A stretch of DNA of 64,000 nucleotides from Streptomyces umbrinus (lineage in GTDB: Bacteria; Actinomycetota; Actinomycetes; Streptomycetales; Streptomycetaceae): NCBI RefSeq assembly GCF_030817415.1, contig NZ_JAUSZI010000002.1, positions 3,596,001-3,660,000 of the forward strand, written 5' to 3'. The stretch's first letter is position 1; each line of letters starts with the position of its first letter. The notes under the pieces are model-generated. The model did not search any database, had not been told where the DNA came from, and was given only the letters and a program-made list of their open reading frames with translations. Both the position numbers and the translations under genes were made by a program. This document shows positions 1-64,000 of the stretch, piece after piece.

Positions 1-176
1 GAGTCACCCTTCGAGAGCGCGCCACCGGTACGGGCCGCAGGCACCTCGTCCGCCGGCGCCTCCGGTACGTCAGGCACCTCGGGTGCCTCAAGCTCCTCGG
101 CATCGGCACCTGGCTTCACCACTGAATCCTTCGAGGCCGGCCCTCTCGGCTCGGCCTCGGACGGCGTGTCGGACAC
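1..176 (-). CDS. Partial gene, N-terminus of an unrecognised protein (cut by window edge)
   Basis: Reading from a GTG at 176 toward position 1 gives an uninterrupted frame of 58 codons that runs off the window. A strong ribosome site (GGGAGGGGG) lies about 5 nt before this GTG, which decides the start. The visible N-terminus begins MSDTPSEAEPRGPASK and is rich in Pro, Glu, Ala and Asp, the usual look of a disordered Streptomyces N-terminal extension. No domain is visible, so no function can be given. It is the first gene of a leftward transcript and shares its strand with the ADP-ribosylglycohydrolase gene upstream. Confidence 0.6.
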   Translation of the reverse strand, partial: MSDTPSEAEPRGPASKDSVVKPGADAEELEAPEVPDVPEAPADEVPAARTGGALSKGD

Positions 177-411
177 GGGACCCCCTCCCGACCGGTCCGG
201 GCAGCGCAGCTCGTGGCCGCCGCGGAAGCCCAGGGACCGGTGTCTCGTCGGCGCCCGCCCGTGATCATCAACGGGCGGCGTGGCGGAAAGGTTAACCGTG
301 GGACACGGGGCGCAGCCGGTCACCGGCTCTCTGTGGCAGGGCTGTGACAGTGGCAGACGCTTGGGGCAGGAGGAAACGGGCATGGAGAGAACCCTCGCCG
401 ACAGCCGAACG

Positions 412-1368
412 TCAGCCCTGCCCCGCAGCCCGGTCCCGCCGCCCTAATCCACAGCCTTGGCCCGCAACCCTCGCCGACAGCCACTCCGGAAGCGCCTCGG
501 TCCGCTCCACCCACTCCGCGGGCGGCGTCCCGGCCTTCCCCGCGGCCACGACGCCTCCGACGATGGCGCAGGTCGTGTCCATGTCGCCGCCGACCTGGGC
601 GGTCGCCCAGAAGCCCTCTTCGTAGTCACCGAGGGCCCGCGCCGCCGACCACAGGGCGAACGGCACGGTGTCGTGCGCGGTCGTACGCCGTCCGCAGCCG
701 AGGACCGCGGCGACGGTCGTCGTGTCTCCGTAGTCGAGCATGTCCCGGGCGCGCCGCAGACCGGCTTCCACGGCACTGCGCGGCACCAGGGCGATGACCC
801 CGTCGAGCAGCGCCCCGGGGGTCGGCGGGCCGCCCGGTGCGGCGGCCAGCGCGGCCGCCGCGGCCACCGCCATGGCGCCGACCACGGCTTCGCGGTGCTG
901 GTGCGTGGGGTACGCCGAGATCTCGGCCTGGTGCGTGGCCTGCTCCGGATCGTCCGCGTACCAGGCGCCCAGGGGGGCGATGCGCATCGCCGCGCCGTTC
1001 CCCCACGAGCCCTGTCCCTTGAAGAGGGCCGAGGCCAGCTCGCGCCAGTCGCCGCCCTCCCGGACCTGCCGCAGCAGCCGGTTGACCGCAGGGCCGTAGC
1101 CGCGGTCGAAGTCGTGGTGCTCGGCGAATGAGCGGGCCAGCGCGTCCTGGTCGATGCGTCGGTGGACGGACAGAGTGGCCACTACGGAGGAGGCCATTTC
1201 CGTGTCGTCGGTCCACTGCCAGGGGCCGGGCGGCAGCCCGCGGCGCTTGAGCAGTGGATAGTTCGCGGGCACGAAGAACTGCGAGCCCAGCGCGTCCCCG
1301 ACCGCGAGTCCACGCAGGCTGGCCAGGGCGCGGTCCAGGCGCCCGTCGGGTGAGGAGTCAGCGGTCAT
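412..1368 (-). CDS. ADP-ribosylglycohydrolase (DraG/ADPRH family)
   Basis: This 318-residue protein should hydrolyse ADP-ribosyl bonds, removing ADP-ribose from a protein, nucleic acid or small-molecule acceptor in the cytoplasm. The family's dinuclear Mg-binding motifs are all present: GDALGS (24-29), WTDDTEM (52-58), GNGAAMR (123-129) and GGDMDTT (260-266). Length is typical for a single-domain DraG-like hydrolase. The start is an ATG with only a weak ribosome site (GGCAGGG). The IS110 scar begins shortly upstream (stop of the element's transposase frame at 1547), so the native promoter may have been displaced. The natural substrate cannot be read from sequence; no ADP-ribosyltransferase gene is adjacent. 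Confidence 0.9.
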   Translation of the reverse strand: MTADSSPDGRLDRALASLRGLAVGDALGSQFFVPANYPLLKRRGLPPGPWQWTDDTEMASSVVATLSVHRRIDQDALARSFAEHHDFDRGYGPAVNRLLRQVREGGDWRELASALFKGQGSWGNGAAMRIAPLGAWYADDPEQATHQAEISAYPTHQHREAVVGAMAVAAAAALAAAPGGPPTPGALLDGVIALVPRSAVEAGLRRARDMLDYGDTTTVAAVLGCGRRTTAHDTVPFALWSAARALGDYEEGFWATAQVGGDMDTTCAIVGGVVAAGKAGTPPAEWVERTEALPEWLSARVAGQGCGLGRRDRAAGQG

Positions 1369-1546
1369 CGCCCTGCCACTCTAATTCGTTGCTACCGGAT
1401 ACGGCACCACCAGGTGGTTCCGCTGGTTCTGTTCGAGTTCTGGGACCGTGACATCTTCTGCCACTCCGGCTGATGAAGGCATACGCGGGCTCCTCGCCCA
1501 TCACCCGGCCTCTGACACGAAAAGAGCCTGCGGTTGAGTTCGGTGG

Positions 1547-2810
1547 TCAGGCTGTGGCGACGGGTTCGAAGCGGATGGTCAGGCCGAGAGTGTTGGCTTC
1601 CTTCAGCATGCGGCGCATGGCGCGTGCTGGATCGCGGCGGGTGAAATAGTCCGCGCCCAGCTCGAGGTAGGGGACGTGGTCGTGGAGCACGTGCCAGACA
1701 GCAATGGCGATCTTGTGCATGACCGCGACCAGTGCCCGTTTGCCACCTCGCCGTGCCGAGATCCGGCGGAAGAACACGGCGAGATAGGTGTCCCGGCTTC
1801 TGATGGCGGCCAGCGCGGCGACTCCGAGCACGCGTTTGAGATGGGTGTTGCCGTGCCGGGTCCGGCCGGACTTGTTCACCCCTGCCGACTCGTTCTGCCC
1901 CGGGCAGACCCCGATCCAGGAGGCGAGGTGATGGGCCGTGGCGAACTGGCCCATGTCTCCGCCGGTTTCGGCAAAGAGGATCTCTGCCCGCCATGCGCCC
2001 GATGCCGGGAACAGTGTCCAGGAGGTCCAGGTCGTGCTCGTGCTCGCTCAGCAGGGTGGCGATACGGGTGTCGAAGACAGCGACCGTCTCCTTGAACCGG
2101 TCCGCCTCGTCCAGGTAGTGCTGGACCATGAAGGCGTGGTGGTCGGTGAAGTCGCCGTCCAGTGCCTCGATCAGGGCGGGGATCTTGGCACGGGCCTTGC
2201 CGACGGCAAGATCCGCAAGGCGTTCACGGTCGCGTTCACCGGCGACCAGGGCTGCCAGGATCGTCCGTCCGGTCTTCCCGGCCACATCGGTCAGCACGGA
2301 GGTGAGCTTCATCCCGGTGTCCTCCAGCTCCTTCTCCAGCCGCTGGACCTCCCGGCCTGCAGAACGCAGGAGTTCGGTGCGGCGCCGGGTCAGGTCACGC
2401 AGTTCCCGCACCATGCGGCCGGGGACGAAGGACGCCATCACCATTCCCGACGCGCCGGCCCGGGCCAGGAACGCGGCGTCGCTCGGATCGCTCTTGCGGC
2501 CCCTGATCCCCTTCAGGTGAGAGGGGTTGACCAGCATCAGGTTCAGCTGCGGCTGCAGCAGGTAGTAGACCCCGCGCCAGTAGTCGGCCGTTGCTTCCAT
2601 GACCACCACGTCGACCTGGCGTTCCACCAGCCAGGCCAGGAGCCGACGTAGTTCGGACCGGGTGGTGCCGAACCGTTCGGTCTCCAGGCTCCATGTTCCC
2701 GCCCGAGTCGTACTGGGCGTGCGCACGCAGGCGAGCAGGAACCGCTTGCCCAGGTCCACTCCCGCGGACCGCAGATGGATGACCTCGTCCTTCACGTCCT
2801 GCCGACTCAT
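1547..2810 (-). pseudogene. IS110-family transposase, one frameshift
   Basis: The N-terminal half carries the DEDD RuvC-like domain of IS110 transposases: AGVDLGK (Asp near residue 19), MEATADYW, and RKSDPSDAAFLA. Near 1985-1991 the frame breaks: after VPGIGRMA the expected continuation AEILFAETGGDMGQ is found only in another frame, consistent with one extra G in a GCGGGC run. The second half (135 residues when read from its own ATG) holds the Transposase_20 region with the serine motif GQNESAG and RTRHGNTHLKRVL. The start is an ATG with AGGAG upstream. IS110 transposases are not known to need frameshifting, so this copy is probably inactive, though a sequencing error is possible. Confidence 0.88.
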
Positions 2811-2859
2811 CGCCCGCTCCTGAACACCCGTAGCGAAAACCTGGCGGGAACCCCGGAGG

Positions 2860-3025
2860 GATCAGGGAAAGAAGCGGAATCTGACACGCGTGCTCCCGGC
2901 AGCGGATCACTGCCTTGGCAACAAACCGTGGTCCCCAGCGCGACCCCCATTGCCATCCTGGACAAACGAGCTCACCGGCATCGCAGAGCCATCGGCGTGA
3001 CCGGGGCACCCACCCCATTTTCTCT
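2860..3025 (-). ncRNA. Possible IS110 bridge RNA in the element's non-coding end
   Basis: IS110 elements encode a structured bridge RNA in the non-coding end, for this group upstream of the transposase. The roughly 220 nt before the transposase start fit that position. Read on the minus strand they contain a stem GGCAA...TTGCC enclosing an internal GGTC...GACC helix and large loops, followed by a GCAG...CTGC hairpin, the general shape of bridge-RNA guide loops. The boundaries are approximate and no target or donor pairing was verified, so this is an inference from position and local folding. Confidence 0.3.
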
Positions 3026-3033
3026 CACCCGAG

Positions 3034-3337
3034 GTGATCAGCGCAGCCATCCCCGTTCCTGGCAAGAAGTCCAGCATCACCCGCCGCCGCGTGAAGAACG
3101 ACCGGCTCAACCATGCCGGCTACCTGTGGGCCTTCGCTGCGATCACCGCATCACCCGGAGCCAAGGTTCACTACCGGCGACGACGCGACAAGCACGGCGA
3201 CTGGCACGCCTCGGCCCTACGTCACTTGTTCAACCGCATGGTGGGCCAGCTCCCACTGCATGCAGCACGGACATCGCTACGACGAGGCCTTGGCCTTCCC
3301 GATGCCGTCGGCAGAAGTCGAGGCGACCGCTGCATGA
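3034..3337 (+). pseudogene. Remnant of a second IS110-family transposase (C-terminal part)
   Basis: On the plus strand the translated stretch RRRVKNDRLNHAGYLWAF followed by ASPGAKVHYRRRRDKHGD and RHLFNRMVGQL is the typical C-terminal part of an IS110-group transposase. All upstream catalytic domains are missing. An extra C near 3249-3253 (CAGCTCCCACTGC) shifts the frame; the continuation HCMQHGHRYDEALAFP is in the next frame and ends at TGA 3335-3337. The fragment lies back to back with the non-coding end of the other IS110 copy, suggesting one element inserted next to or into the other and the rest was deleted. Confidence 0.8.
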
Positions 3338-3355
3338 CCGCAGATGCTGCGCCCT

Positions 3356-3583
3356 TCATTCGGGGATGACCAGGCCGTACTCGCGCAGCTGAGGCAGGCA
3401 GACCTCCAAGCATGCCTCCACAGAGACGGCGTCCGTGCGCACCAGGAGGTCCTCATGAAATGGGACTCCGGTCGCGACGAACGTCCACGGCCTTGTGCCC
3501 TCACGCATGCGCTCAGCATCAGCTTTGAACAGGACAGTGACTCCCTGCTCAGCCAGCAACTCCATGACCCGCACCACGTCCAC
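3356..3583 (-). CDS. Small hypothetical protein
   Basis: This 75-residue protein is read from a GTG at 3583 preceded by GAGGGAG with a 5-nt spacer; an upstream TTG at 3613 in the same frame has no ribosome site. It contains PWTFVATGVPFHEDLL and a regular amphipathic C-terminus (VEACLEVCLPQLREYGLVIP). It resembles small uncharacterised proteins common in Streptomyces, but I recognise no domain of known function. It sits just beyond the IS110 scar, convergent with the transposase remnant and in the same direction as the histidine phosphatase upstream. Confidence 0.55.
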   Translation of the reverse strand: MDVVRVMELLAEQGVTVLFKADAERMREGTRPWTFVATGVPFHEDLLVRTDAVSVEACLEVCLPQLREYGLVIPE

Positions 3584-3672
3584 CGAGACTCCCTCGCGCC
3601 CGTTATCGAACAACAGGCAAAGCTACAGAGGCATCGGTGCCGCCTACTTGACGACTTGGACCCGTGAGGCGT

Positions 3673-4332
3673 CTATCCGGTGACTCCGTACGGTTCCGGA
3701 TCACGCCAGCGTTCGAAAGGACGGTCGAGCGTGTACTTGCCGTCCTCCCCGAGAACGAGCATGCGCACTTCCGCGTTCCCCGGGTTCGCCAGAGACTCGA
3801 ATTCCGCGACCGTCCAGTGGAACCAGCGCATGCAGAACAGCCGCATGGCGAGGCCGTGGGTCACGAGAAGCACATTGGGCGGGTGATCGGGGGCCTCGAA
3901 GCTCCGGAAGAGGCTCTCCAGGAAGCCGCCGACCCGGTCGTACACATCGGCACCGGACTCGCCCTGCGCGAAGCGGTAGAAGAAGTGCCCGTACGCGTCG
4001 CGGTACGCCTTCTGCAGCCGTACGTCGTCCCGGTCCTGCCAGTTTCCCCAGTCCTGTTCGCGCAGCCGGGGCTCCTCGCGTACGCGTACCTTCCCGGGGT
4101 CGAGGTGGAAGGCCCGGAAGGTCTCGTGCGTGCGGCGGTACGGGGAGACGTAAACGCTTACGCGCTCGTCGCCGAGGACCTCTCGGATCCGCGTACCCGT
4201 CTCCTCCGCCTGCCGCCACCCCTTCTCGGTGAGCGCCAGGGCGTGGTCGGGTTCGCGTTCGTACACCGAGTCATCGGCATTGCCCACCGACTCGCCGTGC
4301 CGGACAAGGACGATGCGCCGTGGACGTGCCAT
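3673..4332 (-). CDS. Histidine phosphatase superfamily protein
   Basis: The 219-residue protein belongs to the phosphoglycerate mutase-like (histidine phosphatase) superfamily, which hydrolyses or transfers phosphate through a phospho-histidine. It shows the RHGES motif (residues 11-15, His12 the nucleophile), an Arg pair in SPYRRTHET (63-71), the acidic EQDWGNW segment and the second catalytic His in LLVTHGLA (His159). It is a cytoplasmic single-domain enzyme of usual length. The ATG start matches the family N-terminus (short basic lead then VLVRHGES). The substrate is not predictable; nothing in the context points to glycolysis. Confidence 0.9.
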   Translation of the reverse strand: MARPRRIVLVRHGESVGNADDSVYEREPDHALALTEKGWRQAEETGTRIREVLGDERVSVYVSPYRRTHETFRAFHLDPGKVRVREEPRLREQDWGNWQDRDDVRLQKAYRDAYGHFFYRFAQGESGADVYDRVGGFLESLFRSFEAPDHPPNVLLVTHGLAMRLFCMRWFHWTVAEFESLANPGNAEVRMLVLGEDGKYTLDRPFERWRDPEPYGVTG

Positions 4333-4414
4333 ACCGGAACCCTAGATCGAGTTACGCCCGATCGAGCACTCGTACGGGCTCTATACGGCACAGGTCACAT
4401 AAATCGCGTGCGTC

Positions 4415-5020
4415 TCAGACCGTCCAGGACGGTTCCAACTGGACGATGTCGCCCGTGAGCGCCGCGACGTCCGCCTCCAGCTGGGCCCGCAGGGCGAGCC
4501 GCTCCACACGCTCGGCCCGGTACTTGCCGTGCTCGGCGGCCGACTGCCACATGGACAGGACCAGGAACTCGTGGCCGGGCGCCTCGCCGAACAAACCCCT
4601 CACCATGCCGGGCGAGCCGGCCATCGCCGGGTTCCACACCTTCTCCTGCATCAGCGCGAAGTGCTCGGCGCGCTCCTCGTGGACGCGACAGTGCGCCACC
4701 CGGACCAGATCGGTCTCCGTGAAGCGCGGCTCGAAGCCGGTCTTCACGTCGAAACGGTGATCGAAGAGTTTGCTCTGCGCGTCCTTGAAGGTGCCCGACT
4801 GGGCAGCGGCCAGCCGGTCATGGGAGCGCGCCATGAAGGAGTCGTAGAAGGCACGGCTCTCCCAGAAGGCGAAGATGTGGGCCACTCCGGGCCTTCCCCG
4901 GCTCCAGCCCCCGCCCTGCCCCCGGAAACCCGGCTCCCCCAGAAGTCCCGCCCATTTCCGCTGCCCCCGTTCAAAACCGCGGCGGTCCACCACGGTGCAG
5001 CGAATCCACTTGACCAGCAC
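4415..5020 (-). CDS. YdbC/DUF4937-type protein
   Basis: The 201-residue protein starts at the GTG at 5020 and begins MLVKWIRCTVVDRRGF, the form seen in YdbC-like (DUF4937) proteins; the longer open frame to 5116 has no recognisable sequence. The fold is expected to be a dimeric alpha-beta barrel related to antibiotic-biosynthesis monooxygenases, with two ferredoxin-like repeats: one around WAGLLGEPGFRGQGGGWSR and HIFAFWESRAFYDSF, a second around VRVAHCRVHEERAEHF and FLVLSMWQSAAEHGKY. No cofactor or enzymatic activity is established for this family. It lies 82 nt upstream of the histidine phosphatase on the same strand and may be cotranscribed with it. Confidence 0.7.
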   Translation of the reverse strand: MLVKWIRCTVVDRRGFERGQRKWAGLLGEPGFRGQGGGWSRGRPGVAHIFAFWESRAFYDSFMARSHDRLAAAQSGTFKDAQSKLFDHRFDVKTGFEPRFTETDLVRVAHCRVHEERAEHFALMQEKVWNPAMAGSPGMVRGLFGEAPGHEFLVLSMWQSAAEHGKYRAERVERLALRAQLEADVAALTGDIVQLEPSWTV

Positions 5021-5174
5021 CGCGCCATCGTACGGCCCAGGAACGTGGCGTCGGTCACGCTCGGGTGGACTGTGGCCGCCCGAGCGCCCCCATGTGCGTG
5101 GCACGATGGGCAACACGCCTCACCTGCCAGGCAGTTGAGGCGCCCGACACAGGGTGACCACGAGGGGAGAACCG

Positions 5175-5708
5175 GTGAACGGCCTCAACAAGGGCATCAA
5201 CAAGGTCGAGATCTCGGTGAAATGGGATCCCAGTCCCGCAGGCGAACCGGCCACCGATCTCGACATCGTCGCCGCCACCTACCTCGCGACCGACACACAC
5301 AAAAACCCTGACTACGTAGTGCACTTCGACAGCCGCTCGCCGGACGGCACGATCTATCTCAACCGGGACAGCAAGGACGGCAAAGGCTTCGGCTGGGACG
5401 AGGTGATGACCCTGGAGCTCACCCGCCTCGACAAGCGGTACGCGCGCGTGGTCGTCGGCGTCGCCATCCAGCAGCGCTCCGGACGGTCGACCTTCGTCGG
5501 CGTGCACAACCCGGGCCTTCGGATCCGCGAGGGCTACAACGTCCTGGCCGAAGGCGATTTCGGCAGCGTTCCGGGGTCGACGGCCACCACGGTCGCGGAC
5601 TTCGTACGCGACGACTCCGGAGAGTGGACCTTCCGGTCGGACATCCGCGGCTTCGACGCCGACCCGGCGACCTTCGCCAGGATCATGGGCAGCTCCCAGG
5701 AGTCCTGA
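5175..5708 (+). CDS. TerD-family protein
   Basis: This 177-residue protein is of the TerD/CABP family, Ca-binding proteins first linked to tellurite resistance and, in streptomycetes, to stress and development. GAGGGGAG five nt before the GTG at 5175 decides the start. Recognisable parts are NGLNKGINKVEISVKWDP, the Asp-rich Ca-binding region DLDIVAATY, and the later motifs FDSRSPDGTI and DSKDGKGFGWDE. It is slightly shorter than classical TerD (about 190 residues). It stands alone, without other ter genes, convergent with nrdJ across a strong terminator hairpin. Confidence 0.88.
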   Translation: MNGLNKGINKVEISVKWDPSPAGEPATDLDIVAATYLATDTHKNPDYVVHFDSRSPDGTIYLNRDSKDGKGFGWDEVMTLELTRLDKRYARVVVGVAIQQRSGRSTFVGVHNPGLRIREGYNVLAEGDFGSVPGSTATTVADFVRDDSGEWTFRSDIRGFDADPATFARIMGSSQES

Positions 5709-5731
5709 CCCGACGCGCTCACGCACGCCGA

Positions 5732-5764
5732 AGGGGCGGTACGGCCGATGGCCGTACCGCCCCT
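5732..5764. terminator. Bidirectional terminator hairpin between TerD gene and nrdJ
   Basis: A perfect 15-bp stem (AGGGGCGGTACGGCC with its complement) closes a 3-nt GAT loop. It lies in the 86-bp gap between two convergent genes, so it can serve both. It is flanked by A residues on the left; there is no long U-tract, as usual in Streptomyces. Confidence 0.85.
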
Positions 5765-5794
5765 CACGGTTTGTGGATCAACTGCTGGTGCGGA

Positions 5795-8689
5795 TCAGCT
5801 GCAGCCGCTGGTCGAGCCGCAGCCCTCGCAGATGTAGCAGGAGCCGGCCCGCTGCATCTTTGTGCCGCAGGAGAAGCACAGCGGGGCGTCCGCCTGGATG
5901 CCCAGCTGCATCTCCACCAGCTCGGCGCTGGTGTGGGCCTGCTGCGGGGCGGGCTTGGCCGCCTCGACCGCGGCCTTCGGCGTGGCGACGGCCTTCAGCT
6001 CCTGCGCGCGGGGCGCGGACTGGGCGAGACCCTCGACGTCCAGCTCGTCGTCGGTCGGCTCGTACGAGCCCGTCTCCAGGTGGCGCTGCCGCTCGTCGGC
6101 GGAGTGGATACCGAGCGCGGAGCGCGTCTCGAAGGGCAGGAAGTCGAGCGCCAGGCGGCGGAAGATGTAGTCGACGATCGACTGCGCCATCCGCACGTCC
6201 GGGTCGTCCGTCATACCGGCCGGCTCGAAGCGCATGTTGGTGAACTTCGAGACGTACGTCTCCAGCGGCACGCCGTACTGCAGGCCCACGGAGACGGCGA
6301 TCGAGAAGGCGTCCATCATGCCCGCGAGGGTGGAGCCCTGCTTGGACATCTTCAGGAAGACCTCGCCGAGACCGTCGTCCGGGTAGGAGTTGGCGGTCAT
6401 GTAGCCCTCGGCGCCGCCCACCGTGAAGGAGGTGGTGATGCCGGGACGTCCCTTGGGGAGACGCTTGCGGACCGGGCGGTACTCGACGACCTTCTCGACC
6501 GCGGTACGGATGGTCTCCTCGGCCTTGGCGGTGACCTCGGCCTTCTCCTTGTCCTTGGTCTTCGCGGAGAGGGGCTGGCCGACCTTGCAGTTGTCGCGGT
6601 AGATCGCGAGCGCCTTGACGCCCATCTTCCACGCCTCGAAGTAGACCTCTTCGACGTCCTCGACGGTCGCCGTCTCCGGCAGGTTGACCGTCTTGGAGAG
6701 CGCGCCGGAGATCCACGGCTGGATCGCGGCCATCATGCGGACGTGGCCCATCGCGGAGATGGAGCGCTCGCCCATGGCGCAGTCGAAGACCTCGTAGTGC
6801 TCGTGCTTGAGGCCCGGGGCGTCGACGACATTGCCGTGATCGGCGATGTGGGCGACGATCGCCTCGATCTGCTCCTCCTGGTAGCCCAGGCGGCGCAGGG
6901 CCTGCGGGACGGTGCCGTTGACGATCTGCATCGAGCCGCCGCCGACCAGCTTCTTGAACTTGACCAGCGCGAGGTCGGGCTCAAGACCGGTGGTGTCGCA
7001 GGACATCGCGAGACCGATGGTGCCGGTCGGGGCGATGACCGATGCCTGCGCGTTGCGGAAGCCGTTCTTCTCGCCGAGGCGCAGCACGTCCTGCCAGGCC
7101 TCCGTGGCGGCGGCCCAGACCGGCGAGTCCAGGTCGTCCACTCGCACGGCCACGGCGTTGGCGTCGGAGTGCTGCTTCATGACGCGCTGGTGCGGCTGCG
7201 CGTTGCGGGCGTAGCCGTCGTACGGGCCGACGACCGCGGCGAGTTCGGCGGAGCGCTTGTACGAGGTGCCGGTCATCAGCGAGGTGATGGCGCCGGCGAG
7301 GGAGCGGCCGCCGTCGGAGTCGTACGCGTGGCCGGTCGCCATCAGGAGGGCGCCGAGGTTGGCGTAGCCGATGCCCAACTGGCGGAAGGCGCGGGTGTTC
7401 TCGCCGATCTTCTGCGTCGGGAAGTCCGCGAAGCAGATGGAGATGTCCATCGCGGTGATGACCAGCTCGACGACCTGCGAGAAGCGCTCGACCTCGAAGG
7501 ACTGGTGGCCGAGGCCGTCGTCCTTCAGGAACTTCATCAGGTTCAGCGAGGCGAGGTTGCAGGACGTGTTGTCCAGGTGCATGTACTCGCTGCACGGGTT
7601 CGAGCCGTTGATCCGGCCGGACTCCGGGCACGTGTGCCAGGCGTTGATGGTGTCGTCGTACTGGATGCCGGGGTCGGCACAGGCCCAGGCCGCCTCGGCC
7701 ATCTTGCGGAAGAGCTCCTTGGCGTCGACCTCCTCGATGACCTCGCCGGTCATGCGGGCGCGCAGGCCGAACTTGTCGCCGTTCTCCACGGCCTTCATGA
7801 ACTCGTCGTTCACGCGGACCGAGTTGTTGGCGTTCTGGTACTGGACGGACGTGATGTCGTCGCCGCCCAGGTCCATGTCGAAGCCCGCGTCCCGAAGGGC
7901 ACGGATCTTCTCCTCTTCCTTCACCTTGGTCTCGATGAAGCCCTCGATGTCGGGGTGGTCGACGTCGAGGATGACCATCTTGGCCGCGCGGCGGGTGGCG
8001 CCGCCCGACTTGATCGTTCCTGCGGAGGCGTCGGCACCGCGCATGAAGGAGACGGGACCCGAGGCATTGCCGCCCGAGGAGAGGAGTTCCTTGGAGGAAC
8101 GGATCCGGGAGAGGTTCAGGCCGGCGCCCGAGCCGCCCTTGAAGATCATGCCCTCTTCCTTGTACCAGTCGAGGATCGACTCCATGGAGTCGTCGACGGC
8201 CAGGATGAAGCAGGCGGAGACCTGCTGGGGCTGGGGCGTACCGACGTTGAACCACACCGGGCTGTTGAAGCTGAAGATCTGGTGCAGGAGGGCGTAGGCC
8301 AGCTCGTGCTCGAAGATCTCGGCGTCGGCGGGCGAGGCGAAGTACTTGTTGTCCTCGCCGGCCTTCCGGTACGTCTTCACGATGCGGTCGATGAGCTGCT
8401 TGAGGCTCACCTCACGCTGCGGGGTGCCCACAGCGCCGCGGAAGTACTTACTGGTGACGATGTTGACCGCGTTCACCGCCCACTCGGCGGGGAACTCGAC
8501 GCCACGCTGCTCGAAATTGACCGAGCCGTCGCGCCAATTGGTCATGACGACGTCCCGGCTCGCCCACTCGACCTCGTCGTACGGGTGCACGCCCGGGGTC
8601 GTGTGGATCCGCTCGATGCGCAGGCCCTTGTTCGCCTTCGTCCCCTTGGCTCGGGAACTCCGTGCCGGACCGCTCGCCGTCTCTGTCAT
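5795..8689 (-). CDS. nrdJ: Adenosylcobalamin-dependent (class II) ribonucleotide reductase
   Basis: This 964-residue enzyme reduces ribonucleotides to deoxyribonucleotides using a radical generated from adenosylcobalamin. The start is an ATG at 8689 preceded by GGAGGC. Seen motifs are VWFNVGTP near the N-terminus, the GSGAGLNLSR and GGNASGPVSFMRG segments, NPCSEYMHLDNTSCNLASLN of the finger loop, the APTGTIGLAMSCDT barrel strand, and a C-terminal zinc-ribbon/redox tail CFSCGTKM...CYICEGCGSTSGCS. It lies 148 nt downstream of nrdR on the same strand; in S. coelicolor nrdR and nrdJ form an operon repressed by NrdR. No cobalamin riboswitch was seen upstream. Confidence 0.97.
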   Translation of the reverse strand: MTETASGPARSSRAKGTKANKGLRIERIHTTPGVHPYDEVEWASRDVVMTNWRDGSVNFEQRGVEFPAEWAVNAVNIVTSKYFRGAVGTPQREVSLKQLIDRIVKTYRKAGEDNKYFASPADAEIFEHELAYALLHQIFSFNSPVWFNVGTPQPQQVSACFILAVDDSMESILDWYKEEGMIFKGGSGAGLNLSRIRSSKELLSSGGNASGPVSFMRGADASAGTIKSGGATRRAAKMVILDVDHPDIEGFIETKVKEEEKIRALRDAGFDMDLGGDDITSVQYQNANNSVRVNDEFMKAVENGDKFGLRARMTGEVIEEVDAKELFRKMAEAAWACADPGIQYDDTINAWHTCPESGRINGSNPCSEYMHLDNTSCNLASLNLMKFLKDDGLGHQSFEVERFSQVVELVITAMDISICFADFPTQKIGENTRAFRQLGIGYANLGALLMATGHAYDSDGGRSLAGAITSLMTGTSYKRSAELAAVVGPYDGYARNAQPHQRVMKQHSDANAVAVRVDDLDSPVWAAATEAWQDVLRLGEKNGFRNAQASVIAPTGTIGLAMSCDTTGLEPDLALVKFKKLVGGGSMQIVNGTVPQALRRLGYQEEQIEAIVAHIADHGNVVDAPGLKHEHYEVFDCAMGERSISAMGHVRMMAAIQPWISGALSKTVNLPETATVEDVEEVYFEAWKMGVKALAIYRDNCKVGQPLSAKTKDKEKAEVTAKAEETIRTAVEKVVEYRPVRKRLPKGRPGITTSFTVGGAEGYMTANSYPDDGLGEVFLKMSKQGSTLAGMMDAFSIAVSVGLQYGVPLETYVSKFTNMRFEPAGMTDDPDVRMAQSIVDYIFRRLALDFLPFETRSALGIHSADERQRHLETGSYEPTDDELDVEGLAQSAPRAQELKAVATPKAAVEAAKPAPQQAHTSAELVEMQLGIQADAPLCFSCGTKMQRAGSCYICEGCGSTSGCS

Positions 8690-8837
8690 GCCGCCTCCCT
8701 GTATCGGGCTAAAACGCCCAGAAGTGCCTCGTTCTTCCCGTGGCACGGTGTGTGTCTGAATGCCACGAGCTCCGCGTACGCGTCCGCTCGCAACAGGTCT
8801 GTGGTCGCCGCCGTCCGGGCCGGGCAGGCCCCTCTCG

Positions 8838-9389
8838 TCAGTCGGCGGCGCTGGCGGGCACGGGGACTTCGACAGTCCCTCCGGACCCGCGGTCGATTCC
8901 CTGGCACTCCTGGCCCGCGTCTTCGTCGGCCGCGGCGGGGTGCTGCGTCTCTTCCCTGAGTTCAGTGATGGCGGCCTCGAAGTCCTCCAGCGAGTCGAAC
9001 GCCCGGTACACGGACGCGAAGCGCAGATAGGCGACGAGGTCGAGCTCCTGCAAGGGGCCGAGTATGGCCAGTCCCACGTCGTGGGTGGTCAGTTCGGCGC
9101 TTCCGGTGGCCCGCACCGCCTCCTCGACCCGCTGGCCGAGCTGAGCGAGTGCGTCCTCCGTGACAGGCCTTCCCTGGCACGCCTTGCGCACGCCGTTGAT
9201 GACCTTGGTACGACTGAAGGGCTCGGTGACTCCGGACCGCTTGACCACCATGAGCGAGCACGTCTCCACGGTCGTGAAACGACGGGAGCAGTCGGGACAC
9301 TGGCGGCGCCTGCGGATCGACGTACCGTCGTCCGTCGTACGGCTGTCGACGACGCGGCTGTCGGGGTGCCTGCAGAAGGGGCAGTGCAT
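8838..9389 (-). CDS. nrdR: Transcriptional repressor NrdR
   Basis: NrdR senses ATP/dATP through an ATP-cone domain and represses ribonucleotide reductase genes. This copy is 183 residues from the ATG at 9389 ([13 protein letters not shown]), with GAGGAGG about 9 nt upstream; the longer frame to 9533 lacks family similarity. The zinc ribbon cysteines are C3, C6, C31 and C34 (CPFC...CPDC), followed by RFTTVE and the ATP-cone from about residue 49 to 139. The C-terminal tail is Ala/Asp/Glu-rich and variable. It heads the nrdR-nrdJ transcription unit, and tandem NrdR boxes lie 112-159 nt upstream of its start, so it should autoregulate. Confidence 0.97.
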
Positions 9390-9500
9390 CGAACTCCAAC
9401 CCTCCTCACACAAGCACGACTCAATAGCCTCGTCAGGGCCCTTGGGCCCCTCGAAGCAGCCCCCAGCATAGGCGATGACCATGGGTCCGGAAGACCGGGG

Positions 9501-9516
9501 GACCACAACTTCTGGG
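9501..9516 (-). promoter_or_regulatory. NrdR box 2 (nrdR-proximal)
   Basis: On the minus strand the 16-mer CCCAGAAGTTGTGGTC partly fits the palindromic NrdR-box pattern (acACnnnnnnnnGTgt). It lies 32 bp from the other box, three helical turns, the spacing known for cooperative NrdR binding. Confidence 0.6.
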
Positions 9517-9532
9517 CTGCTATTGCAATCCA

Positions 9533-9548
9533 ACCACTAGATGTGGGG
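9533..9548 (-). promoter_or_regulatory. NrdR box 1 (nrdR-distal)
   Basis: On the minus strand the 16-mer CCCCACATCTAGTGGT is an imperfect palindrome matching the NrdR-box pattern. With the second box 32 bp downstream it forms the usual tandem operator of NrdR-controlled reductase operons, here autoregulating nrdR-nrdJ. Confidence 0.65.
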
Positions 9549-9836
9549 ATTGGCTCGTAAATTCGCACCCGGTGCGCGTGTCGCACCCGTATTGGCATGT
9601 GCCGCACGGCCATACCCGTGAGAGGCGTACGGGGATACGGTGGGCGCCACAGGGGCAGGGGGCCGGTTCCCGGCCGACGGGACACCTGGTGGCAGACTGG
9701 CCCTCGCCCCGCTCCGGCCCACAAGGCCATCGCCCCGGCGGTGAAGAGTACAGCAATGAGCGCTTTTGTCCGCCCGGTGCAGCGTTAGCCATACACCCAG
9801 ACACGTGATCGCGTCAGGCCATCCACACTTTTTCAC

Positions 9837-9852
9837 TCGAACGTGTGTTTGG
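9837..9852 (+). promoter_or_regulatory. SOS box (LexA operator) of lexA
   Basis: TCGAACGTGTGTTTGG matches the actinobacterial/Gram-positive SOS box TCGAAC-N4-GTTCGA with an intact left half and a GTTTG right half. It is 59-75 nt upstream of the lexA start, consistent with autorepression. Confidence 0.85.
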
Positions 9853-9911
9853 CGCAACCTTTCGAAAGCAACTACCGTTGTCCAGCAGGGAGACGAACGA
9901 GAGGGGCCGAC

Positions 9912-10691
9912 GTGACCACCACCGCAGACAGTGCCACCATCACTGCCCAGGACCGCTCCCAGGGCCGATTTGAGCCGGTGCATGCCATGAATGAAGTGAA
10001 CCAGGAGGGGCCCAAGCCCACACGCTCCCTGCCGGGCCGACCTCCAGGTATCCGGGCGGACAGCTCCGGACTCACCGACCGGCAGCGCCGGGTGATCGAG
10101 GTCATCAGGGACTCCGTGCAGCGGCGCGGATACCCGCCGTCGATGCGGGAGATCGGACAGGCCGTCGGCCTCTCCAGCACCTCCTCGGTCGCACACCAGC
10201 TGATGGCACTGGAGCGCAAGGGCTTCCTGCGCCGCGACCCGCACCGACCGCGAGCATACGAGGTCCGTGGGTCCGACCAGTCCACCGCGCAGCCCACCGA
10301 CACGGCGGGCAAGCCGGCCGCGTCGTACGTCCCGCTGGTCGGCCGGATCGCGGCCGGTGGCCCGATCCTCGCCGAGGAGTCGGTCGAGGACGTGTTCCCG
10401 CTGCCCCGGCAGCTGGTGGGTGACGGCGAGCTGTTCGTCCTGAAGGTCGTCGGAGACTCGATGATCGAGGCCGCGATCTGTGACGGGGACTGGGTGACGG
10501 TCCGCCGCCAGCCGGTCGCGGAGAACGGCGACATCGTGGCGGCCATGCTGGACGGCGAGGCCACGGTCAAGCGCTTCAAGCGCGAGGACGGCCACGTGTG
10601 GCTGCTCCCGCACAACTCCGCGTACCAGCCGATCCCCGGCGACGAGGCCACCATCCTCGGCAAGGTCGTGGCGGTGCTGCGGCGGATCTGA
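9912..10691 (+). CDS. lexA: LexA SOS repressor
   Basis: LexA represses DNA-damage genes and self-cleaves when stimulated by the RecA filament. This 259-residue protein starts at GTG 9912 (GAGAGGGG five nt upstream). It has a disordered N-terminal extension of about 50 residues usual in Streptomyces, then the winged-helix DNA-binding domain ([31 protein letters not shown], residues 54-115) and the S24 peptidase domain. The cleavage site is A148-G149 in RIAAGGPI, the catalytic serine S183 in GDSM and the lysine K220 in ATVKRF. It is monocistronic, divergent from nrdR and carries its own SOS box. Confidence 0.98.
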
Positions 10692-10705
10692 CTCCGCCCC
10701 TGACC

Positions 10706-10739
10706 GGGCCCCGGGACCCCTGCGCCGGTTCCGGGGCCC
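10706..10739. terminator. Terminator hairpin after lexA
   Basis: A 9-bp perfect stem GGGCCCCGG / CCGGGGCCC lies 15 nt after the lexA stop, with a 16-nt loop. It precedes an even stronger hairpin in the same convergent gap. Confidence 0.7.
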
Positions 10740-10759
10740 TGTGCTGTCCCCACGTGCGC

Positions 10760-10808
10760 ACGTCAGTAGCCTGCTCCCGCGCCTCAGCCGGGAGCAGGCT
10801 ACTGACGT
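10760..10808. terminator. Bidirectional terminator with 19-bp perfect stem
   Basis: The arm ACGTCAGTAGCCTGCTCCC (10760-10778) is repeated exactly as its complement at 10790-10808, with an 11-nt loop. The right arm directly abuts the TAG stop of the DinG-like gene, so this hairpin ends the leftward helicase transcript and can also stop lexA read-through. Confidence 0.88.
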
Positions 10809-12830
10809 CTACGCCTCTTCTGGCTTCGCCTCTTCGGTCGCCTGTTCCGCTTCTGCGTTCTGTTCCGCCTTCTTCGCCACCTCGTCGATGGCGGCCAGGG
10901 ACCTGCGCACCTGGTTACGGTCCGTCGTGAACCAGAAGTCGGGCAGTGACGCCTTCAGATAGCTGCCGTAGCGAGCCGTGGCGAGCCTCTGGTCCAGCAC
11001 GGCGACCACACCGCGGTCCCCCGTCGCCCGTACGAGACGGCCGGCCCCCTGGGCCATCAGCAGGGCCGCGTGGGTGGCCGCGACGGCCATGAAGCCGTTG
11101 CCCCCGGCGTCCTCGACCGCCTTCTGGCGGGCGCTCATCAGCGGGTCGTCGGGGCGGGGGAAGGGGATCTTGTCCATGACGACCAGCTGGCAGCTGGCGC
11201 CCGGGACGTCCACGCCCTGCCAGAGCGAGAGCGTGCCGAAGAGGCAGGTCTTCGGGTCCGCCGCGAAGTTCTTGATCAGCTCGCCGAGTGTCTCCTCGCC
11301 CTGGAGCAGGATGGGGAACTCCGGGATGCGGGAGCGCAGTTCCTCCGCGGCGAGCTGGGCTGCCCGCATCGAGGAGAACAGGCCGAGCGTGCGGCCGCCG
11401 GCGGCCTGGATCAGCTCGGTGAGCTCGTCGAGCATGTCCCCGCGGTCACTGTCACGCGCGGGGCGCGCGAGGTGCTTCGCGACGTACAGGATGCCCTGCT
11501 TGCCGTAGTCGAAGGGCGAACCGACGTCGATGCCCTTCCAGGGCGGGATGTCCTCGCCCTCGATGCCTTCCGGGGCCAGGCCCAGTGAGGCACCCACGCC
11601 GTTGAAGTCGCCGCCGAGCTTGAGCGTGGCCGAGGCCAGGACGACGGAGCGGTCCGTGAAGAGCTTCTCGCGCAGCAGACCCGACACGGACATCGGGGCG
11701 ACCCGCAGGGAAGCTCCGAACCGGTCGTGCCTCTCGTACCAGACGACGTCCCACTCCGAGCCGTTCGTGATCCGCTCCGCCACGTCGTGGACCGACTCCA
11801 CGGAGGCGAGGGCCTGTTTTCGGACCGCGTCCTCGTCACTGACGGACTTGTCGCGAGTCGCACCGATCGCCGAGATGACCGTACGCGCGGCGTCCCGCAG
11901 GGCCATCAGCGCGTATCCGAGATCTTCGGGGACCTCCTCCAGGCGGCCGGGCAGAGCGAGCTCCATCAGGCGCTCGAAGCCCTCGGCGGCCGTCTGGAGC
12001 TGGTCGGCCGCCTTCTCGTTGACGAGCTTCGCGACGCGGCGCACGGCGCGGTTGACCTGGCCCGGGGTGAGCTCGCCGGTCGCGACTCCGGTGACGCGGG
12101 AGACCAGCTCGTGCGCCTCGTCCACGATCAGCACCTCGTGCTGCGGGAGGACCGGGGCGCCTTCGATGGCGTCGATCGCGAGTAGGGCGTGGTTGGTGAC
12201 GACGACCTCGGCGAGCTTGGCGCGCTCGCGGGCCATCTCGGCGAAGCACTCCGCTCCGTAGGCACACTTCGAGGCGCCGAGGCACTCCCTGGAGGACACC
12301 GAGATCTGCGACCAGGCCCGGTCCGAGACACCGGGGGTGAGATCGTCGCGGTCGCCCGTCTCGGTCTCGTCCGCCCAGTCCCGCATCCGCAGCAGGTCCT
12401 GGCCCAGCTTGCTGGTGGGAGCGGCCGCCTCGAACTGGTCGAAGAGGCCCTCCTCCTCGTCCTGTGGGACGCCTTCGTGGAGGCGGTGCAGGCACATGTA
12501 GTTCGACCGGCCCTTGAGCATCGCGAACTCGGGGCGGCGGCGCAGCAGCGGATGCAGGGCGTCCACCGTGCGCGGCAGGTCCCGCTCCACGAGCTGGCGC
12601 TGGAGCGCCAGGGTGGCCGTCGCCACGACGACCCGCTCCCCGTGCGCGAGCGCGGGCACCAGGTATCCGAGCGACTTTCCGGTACCCGTGCCGGCCTGGA
12701 CCAGCAGATGGGAGCCGTCGTCGATGGCCTGCTCGACGGCTTCGGCCATGGTCACCTGGCCAGGGCGCTCCGTACCGCCGACGGCTGTGACGGCGGCATG
12801 CAGGAGTTCGGGGAGTGAGGGCTCTGTCAT
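10809..12830 (-). CDS. DinG/XPD-like ATP-dependent DNA helicase
   Basis: A 673-residue superfamily 2 helicase of the DinG/XPD/Rad3 type that unwinds DNA 5' to 3' and may resolve R-loops or forked structures. Walker A is AGTGTGKS (46-53), followed by TATLALQRQL, four candidate Fe-S ligand cysteines (one in SNYMCLHR, three in SRECLGASKCAYGAECFAE), and the DEAH box in LIVDEAHEL. Late motifs are FGTLSLWQGVDVPG, DKIPFPRPDDPL and GAGRLVRATGDRGVVAVLDQR. Length is usual. It is next to lexA and convergent with it, but I saw no SOS box within the 136 bp upstream, so damage control is not supported. Confidence 0.93.
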   Translation of the reverse strand: MTEPSLPELLHAAVTAVGGTERPGQVTMAEAVEQAIDDGSHLLVQAGTGTGKSLGYLVPALAHGERVVVATATLALQRQLVERDLPRTVDALHPLLRRRPEFAMLKGRSNYMCLHRLHEGVPQDEEEGLFDQFEAAAPTSKLGQDLLRMRDWADETETGDRDDLTPGVSDRAWSQISVSSRECLGASKCAYGAECFAEMARERAKLAEVVVTNHALLAIDAIEGAPVLPQHEVLIVDEAHELVSRVTGVATGELTPGQVNRAVRRVAKLVNEKAADQLQTAAEGFERLMELALPGRLEEVPEDLGYALMALRDAARTVISAIGATRDKSVSDEDAVRKQALASVESVHDVAERITNGSEWDVVWYERHDRFGASLRVAPMSVSGLLREKLFTDRSVVLASATLKLGGDFNGVGASLGLAPEGIEGEDIPPWKGIDVGSPFDYGKQGILYVAKHLARPARDSDRGDMLDELTELIQAAGGRTLGLFSSMRAAQLAAEELRSRIPEFPILLQGEETLGELIKNFAADPKTCLFGTLSLWQGVDVPGASCQLVVMDKIPFPRPDDPLMSARQKAVEDAGGNGFMAVAATHAALLMAQGAGRLVRATGDRGVVAVLDQRLATARYGSYLKASLPDFWFTTDRNQVRRSLAAIDEVAKKAEQNAEAEQATEEAKPEEA

Positions 12831-12966
12831 AGCCCGACCACCCTACGGGGCCGCACTGACAACCGGGCGATCAAGGCCGGGGCGAGGGACGCGATCAAGA
12901 CGGGTGCACGGCCGGTGACACGGTGAGTGAAGTGACCGTCGGAGGCATCGATGATGCGGTCAGTGA

Positions 12967-14927
12967 TCATGGCTGGTGCAGCGGGTTCGGAACGGTGCCG
13001 TGCACGGCGGCGTGCGGGCGCTGGGGGCGGTCACGGTAGCCGTCCAGGTGCAGTCGGTTGCGGTTGAGGCACAGCCGCTCGATACGCGGAGTGAGCAGGT
13101 CGAACGTTTCGTAGCGTTCCTTCAGCTCCGGGAAGAGCCTGTGGTGACGGAGGATCTCCGCCCGGACGAGCGACCAGAACTCGGCCTCCGGAACGCCCAG
13201 TTGCGCCTCGCAGAGCGGGGCCAGAAAGCGGAAGACACCGACGAAGAGCCCGGAGTGGATGAACTGCGTGAGGAAGGCGGCCGGTTCCGTGAGCAGAACG
13301 GCCCGTACGTCGTCCGGCATGGAGGCGTGCTCGGGCAGCCGCTCGGCGCTGACGTTCACGTCGTCCACGAAGTCCTTCACCGCGAGTCGGACGGGTACGT
13401 CGTGGTCGTCGAAGACAACGATCGCGTTCTCGCCATGGGGGCTGAACACAGTGCCGTAGCGGTAGAGGAAGTGCAGCAGGGGCGGCAGCAGCGCGGCGAA
13501 GAGACAGCGCAGCCAGATCCGCGGGGCCAGGCCCGAGCGTTCGACGAGCTCCGCCGTGAAGGCCCGGCCGTCGGGGTCGGTGTGCAGGAGAGCGGCCAGA
13601 GTGCGGGCGCGTTCACCGGGCGCCAGATGGCGGCAGAGCGGCTCACGCCAGATCGCGCCGAGCAACTCCTTGTACTGGTACGGGACTTCCGGAAGCGTGT
13701 CGTACACGGGGTGCCCGACCGTGACGGAAGCGACCTCGCCGAGGAGGATCACCCCGCAGGTGTCGCGCAGGAAGGGGTCCGCGTCGCGCAAGCCGTGCAT
13801 CCAGGCGGTGACGGCGGGTGCCGCGAGAGTGCGCTCCGTCGGGAGGCCGCGCCACACCAGGGTGTTGAGGACGGACAGCGGCAGTTTGACGGTGTGCCGG
13901 TCCGGGCGTGAGGTGTTGAGGAAGGTACGGACCGACTGCTGGGGCAGGCGTAAATCGGCGTCCGGGGGCAGCGGAACGATGGCGCCTGCGGCGACCGAGG
14001 GCGCGAAGAGCGGCAGCACGACGTCGTTCCACTGCCAGGGGTGCACGGGCAGGTAGAGGTACGACTCCGGCGTGAGCCCGCGCGCGCGTAGTGCGACGTC
14101 GTAGGACTCCCTGGTTGTGGGATCGAGCTCGCGCGCGTAGAGCTCGTCCGCGGTCTCCAGGCCCGCGACGCCCCGGTATGTGGCCAGCGAGGTGTGCACC
14201 GCGATCCACGGCAGGGCCGTCCCTCTGCGACCCTCGGGTGCCCAGTGGGCGGCGTCCGTGGCGGAGAAGCCGAGGCGGCCTTTGTTGAGGACGATCCAGG
14301 GGTGGCCCGTCTGATGGCCTTCCAGCTCGGCGTATCCGAGGTCGGCGAGCCGGGCTGCCGGCAGCGCTGTGTGGTCGAGGCGCGCGTCCGCCGCGAGTGT
14401 GGTGGTCAGTTCCCTGATGACGTGCCCGAGGGTGGCTCCGTCGAGCCCGAGGGTGGCGCGGGCACGGGTGAGGAAGTCGAGGGGGTCGGGGTGTAGGAGT
14501 GTGAGGGTTGCGGTCCCGCGGTCTCGCCTGGCGCTCCGCCTGCCTCGGTCAAGGTGAGGGAGGACGGATCGACCTGCCAGCTGTCGTACGCGCCGCGGCG
14601 GGCCCGGAAGGCGATGGTGCCGCCGGCGTCGAGGCGGAGGGTGTACAAACGCTCGTCGTCGGCTCCTGCAGCGGGCGGCGAATCGTCTCCTCTGGGCTCC
14701 GGGGCTCCGACCGGTGCCGTGACCTCGGGAGCACAGGTGGCCGCCACGGCCTCACCGGAGCGGTTCCCGTCCGCCTCGGGTACCAGGATCTCCTCGTGCG
14801 CGAACTCCCCGATCATCTTTGCGAGCAGGCGGCGCCCCGCTCTTTCCCATCGCTCCGGGCTCAGTTCGGGCGGGTCGTAGAGCCACGACGGCCCTCCGGG
14901 AGTCGGGGCGGCGGACGGGTTCGGCAC
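12967..14927 (-). pseudogene. IucA/IucC-family siderophore synthetase, frameshifted
   Basis: Two frames together make one NRPS-independent siderophore synthetase. The first, from GTG 14927 (GAGGAG upstream), encodes WERAGRRLLAKMIGEFAHEE and AFRARRGAYDSWQVDPSSL, the family's N-terminus. The reading then has to change frame by one base between about 14500 and 14550, after which TATLTLLHPDPLDFLTRARA, EGHQTGHPWIVLNKGRLGFS, LPVHPWQWNDVV, SVRTFLNTSRPDRHTVKLPL and FSPHGENAIVVFDDHDVPVR continue to the stop at 12967. The joined product of about 650 residues is the normal size. The gene is either a pseudogene or holds a sequencing error; a translated 410-residue piece from GTG 14199 would lack the ATP-binding N-terminal part. 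It is the last gene of the siderophore operon. Confidence 0.8.
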
Positions 14928-14984
14928 GGGGACTCCTCGACTGGGAACCTGATCGGGGCGAGCGGTGTACTAAAAGTGACGGCG

Positions 14985-15860
14985 CTACAACAGATCGCGC
15001 AGGGCCCGGTCCCGGACCATGAGGGCTGCCTTCTTGTCGGGCAGATCGACTTCGGCGGAGAACCGGAAGCCGGCACTGAGAAAGGCGGACACGGAGGGGA
15101 TGTTGCGGAGGTCGGGTTCAGCGATGACGCGTGCGCATGAGGGACGACGGTCGAGGACGAGATCGGAGACGGCTCTGAGCAGAGTCGTGCCGAGCCCACG
15201 CCCGCGATTGGCGACACCACCGATGAGGAGGTGGATACCGGTGTCGTGAAGGCGCGCGGGGTAGTGGCGGGCCAGGGGGTCGAGATCCGCCCGGTAGATC
15301 TCCCAATAGCTCATCGGCGTGCCGTCCAGCACACCGAGACATGGGACGCTGCGCCCGTCGCCGCCGAGCTGGGCGCGCAGGTGGTCCTCGGTCGCCGTCC
15401 CGGGTCCGGAGAGCTCCCAGAAGGCGGCCACGGCAGGGTCGTTCATCCAGCGGCTGATGAGCGGAAGGTCTCGGTCGAGGTCTACGGGGACCAAGTGGAA
15501 GACACCCGCGGCGGTGGCTGTCGGCCCCCAGTCACCGACGTGGTCGAGCAGGTCGTCACCGGCCGGGGCGACCGGGGCGGGCCACGCTGTGCCCGGCGCC
15601 GAGGCATACGCCGTGCCCACCGTGCTCCGGCCCCCGCCGTTCCGCTCTGCCCGTTCCGCGGCTCCCCGGGCCGTTTCGGCCTGCGCTCCCCCGGCCGCCT
15701 CGCCCCTCGCTTCCTCGGCCTTCCCGGCGAAGAGCGCGAGGAGTTCGTCGGGCAGGCGCAGATCGAGGGTGTCCTCGGTGTCCGCACCGGGACCCGTGTC
15801 GCTGCCGGCGGTGGTGTAGGGGGCGGTACCGGCGTCGGTGCTCGCATCGGTGGGAGGCAC
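14985..15860 (-). CDS. Siderophore GNAT acyltransferase (AlcB/IucB/RhbD-like)
   Basis: The 291-residue protein has an Ala/Gly/Glu-rich linker for the first 100 residues and a GNAT domain after VFHLVPVDLDRDLPLISRWM. Motifs of the AlcB/IucB group are NDPAVAAFWELSGP, MSYWEIYRAD, DTGIHLLIGG and RGRGLGTTLLRAV (acyl-CoA loop). Family members acylate an N-hydroxylated diamine or lysine with acetyl-, succinyl- or longer acyl-CoA, giving the hydroxamate arm. It sits between the two IucA/IucC genes with 39 and 57 nt gaps, clearly one operon. The acyl donor is not predictable. Its N-terminal extension is longer than in the E. coli protein. Confidence 0.87.
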   Translation of the reverse strand: MPPTDASTDAGTAPYTTAGSDTGPGADTEDTLDLRLPDELLALFAGKAEEARGEAAGGAQAETARGAAERAERNGGGRSTVGTAYASAPGTAWPAPVAPAGDDLLDHVGDWGPTATAAGVFHLVPVDLDRDLPLISRWMNDPAVAAFWELSGPGTATEDHLRAQLGGDGRSVPCLGVLDGTPMSYWEIYRADLDPLARHYPARLHDTGIHLLIGGVANRGRGLGTTLLRAVSDLVLDRRPSCARVIAEPDLRNIPSVSAFLSAGFRFSAEVDLPDKKAALMVRDRALRDLL

Positions 15861-15899
15861 GGCGACGCTCCTCTCAGGAGACGGGGTGGGTCATGTTCC

Positions 15900-17978
15900 T
15901 CAGGAATGAAGGGGGTTGGCGATGGTGACGTAGACGGACTGGGTGTCGACCGGACCGACGAGTTCGTCGAGGCCGTGCAGCCGGGTCAGCAGGTTGGCCT
16001 TGCAGCGCAGAACGGGTGAGTCGAGCAGTTGGGCAGGCAGGGAGGTACGCAGCCGGGCGGGCCCCGAGGCGACGTCGGCGAGGAATCGTCGGAAGGCTGC
16101 GAGCAGCAGCCGTTCGTCGGCGAGGCGCTGGGAGCCGAAGGCTCCGATGAGGCCGAGCACGTTGTTGATGCCGAGGTAGTAGGCGAAGCGCTCGTCGGTG
16201 ACCTCGTCGGAGACGAAGGTGTCGCTCTGTTCGCCGATGCCGGGAAGGCGCTTGTCCAGTTCCGCGCGCCGGGACTCGCGGAAGTAGTAGCCCTGGTTGT
16301 CGCGGTAGCGGCCGCCCGTGGGCCACCCTTCCTGGTCCAGCAGGAGCAGGGTGTTCTGTTGGTGGGCCTCCAGCGCGATGCCCGCCTCGCTGTCCAGCCA
16401 GAGGACGGGGCGGACGACCTGCTCCAGGTAGCGCAGGAACCACTCGGCGGCGACGGCACCGCGTGGCCGGCCTGTGCGGCCGGCGAGCCGGGTGACGATC
16501 TCGGTGAGCCTGGCCCGTGTCGTGGTCCGGCTCTGCTCGGGATGCTGCTGTCCGGTGGGCTGCGCCTGGGGCCTGGGCGAGACGAGTCCGGCGACACAGG
16601 AGACGTCGTCCGTCAGCGTGAACGGATTGTGGCGGATCATCACGTCGAGGCCGGACACGGGGTTGCCGTCCGGATCGTTCACTGCGAGCCAGGCCGGGTC
16701 GCGGACGATGTCGAAGCCCGGGTGGACGGCCTGCCACTGCTCGGCGAGGCCTCCGCGCAGCAGCCGGTGGACCTCGACACCGCGGTGAAGCTCCTTGCGG
16801 AGGTTCTCCCGGCGGGAGTTGGTGATCCGCAGGCCCAGCGACAGCTTCAGCATCGCGGGGGCGCCGGAGCGGTAGAGAGTGCGTACGGAGGAGGTGGGGT
16901 GCCAGGGGGAGCCATGGGGACCGAGGTCCAGGAGCAGTCCGGCGTCCAGAAGTTTCGCCGTATCCGGGCGGTGGCGGATCTCGCGGACCTGCCAGGGGTG
17001 CATCGGCAGCGCAGCGCATCCGTCGGGCAACCGCAGTCCGGCACCGGCGAGCCGGGGCGTGAGCTGCTCTGCGGGCACCAGGCGGCCTCGCTCGGTCCAG
17101 GCCGAGTCGGTGGCGAGCGCGGAGGGGGCGACGGCCATCCAGTGCAGAGGGAAGGAGCCGCGCAACTCGGGTGAGTAGAGGCGGGTTTCGGCCCCGGAGA
17201 GTCCCTCGCGGCTCTTCGGAGTGGGGTGCAGCGGGTGGCCGAGCAGCAGCGCCTGCTCGGCCGAGAGGAAGAGGTCGGGGCCGTCGGCGGGGTTCTCCCT
17301 GCGGTCCGTGATGAAGAGGACGGTCCGCCGTACGGAGTCGGCGACGCGGCCGACCAGGTCACCGCCGTCGGCCGAGGCGTGGGACTGGGCGGGAGTGTCC
17401 GTGGTGTCGGAGGCGGGGGACTCGGCAGGAGTGTCCGCGGCGTCGGAGGCGTGGGGCTCAGCAGGAGTGTCCGTCTCGTCGGACGCACTTGGCTCGGCGG
17501 GTGCGCCCGGGGCGATGAGGGCGGTCGGCTGGGTGGGAGCGCCGGTCGTCGGGGTCTCGCGTCCCAGGAGGGCCGCGAGGGTGACCGCGTCCGTGGGAGG
17601 TGCCTGGTCGGGGGCGTCGGAGAGGTAGGGAGGGCCGAGGCGGTGCCATCCCGTGGGAGACCAGTAGTGGACGGGAACGACTAGGGCTGTGCCGCTCGCG
17701 GGGAGGGGGATGCGGAGGGTGCCGTCGTCGGGGGCGGCGAGGTCGTGCTCGCGTACCCAGCAGCGCAGCAGGTTCTCGATGGCGGCGGCCTGGGCCGCGG
17801 TGTGCGGATCGGGGTGTTCCAGCAGGTCGGTGGTGGCCCCGCGCAGCCGTTCGGACTCCTGGGACCCGGTCTTCTGCCTGGGGACCGATTCGGCCCCCGA
17901 CCCGAGCGGGGCCTGTGTGCCGCGCCCTCCTCGCTCGTGGGTGTAGGGGTGGCCGTCGGGTGCGGGGATGGCGTTCAA
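15900..17978 (-). CDS. IucA/IucC-family siderophore synthetase
   Basis: This 692-residue ATP-dependent synthetase joins a citrate- or succinyl-type carboxylate with a hydroxylated polyamine. It starts at TTG 17978 with GAGGAAG four nt upstream. The IucA core covers most of the protein: GHPLHPTPKSREGLSG, ALPMHPWQVREI, SPWHPTSSVRTLYR, MLKLSLGLRITNSRRENL, the C-terminal FhuF-like part with EAHQQNTLLLLD and GRYRDNQGYYFRESRR. A linker at about residues 160-204 consists of near-identical 12-residue repeats (see repeat entry) and interrupts the N-terminal part, unlike most homologues. It is the second gene of the operon, 242 nt downstream of the aminotransferase. Confidence 0.92.
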   Translation of the reverse strand: MNAIPAPDGHPYTHERGGRGTQAPLGSGAESVPRQKTGSQESERLRGATTDLLEHPDPHTAAQAAAIENLLRCWVREHDLAAPDDGTLRIPLPASGTALVVPVHYWSPTGWHRLGPPYLSDAPDQAPPTDAVTLAALLGRETPTTGAPTQPTALIAPGAPAEPSASDETDTPAEPHASDAADTPAESPASDTTDTPAQSHASADGGDLVGRVADSVRRTVLFITDRRENPADGPDLFLSAEQALLLGHPLHPTPKSREGLSGAETRLYSPELRGSFPLHWMAVAPSALATDSAWTERGRLVPAEQLTPRLAGAGLRLPDGCAALPMHPWQVREIRHRPDTAKLLDAGLLLDLGPHGSPWHPTSSVRTLYRSGAPAMLKLSLGLRITNSRRENLRKELHRGVEVHRLLRGGLAEQWQAVHPGFDIVRDPAWLAVNDPDGNPVSGLDVMIRHNPFTLTDDVSCVAGLVSPRPQAQPTGQQHPEQSRTTTRARLTEIVTRLAGRTGRPRGAVAAEWFLRYLEQVVRPVLWLDSEAGIALEAHQQNTLLLLDQEGWPTGGRYRDNQGYYFRESRRAELDKRLPGIGEQSDTFVSDEVTDERFAYYLGINNVLGLIGAFGSQRLADERLLLAAFRRFLADVASGPARLRTSLPAQLLDSPVLRCKANLLTRLHGLDELVGPVDTQSVYVTIANPLHS
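17367..17502 (-). repeat. 36-bp coding tandem repeats in IucA/IucC gene
   Basis: Three nearly identical 36-bp units begin at 17395, 17431 and 17467 (each with GTGTCCG on the plus strand), plus a partial fourth. They encode the 12-residue motif ASD-x-x-DTPA-[EQ]-x-x, e.g. ASDAADTPAESP. This is a Pro/Ala/Asp-rich linker that can change length by slippage. Confidence 0.85.
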
Positions 17979-18220
17979 GAGGCTTCCTCGGGGGTGGTTC
18001 AGGTTCGTGCGGCGACGAACCGGGGCTGTTCCGGCGTGCGTTGGACCCTTGCTGTTCCTGGTCGATGCGGGTGCGGGTGCGGGTGTCGTCCGGTTTCAGG
18101 GGTGCGGGGCTGGATTCGGGGGTGCGAGGTGGAGGAGGCAGTTCCGGTGGTGCCTCGCGGGTGTCACCGGAGGACGACATCTCCGGGGCCCCACTGCCGA
18201 GCCGTCCAGTGGGCCGGCTG

Positions 18221-19729
18221 CTATCCGGATCGCTCGCCCCGTTGGGTGTGCTCGGCGCCTTGGGCGTGCCCGACCGTTTGGGTGCGCCCGGTCGCTGTCC
18301 GCCGGGGACTCTCGGCCTCCGTGCCGGCGTGGGCCTTGGCGACCTCCGCCACCGCGTCCGCCAGCCGGTTGAGCACCACGCTCGCCTGTTCGTCGCTGAT
18401 CGTGAGCGGTGGAAGCAGGCGCACCACACTGGAGTTCCGTCCGCCGAGCTCCACGATCAGTCCGCGGCGCAGGCACTCCCGCTGGACGGCGGCCGCCAGT
18501 TCGGGGGCCGCGGGAGGCGGCCCGCTGGGGGACGACGGCGGCTTCTCGGGGTCCACGAGTTCGACGCCGATCATCAGCCCCCGGCCGCGCACGTCACCGA
18601 CACAGCCGAAGTCGTCAGCGAGGCTCTGGAGTTGGGTGATCATGCGGGTGCCCAGAGCCGCGGCCCGGTCGGCGAGGCCGTTCTCACGGACGTACGCGAG
18701 AGTCGCGGCGCCGGCGGCCATGGCGAGCTGGTTGCCGCGGAACGTGCCCGCGTGGGCGCCCGGTTCCCACGTGTCGAGGCCCTCGCGGTAGACGACGACC
18801 GCCAGTGGCAGGCTGCCGCCGATGGCCTTGGAGAGGACCATCACGTCGGGTGTGATGCCGCTGTGCTCCACCGCCCAGAAGGCACCGGTGCGTCCGACTC
18901 CCGTCTGGATCTCGTCGGCGATCAGCGGGATGGAGCGCGCCGAGGTGATCTCCCGCATCCGCCGCATCCAGTCGTCGCGGGCCGGAATCACTCCGCCCTC
19001 GCCCTGCACCGGTTCCAGGATCATCCCGGCGGGGCTCGGCACCCCGGACTTGGTGTCGTCGAGGATGGACTCGGTCCAGCGCGCGGCGAGTTCGGCACCC
19101 GGCTCGCCGCCGACGCCGAACGGACAGCGGTAGCCCTGCGGATAGGGCAGGCGCGCGACACGTACGTCGGACGCGCCCCCGGATGCCGCGAGCGCCCCCG
19201 CGGTCATCCCGTGGTATGCGCCGGCGAAGGCGAGAATCCCGCTGCGGCCGGTCGCGGCGCGCACCAGCTTCAGGGCGGCCTCCACGGCGTCCGTACCGGC
19301 GGGCCCGCAGAACTGCACGCGCGCGTGGTCGGCGAGACCGGGCGGCAGCGTGCGGAACAGCTCGGTGGTGAAGGCGTCCTTGACGGGCGTGGCCAGGTCG
19401 AGGACCTGCAGCGGCGCCCCGGAGTCGAGGACCTTCCTGATGGCTTCCAGTACGACCGGGTGGTTGTGGCCGAGGGCCAGCGTCCCGGCGCCCGAGAGGC
19501 AGTCGAGGTAGCGGTTCCCGTCGGCTCCCTCGATCGTCAGGCCTCGCGCGCGGACGGGGACGATCGGAAGCGCGCGTGCGTAGGTGCGCGCTGCGGATTC
19601 GCGCGCCGCCTGGCGCCGCAGGATCCCCTCGTGCGCCGCGCGCGCCCCGCCGTTCTCCGGTGTCGCGCGCGCCCCCGCGGCCTCGGGCACCGCGGGCGCC
19701 GTCTCGGGCGCAGACTCGGTCACAGCCAC
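18221..19729 (-). CDS. dat: Class III aminotransferase, diaminobutyrate-2-oxoglutarate type
   Basis: A 502-residue PLP enzyme resembling diaminobutyrate-2-oxoglutarate aminotransferase, which makes L-2,4-diaminobutyrate from aspartate semialdehyde and glutamate. The start is taken at GTG 19729 (GGGAGGA nine nt upstream); the longer frame to 19924 is unsupported. Motifs are YLDCLSGAGTLALGHNHP, FCGPAGTDAVEAALKL, GAYHGMTAGAL, ADEIQTGVGRTG and the PLP lysine in VMVLSKAIGGSLPL. The C-terminal 40 residues are low complexity. In rhizobactin-type loci the same aminotransferase opens the operon, but a diaminobutyrate decarboxylase and an amine N-hydroxylase, expected to follow, are absent here. Confidence 0.88.
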   Translation of the reverse strand: MAVTESAPETAPAVPEAAGARATPENGGARAAHEGILRRQAARESAARTYARALPIVPVRARGLTIEGADGNRYLDCLSGAGTLALGHNHPVVLEAIRKVLDSGAPLQVLDLATPVKDAFTTELFRTLPPGLADHARVQFCGPAGTDAVEAALKLVRAATGRSGILAFAGAYHGMTAGALAASGGASDVRVARLPYPQGYRCPFGVGGEPGAELAARWTESILDDTKSGVPSPAGMILEPVQGEGGVIPARDDWMRRMREITSARSIPLIADEIQTGVGRTGAFWAVEHSGITPDVMVLSKAIGGSLPLAVVVYREGLDTWEPGAHAGTFRGNQLAMAAGAATLAYVRENGLADRAAALGTRMITQLQSLADDFGCVGDVRGRGLMIGVELVDPEKPPSSPSGPPPAAPELAAAVQRECLRRGLIVELGGRNSSVVRLLPPLTISDEQASVVLNRLADAVAEVAKAHAGTEAESPRRTATGRTQTVGHAQGAEHTQRGERSG

Positions 19730-20061
19730 GTCTGTCGGTCCTCCCGCTGTCCAGAAGAGGCGAGTTGCTCGGCCGCCCGGTGGGAGGCGACAGGGAATGA
19801 ACGCAGCCGGAACGTCCCCCGTACGTACCAACGACGAGGACCGCGAGGGGCAACGGTGGGGCGAAGATCCTTGCCGTGACGGAACCGTTGCGGTTCCGTC
19901 GGAAGTCCCCCACAGCAACGGCATAGTCTGTGGTGCCGTTCAGCGAATTACCGCTGATCAGCACCCGCGGTCCACGTCGGACACATCCGGGTCACCGGAT
20001 CCGTACGAAGTCCCATGTGGCAGCACAGAGTTGTTCGTTCACCTCCAGGGGGAGTCACACC
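19730..20061. other. Divergent intergenic region dat / secreted protease
   Basis: A 332-bp region between the leftward siderophore operon and the rightward protease gene. It holds a perfect 23-bp palindrome at 19878-19900 and presumably both promoters. I looked for an iron box of the TTAGGTTAGGCTAACC type and saw none. Confidence 0.75.
19878..19900. promoter_or_regulatory. Palindrome, candidate operator
   Basis: GACGGAACCG and its exact complement CGGTTCCGTC are separated by TTG. The position between divergent genes, 149 nt upstream of dat and 162 nt upstream of the protease gene, suits a dyad operator; the regulator is unknown. Confidence 0.45.
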
Positions 20062-21291
20062 ATGCGACCCATACGCCCGCTCTTCACCGCCCGTCGAGGG
20101 AGGAGCTCGCGCCGCAGAACCTCCCCCATGCTGGCCGCGGTCGGACTGGCCACCGCGCTGGCGCTGACCGCCACCGCCTGCGGTTCGGAAGAGGACACCA
20201 ACGCGGGCGCGGAGGCGTCGGCGTCAGCGGCCGGCGACGGCAAGATCAAGATCCCGGACAACATCAAGGACAGGCTCAAAGAGCACGGGATCGACATCGA
20301 CCAGTGGAAGGGCGGCGCCTGGAAGAACTGGGACAAGGACGACTGGCTGCGCGAGGCCGGGGACTACATCAACCCGATCATCAAGGACCTGTGGGACCCG
20401 GACCGAATGCGCGAGGCCGAGGACCCGGACCAGGGCAAGGGCGTCGACGAGAACGACCTCTCGGGTGACCAGGGCGTGACCGACCCGGAGCCTGCGCCCG
20501 TGGAGGCAAAGTCCGTCCCGGCGGCGTACCACGAGAACGCACCCGAGACGGGCAAGGTGTTCTTCGACTCCCCCGAGGGCACCATGGTCTGCTCGGCGAC
20601 CGTGGTCGAGGACCCGGCCCACCCGGGCAAGTCCAACCTCGTGTGGACCGCGGGCCACTGTGTGCACGCCGGCAAGAAGGGCGGCTGGTACCGCAACATC
20701 GCCTTCGTGCCGTCGTACAACAACGACGCCATGTCGGCGGCGGAGCTCGCGACCGCCACCAAGGAAGAGGTCGCTCCGTACGGTCTCTGGTGGGCCGACT
20801 GGGCCCAGACCTCGGACCAGTGGATCGAGCAGGGTGGCGCGACGGGCGGCGACGGCGCCTCGTACGACTTCGCGGTCATTCATGTGACGCCGGAGAAGGG
20901 CAGCGGGGGCAAGTCCCTTGAGGAGACCGTCGGTTCGGCGCTCCCGGTGGACTTCAACGCTCCGGCCGTCTCGGAGGTCGGGGACATCACCGCGACCGGC
21001 TACCCGGCGGCGAAGCCCTTCGACGGGGAGACCATGTTCCAGTGCGCGGACAAGCCGGGCCGGCTCTCGATCGCCGAGTCCCAGCCGACGATGTACCGCA
21101 TCGGCTGCACCATGACCGGCGGTTCGTCGGGCGGCGGCTGGGTCGCGGCGGGTTCGGACGGCAAGCCGGCGCTGGTGTCCAACACCTCGATCGGCCCGGT
21201 GACCGCGGGCTGGCTCGCGGGCCCGCACCTGGGCACGGAGGCCAAGGGGATCTACGACGCGGTGAGCAAGAAGTTCGCGGCGCAGCAGTAG
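20062..21291 (+). CDS. Secreted trypsin-like serine protease, probable lipoprotein (copy 1)
   Basis: A 409-residue exported protein from ATG 20062 (GGGGGAG seven nt upstream). The N-terminus is basic, then a hydrophobic core ending LTATACG: a lipobox-like Cys at residue 40 suggests a membrane-anchored lipoprotein. After an Asp/Lys/Trp-rich region comes a V8/trypsin-like domain with the catalytic His in VWTAGHCVH, Asp in ASYDFAVIH and Ser in CTMTGGSSGGGW. It is probably active. The next gene is a close paralogue in the same orientation. Substrate unknown; a role in cell-envelope or extracellular protein turnover is inferred. Confidence 0.88.
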   Translation: MRPIRPLFTARRGRSSRRRTSPMLAAVGLATALALTATACGSEEDTNAGAEASASAAGDGKIKIPDNIKDRLKEHGIDIDQWKGGAWKNWDKDDWLREAGDYINPIIKDLWDPDRMREAEDPDQGKGVDENDLSGDQGVTDPEPAPVEAKSVPAAYHENAPETGKVFFDSPEGTMVCSATVVEDPAHPGKSNLVWTAGHCVHAGKKGGWYRNIAFVPSYNNDAMSAAELATATKEEVAPYGLWWADWAQTSDQWIEQGGATGGDGASYDFAVIHVTPEKGSGGKSLEETVGSALPVDFNAPAVSEVGDITATGYPAAKPFDGETMFQCADKPGRLSIAESQPTMYRIGCTMTGGSSGGGWVAAGSDGKPALVSNTSIGPVTAGWLAGPHLGTEAKGIYDAVSKKFAAQQ

Positions 21292-21516
21292 CGCCGCGAC
21301 CGTAGCGGCGTAGCAGTACAGCAAGCAGCGCCACAGGGACGGACGGCGGCAGGGTGGGCCTCACGGAAACCTTCACCGCCTGGCCGCCGTTCGTCCTCGA
21401 CTCCCCGGGCATAGTGGGGTGTCGCGGTGACACGGGCTCCGCGGAGAGCCTTCTTCGCGCTCTTCGCGCCTGACCCGCAGACGAAAGCTGCACGTTCAAT
21501 CGGGGGTAACAACATC

Positions 21517-22716
21517 ATGCGTTCCACACGTCCGTCCTTCTCGGGGATGCGCGGGCGACGCCGCGTCCTCGCCGCCGCCGGGCTGGCAGCGGCTCTGACG
21601 CTCACCGCCACCGCCTGTGAGTCGGGCGACGACAACGCCGCCGACAAGCCGGCCGCCACCGGCTCGGGAGCCTCCGGCGGCGACAAGATCGAAATTCCGG
21701 CCGACATCGCCGACAAGCTCAAGGAGCGCGGCATCGATGTCGACGACTGGAAGGACGGCGAATGGAAGAACTGGGACAAGGACAAGTGGCTCACTGAGGC
21801 CGAGGACTTCGTCAACCCGGTGATCGAGGGCCTCTGGAAGCCCGAGCGGATGAAGTCCGCCAAGGACCCGGACAAGACGATCTCCGCGAAGGACGCCTCG
21901 GCCGACCAGGGCGTGAGCGACCCGGCTCCGGCCCCGGTCACCGCGACGCGGGAAGAGACCCCATATCACGACAACGCCGCCCCGGTCGGGAAGGTCTTCT
22001 TCGACTCCCCCGAGGGCTCGATGGTCTGCTCCGGCACGGTCGTCAAGGACCCGCGCAACCCGGGGAAGTCCAACCTCGTGTGGACCGCCGGCCACTGTGT
22101 CCACGCGGGCGGTGGCGGCGGCTGGTACCGCAACATCGCCTTCGTGCCCGCCTACAACGACCTCGGCAAGTCCGAGGCCGAGCTGGCCGACGCGACACAG
22201 CAGGAGATCTCCCCGTACGGCCAGTACTGGGCGGACTGGGCGTCCACCTCGAACGAGTGGATCCAGGGCGGCTCGGAGTCGGGCGGCGCGGGTGCCGCGT
22301 ACGACTACGCGGTGCTGCACGTGAAGCCGGAGTCGGGCTCCAAGTCCCTCGAGGAGACCGTCGGTACGGCGCTGGACGTGGACTTCTCCACCCCCGCCGC
22401 GGCGGACGCGGGCACGATGGGCGCCTGGGGTTACCCGGCGGCGCCGCCGTACAACGGTCTGATCATGCACAAGTGCGTCGACCGGCCGGGCCGCCTCTCG
22501 CTCAGCCCGAGCCTGCCGACGATGTACCGCATCGGCTGCACCATGACCGGCGGTTCGTCGGGCGGCGGCTGGTTCCGGGTCGTCGGCGGCAAGACCGTGC
22601 TCGTCTCGAACACCTCGATCGGCCCGACCGACAACACCTGGCTCGCGGGACCGCAGCTGGGCCAGGGCGCCAAGACGCTCTTCGACAACATGAGCAAGGA
22701 GTACGGCGACAAGTAG
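21517..22716 (+). CDS. Secreted trypsin-like serine protease, probable lipoprotein (copy 2)
   Basis: A 399-residue paralogue of the preceding gene from ATG 21517 (GGGGGTAA upstream). It has the same layout: lipobox-like LTATACE, the charged segment GIDVDDWKDGEWKNWDKDKW (compare GIDIDQWKGGAWKNWDKDDW in copy 1), and a protease domain with His in VWTAGHCVH, Asp in AAYDYAVLH and Ser in CTMTGGSSGGGW. The duplication is in tandem with 225 bp between the copies and no hairpin there, so both may be expressed from separate promoters or by read-through. Two strong hairpins follow it. Confidence 0.88.
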   Translation: MRSTRPSFSGMRGRRRVLAAAGLAAALTLTATACESGDDNAADKPAATGSGASGGDKIEIPADIADKLKERGIDVDDWKDGEWKNWDKDKWLTEAEDFVNPVIEGLWKPERMKSAKDPDKTISAKDASADQGVSDPAPAPVTATREETPYHDNAAPVGKVFFDSPEGSMVCSGTVVKDPRNPGKSNLVWTAGHCVHAGGGGGWYRNIAFVPAYNDLGKSEAELADATQQEISPYGQYWADWASTSNEWIQGGSESGGAGAAYDYAVLHVKPESGSKSLEETVGTALDVDFSTPAAADAGTMGAWGYPAAPPYNGLIMHKCVDRPGRLSLSPSLPTMYRIGCTMTGGSSGGGWFRVVGGKTVLVSNTSIGPTDNTWLAGPQLGQGAKTLFDNMSKEYGDK

Positions 22717-22737
22717 GCGCCGTACGCACGCCGGGGC

Positions 22738-22777
22738 GGAGCGGTGGGCGCGGCGGGCCTGCTGCGCCCACCGCTCC
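22738..22777. terminator. Terminator hairpin after protease copy 2
   Basis: A 14-bp perfect stem (GGAGCGGTGGGCGC with its complement) and 12-nt loop, 21 nt after the stop codon. Confidence 0.75.
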
Positions 22778-22803
22778 GGCCCACGGCATCCGCGCCACGA
22801 CTA

Positions 22804-22850
22804 CGGCGAAGGCCCGTCCCCTCTGGCAGGGGGCGGGCCTTCGCCGTTTT
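22804..22850. terminator. Bidirectional terminator between protease gene and hflX
   Basis: A long stem (CGGCGAAGGCCCG...CGGGCCTTCGCCG with an extra CCCC/GGGG pairing inside) is followed by GTTTTCG on the plus strand, a rare Streptomyces case with a U-rich tail. It is 18 nt from the hflX stop and serves the convergent pair. Confidence 0.9.
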
Positions 22851-22867
22851 CGATCAGAGCAGACCGA

Positions 22868-24361
22868 TCAGACAGCCGGCACCGGAACGTACGCCTGCAG
22901 CTCCGCCGCCAGTTCCTCGTGCACCCGCACCTTGAGCAGGGTGCCCTCCGGGGTGTGCTCCTCGGAGATCACCTCACCCTCGGAGTGGGCGCGCGCGACC
23001 AGCCGGCCGAGCGTGTACGGGACGAGCGCCTCGATCTCGACCGAGGGGTGCGGCAGTTCGATGTCGATGAGCGCGAGCAGCTCGGCGATCCCCCGGCCCG
23101 TACGGGCCGAGACGGCGATGGACCGCTTCTCGTTCCGCATGAGCCGCTGGAGCACCAGCGGGTCGGCCGCGTCCGCCTTGTTGATCACCACGATCTCGGG
23201 CACCTTGGTCGCGCCCACGTCGCGGACAACCTCGCGCACGGCGGCCAGCTGCTCCTCCGGCGCCGGGTGCGAACCGTCCACCACGTGCAGGATCAGGTCG
23301 GCGTCGCCGACCTCCTCCATCGTGGAGCGGAACGCCTCGACGAGGTGGTGCGGCAGGTGCCGGACGAAGCCGACGGTGTCCGCGAGTGTGTAGATCCGCC
23401 CACTGGGCGTCTCGGCGCGGCGCACGGTCGGGTCGAGGGTGGCGAACAGCTCGTTCTGCACCAGCACGCCCGCGCCCGTGAGGCGGTTGAGCAGCGAGGA
23501 CTTGCCGGCATTGGTGTAGCCGGCGATCGCCACCGAGGGCACCTTGTTGCGACGGCGCTCCTGGCGCTTGATCTCGCGGCCGGTCTTCATGTCCGCGATC
23601 TCCCGGCGCATCTTCGCCATCTTCTCGCGGATGCGACGCCGGTCGGTCTCGATCTTGGTCTCACCGGGACCACGGGTGGCGAGGCCGCCGCCCTTGCCGC
23701 CGCCCATCTGACGGGACAGAGACTGACCCCAGCCTCGCAGCCTCGGCAGCATGTACTGCATCTGCGCGAGCGCGACCTGCGCCTTGCCCTCGCGGGACTT
23801 GGCGTGCTGGGCGAAGATGTCGAGGATCAGGGCCGTACGGTCGATGACCTTGACCTTGACGACGTCTTCGAGGTGGATCAGCTGGCCCGGCGAGAGCTCA
23901 CCGTCACAGATGACGGTGTCCGCGCCGGTCTCCAGCACGATGTCCCGCAGCTCGTGGGCCTTGCCTGAGCCGATGTAGGTGGCCGCGTCGGGCTTGTCGC
24001 GGCGCTGGATGACGCCGTCGAGCACGAGCGCGCCCGCCGTCTCGGCGAGGGCGGCCAGCTCCGCGAGGGAGTTCTCCGAATCGGTCGCGGTCCCGGAGGT
24101 CCACACACCGACGAGCACCACGCGCTCCAGGCGGAGCTGTCGGTACTCGACCTCGGTGACGTCCTCGAGCTCGGTGGAGAGGCCCGCGACGCGACGCAGT
24201 GCCGCACGCTCGGAGCGGTCGAACTGGTCGCCGTCCCGGTCTCCGTCGACCTCGTGGCTCCAGGCGACGTCCTCTTCCATCAGGGCATCGGCCCGAAGAC
24301 CGTCGGGGTAGTTCTGCGCGAAGCTCTGCGTGTCCTGGGAAGGGGAAGAAGAGGAGGTCAT
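22868..24361 (-). CDS. hflX: GTPase HflX
   Basis: HflX is a ribosome-associated GTPase that splits stalled or stress-inactivated 70S ribosomes. This 497-residue protein starts at ATG 24361 with AAGGACC upstream. An HflX N-terminal domain (VVLVGVWTSG, AGALVLDGVIQRRDKPD, YIGSGKAHELRD, CDGELSPGQLIHLED) leads into the glycine-rich RGPGETKIETDRR linker and G domain: G1 GYTNAGKSSLLNRL, G3 DTVGFVRHLP, G4 NKAD. Unlike E. coli there is no hfq neighbour; in Streptomyces it lies near dapF, miaA and rshA as here. The first 70 residues are acidic and variable. Confidence 0.96.
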   Translation of the reverse strand: MTSSSSPSQDTQSFAQNYPDGLRADALMEEDVAWSHEVDGDRDGDQFDRSERAALRRVAGLSTELEDVTEVEYRQLRLERVVLVGVWTSGTATDSENSLAELAALAETAGALVLDGVIQRRDKPDAATYIGSGKAHELRDIVLETGADTVICDGELSPGQLIHLEDVVKVKVIDRTALILDIFAQHAKSREGKAQVALAQMQYMLPRLRGWGQSLSRQMGGGKGGGLATRGPGETKIETDRRRIREKMAKMRREIADMKTGREIKRQERRRNKVPSVAIAGYTNAGKSSLLNRLTGAGVLVQNELFATLDPTVRRAETPSGRIYTLADTVGFVRHLPHHLVEAFRSTMEEVGDADLILHVVDGSHPAPEEQLAAVREVVRDVGATKVPEIVVINKADAADPLVLQRLMRNEKRSIAVSARTGRGIAELLALIDIELPHPSVEIEALVPYTLGRLVARAHSEGEVISEEHTPEGTLLKVRVHEELAAELQAYVPVPAV

Positions 24362-24545
24362 TGGGTCCTTACGTCGATGGGGATACCTGTGGGACGACGG
24401 ACTTCCGTCCGACATTCACGACAACGTCCGGGGCCGCCGGGAGATTCCCGTCCGGATTCCGGAGGGCCGTGCCGCCGACCCGGAGTGGCGTCGACGTGAA
24501 GATGTTCGCACGGCACGGCCCGTCTCGTCACCGAGTTTTCTGGGG

Positions 24546-26063
24546 CTATCGCTTGGGCTTGGCGGGCTTCTCGGCGGGCTTCTCGCTGCGCCAGTCGGGG
24601 TGGCCCGGCATGGGCGGGGTCTTCTCCCCGTAGAGCCATGCCTCGAAGAATCCGCTCAGATCACGGGCCGCGATGCCCGAGGCGAGGCGCGTGAAGTCCG
24701 CGGTGTCCGCGACCCCGTCGTGGTGGATGCTCACCCAGGTCCGCTCCAGCTGCTCGAAGGAGCGGCGGCCGATCTCCTCGCGGAGCGCGTACAGGACCAG
24801 GGCGCTGCCGTCGTAGACGTTCGGGCGGAAGATGCTGAGCTTCTCGCCGGGAGCGGCCCCCTTGGGCGCGGCGGGCGGGCCTCCCGTGGCACGCCAGGTG
24901 TCGGAGGCCCGGTAGGCGGCGCGCATCCGTGCCTCCATGGGCTTGTCGGCCTTCTCCTCGGCATAGAGGGCCTCGTACCAGGTGGCGTGGCCTTCGTTGA
25001 GCCACAGGTCGGACCAGGTGCGCGGGGAGACGCTGTCGCCGAACCACTGGTGCGCCAGTTCGTGCACCATGATCGCCTCGACGTACCACTTCGGGTACTC
25101 GGGCCGCGTGAAGAGCTCCTTCTCGAAGAGGGAGAGCGTCTGTGTCTCCAGCTCGAACCCGGTGCGGGCCTCGGCGATCAGCAGCCCGTACGTCTCGAAG
25201 GGGTAGTCACCGACCTTCTCCTGCATCCAGTCGATCTGGTCGGGTGTCTTCTTGAGCCACGGTTCCAGCGCCTCGCGGTCCTTGGTGGGCACCACGTCGC
25301 GTACGGGCAGGCCGTCCGGCCCGCTCCGGTGCAGCACGGAGGAGCGGCCGATGGAGACCTGGGCCAGCTCGGTGGCCATGGGGTGCTCGGTCCGGTACGT
25401 CCAGGTGGTCGCCGCGTCGCGGCGGTTCACACCCAGGGGCAGCCCGTTGGCGACGGCCGTGTAGCCGTTGGGTGCGGTGACCCGGATCGTGAACAGGGCC
25501 TTGTCCGAGGGGTGGTCGTTGCTCGGGAAGACCCGGTGGCCGGCGTCGGCCTGGTTGGCCATCGCGAGGCCGTCCTCGGTCCGCACCCAGCCGCTGTCCT
25601 GGTCCTTGGTCGACACGGGGTTGCTGTCGTGGTGCACGGTGATCCGCATCCGGACGCCGGGCAGCAGCGGCTCCGCGGGCGTGACCACCAGGTCCTCCCC
25701 GGAGCTCCGGAACTCCGCCGGCTCGCCATTGACCTCGACGGATCGCACCGTTCCGTGCGAGTAGTCAAGATTGACCTGCTCCAGCCAGTCTGTCGTCCTG
25801 GCCACGATCGTGGTGACGGCCGGCAGCGGCTTGCTGTTGCTGCCGGGATAGATGAAGGAGAGGTCGTACGACGTGACGTCGTACCCGGGGTTGCCCAGGT
25901 GCGGGAAGAGCCGGTCGCCGATGCCGAGCGGGGGTGGGGCGGGGGCGCTCGCGGCGATGAGGCAGACGGAGGCGGCGGAGGCGAGGAACGCCGTACGGAG
26001 CCGTCGGGGGGCCTTCTGGCGTGGGGTCCCGGTACGGGGCGTGGTCCTGGGGATGCGCAGCAT
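24546..26063 (-). CDS. Secreted M1-family zinc metallopeptidase
   Basis: A 505-residue aminopeptidase-N-like protein. A basic N-terminus and hydrophobic stretch (TAFLASAASVCLIAASAP, about 24-41) indicate a signal peptide, so it acts outside the cell. The catalytic domain has HELAHQW (His334, Glu335, His338) and the third zinc ligand Glu357 in WLNEGHATW. The usual substrate-binding GAMEN is replaced by RTGFELETQTL, an exopeptidase variant seen in other secreted M1 proteins. It lacks the long C-terminal domains of cytosolic PepN. The ribosome site before ATG 26063 is weak. It ends 184 bp before the hflX start and may share a transcript. Confidence 0.92.
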   Translation of the reverse strand: MLRIPRTTPRTGTPRQKAPRRLRTAFLASAASVCLIAASAPAPPPLGIGDRLFPHLGNPGYDVTSYDLSFIYPGSNSKPLPAVTTIVARTTDWLEQVNLDYSHGTVRSVEVNGEPAEFRSSGEDLVVTPAEPLLPGVRMRITVHHDSNPVSTKDQDSGWVRTEDGLAMANQADAGHRVFPSNDHPSDKALFTIRVTAPNGYTAVANGLPLGVNRRDAATTWTYRTEHPMATELAQVSIGRSSVLHRSGPDGLPVRDVVPTKDREALEPWLKKTPDQIDWMQEKVGDYPFETYGLLIAEARTGFELETQTLSLFEKELFTRPEYPKWYVEAIMVHELAHQWFGDSVSPRTWSDLWLNEGHATWYEALYAEEKADKPMEARMRAAYRASDTWRATGGPPAAPKGAAPGEKLSIFRPNVYDGSALVLYALREEIGRRSFEQLERTWVSIHHDGVADTADFTRLASGIAARDLSGFFEAWLYGEKTPPMPGHPDWRSEKPAEKPAKPKR

Positions 26064-26150
26064 GGACCACGGCTATCAGCGACCGCCCGCCCTACGGCGA
26101 CGACTCGCGCCGAACCCACCCGAACGGGCGCTTTCCGCCGAGTCGCTGCT

Positions 26151-28292
26151 CTACGGAGTTGTCGTCTGGTGCTGCGCGCGGCCCACGTCGAAGACACCCG
26201 GGACGTTGCGCATCGCCCGCATCAGCACGGGAAGGTGGGCGGCGTCCGGAAGTTGGAGCGTGTAGGTGTGGCGCACGCGCTGCTGGCTGGGCGGTTCGAC
26301 GGTCGCCGAGACGATGTCGACGCCCTCCAGGGCGATGGCCTCGGTGAGGTCGGCGAGCAGGTGGGGCCGTCCGAAGGACTCGACGAAGAGCGTGACGCGG
26401 CACTCCGATGTGTCGCCCCAGCGCACTCCGACCTCCGTGCGCCCGAGGTCCTTCATGCGGGTCGCGCCCGCGCACTCGGCGCGGTGCACGGTCACCACTC
26501 CGCCGCGTACGGCGAAGCCCGTGATGTCGTCGGGCGGCACGGGCGTACAACAGCCCGCGAGGCGTACGGTCGCGCCGGGCTGGTCGACGACGACGTCCGC
26601 GGCGGCCGGGCGCGCGGCCGGCGCGTCCGCGGACGGACGGCGGGTCGTGGCGGGAGCCTCGGGCGGCGTCGCGGGCGACGGGTGCGCGGCCAGCCAGCGG
26701 GTGATGGCGATCCGCGCGACGGGCGTGTGCGCGTGCTCCAGCCACTCCCTGGAGGGCTCGGAGGCCGCGTCCTGGCCCATGAGCAGTTGCACGGTGTCGC
26801 CGTCGCTCAGGACCGTACTGAGCCTCACCAGGCGGCCGTTGACGCGCGCGCCGATGCAGGCGTGCGCGTCCTCGCCGTACTGGGCGTACGCGGCGTCGAC
26901 GCAACTGGCGCCCGCGGGCAGCCCGAGCGTGCCGCCGTCGGGCCGGTAGACGGTGATCTCCCGGTCCTGGGCGAGGTCCTCGCGGAGCGTCGACCAGAAC
27001 GTGTCGGGGTCGGGGGCCGCCTCCTGCCAGTCGAGGAGGCGGGAGAGCCAGCCGGGACGGGTCGGGTCGGCGCGCTCGCCGTCCACCGCGTCGCCGACGC
27101 GTGTCCCGTCGCCGTCCGTCTGCTCCTCCGAAGGAGGAGCGTAGGGATTGCCGAGCGCGATGACGCCGGCCTCGGCGACCTTGTGCATCTGGTGCGTACG
27201 GATGAGGACTTCGGCGACCTGGCCGTCGGTGCGGGCGACCGCGGTGTGCAGCGACTGGTACAGGTTGAACTTGGGGACGGCGATGAAGTCCTTGAACTCC
27301 GAGACCACGGGCGTGAGACAGGTGTGCAGTTCACCGAGGACCCCGTAACAGTCGGCGTCCTCGTTCACGAGCACCAGGAGGCGTCCGAAGTCGGAGCCGC
27401 GCATCTCGCCGCGCTTGCGCGAGACTCGGTGCACGGAGACGAAGTGCCGTGGCCGGATGAGGACTTCGGCCTGCAGACCGGCCTCCCGCAGAACCACCCG
27501 CACCTCTTCGGCGATCTCCTCCAGGGGATCGTCGGCGCGCGAGGCGTTGTTGACGATGAGTTCGCGGGTGTGGGCGTACTCCTCGGGGTGCAGGATCGCG
27601 AAGACGAGATCCTCCAGCTCGGTCTTCAGGGCCTGCACGCCCAGGCGTTCGGCGAGCGGGATCAGCACGTCCCTCGTCACCTTGGCGATGCGTGCCTGTT
27701 TCTCGGGGCGCATCACACCGAGGGTGCGCATGTTGTGCAGCCGGTCGGCGAGCTTGATCGACATCACGCGTACGTCGCTGCCGGTGGCGACGAGCATCTT
27801 GCGGAACGTCTCGGGCTCGGCGGCCGCCCCGTAGTCGACCTTCTCCAGTTTGGTCACGCCGTCGACGAGATAGCGGACCTCCTCGCCGAACTCCTCACGC
27901 ACCTGATCGAGCGTCACTTCCGTGTCCTCGACGGTGTCGTGGAGCAGAGACGCCGTCAAAGTCGTGGTCTCCGCGCCGAGTTCGGCGAGGATCAGGGTCA
28001 CGGCGAGCGGGTGCGTGATGTACGGCTCGCCGCTCTTGCGCATCTGGCCGCGGTGCGAGGACTCGGCGAGGACGTACGCGCGGCGCAGCGGGTCCAGGTC
28101 GGCGTCGGGGTGGTAGGCGCGATGGGCCTCGACCACGTGACCGATCGCGTCGGGCAGCCGACCGCGGACCGCGGGTCCCAGGAGGGCGGCCCGGCCGAGG
28201 CGCCGCAGGTCGATCCGGGGGCGGCTTCTCCTGCGCTGTGCCCCGGGCGTCGTGGGGCCGGGCGTCGCGGGGTTCGTGGCCTCCGCACTCAT
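26151..28292 (-). CDS. rshA: RelA/SpoT homologue, (p)ppGpp hydrolase with degenerate synthetase domain
   Basis: A 713-residue long RSH protein from ATG 28292 (GGAGG upstream). The hydrolase domain is intact: HRGQMRKSGEPYITHP (80-95), SLLHDTVEDT (116-124) and KLADRLHNMRT (180-190). The synthetase domain (about 270-370) keeps Glu in EVLIRT (361) but the RxK motif reads RPRHF, the following lysine is lost and NGYQSLHT has become NLYQSLHT. TGS (EITVYRPDGGTLGLP) and C-terminal ACT (FGRPHLLADLTEAI) domains follow. In S. coelicolor the locus here is rshA, a second RSH besides relA. Mainly hydrolytic activity is inferred; it would reset stringent (p)ppGpp. Confidence 0.93.
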   Translation of the reverse strand: MSAEATNPATPGPTTPGAQRRRSRPRIDLRRLGRAALLGPAVRGRLPDAIGHVVEAHRAYHPDADLDPLRRAYVLAESSHRGQMRKSGEPYITHPLAVTLILAELGAETTTLTASLLHDTVEDTEVTLDQVREEFGEEVRYLVDGVTKLEKVDYGAAAEPETFRKMLVATGSDVRVMSIKLADRLHNMRTLGVMRPEKQARIAKVTRDVLIPLAERLGVQALKTELEDLVFAILHPEEYAHTRELIVNNASRADDPLEEIAEEVRVVLREAGLQAEVLIRPRHFVSVHRVSRKRGEMRGSDFGRLLVLVNEDADCYGVLGELHTCLTPVVSEFKDFIAVPKFNLYQSLHTAVARTDGQVAEVLIRTHQMHKVAEAGVIALGNPYAPPSEEQTDGDGTRVGDAVDGERADPTRPGWLSRLLDWQEAAPDPDTFWSTLREDLAQDREITVYRPDGGTLGLPAGASCVDAAYAQYGEDAHACIGARVNGRLVRLSTVLSDGDTVQLLMGQDAASEPSREWLEHAHTPVARIAITRWLAAHPSPATPPEAPATTRRPSADAPAARPAAADVVVDQPGATVRLAGCCTPVPPDDITGFAVRGGVVTVHRAECAGATRMKDLGRTEVGVRWGDTSECRVTLFVESFGRPHLLADLTEAIALEGVDIVSATVEPPSQQRVRHTYTLQLPDAAHLPVLMRAMRNVPGVFDVGRAQHQTTTP

Positions 28293-28464
28293 GGGCACCT
28301 CCGGCTGCGTGGACCGGCGGACGGGGTGCCCCATGGCGTACTGCGCGGCTCTGGGGATGGCGTCGTTCCCCCGTCCGGGCCGGTGCTTGATGCTACCGAG
28401 CCCACCACGCCCGGCTGACCGCCTCTCGCCGAGCGTGAAACGGATCACCCATTCGAGCGAAGGT

Positions 28465-29334
28465 TCAGGGGGTCGCGGTTTCGAGCCATCCGGCGTCGAT
28501 CTCACCCTCTGCGACGATCACCGCGGGCCCGGTCATCTCGATCTCGCCGTCGGCCCGCTCGGTGATCACCAGGCGCCCGCCGGGCACATCGACCGTGTAC
28601 GTCGCCGGTGTGCCGGTCACCGCAGGGTCGGCGCCGTCCCTGCGCGCCGCCGCCACGGCCACGGCGCACGCGCCCGTGCCGCACGACCGGGTCTCGCCGG
28701 AGCCTCGCTCGTGGACACGCAGAGCGACGTGACGAAGACCACGGTCGACGACGAACTCGACGTTCACGCCGTCCGGGTACGCGGAGGCGGGGCTGAACGG
28801 CGGCGCGGTGTACAGATCTCCGGCGTGGTCGAGGTCCTCCACGAAGGCGACGGCGTGGGGGTTGCCCATGTTGACGTTGCGCGCAGGCCAGCTGCGCTCG
28901 CCGACGCTCACGGTGACGTCCCCTTCGGGGAGGAGCGCCTTGCCCATGCCGACGGTGATGTCGCCCTCCTTGGCGATGTGCACCGTCTTGACGCCTCCGC
29001 GCGTGGCGACGGCGATGTCACCTTCGGCCACATGTCCGGCGCGCTGGAGATAGTGGGCGAACACACGCACTCCGTTGCCGCACATCTCCGCGATCGAGCC
29101 GTCGCCGTTGCGGTAGTCCATGAACCATTCCGCTTCGGCTGCCATCGCCCGGGCCTCGGGGTGCGCCGCGGACCGTACGACGTGCAGCAGACCGTCCCCG
29201 CCGATGCCCGCGCGGCGGTCGCACAGGGCGGCGACGGCGGCCGGGGGCAGGTCGATGACGTTCTCGGGGTCGGGGATGATCACGAAGTCGTTCTCGGTCC
29301 CGTGCCCCTTGAGGAAGGCGATCCGCGTGCTCAT
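28465..29334 (-). CDS. dapF: Diaminopimelate epimerase
   Basis: DapF converts LL- to meso-diaminopimelate for lysine. Streptomyces peptidoglycan contains LL-diaminopimelate, so this enzyme feeds mainly lysine. The 289-residue protein starts at ATG 29334 (MSTRIAFLKGHGTENDFVII). Both catalytic cysteines are present: C85 in EMCGNGVR and C218 in SCGTGACA, and NGDGSIAEMCGNG and NMGNPHAVAF are conserved. The GAGGA before the start is separated by a single base, an unusually short spacing, so initiation may be weak or partly independent of it. It is cotranscribable with the small membrane protein upstream. Confidence 0.97.
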   Translation of the reverse strand: MSTRIAFLKGHGTENDFVIIPDPENVIDLPPAAVAALCDRRAGIGGDGLLHVVRSAAHPEARAMAAEAEWFMDYRNGDGSIAEMCGNGVRVFAHYLQRAGHVAEGDIAVATRGGVKTVHIAKEGDITVGMGKALLPEGDVTVSVGERSWPARNVNMGNPHAVAFVEDLDHAGDLYTAPPFSPASAYPDGVNVEFVVDRGLRHVALRVHERGSGETRSCGTGACAVAVAAARRDGADPAVTGTPATYTVDVPGGRLVITERADGEIEMTGPAVIVAEGEIDAGWLETATP

Positions 29335-29440
29335 TCCTCGATCGTAAAGGGTCGGTGCGACAACCCGGCCGAGCGGTCCGGCAGCCGGACCACACCGGAC
29401 CCCGGCCAGGACCGCACGCGCAGGGCATGCCCCAGGGGGC

Positions 29441-29962
29441 TCAGCGCAGCCGGGCCACGCGCCACACGGCGAGCACCACGACCGCGGCGACGACCACGGC
29501 GTACGCGATGGCGACCCGCCAGTCCGGACGGCGGCCGGAGCCGCGCTGCGGAAGGCCGGGCCACGTGTAACCCACACGGCGGGCGGCCATCATGCCCCAG
29601 CCTGCGGCACAGGAGCAGATCAGCAGGCCGAGCATGGCGATCATGGCCCCGCTGTCGCCGAAGTCGAAGGCGAGCGGGAAGGCGAACATCAGGGAGCCGA
29701 GTGCGGCGAGGCTCACGATGGGCGCGAGCTGCCAGATGCGCATGCGGCGCTGCGGGCGAAGCTCGACCTCGACCTCGGGCCCCGGGAACATCTCGTCGGG
29801 CTCGGGACCGTCGGCGGTGACCCCGCCGGCGATCTCGTCGGGCCCGTCCGGGCTCAGTCGGTCCTCATCGGGGTCCTGCTGCTCCTGTGCGGTGTCGTGC
29901 GCCCCGCCGGTGGCGGTGCCTTGTTCCGCGCCTTGTGCGGTGTCGCGAGGGCCGGCCTCCAT
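29441..29962 (-). CDS. Small membrane protein of unknown function
   Basis: A 173-residue protein whose first 75 residues are acidic, Gly- and Gln-rich and disordered (GPDEIAGGVTADGPEPDEMF), followed by a basic RPQRRMRIW and three hydrophobic segments: about 76-96 (LAPIVSLAALGSLMFAFPLA), 100-120 (SGAMIAMLGLLICSCAAGWG) and 143-160 (VAIAYAVVVAAVVVLAVW). The ATG at 29962 has GGGAGGG eight nt upstream and is preferred over the GTG at 29992. No domain is recognised. It sits between miaA and dapF, as in other Streptomyces genomes I recall, and overlaps neither. Confidence 0.8.
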   Translation of the reverse strand: MEAGPRDTAQGAEQGTATGGAHDTAQEQQDPDEDRLSPDGPDEIAGGVTADGPEPDEMFPGPEVEVELRPQRRMRIWQLAPIVSLAALGSLMFAFPLAFDFGDSGAMIAMLGLLICSCAAGWGMMAARRVGYTWPGLPQRGSGRRPDWRVAIAYAVVVAAVVVLAVWRVARLR

Positions 29963-30070
29963 CGCCACGCGCCCTCCCAACTCGGACTCCACTTGGTCGA
30001 TCGAAGCTCGATGATGGCACGGCCTCGGAGACCGGGATGACGGCCGGAGCGTCCCGATGCCAGGACGTGA

Positions 30071-31009
30071 TCAGGCTGTGACCGGTCGTTCGACCAACGC
30101 CAGCGCGAGCTGCGGAAGTTCTGTGAGATCCGCCGCAGCCCCACTCAGCCAATGCACCCGTGGATCGCGTCTGAACCAGGAATCCTGACGGCGCGCGAAG
30201 CGCTTGGTGGCACGTACGGTCTCGGCACGTGCCTCGTCCTCAGTGCACTCCCCCGCGAGCGCCGCGAGCACCTGCTGGTAGCCGAGGGCACGCGACGCCG
30301 TACGCCCCTCGCGCAACCCTTGCGCCTCCAGTGCGCGCACTTCCTCGACGAGGCCGGCCTCCCACATGCGGTCCACCCGCAGGGCGATGCGGTCGTCGAG
30401 CTCGGGGCGCGCCACGTCGACGCCGATCTGCACGGTGTCGTAGACGGAGTCGTGGCCGGGGAGGTTGGCGGTGAAGGGCTTCCCAGTGATCTCGATGACC
30501 TCAAGAGCACGGACGATCCGGCGGCCGTTGCTGGGCAGGATCGCGTGGGCGGCCTCCGGGTCGGCGACGGCCAGCCGGGCGTGCAGCGCGCCGGAGCCAC
30601 GCAGGGTGAGCTCCTCCTCCAGGCGGGCCCGTACCTCGGGGTCGGTGCCGGGGAACTCCAGGTTGTCGACGGCCCCCCGGACGTACAGTCCGGAGCCGCC
30701 GACGAGGATCGGCCAGCGGCCCTCGGTGAGGAGTGCGTCGATGCGGTCGCGCGCGAGGCGCTGATACTCGGCGACGCTCGCCGTGACCGTCACGTCCCAG
30801 ATGTCCAGGAGGTGGTGCGGGATGCCGCCCCGTTCCTCGGGCGTCAGCTTGGCGGTACCGACGTCCATCCCCCGGTAGAGCTGCATCGAGTCGGCGTTGA
30901 CGACCTCACCGCCCAGGCGCTGGGCCAGATGGACGCCGAGATCGGACTTTCCCGCCGCGGTGGGACCGACGACGGCGATGACCCGCGGGGCGGGGGCAGG
31001 ACTACTCAC
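30071..31009 (-). CDS. miaA: tRNA dimethylallyltransferase
   Basis: MiaA transfers a dimethylallyl group to A37 of tRNAs reading UNN codons. The 312-residue product from GTG 31009 (MSSPAPAPRVIAVVGPTAAG) matches the family length; the open frame continues upstream without similarity. The P-loop is GPTAAGKS (15-22), then NADSMQLYRGMDVGTAKLT, the GGSGLYVRG and the RRIVRALEVIEITGKP motifs, and the zinc-free C-terminus TKRFARRQDSWFRRDPRVHWL. The bases next to the start carry no strong ribosome site. miaB, the next enzyme on the same modified base, lies 2.4 kb away in the same orientation. Confidence 0.95.
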   Translation of the reverse strand: MSSPAPAPRVIAVVGPTAAGKSDLGVHLAQRLGGEVVNADSMQLYRGMDVGTAKLTPEERGGIPHHLLDIWDVTVTASVAEYQRLARDRIDALLTEGRWPILVGGSGLYVRGAVDNLEFPGTDPEVRARLEEELTLRGSGALHARLAVADPEAAHAILPSNGRRIVRALEVIEITGKPFTANLPGHDSVYDTVQIGVDVARPELDDRIALRVDRMWEAGLVEEVRALEAQGLREGRTASRALGYQQVLAALAGECTEDEARAETVRATKRFARRQDSWFRRDPRVHWLSGAAADLTELPQLALALVERPVTA

Positions 31010-31191
31010 CGCAACAGTCTCGCAAACCTCGGGGCCTCTTCTCGAACGAGCTACGTGACGGCGCGGGGCCAAGGTCGTTGCCTGTTGCGAGGTTCCAGCC
31101 GCCGGTCGTGAGGGCCGGTGACCCGGGCGACGCAGTGGGACGCACCGGGCAACGCGGAATTTCGCCCACATGAGTAGAGTATGGAGATGAT

Positions 31192-31473
31192 ATGGGCGTT
31201 TTTGCACGGCTTCTTCGTAAAGATGGGCCTAAGTCGAAGGGGTCGGAGGAGGCGTCGACCGCCGAGGCCGAGGCCGTCGCTGTGACGGCCGAGCCCGGGG
31301 CGGATGCGGAGGACGCGGCGAAGGGTTCGGAGAAGGCCGAGACCGAGACCTCGTCCGCGGCGACGGACTCGGCGGAGTCCGAGGAGTCCGCCGCGGAGGG
31401 CGTCGAGATCCCCAAGCAGCAGTCCGCCGAGGAGGCGGCCGACAGCGAGGCCGGCGAGGGCGCCCGCAAGTAG
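31192..31473 (+). CDS. Small acidic hypothetical protein
   Basis: A 93-residue protein with a basic hydrophobic N-terminus (MGVFARLLRKDGPKSKGSEE) and a highly acidic, Ala/Glu/Ser-rich low-complexity remainder. ATG 31192 has GGAGATG upstream. I recognise no domain; such proteins are found beside MT0933-like small proteins in Streptomyces. It is divergent from miaA and lies 24 nt upstream of the antitoxin-like gene, in the same direction, so the two likely share a transcript. Confidence 0.7.
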   Translation: MGVFARLLRKDGPKSKGSEEASTAEAEAVAVTAEPGADAEDAAKGSEKAETETSSAATDSAESEESAAEGVEIPKQQSAEEAADSEAGEGARK

Positions 31474-31497
31474 CTGTCCCGCGAGGGAAGGTGAACC

Positions 31498-31782
31498 ATG
31501 GGTCTCCTGGACAAACTGAAGGCCGGGCTCGCTCCTGCCAAGGAGAAGGTCTCCGACCTCGCGCAGCAGCACGGGGGAAAGATCGACAAGATCGAGCAGG
31601 GTCTCGACAAGGCCGCGAAGCTGGCCGATGAGAAGACCAAGGGCAAGTACAGCGACAAGATCCAGACGGGCACGGGGAAAGCCAAGGGCGCCCTGGACCG
31701 GCTCGCGCACAAGGATGGTGACGGTACGGACGGCGGCGCGACGCCCCCGTCTCCCCCGGCACCACCGCCCTCGGCATCCTGA
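31498..31782 (+). CDS. Antitoxin-like small protein (Rv0909/MT0933 family)
   Basis: The 94-residue protein (MGLLDKLKAGLAPAKEKVSD) belongs to the MT0933/Rv0909-type antitoxin group, short Lys/Asp-rich helical proteins named after VapB-like partners in mycobacteria. GAGGGAAGG seven nt before ATG is a strong ribosome site. A helix with heptad-like Lys/Asp repeats fills residues 10-70, then a Pro-rich tail. No toxin gene follows: the next 460 bp hold a terminator and repeats. The antitoxin label is therefore family inheritance, not a demonstrated function. Confidence 0.75.
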   Translation: MGLLDKLKAGLAPAKEKVSDLAQQHGGKIDKIEQGLDKAAKLADEKTKGKYSDKIQTGTGKAKGALDRLAHKDGDGTDGGATPPSPPAPPPSAS

Positions 31783-31796
31783 GCGACACCACATCG

Positions 31797-31836
31797 GCGG
31801 ACGGCCTCGGAGCACGTTGCGCTCCGGGCCGTCCGC
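31797..31836 (+). terminator. Terminator hairpin after the antitoxin-like gene
   Basis: A stem GCGGACGGCC-GGAGC pairs with GCTCC-GGGCCGTCCGC around a 7-nt loop, 14 nt after the stop codon. Confidence 0.75.
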
Positions 31837-31929
31837 GGTGCTGGCGGCTCACTTACGGCCCGGTCCCACGGCCCACGCCTGACGCCCTCCACCTCTCGGC
31901 TTCGCCCCGGCCCGAATCCCCGGCGGGGG

Positions 31930-32240
31930 CATGTCCCGCCCGGTGCCCGCGCACCCGGCGCGCGCAGGCGCTACGACCAGCGCGGGGTCAGGGCAAACGC
32001 GGGGCACTACGACCGTCCGGGCGCTACGACCAACCGCGCCAGGCACTCGGACTCAGACCGGCCCTCCCGGGCGCTCAAGACCGGCCGGCCTGGGCACTAC
32101 AACCGTCCCGAGCACTACACCTGGCCGCCCCAGACACTCGGACCGACCGTCCCGGGCCCTCAGACCGGCCAGCCCGGGCACACCAACCGACCAGCTCGGG
32201 CCCTACGGCCCAGCCCAGCCCCCCGATGCCCGCCCCACGC
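31930..32240. repeat. Degenerate short tandem repeats
   Basis: About ten imperfect units of 17-23 bp with the core GGGCRCTACGACCG, e.g. GGGCACTACGACCGTCC, GGGCGCTACGACCAACC and GGGCACTACAACCGTCC, fill this stretch. The units are too irregular for CRISPR and have no unique spacers. They resemble decayed minisatellite DNA or an eroded Pro-rich coding repeat. Confidence 0.6.
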
Positions 32241-32241
32241 C

Positions 32242-32994
32242 CTACGACCAGGCCGCCACCACGTACCCCACCCCGTAGGGCGCGTCCTCGTACAGGAGCG
32301 CGCCTGCGAGCCCCGCGCCCTCGCCGGCGCCCGCGAGCACCTGCCAAGGCGCCCGGCCGGAGGCCTTGAGCTCGTACGCCAGCTCCGCGTCCAGCGTCTG
32401 AAGGGCGGCCACGTCGGCCGCTCCGAGCGCATGCGCCACATCCGCGTCGAAGCCCGCCGCCCGGTCGTCCAGATACCCGGGCGCCTTGAGCGTGCGGCAC
32501 GCGCTGGCGTCGCCCATCACCAGCAACGCCACCCGCTCGGCCCGCGCGGCGATTTCCCTTCCGGTTTGGATACACCGCTCGGCCGCGAGCGGTTCCCCCA
32601 CGCCGAGACCTTCGACGGGGGCGTCGGACCAGTCCGTACGGCCGAGCAGCCAGGCCGCGACCGCGAGCGAAGGCGGCAGGGGCCGATCAGCGCCCTCGAC
32701 GGGTTCGGATCCGGCCGCCGGGCCTTCCGGCGTCCGGGCCCCGTTCCGGCCCAGCCTGACGTCGAGATCCACGCCGAAGCCGCGGAACGTGCCCCGAGCG
32801 CCCTCCAGATGCGGCCCACGCCCGCTCTGCTCGGCGGGTCCGACCACAACCAGCCGGTCGGGCCGCGCGGCGGCCAGTACCCCCAGCGCGTCCGTGCAGG
32901 CGGCACGCGCGGCGTCCAGTTCGGGTGCGGCACCCGCGGCGACCTCGGGCACGAGAAGGGGCGGGCAGGGACAGACGGCGGCGGCGACAAGCAT
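32242..32994 (-). CDS. Class III extradiol dioxygenase subunit B-like protein
   Basis: This 250-residue protein has the fold of LigB/class III extradiol dioxygenases, recognisable from MLVAAAVCPCPPLLVPEVAA, the RPDRLVVVGP strand, LGVGEPLAAERCIQTG and ALLVMGDASA. The last part (GAGEGAGLAGALLYEDAPYGVGYVVAAW) is conserved in actinobacterial homologues. Few metal-binding His residues remain, so catalytic activity is doubtful; members are mostly annotated as hypothetical with this domain. The ATG at 32994 has no clear ribosome site. It sits between the RelE-like gene and the repeat tract, same strand as miaB. Confidence 0.75.
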   Translation of the reverse strand: MLVAAAVCPCPPLLVPEVAAGAAPELDAARAACTDALGVLAAARPDRLVVVGPAEQSGRGPHLEGARGTFRGFGVDLDVRLGRNGARTPEGPAAGSEPVEGADRPLPPSLAVAAWLLGRTDWSDAPVEGLGVGEPLAAERCIQTGREIAARAERVALLVMGDASACRTLKAPGYLDDRAAGFDADVAHALGAADVAALQTLDAELAYELKASGRAPWQVLAGAGEGAGLAGALLYEDAPYGVGYVVAAWS

Positions 32995-33137
32995 GATCGG
33001 CAGCGTAGCCCCGCGCGACGGCCCGATGGCACTCCTCGTGCGGCCGGATGTCACTCCTCGGCGGAACCCCGTCGCCAGACCCCGCCCAACGCCACGCCTT
33101 GCCCAACACCACACCCCACGCCACGCCCCGCCGGACG

Positions 33138-33404
33138 TCACTCCTCGATCAGCACGTCCGTGAGATCGATGACCGTGAGGAGGAGCACCACGAGCTTGCC
33201 GTCGCTGATCACGTACTCGACGAACAGGTTCCGGGAGAGGGCTATCTCGCGGGTCGACTCGTCGCCGCCCACGGCGTGCGAGAGCTTGTGGCGCGGGTCG
33301 GCCACCAGTATGGCCAGCCCGCGGTCCAGCACCTCCCGGCGCTCGGCGGGAAGGCTGTCCCGGACGCGTGCGGCGCGCTCGGTGAACTCCACGCTGTACG
33401 GCAT
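33138..33404 (-). CDS. RelE/ParE-fold-like small protein
   Basis: An 88-residue protein from ATG 33404 (GAAGGGG upstream). The pattern VEFTERAARVRDSLPAERRE (N-terminal helix pair), DPRHKLSHAV and FVEYVISDGKLVVLLLTVID is like the RelE/ParE toxin fold, but no adjacent antitoxin gene of the usual MazE/RelB/Phd type is seen. It may be a solitary, non-toxic homologue that became part of the conserved miaB neighbourhood. It starts 44 nt after the miaB stop codon, so it is probably cotranscribed. Confidence 0.65.
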   Translation of the reverse strand: MPYSVEFTERAARVRDSLPAERREVLDRGLAILVADPRHKLSHAVGGDESTREIALSRNLFVEYVISDGKLVVLLLTVIDLTDVLIEE

Positions 33405-33448
33405 GAGGGACCCCTTCCCGGCCCGTGACGCGGTCAGTCGCAGCCGCG

Positions 33449-34969
33449 TCAGTCGCAGCCGCACCCGCTGCCCGTGGCGACCGGCAGCGGCTCCGGCGCA
33501 CCGATCTTCGGCAGGCCCAGCATGACGCCCGCCGGCTTCGCGGCCTCGGTGGCGTTGCGCTTGTCCCAGGCGTCCCCCGCGCGCGTGCGGCGCACTTTCA
33601 GGGTGGGGCCCTCCGCCAGGAGGTGGTGCGGGGCCGCGTACGTGATCTCGACCGTCACCACGTCACCCGGGCGCACCTCCTCGTCGGGCTTGGTGAAGTG
33701 CACCAGCCGGTTGTCGGCGGCGCGGCCGGAGAGGCGGTGGGTGGCGCCGTCCTTGCGGCCCTCGCCCTCGGCGACCATCAGCTCCAGGGTGCGGCCGACC
33801 TGCTTCTTGTTCTCGTCCCAGGAGATCTCCTCCTGGAGGGCGACGAGACGCTCGTAGCGCGCCTGCACGACCTTCTTGGGGATCTGCCCCTCCATGGTCG
33901 CCGCCGGTGTGCCGGGACGCTTGGAGTACTGGAACGTAAACGCTTGCGCGAAGCGGGCCTCGCGGACCGCGTGCAGGGTCTGCTCGAAGTCCTCCTCGGT
34001 CTCGCCGGGGAAGCCCACGATGATGTCGGTGGTGATCGCGGCGTGCGGGATCGCGGCGCGGACCTTGTCGATGATCCCGAGGTAGCGCTCCTGCCGGTAC
34101 GAGCGGCGCATCGCCTTCAGGACGGTGTCCGAACCGGACTGCATCGGCATGTGCAGCTGCGGCATGACGTTCGGTGTCTCGGCCATCGCGGCGATGACGT
34201 CGTCCGTGAAGTCGCGCGGGTGCGGCGAGGTGAAGCGCACGCGCTCCAGGCCCTCGATCTTCCCGCAGGCCCGCAGCAGCTTGCTGAAGGCCTCACGGTC
34301 GCCGATGTCGGAACCGTAAGCGTTTACGTTCTGCCCGAGCAGCGTGATCTCGGAGACGCCCTCGCCGACCAGGGCCTCGATCTCGGCGAGGATGTCGCCG
34401 GTCCTGCGGTCCTTCTCCTTGCCGCGCAGCGCCGGGACGATGCAGAAGGTGCACGTGTTGTTGCAGCCGACGGAGATGGAGACCCAGGCCGCGTACGCGC
34501 TCTCGCGGCGGGTCGGCAGCGTCGAGGGGAACGCTTCGAGCGACTCGGCGATCTCGACCTGCGCCTCTTCCTGTACGCGGGCGCGCTCCAGGAGGACGGG
34601 CAGCTTGCCGATGTTGTGCGTACCGAAGACGACGTCCACCCAGGGCGCCTTCTTCACGATGGTGTCGCGGTCCTTCTGGGCGAGGCAGCCACCGACGGCG
34701 ATCTGCATGCCGGGCCGCTTCGTCTTCATCGGCGCGAGCCTGCCGAGGTTCCCGTAGAGACGGTTGTCGGCGTTCTCCCGCACCGCGCAGGTGTTGAAGA
34801 CGACGACGTCGGCGTCACCGTCGGAACCGTCGGGCGCGCGTACGTATCCGGCGTCCTCGAGCAGTCCGGAGAGCCGTTCCGAGTCGTGGACGTTCATCTG
34901 ACATCCGTAAGTGCGTACTTCATACGTTCTCGTCAGGTCCACTGCCGGGCTCCGGTCGCTGCTGCTCAT
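33449..34969 (-). CDS. miaB: tRNA-2-methylthio-N6-dimethylallyladenosine synthase
   Basis: MiaB is a radical-SAM enzyme with two [4Fe-4S] clusters that adds a methylthio group to i6A37 of tRNA, following MiaA. The 506-residue protein starts at ATG 34969. The UPF0004 domain has three cysteines ([21 protein letters not shown]), the radical-SAM motif is [10 protein letters not shown] (C-x3-C-x2-C), and a C-terminal TRAM domain ([15 protein letters not shown] to [11 protein letters not shown]) binds tRNA. The tail ends in a Cys-rich GSGCGCD. Length is typical. Confidence 0.97.
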
Positions 34970-35102
34970 GCGACAAGGGTAGGCGGTGCCCGGAGTACGT
35001 CCGGCCCTGGCGCCTTTCGTGCGGGGGTGTGCGGGCCGTGGCGCCCGCGCCCGGGGGCCCGGCCCTGGTCATCGTGGGCGATGTGCTGGCAGGATCGCGC
35101 GC

Positions 35103-36101
35103 ATGTTCCAGGCACTTTCCCGTATCGGCAGACGCCGGGCCCTGCAGGGTTCGGCCGGCGCCTTCGTGGCCTTCGGGCTGCTCCTGTGGTGGCTGCTGCC
35201 CCTGGGCAAGAGCTCACCGGGCGGGACGGTGTCCTTCAGTACGGGATCGGCGTCCGGCGTGTACCAGCTGTACGGGACGCTGCTGCAGGAGGCGCTCGCG
35301 AAGGACATGCCTCGTCTGAAGGTGGAGCTCGAAGGAAGCGTGGGCTCGCAGCAGAACGTGCAGCGGGTCGCCACCGGGCAGGCAGATTTCACCATCGCGG
35401 CCGCCGACGCGGTGGCGAAGTACAAGCGGGAGGGCGGCCGGGGCGCGGAACTGCTCCGCGGCTGCGCCCGGCTGTACGACGACTACGTGCACGTGATCGT
35501 CCCCCAGAGTTCCCCCGTGGAGACCATCGCGGAGCTGAAGGGCAAGCGGGTCGCGGTGGGGCCGCGCGGCTCCGGGGTGCGGCTGATCGCCGAGCATGTG
35601 CTGGAAGCGGCCGGCCTCGACCTGGACAAGGACATCCAGCCGGTGTCCGTCGGCATAGGAGACATGCCGAAGCTGCTCGAAACGAAGAAGATCGACGCCT
35701 TCTTCTGGTCCGGCGGGCTCCCGACGAAAGCCGTGAGCGACCTCTCGAACAGGTCCGACATCAGGCTGCTCCAGATCACCCCCGACCTCGTGGAGGAGCT
35801 GCACAAACAAGGGCAGGAAGCCGAGTACTACCGGTCCGCCGTCATGCCGGCTGATGCCTATCCCCGTGCCCAGTCCGGGGAGTCCGTACAGACGGTGGCG
35901 GTGGCGAACCTGCTGGTCACCCGGGCGGGAACGGACACGGAGCTGACCGAGGGGATGACCCGCACGGTGATCCACAGTCGCGACCGCATCGGCGAGAAGG
36001 TGCACGCGGCACAGCGTGTGGACCTGCGGACCGCCATCTACACCGATCCCCTGGACCTGGACGAGGGCGCGAGCCGCTATTACCGCTCGGTCAAGCCGTA
36101 G
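35103..36101 (+). CDS. TAXI-family solute-binding protein
   Basis: The 332-residue protein starts at ATG 35103 (AGGA eight nt upstream). A hydrophobic segment (AFVAFGLLLWWLLPLG, about 20-35) would anchor or export it, without a clear lipobox. The rest is a TAXI-type TRAP binding protein: VSFSTGSASGVYQLYGTLLQ, SVGSQQNVQRVATGQADF, VAVGPRGSGVRLIAEH, and FFWSGGLPTKAV. Members bind glutamate or other carboxylates. No TRAP membrane subunits are in the window. It is convergent with gluK, with a 66-nt gap. A role as ligand-sensing partner of the glutamate system is inference. Confidence 0.88.
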   Translation: MFQALSRIGRRRALQGSAGAFVAFGLLLWWLLPLGKSSPGGTVSFSTGSASGVYQLYGTLLQEALAKDMPRLKVELEGSVGSQQNVQRVATGQADFTIAAADAVAKYKREGGRGAELLRGCARLYDDYVHVIVPQSSPVETIAELKGKRVAVGPRGSGVRLIAEHVLEAAGLDLDKDIQPVSVGIGDMPKLLETKKIDAFFWSGGLPTKAVSDLSNRSDIRLLQITPDLVEELHKQGQEAEYYRSAVMPADAYPRAQSGESVQTVAVANLLVTRAGTDTELTEGMTRTVIHSRDRIGEKVHAAQRVDLRTAIYTDPLDLDEGASRYYRSVKP

Positions 36102-36167
36102 CGGTTCGTACGGCGGCAGGCCGGGGCGGTGGCACAGGCACGGCTCAGCACGGCTCGCGCGGCCGTT

Positions 36168-37571
36168 TCAGGATCCCGGCACCGTCCGCGGCACGCTCAC
36201 CGTCACCTTCAGGCCGTGCGGCTCGTGGTGCTCGTACGTGATGGCGCCGCCGCCCGCCGCAAGCAGGGCCCGGGAGATGGACAGGCCGAGGCCCGAGCCC
36301 TTGATGTTCTGGTGGCCGGGGCTGCGCCAGAAGCGGTCGCCGACGCGGGTGAGTTCCTCGTCGCTGAGTCCGGGACCGAGGTCGGTGACGACGATGGTCG
36401 AGACCTGGCCGTTGGAGGCCACCTCGACCTCGACGGACTCTCCTTCGGGGGTGAACTTCAGCGCGTTGTCGATCACCGCGTCCAGGGCGCTGGAGAGCGC
36501 GACGGGGTCGGCCCAGGCAGTCGTGGCGGGGCAGGTCCCGACGAGTCGTACACCCTTGTCGTCGGCGACCGGCGACCAGGACGCCACGCGCTCGGCGGTC
36601 AGCTCGCCGATGTCGGTGAGCCGCAGGTCCGCCTCGGCGTGTTCGGCGAGGGCGAGGTCCAGGAGGTCGTCCAGGACCTGGGCGAGGCGCTTGCCCTCGG
36701 TGCGGACGGAGGCGATCTCCTCGTTGCCCTCGGGGAGTTCCAGGGCGAGCAGCTCGATGCGCAGCAGCAGGGCGGACAGCGGGTTGCGCAGTTGGTGCGA
36801 GGCGTCGGCGACGAAGGCGCGCTGCTGTTCCAGCACGTCCTCGACGTTGTCGGCCATCTCGTTGAACGACCGGGCCAGGCGTCTGAGTTCCGGCGGCCCT
36901 CCCGCGGCCGCGACACGGGACTTCAGGCGGCCGGTCGCGATGTCGTGGGTGGTGGCGTCGAGGACGCGTACGGGTCGCAGTACCCAGCCGGTCAGGCGCA
37001 GCGCGGCACTGAGCGCGAGGAGCATCGCGGCGATCTCTCCGACGCCGATGACCAGCCAGCCGCGCAGGATCTTCGAGCGCATCTGCCCGGTGGGCGAGTC
37101 GGTGACCACGACGGCGATGACGTCACCGTCCCGGATGACGGGGGACGCCACGACGAGACGGTCCCGTTGCCACGGCCAGACCTGTGCGGGGTCGTGGCTG
37201 CGGCGGCTCTGAAAGGCCTCGTCGAAGGCGTCGCGGGCCTCGCCCTTCACGGGGATGTACCAGTCCACGGGCGCCTTGGCCATGATGGTGTCGCGGTAGA
37301 ACACGCCGACCTTGATGCCGTACAGCCCGTTGTACTTGATGAGTTCCCTGCCGAGCGTGTTGAGGCGCTCGTCCGAGGACTCGACCCGGGACCCCTTCGG
37401 CGGGTCGGTGACGAACTGTGCGAGGGACGCGAAACGGGCCGTGTCGTCGATCCGGTCGACGACCACCTTCTGCTGCTGGGCGGCCGCCAGGCTGACGGCG
37501 AGGGGGACGCCGAGGGCGAGCAGTACGGCCGCCATCAGGACGATGAGCAGCGGGAGGAGACGTGCGCGCAC
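36168..37571 (-). CDS. gluK: Sensor histidine kinase of glutamate two-component system
   Basis: A 467-residue membrane kinase. The N-terminal TM1 is at residues 8-30, then a roughly 140-residue extracellular sensor region, TM2 about 172-195, a HAMP linker (RPVRVLDATTHDIATGRL), HisKA with the phospho-acceptor His in DASHQLRNPLSAL (about residue 260), and the HATPase domain: N-box VIDNALKFTPEG, G1 DLGPGLSDEE, G2 GSGLGLSISRAL. It starts 9 nt after gluR, to which it is coupled. In S. coelicolor the equivalent pair senses extracellular glutamate and controls gluABCD; the name is based on this synteny. Confidence 0.92.
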   Translation of the reverse strand: MRARLLPLLIVLMAAVLLALGVPLAVSLAAAQQQKVVVDRIDDTARFASLAQFVTDPPKGSRVESSDERLNTLGRELIKYNGLYGIKVGVFYRDTIMAKAPVDWYIPVKGEARDAFDEAFQSRRSHDPAQVWPWQRDRLVVASPVIRDGDVIAVVVTDSPTGQMRSKILRGWLVIGVGEIAAMLLALSAALRLTGWVLRPVRVLDATTHDIATGRLKSRVAAAGGPPELRRLARSFNEMADNVEDVLEQQRAFVADASHQLRNPLSALLLRIELLALELPEGNEEIASVRTEGKRLAQVLDDLLDLALAEHAEADLRLTDIGELTAERVASWSPVADDKGVRLVGTCPATTAWADPVALSSALDAVIDNALKFTPEGESVEVEVASNGQVSTIVVTDLGPGLSDEELTRVGDRFWRSPGHQNIKGSGLGLSISRALLAAGGGAITYEHHEPHGLKVTVSVPRTVPGS

Positions 37572-37580
37572 CTGGCCCCG

Positions 37581-38267
37581 CTACGCGGCGGGCGCGACGA
37601 GCCGGTACCCGACGCCGCGCACGGTCTCGATCAGGGCCGGCATGCGCAGCTTGGAGCGCAGCGACGCGACGTGCACCTCCAGGGTGCGGCCGGTCCCCTC
37701 CCAACTGGTGCGCCAGACCTCGCTGATGATCTGTTCCCGCCGGAACACCACACCGGGACGCTGGGCGAGGAGCGCGAGAAGGTCGAACTCCTTGCGGGTC
37801 AGTTGTACAACCGAACCATCCACGCTGACCTGACGGGTGGGCAGTTCGATCCGTACGGGGCCCAGGTTCAGTGCGGTCTCGCCGGGGGCCGCGGTCTCGT
37901 CGGCGACGTTGCGCCGGCTGACGGCGTGGATACGGGCGAGGAGTTCCCCCGTGTCGTACGGCTTCACCACGTAGTCGTCGGCGCCGAGGTTGAGGCCGTG
38001 GATCCGGGAGCGCACGTCTGCGCGCGCGGTGACCATGATCACGGGGATGCTGGTGCGCTTGCGGATCTTGCCGCAGACCTCGTAGCCGTCCTGGTCGGGC
38101 AGGCCGAGGTCGAGGAGCACCACTCCGAAGCCGGCGCCTTCGGGAACGAGCGCCTGGAGGGCCTCCTCGCCACTGCGGGCGTGGGTGACGTCGAAGCCGT
38201 GACGTGCGAGAACCGCGGACAGAGCGGCGGCCACGTGGTTGTCGTCCTCGACGAGGAGCAGTCTCAT
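37581..38267 (-). CDS. gluR: Response regulator, OmpR/PhoB type, of glutamate system
   Basis: A 228-residue protein from ATG 38267 (AAGGGGG upstream). The receiver domain (about 1-115) has the acidic pair in LVEDD (residues 6-9), the phosphorylatable Asp in VLLDLGLPDQDGY (about residue 52) and the Lys in VVKPY. The winged-helix domain (TALNLGPVRIELPTRQV to VRGVGYRLV) shows the OmpR signature SLRSKLRMPALIETVRGVGY. It is divergent from gluA over a 280-bp region, where it should bind. Its operator has not been defined here; a palindrome lies 49 nt upstream. Confidence 0.93.
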   Translation of the reverse strand: MRLLLVEDDNHVAAALSAVLARHGFDVTHARSGEEALQALVPEGAGFGVVLLDLGLPDQDGYEVCGKIRKRTSIPVIMVTARADVRSRIHGLNLGADDYVVKPYDTGELLARIHAVSRRNVADETAAPGETALNLGPVRIELPTRQVSVDGSVVQLTRKEFDLLALLAQRPGVVFRREQIISEVWRTSWEGTGRTLEVHVASLRSKLRMPALIETVRGVGYRLVAPAA

Positions 38268-38315
38268 CCCGGCCCCCTTCGGTTCATCGGTCGTACGTTT
38301 TCGGTGGATAGACGT

Positions 38316-38333
38316 GGGCACGCGCGCGTGCCC
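38316..38333. promoter_or_regulatory. 18-bp perfect palindrome in gluR-gluA region
   Basis: GGGCACGCGCGCGTGCCC is self-complementary and lies 49 nt upstream of gluR and 215 nt upstream of gluA. It could be a regulator site or a hairpin in the gluR leader. Its GC-alternating core could also be chance in this genome. Confidence 0.4.
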
Positions 38334-38547
38334 CCTGGAAGTCAGTCCGATGACGCTGACGGCGTCAAGTACGTTCGGGGCGCGGCCGACTTCCGTTACG
38401 CAGCCGGTACGTGCCCGCCGCGGCCTTCACGAAGAGTGTCCGGTTGCTACCAGATCGTTATGCTCAATTTCCCCTCAGATGTAATGACGCTGGTCGTGCG
38501 GCATCACTACTGTCCTCCGCAACCGAGGAGGACGGAGCAAGAGGCCG

Positions 38548-39324
38548 ATGACCGAAGTATCGGTGACCAAGGACGCCGTACCCGCGGCCGACGATCTGGT
38601 CGTACTGAAGAACGTCAACAAGCACTTCGGTGCGTTGCACGTACTCCAGGACATCGACCTGACGATCGCGCGTGGTGAGGTCGTCGTGGTCATCGGGCCC
38701 TCCGGGTCCGGAAAGTCCACCCTGTGCCGCGCCATCAATCGCCTGGAGATGATCGACTCGGGAGACATCTCGATCGACGGCAAGCCGCTGCCCGAGGAGG
38801 GCAAGGAACTGGCCCGGCTGCGGGCCGATGTCGGCATGGTCTTCCAGTCCTTCAACCTCTTCGCGCACAAGACGGTGCTCGAGAACGTGATGCTGGGACA
38901 GCTCAAGGTCCGTAAGGCGGACAAGAAGGCCGCGGAGGAGAAGGCCCGCGGGCTGCTCGACCGGGTGGGTGTCGCCACGCAGGCGGACAAGTACCCCGCC
39001 CAGCTCTCCGGCGGCCAGCAGCAGCGTGTCGCGATCGCGCGGGCGCTGGCGATGGACCCCAAGGTCATGCTCTTCGACGAGCCGACGTCGGCTCTCGACC
39101 CGGAGATGATCAACGAGGTCCTGGAAGTCATGCAGCAGCTTGCGCGTGACGGGATGACGATGGTTGTAGTCACACACGAGATGGGTTTCGCCCGTTCGGC
39201 CGCCAACCGCGTCGTCTTCATGGCGGACGGACGCATCGTCGAAGAGGCTGTGCCGGACCAGTTCTTCAGCAACCCCCGCAGCGACCGGGCGAAGGACTTC
39301 CTGTCGAAGATCCTGCACCACTGA
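38548..39324 (+). CDS. gluA: Glutamate ABC transporter, ATP-binding protein
   Basis: A 258-residue ABC ATPase of the polar amino-acid family. Walker A is GPSGSGKST (50-58), the Q-loop [19 protein letters not shown], the signature [15 protein letters not shown], Walker [15 protein letters not shown] and the H-switch [12 protein letters not shown]. It starts at ATG 38548 with GGAGCAAGAGG in the leader. gluA heads the gluABCD operon. It energises uptake of glutamate (also perhaps aspartate) across the membrane. Confidence 0.95.
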
Positions 39325-39384
39325 CGGCCTGCGTCACCCGCCACCGACGGATCGCACATCTTCACCACTCAAAGGATGTTCACC

Positions 39385-40230
39385 ATGAAGCTCCGCAAGG
39401 TCACCGCCGCCTCGGCCGCCGTCCTCGCACTCGCCCTCACTGCCACCGCGTGCGGCTCGGACGACAAGGACAGCGACAGCGCCGACACCGGCTCCGGCGG
39501 CAGCAAGAAGATCACCATCGGCATCAAGTTCGATCAGCCCGGCATCGGCCAGAAAACGCCGCAGGGCTACGAGGGCTTCGATGTCGACGTCGCGACGTAC
39601 GTCGCCAAGCAGCTCGGCTACAGCGCGAACCAGATCCAGTGGAAGGAAGCGAAGAGCGCCGACCGCGAGACCATGCTCCAGCGTGGTGACGTCGACTTCA
39701 TCGCCGCCTCCTACTCGATCAACGACGAGCGCGCCGCGAAGGTCGACTTCGCCGGTCCGTACCTCCTGGCCCACCAGGACGTCCTGATCCGCGCCGACGA
39801 CGACTCGATCAAGACGCCGAAGGACCTCAACAGCAAGAAGCTGTGTTCGGTGACGGGCTCCACCTCGGCGCAGAACGTCAAGGACAAGCTCGCCCCCAAG
39901 GCCCAGCTGCAGCAGTACCCGGCGTACTCGGCGTGCCTGTCCGGTCTGCAGAGCGGCGCCATCGACGCGCTGACCACGGACGACTCGATCCTCGCCGGCT
40001 ACGCCGCGCAGGCGAACTTCAAGGGCAAGTTCAAGCTCGGCGGCTTCAAGATGACCAACGAGAACTACGGCATCGGCGTCAAGAAGGGCAGCGACCTCAA
40101 GGCCAAGATCGACACGGCTCTCGAGAAGATGGTCGCCGACGGCGCGTGGGAGAAGGCCGTGACGGCCAACTTCGGCCCGGCGAACTACAAGAACGAGCCC
40201 GCCCCGAAGATCGGCAACATCGTCAAGTGA
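39385..40230 (+). CDS. gluB: Glutamate ABC transporter, binding lipoprotein
   Basis: A 281-residue lipoprotein from ATG 39385 (AAAGGA eight nt upstream; an ATG three codons before lacks spacing). Signal: basic MKLRKV, hydrophobic core, lipobox ALTATACG. The SBP_bac_3 domain starts at ITIGIKFDQPGIGQKTPQGY, with GFDVDVATYVAKQLG, RGDVDFIAASYSINDERAAK and SVTGSTSAQNVKDK as fold signatures; a typical Arg that holds the amino-acid carboxylate is in INDERAAKVDF. It delivers glutamate to GluCD. Confidence 0.95.
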   Translation: MKLRKVTAASAAVLALALTATACGSDDKDSDSADTGSGGSKKITIGIKFDQPGIGQKTPQGYEGFDVDVATYVAKQLGYSANQIQWKEAKSADRETMLQRGDVDFIAASYSINDERAAKVDFAGPYLLAHQDVLIRADDDSIKTPKDLNSKKLCSVTGSTSAQNVKDKLAPKAQLQQYPAYSACLSGLQSGAIDALTTDDSILAGYAAQANFKGKFKLGGFKMTNENYGIGVKKGSDLKAKIDTALEKMVADGAWEKAVTANFGPANYKNEPAPKIGNIVK

Positions 40231-40242
40231 AGCGGGACCTGA

Positions 40243-40284
40243 CCTGACAGGTGCGCCGTCCTCCGGGGCGGCGCACCTGTCAGG
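40243..40284 (+). terminator. Intercistronic hairpin between gluB and gluC
   Basis: A perfect 16-bp stem (CCTGACAGGTGCGCCG with its complement) and 10-nt loop lie 13 nt after gluB and 36 nt before gluC. In importer operons such hairpins cause partial termination or stabilise the upstream message so that the binding protein is made in excess over the permeases. Confidence 0.85.
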
Positions 40285-40319
40285 AAGGCCCCTCCCCACA
40301 CGCGGAAGCGCGGGAGATC

Positions 40320-40985
40320 GTGTTCGACTTTCTTGAAGGTTACGACCTGTGGGAAGCCTTCTGGACGACGGTGCAACTCACCGTCCTCTCCGCCGTCGGC
40401 TCCCTGATCTGGGGAACCATGCTGGCCGCCATGCGGGTCGGTCCGGTGCCTCTCATGCGCGGTTTCGGTACCGCCTACGTCAACATCGTGCGGAACATCC
40501 CGCTCACCGTGATCATCCTGTTCACCTCGCTCGGCCTCAACCAGACGTTCGAGGTCACGCTCGGCTCGGACCAGATCAACACCACCAACTTCCGGCTCGC
40601 GGTGCTCGGTCTGATCGTCTACACCTCGGCGTTCGTCTGTGAGGCGCTGCGGTCCGGCATCAACACGGTGCCCGTCGGCCAGGCCGAGGCGGCGCGTGCC
40701 ATCGGCCTGAACTTCACGCAGGTGCTGACGCTGGTCGTGCTGCCGCAGGCGTTCCGTTCGGTCGTCGGTCCCCTGGCGAACGTCCTGATCGCGTTGACGA
40801 AGAACACCACGGTGGCCGCCGCGATCGGTGTCGCCGAGGCGGCGACGCTGATGAAGGAGATGATCGAGAACGAGGCACAGCTCGTCCTGATCTCCGCGGT
40901 CTTCGCGTTCGGATTCGTGTGTCTGACGCTGCCGACCGGGCTGATCCTCGGCTGGGTGAGCAAGAAGGTGGCGGTGAAGCGATGA
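40320..40985 (+). CDS. gluC: Glutamate ABC transporter permease
   Basis: A 221-residue membrane permease taken from GTG 40320 (GGGAG three nt upstream); MFDFLEGYDLWEAFWTT is the usual beginning. It has about five TM segments and the HisM/GlnP-like permease loop EAARAIGLNFTQVLTLVVLPQAFR. Its stop overlaps the gluD start in ATGA, so translation of the two is coupled and a heterodimer GluCD is expected. Confidence 0.93.
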   Translation: MFDFLEGYDLWEAFWTTVQLTVLSAVGSLIWGTMLAAMRVGPVPLMRGFGTAYVNIVRNIPLTVIILFTSLGLNQTFEVTLGSDQINTTNFRLAVLGLIVYTSAFVCEALRSGINTVPVGQAEAARAIGLNFTQVLTLVVLPQAFRSVVGPLANVLIALTKNTTVAAAIGVAEAATLMKEMIENEAQLVLISAVFAFGFVCLTLPTGLILGWVSKKVAVKR

Positions 40986-41896
40986 GCTCGGTCCTCTATG
41001 ACGCCCAGGGCCCACGGGCCAAACGGCGGAACGTCATTTTCTCCGTGGTGTTCATCGCCGCCCTCGCCGCGGTGCTGTGGTGGATGTACGACATGCTGGA
41101 GGAGAAGGGCCAGCTGGAGTGGGTGCTCTGGAAGCCCTTCTTCACCGGAACCGAAGCCTGGAGCACATACCTCTGGCCGGGTCTTCAGAACACGCTCAAG
41201 GCCGCGGCACTCGCCATGGTCATCGCGTTGCCGCTCGGTGCGGTCCTGGGTATCGCCCGACTGTCCGAACACGCCTGGGTGCGTGTCCCGGCCGGCGTCG
41301 TGGTGGAGTTTTTCCGGGCCATCCCGGTGCTGGTTCTCATGATCTTCGGCCTAGCCCTGTTCTCCGAGTACACGAACGTCAACACGGACGACCGTCCCCT
41401 GTACGCCGTCGTCACCGGCCTGGTTCTCTACAACTCCTCGGTCCTCGCGGAGATCGTCCGGGCAGGCATCCTGTCGCTGCCCAGGGGACAGGCCGAGGCC
41501 GCGCTGGCTGTCGGACTGCGCAAGAACCAGGTCATGCGGTTCATCCTGCTGCCCCAGGCGGTCACGGCGATGCTGCCGGCGATCGTCAGTCAGCTCGTGG
41601 TGATCGTGAAGGACACGGCGATCGGCGGTGCGGTCCTCACCTTCCCCGACCTGATGGCCGCCGTCAGCCCAATGAGCGCCTACTACGGCGCGAACGTGAT
41701 CGCCAGCTTCACGATCGTCGCTGTGATCTACATCCTGATCAACTTCGCCCTCACCACCTTCGCCAGCTGGCTGGAGGGCAGGCTGCGCCGCGGCAAGAAG
41801 TCCACCGGCGCGGTCCTCGGAGTGGACGCGGTCGACGAGCTCAGCGCACCCGGCGACCACGTGGACGTCACCCACGAGGTCGAGAAGGGTCCGTGA
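40982..41896 (+). CDS. gluD: Glutamate ABC transporter permease
   Basis: A 304-residue permease starting at the ATG that overlaps the gluC stop by 4 nt. It has an N-terminal TM (IFSVVFIAALAAVLWWMYDM), then the permease core with NTLKAAALAMVIALPLGA, FFRAIPVLVLMIFGLA and the EAA loop AEAALAVGLRKNQVMRFILLPQA. The charged C-terminal 50 residues (RRGKKSTGAVLGVDAVDEL) are cytoplasmic. It is followed by a terminator hairpin that closes the operon. Confidence 0.94.
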   Translation: MSSVLYDAQGPRAKRRNVIFSVVFIAALAAVLWWMYDMLEEKGQLEWVLWKPFFTGTEAWSTYLWPGLQNTLKAAALAMVIALPLGAVLGIARLSEHAWVRVPAGVVVEFFRAIPVLVLMIFGLALFSEYTNVNTDDRPLYAVVTGLVLYNSSVLAEIVRAGILSLPRGQAEAALAVGLRKNQVMRFILLPQAVTAMLPAIVSQLVVIVKDTAIGGAVLTFPDLMAAVSPMSAYYGANVIASFTIVAVIYILINFALTTFASWLEGRLRRGKKSTGAVLGVDAVDELSAPGDHVDVTHEVEKGP

Positions 41897-41937
41897 ACGG
41901 CCCGCACACACCGAAGAACTGACGAGATGTGAGCAAC

Positions 41938-41969
41938 CGGAGGCAGTGGCATGATCGCCACTGCCTCCG
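41938..41969 (+). terminator. Terminator of the gluABCD operon
   Basis: A 13-bp perfect stem CGGAGGCAGTGGC / GCCACTGCCTCCG with a 6-nt loop, 41 nt after the gluD stop, followed by TCACTTG. Confidence 0.85.
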
Positions 41970-42086
41970 TCACTTGACGCAAGCACCGGCAATGGGTTGC
42001 ATACGTTCTGTGATCGTGCACCCCGCTCCACCTGCCTCTCCCGGTAAGACACTCGGCACACCTCTCCGGGCAGGGGGCGCCGCGTC

Positions 42087-43682
42087 GTGGACCCGGTGAT
42101 CATCGTCGGAGCGGGGCCCGTCGGACTCACGCTCGCCCTGGCGCTGGCCCGCCAGGAGGTCCCGTCCATCGTTCTGGACGAGGGTCCCGGCAAGGACGAA
42201 CAGAGGCTCGCGCGGACCGTCGTACTGCGTGAGGACACCACCGCGCTGATCGAGCGGCTGACAGGGTTCCCCCTGGCCGAGGCCGGTTTCCGTTGGGCCG
42301 GATGGCGGTCGATGCGGCGCAAGCAGGTGATGCGGCAGATCGCGTTCGGCGACGACGAGCCCGCACCGCTGCACGTCCCCCAGCACGTACTGACCGCCGC
42401 GCTCAGGGCCGCGATCGCGACCGAGCGCCTGGTCAAGGTCGCCGTGGACAGCCGCCTCGACTCGATCGAGCAGGAGACCTCGGGCGTCACGGCGCACACC
42501 CGCGAGCCCAAGGGCACCTGGTGGCGCGGCAGCTATCTGATCGGCTGCGACGGACCGCGATCGACGGTGCGCAAGCTCCAGGACATCCGCTTCCCGGGAC
42601 GTACCGCCGTCGAGCGGCACGCCGTCGCCGCGCTGCGTACGGAACTTCCGTGGCCCGGTGAGGCGTTGTTGCACCGGATGCCGCCGTGGCGGACATCGGG
42701 CCCCTCGGCCGGGGAGGTGACCGCACGTCCGCTCGCCGACGACGTGTGGCGTCTGGACTGGCTGCTGCCGCCGGGCAAGGACCTGGTCACACCGGACCTG
42801 CTGGTGGCCCGCGTCCGCGAGACCCTCGCGGGCTGGAGCGGGGGCACCACACCCCCGTACGAGCTGCTGGACACCGGAGTCCACACGGTGCATCACCGGC
42901 TGGCGCGCCGGTGGCGGGCCGGCCGTGTCTTCCTGGCCGGGGACGCCGCGCATCTGCTCGGTGCGCTCGGTACGCAGGGTCTCGACGACGGCCTGCGGGA
43001 CGCCGACAACCTCGCGTGGAAGCTGTCCCTCGCCTGGCACCACGGCCCGCACGAGGCGCTGCTCGACAGTTACCAGGTGGAGCGGCGCGCGGTCGTCGCC
43101 GCCCGCCTGCGTGCCGCGGACCAGGCGCTGCCGATACTGCGTGCCGGAGGCCTGCGCTCCGCGGTGCCCGGGTCGGCCCGCGGCCATGACTCGCTGCTCA
43201 CCGACGGTCATCTGGGGCGCGGCCAGCTGGGCGCGCCGGGAGCGTACGCCGATTCGCCTCTCGCGCCTCCACGCGCCGAGTCGTCGGCCGAGGTCGGCAC
43301 GGAGGTGGGCGATCAGGTCGCCGATGTACGGGTGACTGCGGAGGACGGTTCCTTCGTACGGCTGCGGGACAGGCTGGGCCACGGGGCGCTGCTGGTCCTG
43401 CTGATCGCGCCGGGGACCGGGGTGTGGGAGCGCAAGCACTGGGTGACTGCCGGGATCATGCCGCGTCTCGCGGCCGCCGTGACCGCGCTGCCGCACCACG
43501 CCGAGCTGCTGGTCGCCGAGAGCTATCCGGGTGCGGCGGCGCACACGGTGCTGCTGATCCGCCCGGACGGGCACCTGGTCACAGCGCTCAGCGGGGTGCG
43601 CCCGGCGGATCTGTACGAGGCGGCGGAGGCGGCTCTGGGCGGCCCCCGGGCCACGGCGGAGGCCGCGGCGGGGACGTCCTGA
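42087..43682 (+). CDS. FAD-dependent aromatic-hydroxylase-type monooxygenase
   Basis: A 531-residue flavoprotein monooxygenase of the PHBH/UbiH class. The Rossmann motif GAGPVGLTLALALAR starts at residue 8, the DG motif is YLIGCDGPRSTVRKL (150-165), and the GD motif is VFLAGDAAHLLGALGTQGLDDGL. The C-terminal domain is thioredoxin-like (DRLGHGALLVLLIAPGT). The enzyme uses NAD(P)H and O2 to hydroxylate an aromatic or polyketide-like substrate, but no biosynthetic partners are nearby. GTG 42087 is preceded by CAGGGGGCG at a long spacing. It has its own promoter region after the glu terminator. Confidence 0.88.
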   Translation: MDPVIIVGAGPVGLTLALALARQEVPSIVLDEGPGKDEQRLARTVVLREDTTALIERLTGFPLAEAGFRWAGWRSMRRKQVMRQIAFGDDEPAPLHVPQHVLTAALRAAIATERLVKVAVDSRLDSIEQETSGVTAHTREPKGTWWRGSYLIGCDGPRSTVRKLQDIRFPGRTAVERHAVAALRTELPWPGEALLHRMPPWRTSGPSAGEVTARPLADDVWRLDWLLPPGKDLVTPDLLVARVRETLAGWSGGTTPPYELLDTGVHTVHHRLARRWRAGRVFLAGDAAHLLGALGTQGLDDGLRDADNLAWKLSLAWHHGPHEALLDSYQVERRAVVAARLRAADQALPILRAGGLRSAVPGSARGHDSLLTDGHLGRGQLGAPGAYADSPLAPPRAESSAEVGTEVGDQVADVRVTAEDGSFVRLRDRLGHGALLVLLIAPGTGVWERKHWVTAGIMPRLAAAVTALPHHAELLVAESYPGAAAHTVLLIRPDGHLVTALSGVRPADLYEAAEAALGGPRATAEAAAGTS

Positions 43683-43747
43683 GCGCGCTCTGTCCAGTCG
43701 GTGACACTGAGTTGACCGGTCCGGACCGTCATGGTGTACTCCGGATC

Positions 43748-43834
43748 GTGACCGACACCTGTGTGCGCCTGTGGCGGAGGGTCCATATGGACCTCGTCCG
43801 CTATGCGGGCTGCGTGTGTCGCCCGTCCTGCTGA
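43748..43834 (+). CDS. Cys-rich leader peptide upstream of cysteine dioxygenase gene
   Basis: A 28-codon open frame from GTG 43748 ends at TGA 43832-43834, 79 nt before the cysteine dioxygenase start. It has four Cys codons (positions 5, 22, 24 and 28; last part YAGCVCRPSC) and the HMDLVRYAG core. Actinobacterial leader peptides of the R-x-H-[VM]-D-L-x-R type with C-terminal Cys codons precede sulfur-metabolism genes and sense cysteinyl-tRNA supply. The leader should stall when cysteine is scarce, changing expression of the oxidising enzyme downstream. A weak ribosome site and the small size limit certainty. Confidence 0.72.
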   Translation: MTDTCVRLWRRVHMDLVRYAGCVCRPSC

Positions 43835-43913
43835 ATTCGCACCCTCTCCACCCGCGCGCGTCGCCGACGTCGTTCCCGCGCGCCCCACGCGAACGCTGAC
43901 CAGGACGGTACCC

Positions 43914-44459
43914 GTGTCTGTCTCCCCTTCCTTGACCTCCTCTGCCTCCGCCGCCGCTCCGGCCCACGGCCCCACGCAGGCCGAGCTGCTCGACTTCGTC
44001 CGGCGCACGGCCGCCGACGCCGAGCTGATCGCCTCTCTCCCGCTCGACCCCGAGGGCCGTACGTGGGTACGCCTCGAAGGGCCCGGCGGCAGCGAGGCCT
44101 GGCTCATCGGCTGGCCGCCCGGCACGGGCACCGGCTGGCACGACCACGCCGAGTCGGTCGGCGCCTTCCTCACGGCGTCGGGCGAGCTCAAGGAGAACTC
44201 GCTCACCGCCCGGCTGCCCACCGACGGCTGGAAGACCCTCGAACTGACCGAGGGCATCGACCGGGAACGGCGCCTGGGGGCCGGAAAGGGCCGTTCCTTC
44301 GGCCGCCACCATGTGCACGAGGTGCTCAACGAGTCCACGGAGGAGCACGCGATCTCCGTCCACGCCTACTACCCGCCGCTGCCGCAGATCCGCCGCTACA
44401 GCCGCAGCGGCCAGATCCTGCGCCTTGAGCAGGTCGAGCGCCCGGCGGACTGGCAGTGA
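43914..44459 (+). CDS. Cysteine dioxygenase-type cupin protein
   Basis: A 181-residue cupin of the cysteine dioxygenase family from GTG 43914 (AGGA about eight nt upstream). The iron-binding residues are His76 and His78 in GWHDHAESVGAF and a later His in GRHHVHEVLN (133-135). It should oxidise L-cysteine (or a related thiol) with O2 to the sulfinate. GTGA overlap couples it to the rhodanese gene. The Cys-rich leader 79 nt upstream suggests regulation by cysteine supply. A bacterial thiol dioxygenase with another thiol substrate remains possible. Confidence 0.88.
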   Translation: MSVSPSLTSSASAAAPAHGPTQAELLDFVRRTAADAELIASLPLDPEGRTWVRLEGPGGSEAWLIGWPPGTGTGWHDHAESVGAFLTASGELKENSLTARLPTDGWKTLELTEGIDRERRLGAGKGRSFGRHHVHEVLNESTEEHAISVHAYYPPLPQIRRYSRSGQILRLEQVERPADWQ

Positions 44460-44920
44460 CCGCCGAAGGCCGCCTGCGAGCCGAAGGCCCGGTCGGGATC
44501 GACGAGTTGCTGGAGCGGGTCCGTGAGGGCCTCGACCGGGTCGAGGCCGACACCGCCCACGACGCCGCGCGGGCGGGCGAGGCCCTGCTGGTCGACATCC
44601 GGTACGCGGCACTGCGCGAGCGCGACGGGCTGATCCCCGGCGCCCTCGTCGTCGAGCGCAACGAACTGGAATGGCGCCTCGACCCCCAGGGCAGCCATCG
44701 CGCTCCGGAAGCCACGAGCCACGCCCTGCGCGTCGTGATCGTCTGCAACGAGGGCTACGCGTCGAGTCTCGCGGCCGCGTCCCTGCGCCAGTTGGGACTG
44801 CACCGGGCGACAGACCTGGTGGGCGGCTTCCAGGCTTGGCGCGCGGCAGGCCTGCCGGTGACTGAGCTGCCGGTGGATGGGCTGCCGGTGACTGCAGCGC
44901 TGGTGACCGGGCGACGGTAG
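44456..44920 (+). CDS. Rhodanese-domain sulfurtransferase
   Basis: A 154-residue protein whose GTG overlaps the cysteine dioxygenase stop (GTGA). The rhodanese fold has LLVDIRYAALRERDGLIPGA and the active-site loop VCNEGYASS, with catalytic Cys97; NEGYAS differs from the CRxGxR loop typical of thiosulfate rhodanese, suggesting another sulfur acceptor. The C-terminus includes the imperfect repeat LPVTELPVDGLPVTA. It probably handles sulfane sulfur released when cysteine is oxidised. Confidence 0.87.
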   Translation: MTAEGRLRAEGPVGIDELLERVREGLDRVEADTAHDAARAGEALLVDIRYAALRERDGLIPGALVVERNELEWRLDPQGSHRAPEATSHALRVVIVCNEGYASSLAAASLRQLGLHRATDLVGGFQAWRAAGLPVTELPVDGLPVTAALVTGRR

Positions 44921-44984
44921 CCAGCCTGCCGGTGGCTTCTCAGACCTCCGGTCGGACAGCCTGATCCGGGCGCGGGCCTCTTCC

Positions 44985-47648
44985 TCAGCTGTCAGTCACA
45001 AAGCCTCCCCTGCGCGCGTACTCCAGCGCCTCGTTGGGCATATGTAGTGGTGGGGGCCCCTTCGTGTAAGGGGCCCCCACCATTGCGTACCACCCCTTAC
45101 TCCCGGACCACTCAGGCCACTCCCTGGCCGTGGCCACCGTGACCGGCCGCGTCTTGAGGGCCGCCCGGCCCGGCAGCGCGGTGCCGACGAGGGCGAGCAG
45201 TCCGGCGGCGGCGACCACCGTGACGTACACCAGGGGTGTGACGGCAGGAGCCGCGCTGCCCGTCATCCCGATGCTGAAGGCCGTCAGGACGGCGAGCGCG
45301 ATGCCGCTGCCGAGGGTCGTCGCCAGGAGCAGCGCCGACAGTGCCTCGGTCCGCAGCATCCGCAGTACCTGGCGACGCGTGGCACCGGCGAGGCGGAGCA
45401 ACGCGAACTCCCGTACGCGCTCGGAGACCGACATGGCGAGCGTGTTGACGACCGCGATGGCGGTGAAGGCGAGAACGAGCCCCATGGCGAAGTAGTTGAC
45501 CTCGGCGTTCGCCTGCAGCCGCTCGGCCTGCAACGAGTCCGCGGTGGCCGGTGGGATGACCCGGACGCCCGGGAACTTCCGGACGGCGGCCGCGAGTTCT
45601 TCCTGTGAACGGGCGGTGGAGACGAGGACCGTGGCCGCGAGCGGGTTGTCGACGTGGCGGGCGACCAGGTCGTGGGCCATGGTGAGGTCGCCGAAGCCGA
45701 GGCCCTTGGCGTAGACAGCGGCGACGGTGAGGGTGGCGAGCGTACCGTCGCCGAGGGTGAGTTTCAGCGTGCTGCCGGGCTTCAAGTGGAGCTGGTCCGC
45801 GGCCAGTTGGCTGACGGCGACGGTGTCGTGCGTGAGCTCGGCGAGGGAGCCCGCGGTGACGTCGGGGTCCCAGGTGCGGGTCAGGCCGGCGGGGCTGACG
45901 CCCTGTGCCGCGTACTTGTCGAGGCCGACGCGGACGGTCGTCCGGACGACTTCGGTGGCCACATCGCGGTCCGTACGGAGCTGCCGTGCGGCCTGCGCGG
46001 GGACGCCAGGGCCCTCGGCGGTGAGAACCCAGTCGGCGCGGGTGCCCTCGCGGGCTTGGGCGCGGGCGGCGTGTCCCAGGGTCGGCTGGACGAAGAGGAC
46101 GGTGCAGGTCATACCGATGAGGAGGGTGAGCGGGGTGACGACGGAGGCCATGCGGGCGGCGTTGCCCCGCAGATTGGCCGTAGCGAGCCTGCCTCCCGGG
46201 CCACTGAGTCGCAGCGGGGCGCCCAGGACTGCCGCGGCAGCCCTGACCAGGAGCGGGCCGAGCAGGGCGACGGACGAGGCGAGGACGACAATGGCAAGGA
46301 ACGTCACGGGAGTCGACGCCGGCTCAGTGCGCAGGATGCTGAGTACGGCGACGAGGACCGTACCTCCGGCGAGCAGCACGAGCCCCGCGATGATGCGCCC
46401 CCAGGCGGGGCGGTCACGCTCGGCGGCGGCCTCAGCAAGTGCCTCGGCCGGGCGAATACGGGCGATGCGACGCGAGGAGACACGGGCGGCGGCCCAGGCA
46501 CCGATGAGCGTGGCGGCGATGGCGGCGAACAGCGGGAACACACTGACGGTGTGCTGAAGCGTGGCGGGCACGGCGCCCAGGGCGACGAACCTGCCGTGCA
46601 GCCAGCTCCCGAGCGGCAGCCCCGCGAGCGCTCCGGCGACTCCGGCGGCCGCGCCGATCAGCAGGGCTTCGCGGCCGAGGAGCTTGCGGATCTGTCCTGG
46701 TGTGGCGGCGATGGCGCGCAGCAGGGCGAGTTCGCGGTGCCTCTGCTGCACGGAGAGCGCGAAGGTGCCGACGACCACGAGTACGGCGACGAGCAGGGAC
46801 GTGCCGCCCATCGCTCCGCCCATGCTGACGAGCTTGATCCGGGCGGCTGCCGCGTCCAGGGACTCGACGGGACCTCGCTCGTCACCCGTGCTGACCTGCG
46901 CGGTCGTGCCGTGCAGCGCCTTGGCCACGGCTGCTTTGAGGTCGGCGGTGTCGGTGCCCTCGGCCGGGACGACGCCGATGGTCGTGACCTGGCCCGGGTG
47001 CGCGGCGAGGCGCCTGGCTTCGGCGGTGGAGAAGAAGAGCGAGGTCTGGTGGCGTATGTCGTCTCCGGTGGGCGCGGCGATGCCGGTGACCCGATATGTG
47101 CGCGGGCTCTGGGTGGACTGGACGGTGAGGCGGTCCCCCGGCTTCAGTCGGGCTCGGTCGGCGAGATAGCGGTCGACGACCAGATCGTCCCGGGCGCGGG
47201 GAGGGGTTCCGGTGGTGAGGGCGTACGGAGTGAGGGGAGCGGAGTCCCAGGCGTGGCCGTAGGCGGTCCGGCCGCCGGTGCCGGTGGGTATCAACGGCTC
47301 GGCGAGGAAGGTCAGTTCGGGGATGACGCGACGGGCGCCGGGGACTCGGCTGAGCGTCGTGGTGAGGTTCTCGGGCAGCCAGGCCCGTTCGGCGATGGGC
47401 TTGGCCTTGTGTTTGGTCTTCGTCTTGCCCTTCTTGTGCTTGACGGTGGTCCGGTGGACGTTCTGGTCGGCGGAGACCACGACGGGGGCGGCGGCGTAGC
47501 GCTCGGTGCCGATGGTGCCGCGCAATCCGGTTTCGAGGAGGGTGCCGCAGGCCGTGATGAGGGCGGCCGCGCACATCAGGGCGAGAAAGGCACCGAGGAA
47601 TCCGCCCTTCCGGTGGCGGACGGTCCGCAGGGCGTAGCGAAGCATCAT
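44985..47648 (-). CDS. Large FtsX-type ABC permease (MacB-like), two FtsX domains
   Basis: An 887-residue membrane protein whose ATG (47648) overlaps the stop of the winged-helix regulator gene (ATGA). TM1 is at about 15-38 (GGFLGAFLALMCAAALITAC), followed by a long extracytoplasmic region; FtsX permease domains are at about 275-420 (LLVAVLVVVGTFALSVQQRH ... LALLRAIAATPGQIRKLLG) and about 730-860 (NTLAMSVSERVREFALLRLA). It could export a peptide, lipid or antibiotic with an ABC ATPase. No ATPase gene is adjacent, so the partner must be elsewhere. The last 25 residues (after YAMVG) overlap a hairpin and look like an extension. Confidence 0.88.
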   Translation of the reverse strand: MMLRYALRTVRHRKGGFLGAFLALMCAAALITACGTLLETGLRGTIGTERYAAAPVVVSADQNVHRTTVKHKKGKTKTKHKAKPIAERAWLPENLTTTLSRVPGARRVIPELTFLAEPLIPTGTGGRTAYGHAWDSAPLTPYALTTGTPPRARDDLVVDRYLADRARLKPGDRLTVQSTQSPRTYRVTGIAAPTGDDIRHQTSLFFSTAEARRLAAHPGQVTTIGVVPAEGTDTADLKAAVAKALHGTTAQVSTGDERGPVESLDAAAARIKLVSMGGAMGGTSLLVAVLVVVGTFALSVQQRHRELALLRAIAATPGQIRKLLGREALLIGAAAGVAGALAGLPLGSWLHGRFVALGAVPATLQHTVSVFPLFAAIAATLIGAWAAARVSSRRIARIRPAEALAEAAAERDRPAWGRIIAGLVLLAGGTVLVAVLSILRTEPASTPVTFLAIVVLASSVALLGPLLVRAAAAVLGAPLRLSGPGGRLATANLRGNAARMASVVTPLTLLIGMTCTVLFVQPTLGHAARAQAREGTRADWVLTAEGPGVPAQAARQLRTDRDVATEVVRTTVRVGLDKYAAQGVSPAGLTRTWDPDVTAGSLAELTHDTVAVSQLAADQLHLKPGSTLKLTLGDGTLATLTVAAVYAKGLGFGDLTMAHDLVARHVDNPLAATVLVSTARSQEELAAAVRKFPGVRVIPPATADSLQAERLQANAEVNYFAMGLVLAFTAIAVVNTLAMSVSERVREFALLRLAGATRRQVLRMLRTEALSALLLATTLGSGIALAVLTAFSIGMTGSAAPAVTPLVYVTVVAAAGLLALVGTALPGRAALKTRPVTVATAREWPEWSGSKGWYAMVGAPYTKGPPPLHMPNEALEYARRGGFVTDS
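45048..45082. terminator. Perfect 15-bp hairpin inside the permease 3' end
   Basis: TGGTGGGGGCCCCTT and its exact complement flank a CGTGT loop, 63 nt inside the annotated stop of the permease gene. It has the strength of a terminator but lies in coding sequence. It may be a terminator of the leftward permease transcript reached after an ancestral stop was lost, or one for the rightward rhodanese transcript. Confidence 0.7.
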
Positions 47649-48379
47649 GGGGTCTCGGTCTCTCTTCCGTCGTCTGCGGTGTCGGGAGTGGGACCGGGCG
47701 GGGAATCGGGGGAGGACGCGTCTGCGGAGGCGGCCTGGGCGGGGAAGGCGAGGAACCGCGTGAGTACCGTGCGCGCGTCGGCCGGAGTGTCCGCCTCGGG
47801 GCGCTTGTAGCGGTTGAGGAGCGAGATGTACTCCTCGAAGAACTCGCGCAGTTCGGGGAGCGTCAGCCGGATCGTGCCGCGCGAGTACGGGAAGGCGTCG
47901 GCCCATGGTTCGTCGGCCGCGTCCCGCTGGAGTTGCTCGAAGAGTTCGAGGTCGGCGGCGTACGCGTGGTGGTTCAACTCGTCCATCACGAGCCGCATCT
48001 CGGGGCTCTGGCGGCTGCGCGGCGGGAAGCGGCGGTCACCGGGGACGGCTCGCCACCAGCGCTCCCGGCCGTGCCCGGCGGCGCCCGTCTCTTCGACGAA
48101 GCCGTAGCGCGCGAGTTCGCGCAGGTGGTAGCTGGTGGCCCCGGTGTTGAGCCCGAGTGCCCTGGCGAGCGTCGCGGATGTGGCGGGGCCGTGCACGGTG
48201 AGGTGCTGCAGCATCCACTGCCGCCGGGGCTGGGCAAGTGCCTTGAGCGCGGCGAGGTCGGAGAGCTCGACGGGGGCCGGGCGGGGGTCGGGGTCGGGAG
48301 CTGTGTGCTCCGGTGTCGCGGGATCGGGACGTGTGTGTCCCTGCTCAGCGGGGTCGGTGGCGCCGGGTTCCTGTGCCAT
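47645..48379 (-). CDS. Winged-helix transcriptional regulator (ArsR-like HTH)
   Basis: A 244-residue regulator from ATG 48379. The winged-helix domain (about 38-110) runs from LSDLAALKALAQPRRQWMLQ through ATSATLARALGLNTGATSYH to LRELARYGFVEE, the ArsR/HTH_20 pattern. The middle part (RRQSPEMRLVMDEL to TLPELREFFEEYISLLNRY) is a conserved ligand-binding or dimer region; the N- and C-termini are Pro-rich. It is coupled to the FtsX permease by ATGA. Dyad and direct repeats just upstream (48382-48415) suit autoregulation. Confidence 0.85.
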   Translation of the reverse strand: MAQEPGATDPAEQGHTRPDPATPEHTAPDPDPRPAPVELSDLAALKALAQPRRQWMLQHLTVHGPATSATLARALGLNTGATSYHLRELARYGFVEETGAAGHGRERWWRAVPGDRRFPPRSRQSPEMRLVMDELNHHAYAADLELFEQLQRDAADEPWADAFPYSRGTIRLTLPELREFFEEYISLLNRYKRPEADTPADARTVLTRFLAFPAQAASADASSPDSPPGPTPDTADDGRETETP

Positions 48380-48770
48380 GCGTACACAGTCGCCTGTGCA
48401 CAAGGGTCTGTGCACTGCGGTCGACCAGCGTCTTGGACCGGGGGTTAACCCCACCCTCACTCATGGCAACGGAGGCTCCCTGACAGGGAGTTGTCACTCG
48501 TCCGAGGTCGGGGCTCTCAGGCGCGGGCGGGCGCCGACGTTGACGGGTCGGCATCGGCGTCGGGTCTGTGTCGGTCGATCGGCGTCGGAAGCCCGCGCCC
48601 CGCCCAGTCCTCTCCGCTCTGCCCCTCTCCGCCAAGCCCCGTCCCGGCCCCGGATGCGATGGGCGCCCCCGCGCGTCCACCGTGCCCGGGGCCCGGAACC
48701 GGTCGGCCCGGAGGCAGCCTCACACCTCCTCAAGGGCCCGTCTCAGAACCACCGTCATCGGGGGCCCGTC
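48380..48770. other. Intergenic region between recX and the winged-helix regulator gene
   Basis: This 391-bp gap holds operator-like repeats close to the regulator start, and near the recX end an almost exact duplication of the sequence around the recX stop. Between them is GC-rich sequence without a supported gene or RNA. Confidence 0.75.
48382..48415 (-). promoter_or_regulatory. Operator-like repeats at the regulator start
   Basis: CTGTGCAC occurs at 48394-48401 and 48408-48415 (14-bp period) and the inverted GTACACAG at 48382-48389, immediately before the ATG of the winged-helix regulator. A dyad plus direct repeat at -3 to -36 suits self-repression of the regulator-permease operon. Confidence 0.5.
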
Positions 48771-49754
48771 TCAGAACCCCTCGCCGTCGTCGAGGAACTC
48801 CGTGTCCTCGCCCTCTTCCTCCAACGCCTGCCGGACCACTCTGAGGGCCATGCCTTCGGAGTAGCCCTTGCGGGCGAGCATGCTCGCGAGGCGTCGTATC
48901 CGCTTGTCGCGGTCGAGGCCGCGCGTGGAGCGCAGCCTGCGGGCGACGAGCTCGCGTGCGGTCGTCTCCTCCTGCTCGGAGTCGAGTTGTCCGACGGCCT
49001 CGTCGATCAGTGCGGAGTCCACGCCCTTGGTCCGCAGCTCCCGGGCGAGCGCCCGCCGGGCCAGGCCCCGGCCGTGATGCCGGGACTCCACCCAGGCGTC
49101 CGCGAAGGCACTGTCGTTGATCAGCCCGACCTCTTCGAAGCGGGAGAGCACCTCGTCCGCCACGTCGTCCGGGATCTCGCGCTTGCGCAACGCGTCCGCG
49201 AGCTGTTTCCGCGTGCGCGGGGTCCCGGTGAGCAGGCGCAGGCAGATGCCCCGCGCCCGCTCAGCCGGGTCCCCTGGGGGCTCCCCCTTCTCGGCCCTCG
49301 ACGAGGCAGAGGAGCCTCCGTCCTGTGGGTCGCCGTCGGCAGACGATTCGCCGAAACCACGCCGCCGACCGCGGCCCCGTCCACCACGGCCACCACCGCG
49401 CGGGGCTCCGGCGCCCCGCTCCCCCGTGCCCTGCGGCCCGTCGCCCCCGTACGGCCAGCCATCGTCACCGCGCCGGCCGGAGCCGCGACGCGAACCGCCG
49501 CCCGGCGTGGTGTCACCGTCCCGCGGACCGTCGCCGCGGTACGGACCGTCATCGCGGCGCGGACCGTCGTCCGGCCGTCCGTCCCCCTCCACATCGCCGT
49601 ACGCAGCCTCGGCGTCCCGGGCCCCGAGACCGTACGGCCCGTCAGCGTCGTACGCCCTGTCGCTGTCTCCGGCCGTGCCGCTGCCACCCCCGCGCCTCTT
49701 CCCTTCGGAGGCTGCGGGGTGGACGTACTCGGCCCAGTCGGTTCGCCGTGTCAC
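48771..49754 (-). CDS. recX: Regulatory protein RecX
   Basis: RecX binds and disassembles RecA filaments. The 327-residue protein starts at GTG 49754, 3 nt after the recA stop, so it is co-translated or tightly coupled with recA. The N-terminal 155 residues are an unusual Gly/Asp/Arg/Pro-rich tract with the repeat [DR]DGPR; the RecX domain follows with RARGICLRLLTGTPRTRKQL, VLSRFEEVGLINDSAFADAW, LARRALARELRTKGV and RLASMLARKGYSEGMALRVV. Its normal form is about 160-190 residues, so the extension is lineage-specific. The C-terminus is acidic (EEEGEDTEFLDDGEGF). Confidence 0.95.
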   Translation of the reverse strand: MTRRTDWAEYVHPAASEGKRRGGGSGTAGDSDRAYDADGPYGLGARDAEAAYGDVEGDGRPDDGPRRDDGPYRGDGPRDGDTTPGGGSRRGSGRRGDDGWPYGGDGPQGTGERGAGAPRGGGRGGRGRGRRRGFGESSADGDPQDGGSSASSRAEKGEPPGDPAERARGICLRLLTGTPRTRKQLADALRKREIPDDVADEVLSRFEEVGLINDSAFADAWVESRHHGRGLARRALARELRTKGVDSALIDEAVGQLDSEQEETTARELVARRLRSTRGLDRDKRIRRLASMLARKGYSEGMALRVVRQALEEEGEDTEFLDDGEGF

Positions 49755-49757
49755 GGA

Positions 49758-50885
<1,128 letters not shown>

Positions 50886-51045
50886 TGGTTCCACCCGATT
50901 TGCTTGAGTCGATCGCTTCACGTCAAAGACGCTAACGCCTGCCACTGACAATGCGCCCCGACGCCCGTCCGGCCTGTGGATAACTCGGGCGCTCTCCACC
51001 AAATCCCCGTCGACATCCCGTCTCGGGCTTCGCCGGAGCCTCCAT

Positions 51046-51061
51046 CAGAATGGATGTTCGA
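51046..51061 (-). promoter_or_regulatory. SOS box (LexA operator) upstream of recA
   Basis: On the minus strand the sequence TCGAACATCCATTCTG has the TCGAAC half of the SOS box and a degenerate ATTC right half. Its position, 161-176 nt upstream of the recA start, and resemblance to the GAACATCCATTC site I recall from Streptomyces recA promoters support LexA control. Confidence 0.75.
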
Positions 51062-51180
51062 TTTTGGTGTCAAGCGCACCACGCGCTTCGACGAGAGCGT
51101 GTCGCGAGCCGTGTCTCCCTGCTGCTTCCAGGGTCGTACGGGCGCCGCGTCGGTGCGCTACGAGGCGTTGCGGGGTCGTG

Positions 51181-52458
51181 CTACGAGGCGTCGCGGGGCT
51201 CTTCGTCCTCCGCCGTCCGCGCTTCCCGGGGCCCCTTCAGCGTGCGTCGTATGCGTGCGAGGAGAGTGCTCGTGCCCCGCTCGCGGCGCCCGTGGACCCG
51301 GGGGTCGTCCGTGACGTCGTACCGCTTCACGTAGGCCCCCAGGAAGGCCTGCAGCGTGGCGACCGCCGGGATGGCGATCAGCGCGCCGACGGCGCCGAGC
51401 AGGGCGGTGCCCGCGATGACCGACCCGAAGGCGACCGCCGGGTGGATGTCCACGGTCTTCGCGGTCAGCTTGGGCTGCAGCACGTAGTTCTCGAACTGCT
51501 GGTAGACCACGACGAAGATCATCACCCACAGCGCGTACCAGGGGTCGACCGTGAAGGCGATCAGCATCGGCAGGGCGCCCGCGAGGTACGTACCGATGGT
51601 GGGGATGAACTGCGAGACCAGACCCACCCAGACGGCGAGCACGGGCGCGTAGTTCACGCCGAGGGACTCCAGCAGGATGTAGTGCGCGACGCCGGAGATC
51701 AGTGCCATCAGCCCGCGCGAGTACAGATAACCGCCGGTCTTGTTGACGGCGATCTCCCACGCGCGCAGCACCTCGGCCTGCCGGGCGGGCGGCAGCACGG
51801 AGCACAGGGCGCGCCGCAGCCGCGGGCCGTCGGCGGCGAAGTAGAAGGCGAACAGTGTGATCGTCAGGAGCTGGAAGAGCCCACCCAGCACCTGGGTGGA
51901 CACGTCCAGGACACCGCTCGCGCTGTTCTGCACGTACTTCCGCAGCCAGTCGGAGCGCAGCAGGCCCTCCTGGATGTCGACGCGGCTGAGCTCCGTGTGG
52001 AAGGTCGTGTTGATCCAGCTGATCACCGAGTCGACGTACTTCGGGAAGTCCTCGACCATGTCGATGATCTGTCCCGCGAGCATCGAGCCGAGCAGGGTGA
52101 CGAAGCCCGCGCTGGCGATCATCACGAAGAGGAAGACGATCCCGGTGGCCAGCCCCCTGCGCATGCCGAACGAGGCCATCCAGCTCACCGCGGGCTCTAT
52201 GGCGAGGGCCAGGAAGAACGCGATCAGGATGTTGATCAGCAGCCCGGTCAGCTCGTGGAAAGCCCAACTGCCCAGCTGGAAACAGGCGATGAGGGTGAGG
52301 GCGAGCACCATGGCCCGCGGCAGCCAGCGCGGCATGCGGGCACCCGTCTCGGCCGCGCCCCGGGCCGGGGGCCTGGGAGGTGTCGTGCCGAGCGGGGAAG
52401 CCTGCTGACCGACGTGCGCGGTCTCATCTGTCGATGCCACGGACCAAGTCTCGCCCAC
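51181..52458 (-). CDS. AI-2E family transporter (PerM/YdiK-like)
   Basis: A 425-residue membrane protein of the AI-2 exporter (PF01594) family. Features are a Pro-rich cytoplasmic start, a pair of TMs (AMVLALTLIACFQLGSWAF, GLLINILIAFFLALAIEP), an extracytoplasmic region with MVEDFPKYVDSVISWINTTF, and the C-terminal TM block with SQFIPTIGTYLAGALPMLIA and QFENYVLQPKLTAKTVDIHP. The family exports autoinducer-2 in some species, but many members handle ions or unknown substrates; Streptomyces is not known to use AI-2. The GTG at 52458 has GGAGGT immediately before it; GTG 52440 is an alternative. Confidence 0.9.
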   Translation of the reverse strand: MGETWSVASTDETAHVGQQASPLGTTPPRPPARGAAETGARMPRWLPRAMVLALTLIACFQLGSWAFHELTGLLINILIAFFLALAIEPAVSWMASFGMRRGLATGIVFLFVMIASAGFVTLLGSMLAGQIIDMVEDFPKYVDSVISWINTTFHTELSRVDIQEGLLRSDWLRKYVQNSASGVLDVSTQVLGGLFQLLTITLFAFYFAADGPRLRRALCSVLPPARQAEVLRAWEIAVNKTGGYLYSRGLMALISGVAHYILLESLGVNYAPVLAVWVGLVSQFIPTIGTYLAGALPMLIAFTVDPWYALWVMIFVVVYQQFENYVLQPKLTAKTVDIHPAVAFGSVIAGTALLGAVGALIAIPAVATLQAFLGAYVKRYDVTDDPRVHGRRERGTSTLLARIRRTLKGPREARTAEDEEPRDAS

Positions 52459-52500
52459 ACCTCCGACAATCGGCCCCCGCCCCCGGATCTTCGTGGCCCG

Positions 52501-52695
52501 TCAGCGGTTTTCGTAGGGAACGTTCACCGCTGTACACACCGCGCGCCACACGTCCTTCGCCTCCCAGCCCGCGTCCAGCGCCTGCCGCACCGTGCGCCCG
52601 CCGAGCTCCGACATCACATGATCGCGCGCGAAGGTGTCGGCGTACCCCGCTCCGAAGTGATCCGCCATCCGCTGCCAGAAGACCGTCAACCGCAT
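52501..52695 (-). CDS. DUF3046-domain small protein
   Basis: A 64-residue protein (MRLTVFWQRMADHFGAGYAD) matching the DUF3046 family, which is small, helical, found only in actinobacteria and often near recA. GGAGTC directly precedes the ATG. The second half DAGWEAKDVWRAVCTAVNVP is the conserved signature. Function unknown. It lies 42 nt upstream of the transporter gene in the same direction. Confidence 0.87.
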   Translation of the reverse strand: MRLTVFWQRMADHFGAGYADTFARDHVMSELGGRTVRQALDAGWEAKDVWRAVCTAVNVPYENR

Positions 52696-52775
52696 GACTC
52701 CAGTATCCCGCCCCTGAGAGTGGGCCCGAGCCGGGACCGCTTGCCGAGAACGCTTTCCGCCCTACGGTCTGACTC

Positions 52776-53720
52776 ATGGCCGAAACAGGAGCATCCCCAC
52801 TCCCCCCGACGCCCCCGGCGCACACCCCCCTCGCCCGCGCCGAGCACTTCGTCTGGCTCACCGCGCGCGTGCTGGAGCAGCGCCGTTTCGCGTACCACTT
52901 CCTGGGCGGCGATGCCGACGCGGTCGAGACCGCGTTGTCCGCCTACCGCAACGAGGACGACGGGTACGGTCACGCGCTGGAACCCGATCTGCGCGGCCCG
53001 GTCAGCCAGCCCCTGCACACCGGACACGCACTGCGCGTCCTGGACTCGATCGGGCGCTGTGGCGGGCAGCGGGTGGAGCGCATGTGCCGCTATCTGACCT
53101 CCGTGTCGACGCAGGACGGCGCGCTGCCGACGATCCATCCCAGCCAGCGCGGCTATCCGGCAGCACCCTTCCTGCCGATCGTCGACGACCCGCCCAGCGA
53201 ACTCCTCGCCACCGGCCCCGTGGTCGGCCTGTTGCACCGCAACGAGGTCTGGCACGCCTGGCTGTTCAGGGCCACCGACTTCTGCTGGCAGGCCGTGGAG
53301 TCCCTGGACAAGTCGCATCCGTACGAGATCGAGGCGGCCGTCGCCTTCCTGGACTCGGCGCCCGACCGCCCGCGCGCGGAGGCGGCCGCCGACCGCCTCG
53401 GCCGCCTGGTGCGCGAACACCGGCTCGCGGCGCTGGACCCGGCGCGTCCTGACGCCTTCCCCGTGGCCCCCGGTTACGCACCCGGGGAGCACCACTTCCC
53501 GTACGACTACGCAAGAACACCGGGCTCACTCGCGCGCGCGTGGTTCACCGACGCCGAGATGACGGGCTCCCTGGAGTTCCTGCTGAGCCAGCAGCAGGAG
53601 GACGGCGGCTGGCCGGTCCGCCGGCACCAGTGGGCACCGAGTACGGCTCTGGAGGCACGCCCCATCGTGACGATCGAGGCCCTGCGCACCCTGCGGGCCT
53701 ACGGACTGCCCGTCGGCTGA
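52776..53720 (+). CDS. Hypothetical protein with prenyltransferase/terpene-cyclase-like toroid fold
   Basis: A 314-residue cytoplasmic protein with QxxDGGW-type repeats, LEFLLSQQQEDGGWPVRRHQ near the C-terminus and YRNEDDGYGHALEPDLRGP earlier, which mark an alpha-alpha toroid like those of prenyltransferases and squalene cyclases. Catalytic DxDD or DDxxD motifs are absent, so it is probably not a cyclase. It is divergent from DUF3046 with an 80-nt gap. I recognise no specific family; many Streptomyces genomes carry a similar gene near recA. Confidence 0.7.
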   Translation: MAETGASPLPPTPPAHTPLARAEHFVWLTARVLEQRRFAYHFLGGDADAVETALSAYRNEDDGYGHALEPDLRGPVSQPLHTGHALRVLDSIGRCGGQRVERMCRYLTSVSTQDGALPTIHPSQRGYPAAPFLPIVDDPPSELLATGPVVGLLHRNEVWHAWLFRATDFCWQAVESLDKSHPYEIEAAVAFLDSAPDRPRAEAAADRLGRLVREHRLAALDPARPDAFPVAPGYAPGEHHFPYDYARTPGSLARAWFTDAEMTGSLEFLLSQQQEDGGWPVRRHQWAPSTALEARPIVTIEALRTLRAYGLPVG

Positions 53721-53799
53721 CGTCGGCACCCGTTCACTCACGGGCCTGGCCAAGCCGATCACCAGCTACCGCTACCGGTCGCAGACGGGACCTCGATCA

Positions 53800-53823
53800 G
53801 GGGGCACACGCACGCGTGCCCCC
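53800..53823. terminator. Bidirectional terminator between toroid gene and azlD
   Basis: An 8-bp stem GGGGGCAC / GTGCCCCC with an 8-nt loop, between two convergent genes, 79 nt after the toroid-gene stop and 10 nt from the azlD stop. Confidence 0.7.
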
Positions 53824-53833
53824 TCCCCTCCCT

Positions 53834-54142
53834 TCAGCCGGTCATCGCCCGCACCCCCGCCGTGACGAGCACAGCCGCAGCGACGACCAACAGGAACGGG
53901 GCACGCAGCAGCAACGCCACGCCGGCCGCGGCAAGCCCCGCCGCCTTCGCGTCCAGCACCAGGACGTGTCCGTCGGCGAAGGTCTGCTGGGCCGTGAGGG
54001 CGGCCAGGAGGGCGACGGGCAGCAGAGCGGCGAGCCGCTGGACGAGCGGCCGCTCCAGAAGGCCCGCGGGAATCAGCAGCCCGATGAGCTTGACGGCATA
54101 GCAACCGACGGCGGTGAGGCCGATGGCGATCCAGATGTTCAA
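53834..54142 (-). CDS. azlD: AzlD-type branched-chain amino acid exporter, small subunit
   Basis: A 102-residue membrane protein with about four TM segments (IWIAIGLTAVGCYAVKLIG, LAALLPVALLAALTAQQT, LAAAGVALLLRAPFLLVVAA, VLVTAGVRAM). The start is TTG 54142, overlapping the azlC stop TGA (TTGA), preceded by GGGGGAGGAG. AzlC and AzlD together export branched-chain amino acids or analogues. The TTG start and overlap fit a coupled pair. Confidence 0.88.
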   Translation of the reverse strand: MNIWIAIGLTAVGCYAVKLIGLLIPAGLLERPLVQRLAALLPVALLAALTAQQTFADGHVLVLDAKAAGLAAAGVALLLRAPFLLVVAAAVLVTAGVRAMTG

Positions 54143-54897
54143 CGCTCCTCCCCCACGGTGTCGTCGTCCTCGTCCGGCCCGATACGCGCCCGGCGGCGCC
54201 CTTCCGCCCACAGGACGGCCGGGGCGGCGAGCGCGGCCACCAGGACGGGAACACCGGCAGGCAGGACGGGCAGCAGCCCGAGCCCCAGGACGACCGCGAG
54301 CCCCGCGACAACCCGCTCCATGGTGGTCTTGATCATGGGCGCGAGCAGCGCCAGAAAGACGGCGGGCCCGGCCGCGTCCAGGCCCCAGGCGTCGGTGTCG
54401 CCGATGGCGTCGGCGCCCAGCGCGCCGAGCAGCGTGGTGAGGTTCCACAGCACGTAGAGGGTGAGCCCGGTGACGGTGAAGCCGATCCGTACGCTGCGCC
54501 GCGTGGGCTGGGCTAGGGCCACGGCGGTGGTCTCGTCGATGACCCACTGGGCGGCGAACGGCCGCACCGCGCGCGGGAGGGCCAACAACTGCGACAGACG
54601 CAGCCCGTAGAAGGCGTTGCGCACCCCCAGGAAGAACGCGCCCGCCGCGGCGGTGAACGGGTTCCCCCCGCCGGCCAACGCCCCTACAAGGGCGAACTGG
54701 GAGGCTCCGGTGAACACCAGAAGACTCAGTGCGCAGGTCTGCAGCAGCGTGAGCCCACTGCCCGCCGAGGTCACTCCGAAGGCGAAACCGGACAGTCCGA
54801 CGGCAACCCCGACTCCGAGGGCGTCCCGTACGACGGCGGCGTCGGGTTTTCCGCCGTCTTCACTGCGTATGTCTGCGAGAGCTGCATGTTCTGCCAC
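54139..54897 (-). CDS. azlC: AzlC-type branched-chain amino acid exporter
   Basis: A 252-residue membrane protein of the AzlC/BrnF family with an N-terminal cytoplasmic lead (MAEHAALADIRSEDGGKPD) and TMs such as LLQTCALSLLVFTGASQFAL and VTGLTLYVLWNLTTLLGALG. The signature GVRNAFYGLRLSQLL and the preceding FFLG are seen. GTG 54897 is the only start in frame; the first 127 nt overlap the 3' end of the AraC-type gene, a large overlap for Streptomyces. It pairs with azlD (TTGA overlap). Confidence 0.87.
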   Translation of the reverse strand: MAEHAALADIRSEDGGKPDAAVVRDALGVGVAVGLSGFAFGVTSAGSGLTLLQTCALSLLVFTGASQFALVGALAGGGNPFTAAAGAFFLGVRNAFYGLRLSQLLALPRAVRPFAAQWVIDETTAVALAQPTRRSVRIGFTVTGLTLYVLWNLTTLLGALGADAIGDTDAWGLDAAGPAVFLALLAPMIKTTMERVVAGLAVVLGLGLLPVLPAGVPVLVAALAAPAVLWAEGRRRARIGPDEDDDTVGEER

Positions 54898-55763
54898 GCC
54901 CCGGACGGTACGAGCATCTCCCGCCGCGATTCTTGTACGTTCTTGCGCTCGCGCTGATACGCGCCCGGCGGCACGCCCACGATCCGCGTGAAGTGCCGGT
55001 TGAGGTGCGGCTGATCCGTGAACCCCACCACGACGGCTGCCTCCGCAGGCGGGACACCCGAGTCCAGCAACCGACGCGCACGCCGTACCCGGACATCGGT
55101 CAGCCACGCGTGCGGGGGCATCCCGTAGGCGTCCCGAAAGGCACGCAGCAACGCGAAGGGGCTGGTCCCCAGATCACCGGCGAGCCGCTCCAGAGTGGGC
55201 GGCTCCACAATCTGTTCCTCAAGAACGGCACGCGCGCGTGCCGCGACCCCGGCCCCCGCCGTCCGCAGAACCCGCTCCGGCAACGGCCCGCCGTTCACCC
55301 GCAGCAACCGGGTCACGGCAACGCGCAACAACGTGTCGGCAGCCAGCGCGTTGCCCTCCTCGGCGGCCCGCAACACCTGGTGAACCAGCCTCACGGCATA
55401 CGGATCATCGAGAACCGGGCTCACGAACCCCGGAGTACCACGAAGAGCGGTGGTCTCAGCAGCGATCTCCGCAACCAGCTCCGGCGACGGATAAACGGCC
55501 CCGTAGCGCCAGCCCTCAGGAACCCCTGCCCGCCCCGTGTGCGGCGTATCGGGATTGACCAGCGCCAGAGACCCGGCCCCCGCGTACTGATCCGCCCCAC
55601 CGTGATGAAAGACCTCCACACCATCGGCGATGGCAGCGATGACGAAGTTCTCGTGCGTATGCCGGACGAAGGTCTTCTGCACATACCGAGCCCGCAGCAG
55701 ATCGACACCGGGCAACTCCGCAAACTGCCAGTGCCGAGCCCGCTCCTTCCCAGCTCCAGCCAT
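54771..55763 (-). CDS. AraC-family transcriptional regulator with cupin sensor domain
   Basis: A 330-residue regulator from ATG 55763 (GGAG nine nt upstream; another ATG at 55781). The N-terminal AraC ligand-binding cupin has RHTHENFVIAAIADGVEVFH and SLALVNPDTPHTGRAG. The C-terminal HTH pair covers LERLAGDLGTSPFALLRAFR and PPAEAAVVVGFTDQPHLNRH, then FTRIVGVPPGAYQRERKN. A 57-residue tail after GAYQRERKNV has no similarity and overlaps azlC. Local regulation of azlCD by amino-acid ligands is inferred from position and from similar AraC-azlCD pairs. Confidence 0.9.
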   Translation of the reverse strand: MAGAGKERARHWQFAELPGVDLLRARYVQKTFVRHTHENFVIAAIADGVEVFHHGGADQYAGAGSLALVNPDTPHTGRAGVPEGWRYGAVYPSPELVAEIAAETTALRGTPGFVSPVLDDPYAVRLVHQVLRAAEEGNALAADTLLRVAVTRLLRVNGGPLPERVLRTAGAGVAARARAVLEEQIVEPPTLERLAGDLGTSPFALLRAFRDAYGMPPHAWLTDVRVRRARRLLDSGVPPAEAAVVVGFTDQPHLNRHFTRIVGVPPGAYQRERKNVQESRREMLVPSGAWQNMQLSQTYAVKTAENPTPPSYGTPSESGLPSDCPVSPSE

Positions 55764-56099
55764 GCCCCCATTCTCCGCCATCACGAGAGTCGCTGGCCGA
55801 GCACACCCACGATCCGCAGCCGCCGAACGACGGAAGGGGCCGGTCCGGGGGTGTCCGCCCGCAGCGGCTGGCGCGTCGACTCGAGCTCCCAGAAAGCAAA
55901 CCGATTCCGCGCCAGACCGAGGACGGATATCCCCGGACCGGCCCCCGCCCCCAAACAACCGGCAGGCGCACGACCGACGCCCCACAGCCAATCCCTCACA
56001 GCTGCCCAGCAGCCAATCCCCACGGCTCCCTCGCAGCTCCTCGCAGTCGATCCAACGCAGGTCAGCCCCGTTGTCAGTGCCCGGGTGCAGGATGGACGC
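55764..56099. other. Divergent intergenic region AraC regulator / lhr
   Basis: A 336-bp region with the promoters of the two divergent genes. No clear dyad was seen; AGCCAATCCC occurs twice (55989 and 56010 region), and the ribosome site of lhr (AGGA) lies at its right end. No small gene or RNA is supported. Confidence 0.6.
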
Positions 56100-59000
56100 A
56101 TGGTCAGCTCCGCACACCGAGCCCTGAGCGGCTTCTCGCAAGCAACCCGTGCATGGTTCGCGGGTGCCTTCGACGCGCCCACCGCGGCCCAGGCCGGAGC
56201 ATGGCAAGCCATCGGCGAGGGCTCGGACGTGCTGGTCGTGGCCCCCACCGGCTCCGGCAAGACCCTCGCCGCATTCCTAGCGGCCCTCGACCAGCTGGCC
56301 TCGACCCCACCCCCGGCCGACCCGAAGAAGCGCTGCAGGGTCCTGTACGTATCACCGCTCAAGGCCCTGGCGGTCGACGTGGAGCGAAACCTGCGCAGCC
56401 CGCTGACCGGCATCCGGCAGGAGGCGGTCCGCCTGGGCCTGCCCGAGCCCGAGGTGAAGGTCGGCATCCGCTCCGGCGACACCCCGCCGGCCGAGCGCCG
56501 CGCACTGTCCACCCGCCCGCCGGACATCCTGATCACGACCCCGGAGTCGCTGTTCCTGATGCTCACGTCGGCCACGCGCGACGCGATGACGGGCATCGAG
56601 ACGGTGATCCTGGACGAGGTGCACGCGGTCGCGGGCACGAAGCGCGGCGCCCACCTCGCCCTCACCCTGGAGCGCCTGGACGAGCTGCTCCCGAAGCCGG
56701 CCCGCCGCATCGGCCTCTCCGCCACCGTCCGCCCGGTGGACGAAGTCGCCCGCTATCTCTCCCCCCACCGCAAAGTCGAGATCGTCCAGCCCCCGTCCGG
56801 CAAGGAATTCGACCTCTCCGTGGTCGTGCCCGTCGAGGACCTGGGCGAGCTCGGCGGCTCCCCCGTCGCGGACTCCGACACGGGAGCCGAGCGCCCCTCG
56901 ATCTGGCCGCACGTCGAGGAGAGGATCGCCGACCTGGTCCAGTCCCACCGCTCGACGATCGTCTTCGCCAACTCCCGCCGTCTGGCGGAGCGCCTCTGCA
57001 ACCGGCTCAACGAGATCGCGTACGAGAGGGCGACGGGCGAGCCCTTGGAGGAGCACCACACGCCGGCCGAGCTGATGGGCGGCTCGGGCGCGGCCCAGGG
57101 TGCCCCGCCGGTCATCGCCCGCGCCCACCACGGCTCGGTCTCCAAAGAACAGCGCGCCCTCGTCGAGGAGGACCTGAAGGCGGGCCGCCTGCCCGCGGTG
57201 GTCGCCACATCCAGCCTGGAGCTCGGCATCGACATGGGCGCGGTGGACCTCGTCGTCCAGGTCGAGTCACCGCCGTCCGTGGCGTCGGGCCTCCAGCGCG
57301 TGGGCCGTGCGGGCCACCAGGTCGGGGCGGTCTCCACAGGCGTGGTCTTCCCCAAGTACCGGGGCGACCTCGTCCAGGCGGCCGTGGTCACCGAGCGGAT
57401 GCGCACCGGCTCCATCGAGTCCCTCCGCATCCCCGCCAACCCGCTGGACGTGCTGGCCCAGCAGATCGTCGCCATGACCGCGCTCGACACGTGGCAGGTC
57501 GACGACCTGCTCACCACGGTCCGCCGCGCGGCCCCCTTCGCGTCGCTTCCGGAGTCGGCGTTCACGGCGGTGCTCGACATGCTCGCGGGCCGCTACCCCT
57601 CCGACGCCTTCGCCGAGTTGCGGCCGCGCGTGGTGTGGGACCGCGTCGCGGGTACGGTCACGGGCCGCCCCGGCGCCCAGCGTCTCGCCGTCACCTCCGG
57701 CGGCACCATCCCCGACCGTGGCCTCTTCGGGGTCTTCCTCGCCGGCGCCGACCCCAAGAAGGGCGGCGGCCGGGTCGGCGAGCTCGACGAGGAGATGGTC
57801 TACGAGTCCCGCGTGGGAGACGTATTCACGCTCGGCACCAGCTCCTGGCGCATCGAGGACATCACGCGCGACCGCGTCCTGGTGTCCCCCGCCCCCGGTG
57901 TGCCGGGCAGGCTGCCGTTCTGGAAGGGCGACCAGCTCGGGCGTCCGCTCGAACTGGGCCGCGCGGTGGGCGCCTTCCTGCGCGAGGTCGGATCGCTGCC
58001 CAAGGACGACGCCCGCCTCCGCCTCCTCGCGGCGGGCCTGGACGCCTGGGCCGCCGACAACGTGCTGTCCTACCTGGCCGAACAGCGCGAGGCCTGCGGC
58101 CACATCCCGGACGACCGCACCATCGTCGTCGAGCGTTTCCGTGACGAGCTGGGCGACTGGCGGGTCGTCGTGCACTCGCCCTTCGGCGCCCAGGTCCACG
58201 CCCCGTGGGCGCTGGCGCTGGGTGCCCGCCTCTCCGAGCGGTACGGCATGGACGCCCAGGTCATGCACGCCGACGACGGCATCGTCCTGCGCCTCCCGGA
58301 CGCCGACCTGATGGGCCTGGACCTGCTCGACCAGGAGCCCGCCAAGCTGGGTACGGAGTACGACTCGGACCAGGCCCCCGTGGGCGCGGCGGACGTCGCC
58401 TTCGACAAGGGCGAGGTCAATCAGATCGTCACCGACCAGGTCGGCGGCTCGGCCCTGTTCGCCTCCCGCTTCCGCGAATGCGCCGCCCGCGCCCTGCTCC
58501 TGCCGCGCCGCAGCCCCGGCAAGCGCACCCCCCTGTGGCAGCAGCGCCAGCGCGCCGCCCAACTGCTCCAGGTGGCCAGCGAGTACGGCTCCTTCCCCAT
58601 CGTTCTGGAAGCGGTCCGCGAATGCCTCCAGGACGTCTTCGACGTACCGGGCCTCACGGAACTGATGGGCGACCTGGAGTCCCGCAAGGTGCGGCTCGTC
58701 GAGGTCACGACACCGGAGCCGTCCCCCTTCGCCCGGTCACTGCTGTTCGGCTACGTCGCCCAGTTCCTGTACGAGGGAGACTCCCCGCTCGCCGAGCGGC
58801 GTGCCGCGGCCCTGTCGCTGGACTCGCGTCTGCTCGCCGAGCTCCTCGGCCAGGCGGAGCTGCGCGAGCTCCTGGACGCCGATGTCCTGACGGAGTTGGA
58901 GAGGGAGCTCCAGTGGCTCACGGCGGACCGCCGCGCCAAGGACACCGAAAGCGTCGCGGACCTCCTGCGGATGCTCGGCCCGCTCACCGACGCCGAACTG

Positions 59001-61085
59001 GCCGAGCGCGACGCCGAGCCGGAGTGGGCCCAAGACCTGGCTTCGGCCCGCCGCGCCATCCGGGTCCGGATCGGCGGGGCCGACCACTGGGCGGCGATCG
59101 AGGACGCGGGCCGACTGCGTGACGCGCTCGGCACGGCGCTGCCGGTCGGCGTCCCGGAGGCCTTCACCGAGCCGGTCAAGGACCCGCTCGGCGACCTCCT
59201 CGCCCGGTACGCCCGCACGCACGGCCCGTTCACGTCGACCGCGGCGGCGACCCGCTTCGGCCTGGGGCCGGCCGTCACCGAAGGGGCGCTGCAGCGGCTC
59301 GCCGCGGCCGGTCGCGTAGTACAGGGGGAGTTCCACCCGGCGGGGATCGGCCAGGAGTGGTGCGACGCGGCGGTGCTGCGCCGGCTGCGGCACCGTTCGC
59401 TGGCCGCGCTGCGCCACGAGCTGGAGCCGGTGCCGCCCGCCGCGCTGGCGCAGTTCCTGCCGCAGTGGCAGCACCTCGGCAGCGGGCACGGTCTGCGCGG
59501 CATCGACGGACTCGTGCGCGCCATCGAGCAGTTGCAGGGGGCTTCGGTGCCCGCGTCGGCGCTGGAGAAGCTCGTCCTGCCGTCCCGCGTCGCGCACTAC
59601 GCCCCCGCGATGCTCGACGAGCTGACCGCCGCCGGAGAGGTCGTCTGGGCCGGAGCGGGCGCGCTGCCCGGCAAGGACGGCTGGGTGTCCGTCTACCTGG
59701 CGGACACCGCGCCCCTCCTCCTGCCGCCCCCGCATCCCCTGGAGCTGACCGCGCTCCACCAGTCGGTCCTGGACGCCCTCTCCGGAGGCTACGGCCTCTT
59801 CTTCCGCCAGATCACCGACCAGATCCGTGCCACCACGCACCCCGATGCCACCGATCCCCAACTCGCCGACGCCATCTGGGACCTGGCCTGGTCGGGCCGT
59901 CTGACCAACGACACCCTCGGCCCGATGCGCTCTCTCCTCGGCTCGGGCCGCACCGCGGGTTCCACCGCGCACCGCGCGAAACGCACAGTGCCCCGCGGAA
60001 GGTACGGAAGCCTGACGGCCGCCGCACGCCCCCAGTCCCGGACGGGCCCGCCGACCGTCGCGGGCCGCTGGTCGCTGCTCCCCGCCCTCGAACCCGACGC
60101 CACGGTCCGCGCCCACACCCTGGCCCGTACTCTGCTCGACCGGCACGGCGTGGTCACCCGGGGCGCGGTCGCGGCAGAGGGTGTGGAGGGCGGCTTCTCC
60201 GCCGTCTACCGCATCCTGTCCGCCTTCGAGGAGAGCGGCCAGGCCCGCCGCGGCTATGTGGTGGAGGGGCTGGGCGCCGCCCAGTTCGCGATGGACGGCG
60301 CGGTGGACCGGCTCCGCGCGGCGGCCAACGCCCGCGAGCGGGGCGAGGCCCTGCCCGAGCCCGGGTTCCCGGGCATGCCCCTGCCCGGCGGCCGCCTGGG
60401 TGCACGCACACCGAGCCACGCCGACGGTCCCACCGAACACCCGGATCCCTTCGACGACATGGGCGACATGGGCTTCCCCGCCTCCGACGCACTCCGGTCG
60501 GACAACGACCCGTACTCCTTGCGCGACGGTTCCGGACCGCCCTTCCCCGGCGCCGCGACACCCGGCTCCGATCATCGATATCCAACGCCCTTCGCCGACA
60601 CCCCCCGTACGGCCCCGCAGGCCTTCCTCGGAGGCCCCGCCTCCCGTGCCCGCGCGGGCAACGGCAACCGCGCCATCGTGCTGGCCGCCGCCGACCCCGC
60701 GAACGCCTACGGCGCGGCCCTCCCCTGGCCCGAGCCCCCCACCGGCGCCGGTCACAAGCCGGGCCGCAAGGCGGGCTCCCTGGTCGTGCTGGTGGACGGC
60801 GAGCTGACCCTCTACATGGAGCGCGGCGGCAAGACGCTCCTGGCCTGGCCGTCCACCCTCGACGGCTCGCCCTCCGACAGTTCGCCTCCCGACGACTCGC
60901 CCCTCCACGACCCACGCCTGCGCACAGCCGCCGAAGCACTCGCCGCGGCCGCCCGCGCGGGTTCCCTCGGCACCGTGACGGTGGAGCGGGTCAACGGCGC
61001 CTCCGCGCTGACATCCGCCTTCGGCACCCTCCTGGAAGGAGCCGGTTTCCACGCGACCCCACGAGGGCTGCGCCTCCGCGCGTAA
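56100..61085 (+). CDS. lhr: Lhr-type large ATP-dependent helicase
   Basis: A 1661-residue superfamily 2 helicase that moves 3' to 5' on single-stranded DNA and unwinds DNA and DNA-RNA hybrids in repair. It starts at ATG 56100 with AGGA seven nt upstream. Motifs are Walker A VVAPTGSGKT (46-55), DEVH in ILDEVHAV, and PPSVASGLQRVGRAGHQVG (motif VI). The Lhr-core winged-helix domain and a DUF4135-like/AlkZ-type C-terminal extension follow, as in full-length actinobacterial Lhr. An Asp/Pro/Gly-rich stretch (near residue 1420, GDMGFPASDALRSDNDPYSL) interrupts the C-terminal part. It is followed by a nei gene. Confidence 0.95.
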   Translation: MVSSAHRALSGFSQATRAWFAGAFDAPTAAQAGAWQAIGEGSDVLVVAPTGSGKTLAAFLAALDQLASTPPPADPKKRCRVLYVSPLKALAVDVERNLRSPLTGIRQEAVRLGLPEPEVKVGIRSGDTPPAERRALSTRPPDILITTPESLFLMLTSATRDAMTGIETVILDEVHAVAGTKRGAHLALTLERLDELLPKPARRIGLSATVRPVDEVARYLSPHRKVEIVQPPSGKEFDLSVVVPVEDLGELGGSPVADSDTGAERPSIWPHVEERIADLVQSHRSTIVFANSRRLAERLCNRLNEIAYERATGEPLEEHHTPAELMGGSGAAQGAPPVIARAHHGSVSKEQRALVEEDLKAGRLPAVVATSSLELGIDMGAVDLVVQVESPPSVASGLQRVGRAGHQVGAVSTGVVFPKYRGDLVQAAVVTERMRTGSIESLRIPANPLDVLAQQIVAMTALDTWQVDDLLTTVRRAAPFASLPESAFTAVLDMLAGRYPSDAFAELRPRVVWDRVAGTVTGRPGAQRLAVTSGGTIPDRGLFGVFLAGADPKKGGGRVGELDEEMVYESRVGDVFTLGTSSWRIEDITRDRVLVSPAPGVPGRLPFWKGDQLGRPLELGRAVGAFLREVGSLPKDDARLRLLAAGLDAWAADNVLSYLAEQREACGHIPDDRTIVVERFRDELGDWRVVVHSPFGAQVHAPWALALGARLSERYGMDAQVMHADDGIVLRLPDADLMGLDLLDQEPAKLGTEYDSDQAPVGAADVAFDKGEVNQIVTDQVGGSALFASRFRECAARALLLPRRSPGKRTPLWQQRQRAAQLLQVASEYGSFPIVLEAVRECLQDVFDVPGLTELMGDLESRKVRLVEVTTPEPSPFARSLLFGYVAQFLYEGDSPLAERRAAALSLDSRLLAELLGQAELRELLDADVLTELERELQWLTADRRAKDTESVADLLRMLGPLTDAELAERDAEPEWAQDLASARRAIRVRIGGADHWAAIEDAGRLRDALGTALPVGVPEAFTEPVKDPLGDLLARYARTHGPFTSTAAATRFGLGPAVTEGALQRLAAAGRVVQGEFHPAGIGQEWCDAAVLRRLRHRSLAALRHELEPVPPAALAQFLPQWQHLGSGHGLRGIDGLVRAIEQLQGASVPASALEKLVLPSRVAHYAPAMLDELTAAGEVVWAGAGALPGKDGWVSVYLADTAPLLLPPPHPLELTALHQSVLDALSGGYGLFFRQITDQIRATTHPDATDPQLADAIWDLAWSGRLTNDTLGPMRSLLGSGRTAGSTAHRAKRTVPRGRYGSLTAAARPQSRTGPPTVAGRWSLLPALEPDATVRAHTLARTLLDRHGVVTRGAVAAEGVEGGFSAVYRILSAFEESGQARRGYVVEGLGAAQFAMDGAVDRLRAAANARERGEALPEPGFPGMPLPGGRLGARTPSHADGPTEHPDPFDDMGDMGFPASDALRSDNDPYSLRDGSGPPFPGAATPGSDHRYPTPFADTPRTAPQAFLGGPASRARAGNGNRAIVLAAADPANAYGAALPWPEPPTGAGHKPGRKAGSLVVLVDGELTLYMERGGKTLLAWPSTLDGSPSDSSPPDDSPLHDPRLRTAAEALAAAARAGSLGTVTVERVNGASALTSAFGTLLEGAGFHATPRGLRLRA

Positions 61086-61232
61086 GCCGCCTGCGGCGTA
61101 AAACCTCCCGCCCGACGCCCACCCGTCACCACCGGCCCTGTCCCCACCCGCTCCTCTCGCCGCCCGGTCCCCTTCCCCCGGCCTTCCCCACCACACAAGA
61201 CACCCCGCCCACCCCGTGCCACCCTGGATCCC

Positions 61233-62033
61233 ATGCCCGAAGGAGACACCGTCTGGCAGACCGCCCGGCGCCTGCACACCGCTCTCGCGGACCATGTGCT
61301 CACCCGCTCCGACCTCCGAGTCGCCAAGTACGCCACGGCCGACCTCACCGGACGCACGGTCCTGGACGTCACCCCGCGCGGGAAGCACCTGCTCACCCGT
61401 ATCGAGGGCGGCCTGACCCTGCACTCGCATCTTCGGATGGACGGCTCCTGGAAGGTGTACGCCCCGGGCGAGCGCTGGAGCGGCGGCCCGGGCCACCAGA
61501 TCCGGGTGATCCTCGGCACCAACAACCGCACGGCCGTGGGCTACCGGCTCTCCGTACTGGATCTGCTCCGCACCACCGACGAGGACCGAGCCGTCGGCCA
61601 CCTCGGCCCCGACCTCCTGGGCCCGGACTGGGACCCCGACAAGGCTCTGGCCAACCTCCTGCGCGACCCGGCCCGCCCCCTCGGTGAGGCCCTCCTCGAC
61701 CAGCGCAACCTCGCCGGCATAGGCAACATCTACAAGAGCGAGCTCTGCTTCCTGCTCCGCGCGACCCCGTGGCTCCCCATCGGCGACCTCCCCGCCGAGC
61801 ACGCCGCCCGTCTGCCCGCCCTCGCCAGGAAGCTCCTCGAAGCCAACCGCGACCGCCCGGTCCGCAGCACCACAGGCCGCCGCGACCAGAGCCTGTACGT
61901 GTACGGCCGCGCGCCCCGCCCCTGTCTGCGCTGCCGCACGTCGATCCGCACCGCGCACCAGGGCGACGGCTCCAGGGAGCGCCCCACCTACTGGTGCCCA
62001 ACTTGCCAGCCGGGCCCGTCTCCGCACCCCTGA
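61233..62033 (+). CDS. nei: Fpg/Nei-family DNA glycosylase (endonuclease VIII type)
   Basis: A 266-residue bifunctional glycosylase/AP lyase. The N-terminal proline is in MPEGDTVWQTARRLHTALAD (Pro2 nucleophile, Glu3), the helix-two-turn-helix part has LLDQRNLAGIGNIYKSELCF, and the zinc finger C-x2-C...C-x2-C occurs in PCLRCRTSI and YWCPTCQPG. These features match actinobacterial Nei2. It removes oxidised pyrimidines in base-excision repair. It lies 147 nt downstream of lhr in the same direction, forming a repair pair. Confidence 0.94.
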   Translation: MPEGDTVWQTARRLHTALADHVLTRSDLRVAKYATADLTGRTVLDVTPRGKHLLTRIEGGLTLHSHLRMDGSWKVYAPGERWSGGPGHQIRVILGTNNRTAVGYRLSVLDLLRTTDEDRAVGHLGPDLLGPDWDPDKALANLLRDPARPLGEALLDQRNLAGIGNIYKSELCFLLRATPWLPIGDLPAEHAARLPALARKLLEANRDRPVRSTTGRRDQSLYVYGRAPRPCLRCRTSIRTAHQGDGSRERPTYWCPTCQPGPSPHP

Positions 62034-62085
62034 CCAGACCCACCGCGAACAACCCGTCGCGCACGAACCCACCACGCGCAACCAA

Positions 62086-62115
62086 TTGACGGCCCGTCAG
62101 AAACCCTCGTACGGT
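62086..62115 (+). promoter_or_regulatory. Promoter for a leaderless SDR transcript
   Basis: TTGACG (62086-62091) and TACGGT (62110-62115) are spaced by 18 nt, and the ATG of the SDR gene follows seven nt after the -10. A transcript starting at that A would have no leader, consistent with the missing ribosome site. Confidence 0.55.
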
Positions 62116-62121
62116 CCCCTC

Positions 62122-62886
62122 ATGCCCGTCACGGCGTACGACCTCACCGGACGCACCGCATTCGTCACCGGCGCGGCAAGCGGTATCGGCCGCGCCAGCG
62201 CCGTACTGCTCGCGGAGGCAGGGGCCACCGTCCACTGCGCGGACCGCGACACCCAGGGCCTGGACGAGACAGCGGCCCTCATCAAGGACACGGGCGGTAC
62301 CGCACACTCGCACCCCCTCGACGTCACCGACCGCGCCCAGCTCAAAGAGGCGGTCGCCACCTGCGAGCGCCTGGACGTCATGGCCGCGGTCGCCGGGATC
62401 ATGCACAGCAGCCCGGTCCTGGAGACCCGCGACGAGGACCTCGACCGCGTACTCGGCGTCAATTTCAAGGGTGTTCTGTACGCCTGCCAGGAGGCGGCCC
62501 TCGCGATGATCGCATCGGGCACGCGGGGCAGCATCGTCACGATGGCGTCCGGAGCCGTCGACACCGGCGGGCCGGGCCTGCTCTGCTACGGAGCAGCGAA
62601 GGCAGCCGTCGTCCAGCTGACGAAGACCCTGGCGACGGAGATGGGCCCGCACGGCATCCGCGTCAACGCGGTCGCGCCGGGCTGGATCCGTACGCCCATG
62701 ACCGACCGCCACGACGGCGAGGCCCAGGCGCGGACCGAGGGGTTCATGGCCCGGATGTCACCACTGGGCCGGGTCGGCGAGCCGGAGGACATCGCCCACG
62801 CGGTCCTGCACCTCGCCTCCGAGGCTTCGTCGTTCACAACGGGGCAGATCCTCCGCCCCAACGGAGGCGTGGCAATGCCTTGGTAG
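62122..62886 (+). CDS. Short-chain dehydrogenase/reductase
   Basis: A 254-residue SDR with the cofactor motif TGAASGIG (16-23), Asp in CADRD, the NAG-like AVAGIM (89-94), catalytic Ser143 (MASG), Tyr156 and Lys160 (YGAAK), and the PG in VAPGWIRTPM. NAD preference is suggested by the Asp at the end of the second beta strand. Substrate not predictable. The ATG at 62122 has no ribosome site, but a TTGACG / TACGGT promoter ends 6 nt upstream, so it is probably translated from a leaderless mRNA. Confidence 0.92.
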   Translation: MPVTAYDLTGRTAFVTGAASGIGRASAVLLAEAGATVHCADRDTQGLDETAALIKDTGGTAHSHPLDVTDRAQLKEAVATCERLDVMAAVAGIMHSSPVLETRDEDLDRVLGVNFKGVLYACQEAALAMIASGTRGSIVTMASGAVDTGGPGLLCYGAAKAAVVQLTKTLATEMGPHGIRVNAVAPGWIRTPMTDRHDGEAQARTEGFMARMSPLGRVGEPEDIAHAVLHLASEASSFTTGQILRPNGGVAMPW

Positions 62887-62979
62887 CGAGGCACGGACGC
62901 ACGCCCCCCGGCACAACACCCTCCCAGGAGCCGCCGCGAAACCATCCCTGAAGCCCTCTAAAGCCCTTCGTGAAGCCCC

Positions 62980-63258
62980 TCAGGAAGACCCCCCACGCCC
63001 CACAAGCGGCCCCCGCCACCTCCGCCAAGCCTCCGAAACGCGCCCCGCCCACTGATCCGACCCGGCCGCCCCCGCGGCTCGCCCCTTCGGCACACAGTGC
63101 ACCGGGAGCAGGCTCAGCCCCCACCCGCCGGCCGCGACCGCCCCCTCCAGCACGCCGGAGTCCGGCGCGAACGCCAGCCGCATCACGGCCCACCACCACA
63201 GCCCTCCAACGCCGAGAGCCAGCCCCCACCTGCCTATTCGCCCCATCCGCCCCGCCAT
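62980..63258 (-). CDS. Small membrane protein of unknown function
   Basis: A 92-residue protein starting MAGRMGRIGRWGLALGVGGL from ATG 63258 (GGAGG upstream). A single hydrophobic segment (about 9-30) is followed by VLEGAVAAGGWGLSLLPVHC, which may be a second short segment, and an Arg-rich tail. No domain recognised. The gene is convergent with the SDR gene and tandem to the Dps gene. Confidence 0.65.
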   Translation of the reverse strand: MAGRMGRIGRWGLALGVGGLWWWAVMRLAFAPDSGVLEGAVAAGGWGLSLLPVHCVPKGRAAGAAGSDQWAGRVSEAWRRWRGPLVGRGGSS

Positions 63259-63444
63259 GGCACCACCTCCAGCCGGACGCCCGACGCTAGACCGCCGAGT
63301 TAACCCATCGACAGGGCGCATCGACACGAACAGGGCGCCCGGCGCACACCACCAGCGCCCGCCCCACAACCGCACACCCAAAGCCGAAGCCGAAGCCGAG
63401 CCCAACCCCACAGCCACAGCCTGCATAACCCGGCAGAGCCAACC

Positions 63445-63915
63445 TCACCCGTTCTCCGCCTGGAACATCCAGTGATGCTTCTCAAGATCCGCGGTGATCC
63501 CGATGAAGATGTCCTGACTCACCGGATCCGCCTCCCCAGTAGCCCCGACCCGCTCCCGCATCCGCTCGATGACGGCCGCGAGCGCGTCCACGAGCGCCCC
63601 CACCGCGTCGGTGTCCTTCACCCACCCGTCCGGCGTGACCCCGATACCGCTGCTGGTCGCGACCGTCGCGGCACGTCCGTCCGGCGAGACCCCGAGCGTG
63701 GAGGCACGCTCGGCCACGGTGTCGGAGTGCAGCCGGGCGGTGTCCACGACCTCGTCGAGCTGAAGATGGACGGACCGGAAGCGTGGCCCGACCACGTTCC
63801 AGTGAATCTGCTTCGCCACGAGCGACAGATCCACCAGATCGACCAGCGCACCCTGCAGCGCCTCGGACACGGTCTTCAGATCGGCATCGGACAACGGGCT
63901 CTTCACTACGTACAT
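63445..63915 (-). CDS. dpsC: Dps-family DNA-binding ferritin
   Basis: A 156-residue Dps protein forming a dodecamer that stores iron and protects DNA from oxidation. It starts at ATG 63915 (GGAGG six nt upstream; the ATG at 63921 follows GGAGG directly). The ferroxidase residues are His38 in QIHWNVVGPRF, His50 and Asp54 in VHLQLDEVVD, and Glu69 in VAER. By synteny it corresponds to S. coelicolor dpsC (from memory). N- and C-terminal tails are short; the C-terminus ends in HHWMFQAENG. Confidence 0.93.
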   Translation of the reverse strand: MYVVKSPLSDADLKTVSEALQGALVDLVDLSLVAKQIHWNVVGPRFRSVHLQLDEVVDTARLHSDTVAERASTLGVSPDGRAATVATSSGIGVTPDGWVKDTDAVGALVDALAAVIERMRERVGATGEADPVSQDIFIGITADLEKHHWMFQAENG

Positions 63916-64000
63916 GGACATCCTCCGGTCAGCACGACCCCCGGCTTCCGCCCCCGCTCCTCCACCATGGCCGCCCCGACCACTACCGGCAAACGCTGAC

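Follow-up and report, generated by a model that had tools for sequence, protein, structure and literature searches.

The window, the whole stretch of 64,000 nucleotides of Streptomyces umbrinus DNA that was analysed, contains a small cysteine-rich reading frame followed by genes for a cysteine dioxygenase (CDO) and a rhodanese-like sulfurtransferase (Table 1). The GTG start codon of the rhodanese gene overlaps the CDO stop codon (GTGA), so the rhodanese is probably translationally coupled to CDO. A rhodanese match lies downstream in 124 of the 126 orthologues, and the CDO stop codon reads [AGT]TGA in 123 of these 124, with the rhodanese frame itself checked in the window only. The gene order in the window is ABC-transporter-like genes (recognised by eye), an FAD monooxygenase gene and CDO. 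The SCO5772 region of S. coelicolor presumably has the same order, so the CDO of the window is probably the orthologue of SCO5772. The solved protein chain closest to CDO is 8qfl (51 bits), which is labelled a cysteine dioxygenase and may be an ergothioneine-degrading enzyme; chains of cysteine dioxygenase "type 1" reach at most 27 bits. The activity of the window protein on cysteine is a prediction from its family. Cysteine codons in the CDO coding sequences number six in total over the 126 orthologues.

Table 1. Features of the leader-CDO-rhodanese locus, in positions of the window.
Feature	Position	Strand	Evidence or remark
-35-like element TTGACC of the leader promoter	43712..43717	+	orthologue geometry
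-10-like element TGTACT, 7 nt before the leader GTG	43735..43740	+	orthologue geometry
Leader peptide frame VTDTCVRLWRRVHMDLVRYAGCVCRPSC, then stop	43748..43834	+	NF042934 match; leader in 127/130 loci
Hairpin inside the leader (LWRRV codons against DLVRYAG codons)	43768..43808	+	RNAalifold
Cys codon C14, TGC, at H+9; predicted OFF stall site	43811..43813	+	Cys in 126/127
Cys codon C16, TGT, at H+11; predicted ON stall site	43817..43819	+	TGT in 127/127
Anti-SD CCGTCCTG, codons Pro-Ser-Cys (18-20)	43823..43830	+	reverse complement of the CDO SD region
TTCGC box after the leader stop	43836..43840	+	pairs with GCGAA
GCGAA box before the SD	43889..43893	+	partner of TTCGC
CDO SD region CAGGACGG	43901..43908	+	complementary to the last leader codons
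Cysteine dioxygenase (CDO)	43914..44459	+	PF05995, 167 bits
Rhodanese-like sulfurtransferase	44456..44920	+	PF00581, 48 bits

The leader frame and its distribution

An earlier note on this DNA described a 28-codon frame with four cysteine codons and the ending CVCRPSC, placed it 79 nt before CDO and assigned it to a known kind of cysteine leader. Translation of 43748-43834 reproduces the codons and the ending, the distance to the CDO GTG is indeed 79 nt, and the frame scores 37.1 bits (cut-off 27) on NCBIfam NF042934 (cis_reg_atten), a model of putative leader peptides of actinobacteria. The whole-genome scan gives the CDO leader 35.5 bits on this model, one of 11 matches over the cut-off in its own genome. 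A search of positions 42000-46000 found no relevant Rfam family; a microRNA match elsewhere (E 0.68) falls far below the gathering score. Codons are numbered here from the Leu before the Trp, which is codon 0; the conserved cysteines are C14, C16 and C20, and the stop is 21.

Within the genus, 131 of 150 genomes have CDO, and 130 of these loci were fetched; G129, with its CDO at the edge of a contig, was left out. The leader is present upstream of CDO in 127 of the 130 loci. It is missing from L172, from L174 and from L138, which is at a contig edge. When the leader core was searched for as a pattern with up to three mismatches, it appeared in 0 of 19 genomes that lack this CDO and in all five positive controls. 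The core lies at contig ends on other contigs for G129 and for G085, the genome of L138; the pattern search did not find it in G144, the genome of L174, which has a divergent CDO. The genome of L172 (G012) carries an orphan leader after an FAD-monooxygenase-like frame (L259; G012:C1:7304900-7308000). This orphan keeps the CAGGACGG element with no CDO beside it; the CDO match of the same genome, some 1.1 Mb away, has no leader. An exact-pattern scan of named genomes returned at least 120 stretches; the matches listed are nearly all from Streptomyces, and the motif [CG][AG]GGACGG occurs within 160 nt in 77 of 80 of the matches listed. Loci L237-L251 stand outside all counts. The genome of the window also carries a divergent pair of leader-type frames, separated by about 600 bp (L020 and L029; G000:C2:1848813 on the minus and 1849434 on the plus strand). 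The frame of L029 has no cysteine (SSAY, stop at H+11), yet it can form a 7-nt leader:SD helix.

Promoter geometry and the predicted leaderless start

The leader is preceded by a promoter-like pair that consists of a TTGA-type hexamer, a spacer of 17-18 nt and T(G/T/C)(T/C/G)ACT in 125 of 126 orthologues, and this pair ends 6-7 nt before the leader start codon, likewise in 125 of 126. At such a distance the mRNA is probably leaderless, with its 5' end predicted from sequence to lie at or adjoining the start codon. None of the 126 orthologues has GGAG, GAGG, AGGA or AAGG between -16 and -4 relative to the leader start codon. A generic sigma-70 scan, which demands A at position 2 of the -10 element, returned 0 sites at the leader promoter. 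Conservation together with the fixed promoter geometry rules out a chance open reading frame. An internal start at codon 43787, which follows a GGAGG, was also considered; this codon is ATG in 108, CTG or CTC in 14 and GTG in 5 of the 127 leaders, and is therefore not the general start.

Leaderless transcripts are described for seven of the eight amino-acid leader peptides reported in S. lividans, none of the eight being for cysteine (PMC8079986). The metL leader of that study (MSTTSDRTPATEATTTPGARCMCRRMCAF) lies upstream of metNIQ, contains three cysteine codons and is reported there as methionine-dependent; it might be a cysteine leader instead.

RNA elements between the leader and the dioxygenase gene

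The final codons of the leader, CCG TCC TG, match the reverse complement of CAGGACGG, the Shine-Dalgarno (SD) region of CDO; in 126 orthologues this region lies 4-10 nt upstream of the CDO start codon. One further locus, L071, was dropped from the SD counts since it has no match to the SD pattern. Among the 126, the SD region reads CAGGACGG in 120, CAGGAACGG in four and CCGGACGG in two, and none has GGAGG in the 20 nt that precede the CDO start. With G-T pairs counted, the helix between anti-SD and SD reaches eight or more contiguous pairs in 94 of 126 orthologues and five or more in 124, and it is part of the minimum free energy (MFE) fold of 113 of 122 orthologues and of the window. A G-C pair is missing at anti-SD position 3 in 16 of 126, and the pair at position 7 in nine. 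As the SD is near-invariant inside the genus, covariation there is thin; a two-sided change is seen in three loci from related genera (L216, L220 and L229), with anti-SD CCGTCCCG and SD GGGACGG.

The region between the leader stop and the SD contains a variable hairpin that aligns badly with MAFFT, and was studied by folds of single sequences and block-wise counts. The TTCGC box after the stop and the GCGAA box before the SD are paired in the MFE fold of the window. The corresponding helix has at least five pairs in 82 of 126 orthologues and at least four in 121, a four-pair match alone being weak evidence. One orthologue (L088 in G013) has a run of roughly 30 or more C in the variable hairpin region between leader and SD, which is either a repeat expansion or an assembly artefact.

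A second hairpin, inside the leader, ends just before the C14 codon. RNAalifold keeps 13 of its 15 pairs in at least 90 of 92 distinct ungapped sequences, and its covariation term is about zero because the columns hardly vary. Three codons of this hairpin (4, 12 and 13) vary less in their third base than any of the 36 conserved four-fold codons of CDO compared in the same species. Against the same reference, codon 15 ranks behind four of the 36 and codon 18, in the anti-SD, behind seven, so the anti-SD is not exceptional by third-base fixation. Ser19 is TCC in 122 of 124 leaders. The RNA as a whole has a folding z-score of only -1.8, and 12 of 200 shuffles fold equally well. In the MFE fold of the window, the 5' end of the leader, GACCGACAC (43750-43758), pairs with the CDO start, GTGTCTGTC (43914-43922); the same pairing was seen by eye in L047, L048, L062 and L091 among ten folds, and is possibly a second lock on the start codon.

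Between 43650 and 43960 no intrinsic terminator was found, and a run of four T before the SD occurs in one of 126 orthologues. This distinguishes the CDO leader from trp-type transcription attenuators.

Conservation of the cysteine codons

The earlier note counted four cysteine codons in this one sequence; across orthologues, C16 is present in 127 of 127 leaders, C14 in 126, C20 in 114 and the N-terminal cysteine in 42. Two of the four codons are thus essentially invariant, one is common and one occurs in a third of the leaders. For comparison between leaders, positions are counted from the His of HxDLxR, which places C14 at H+9 and C16 at H+11; a cysteine codon at H+11 is a regularity seen here and not a published definition. 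The comparison sets are leaders of nirA (sulfite reductase), leaders of sfnG (dimethylsulfone monooxygenase), CDO leaders from other genera, and 12 non-CDO leaders from the genome of the window, ten of them over the NF042934 cut-off and two below it (L030 and L031). The L279 match was left out of the sfnG codon counts because it is in the wrong frame.

TGT occupies H+11 in 126 of 126 CDO leaders of the genus counted in this register, in 30 of 30 nirA, 23 of 23 sfnG and 22 of 22 other-genera CDO leaders, and in 11 of the 12 non-CDO leaders, the twelfth having its stop there. The background usage in 11 window genes is 18 TGC to 5 TGT. The base after the H+11 TGT of CDO leaders is C in 122 of 126. 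That UGU stands at H+11 in almost all leaders examined gives a testable clue to how Cys-tRNA is sensed. At H+9, a cysteine is found in 18 of 25 CDO leaders from other genera, beside its near-invariance within the genus, and in none of the 12 own-genome non-CDO, 30 nirA and 23 sfnG leaders. The H+9 cysteine is therefore confined to CDO leaders among those examined, and the CDO leader reads as a standard leader with an added upstream cysteine.

Modelled ribosome positions

The effect of a ribosome on the leader was simulated by blocking a footprint around the P-site codon (13 nt before and 15 nt after its first base) and computing the cost of opening the SD (in kcal/mol) in the 119 of 126 orthologues with a stop-to-SD distance of at most 100 nt. 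The median cost is 8.1 without a ribosome and 8.3 with C14 in the A site, and falls to 4.3 at codon 15, 3.1 at C16 and 2.35 at the stop. Early codons are also closed, with 8.6 at codon 0. The cost is higher at C14 than at C16 in 112 of the 119 orthologues, and by more than 2 in 101. When only the RNA downstream of the ribosome is folded, the medians are 10.5 at C14 and 3.3 at C16, and the drop exceeds 2 in 108 of 119.

The dependence on footprint was computed for 40 orthologues, every third of the 119. The C14 cost is 6.1-8.3 for downstream footprints of +11 to +16, then 5.1 at +17 and 4.0 at +18; the C16 cost is 3.3-3.7 from +14 up and 4.5-6.3, or partly open, at +11 to +13. In these models, the SD would thus be hidden with C14 in the A site and freed with C16, in a footprint-dependent manner. 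The step in the window's own sequence is smaller than the median, with 5.7 without a ribosome, 4.65 at C14, 1.29 at C16 and 1.05 at the stop, and the SD is open there with codon 10, 12 or 13 in the A site as well (1.35-1.47). Synonymous shuffling of the leader in 29 orthologues lowers the C14 cost from 7.7 to 4.5, and the difference between C14 and stop exceeds 2 in 229 of 580 shuffled leaders against 24 of 29 native ones. Shuffled leaders still hide the SD in part, so codon choice strengthens the effect and does not solely create it.

The output under limitation was explored with a kinetic exclusion model with equal dwell at the cysteine codons and initiation at 0.1 per s; since the rates are assumed, only the shape of the result counts. 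The masked fraction, which stands for CDO on, starts at 0.09 with normal dwell, reaches 0.60 with a dwell of 10 s and is down to 0.06 with one of 3000 s. With C14 alone it falls from 0.09 to 0.00, and with C16 alone it rises from 0.09 to 0.94. Among the native and four other codon sets modelled, a monotonic fall appears with C14 alone only. Equal-dwell kinetics would therefore give a band-pass, not a simple inversion.

Comparison with other leaders

Attenuators of the trp, erm and cat types use the position of a ribosome on a leader to choose between RNA structures. Conserved complementarity to the SD, which defines an SD-sequestering translation attenuator together with an effect of ribosome position, is found at the CDO leader, as is that effect, the latter by computation only. 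The CDO leader differs from erm- and cat-type translation attenuators in signal and geometry. It shares with the NF042934 family an HxDLxR-type core and a cysteine near the C-terminus, and differs by the added cysteine at H+9, by a third cysteine codon inside the anti-SD and by its target, a cysteine-oxidising enzyme. Two mycobacterial polycysteine leaderless sORF attenuators, Ms5788A and Ms4527A, were reportedly described by Canestrari et al. in 2020. As described in citing papers, they share with the CDO leader a leaderless start (predicted in the latter), cysteine codons near the end and a place before the operon that is controlled. A difference is that the CDO leader reaches only 17.9 bits on the profile of the Ms5788A cysteine-rich leader (NF042933), below its cut-off of 45. 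PMC13236596 describes the mycobacterial genes regulated by such leaders as cysteine biosynthetic genes, and also describes the masking and unmasking of an SD through a stall in an upstream frame.

The sfnG leader of the same genome (L025/L273) belongs to the same family (33.6 bits) and also has an 8-nt complementarity between anti-SD and SD (CCTGTTGC/GCAACAGG). Its cysteine codons lie inside the anti-SD, unlike those of the CDO leaders, in which the anti-SD starts 12 nt after the first base of C14, approximately at the leading edge of the ribosome. This placement provides an anatomical basis for the unusual wiring that the earlier note had suspected, as a C14 stall leaves the SD hidden in the folding models. 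The sfnG gene occurs in 24 of 101 genomes, and seven of the 24 loci have the SD pattern. In all seven, the SD opening cost with the first cysteine codon in the A site is below the cost without a ribosome, as in L287, where it falls from 10.1 to 3.6. It is high again at the stop in L273, L274 and L287. The contrast with CDO is not clean, since in several sfnG loci the cost drops before the cysteine and in four of seven it is reduced at the stop. The nirA leader was considered as a further comparison; its best leader:SD helix has six pairs (own-genome copy, true start) and its gap measures 112-227 nt in 30 loci, and for these reasons it was not used in the ribosome simulation.

CDO loci were also examined in other genera of the family, 31 in all (L215-L236 and L261-L269). 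A leader-type frame was recognised by pattern in 22 of them and by eye in four more (L219, L231, L232 and L236). The leaders of genus g7 (GCVCTAAR and relatives) keep C14 and C16; their CDO is mostly preceded by a GGGTGG-like site, and inspection by eye showed nothing at the end of the leader that matches it. L223, L230 and L235 have CCGTCCTGC after the stop and one cysteine only. The step from C14 to C16 appears in four of six simulated other-genus loci of the RPSC or RPSR type and fails in L218 and L229; a seventh locus, L217, has no pattern match, and six of seven were thus tested. Outside the family, one of the seven distant CDO loci examined (L257) has a leader-type frame. Hiding of the SD in the form seen at the CDO leader therefore appears to be a property of Streptomyces and near relatives, and the cysteine pair is wider.

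Proposed mechanism and alternatives

Known cysteine leaders are regarded as starvation-on switches for sulfur assimilation. For the CDO leader, conservation, promoter geometry, complementarity and the position of the step were computed, and they are best read as a cysteine-codon translation attenuator that hides the ribosome-binding site of CDO, with C14 as an added gate; we put the probability of this reading at about 0.5. As the last leader codons can hide that site, the progress of a ribosome through the cysteine codons probably decides whether CDO is made. Transcription would start at the leader GTG, where a 70S ribosome would begin. If no ribosome occupied the end of the frame, codons 18-20 (CCGTCCTG) would pair with CAGGACGG and CDO would stay untranslated. 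A ribosome waiting at C14 would halt just short of the anti-SD and leave CDO off. Once past C14, waiting at C16, C20 or the stop, it would cover the anti-SD; CDO translation could then start, and that of the overlapping rhodanese would follow. C16 would be the usual cysteine position of the family, at which a stall induces, and C14 the added gate that closes the operon when scarce Cys-tRNA keeps ribosomes from passing. The operon would then be off in severe starvation, unlike one under a leader with C16 only, and on whenever ribosomes get through, possibly with the highest CDO expression at moderate cysteine limitation.

A sharper form of this attenuator, in which a stall at the H+11 UGU turns the operon on and a stall at the H+9 cysteine keeps it off, so that two codons form a band-pass, follows the shape of the kinetic result and is put forward tentatively.

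Published mRNA levels give hints in both directions. SCO5772 is named a putative cysteine dioxygenase in PMC3087709, and its mRNA rises 8-fold under oxidative stress in S. coelicolor beside cysteine-biosynthesis genes, according to PMC4991794. In feather-grown Streptomyces SCUT-3, cdo1 mRNA is up 50.2-fold and cdo2 mRNA 8.3-fold (PMC7181669). These levels isolate neither translation nor the leader, and the leader-bearing cdo could be either of the two. A search of the open-access literature, outside which most subscription papers lie, returned no report of a leader of a Streptomyces cysteine dioxygenase among the matches listed.

The earlier note had proposed an inverted logic, with high expression only when cysteine is abundant. 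Stated simply, only C14 would matter, low Cys-tRNA would mean off and ample cysteine on, and C16 would be a relic. The near-invariant C14 is the last modelled position that leaves the SD hidden, the additional N-terminal cysteine of 42 leaders falls where early positions are closed too, and the rise of the cdo mRNAs in feather medium would agree with such a logic, as keratin could supply cysteine (PMC7181669). That a relic should be TGT in every leader is odd, however, a monotonic fall in the kinetic model appears only if C14 acts alone, and SCO5772 is induced by oxidative stress together with cysteine-biosynthesis genes (PMC4991794); we regard this version as unlikely. Part of the earlier proposal is retained, since the models predict that severe starvation shuts CDO off, an outcome common to the C14 gate and to inverted logic. 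Its restriction to abundant cysteine is weakened, as a modelled C16 stall frees the SD and moderate limitation may raise CDO.

The reverse view treats the leader as an ordinary starvation-on attenuator, in which a C16 stall, aided by the HxDLxR nascent chain, covers the anti-SD and C14 is incidental. It would account for the release of the SD by a C16 stall, for the sharing of the H+11 TGT with other leaders, for the induction from 0.09 to 0.94 with C16 alone and for the joint rise of SCO5772 and cys genes in one published condition (PMC4991794). It leaves unexplained why the H+9 cysteine is near-invariant in CDO leaders of the genus and absent from 65 non-CDO leaders, and why a third of the leaders carry an extra N-terminal cysteine, and the oxidation of scarce cysteine would make little metabolic sense. 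We consider it doubtful, to about the same degree as the inverted logic.

Rho-dependent or other transcription attenuation, with the complementarity secondary, is improbable. In its favour, many loci have a pyrimidine-rich stretch (seen by eye) downstream of the stop, CDO mRNA that is not being translated would be exposed to Rho, and PMC1262725 finds no conserved terminator hairpins for mycobacterial cys leaders and marks candidate Rho-binding sites in a figure legend. Against it, the complementarity of anti-SD and SD is maintained, with joint changes in three loci from related genera; Rho may nevertheless act in addition. Control of CDO is most likely translational.

Implications

The same kind of leader that serves other sulfur genes guards a member of a cysteine-oxidising enzyme family here, and from its geometry the outcome at the first conserved cysteine codon is predicted to be the opposite. 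If the band-pass is true, cysteine would be oxidised from sufficiency to moderate limitation and never in severe starvation. The two cysteine codons would then have opposite outputs, set by where each places the leading edge of the ribosome relative to an 8-nt anti-SD. The codons of the leader would encode the sign of the response, which is directly testable by single-codon changes.
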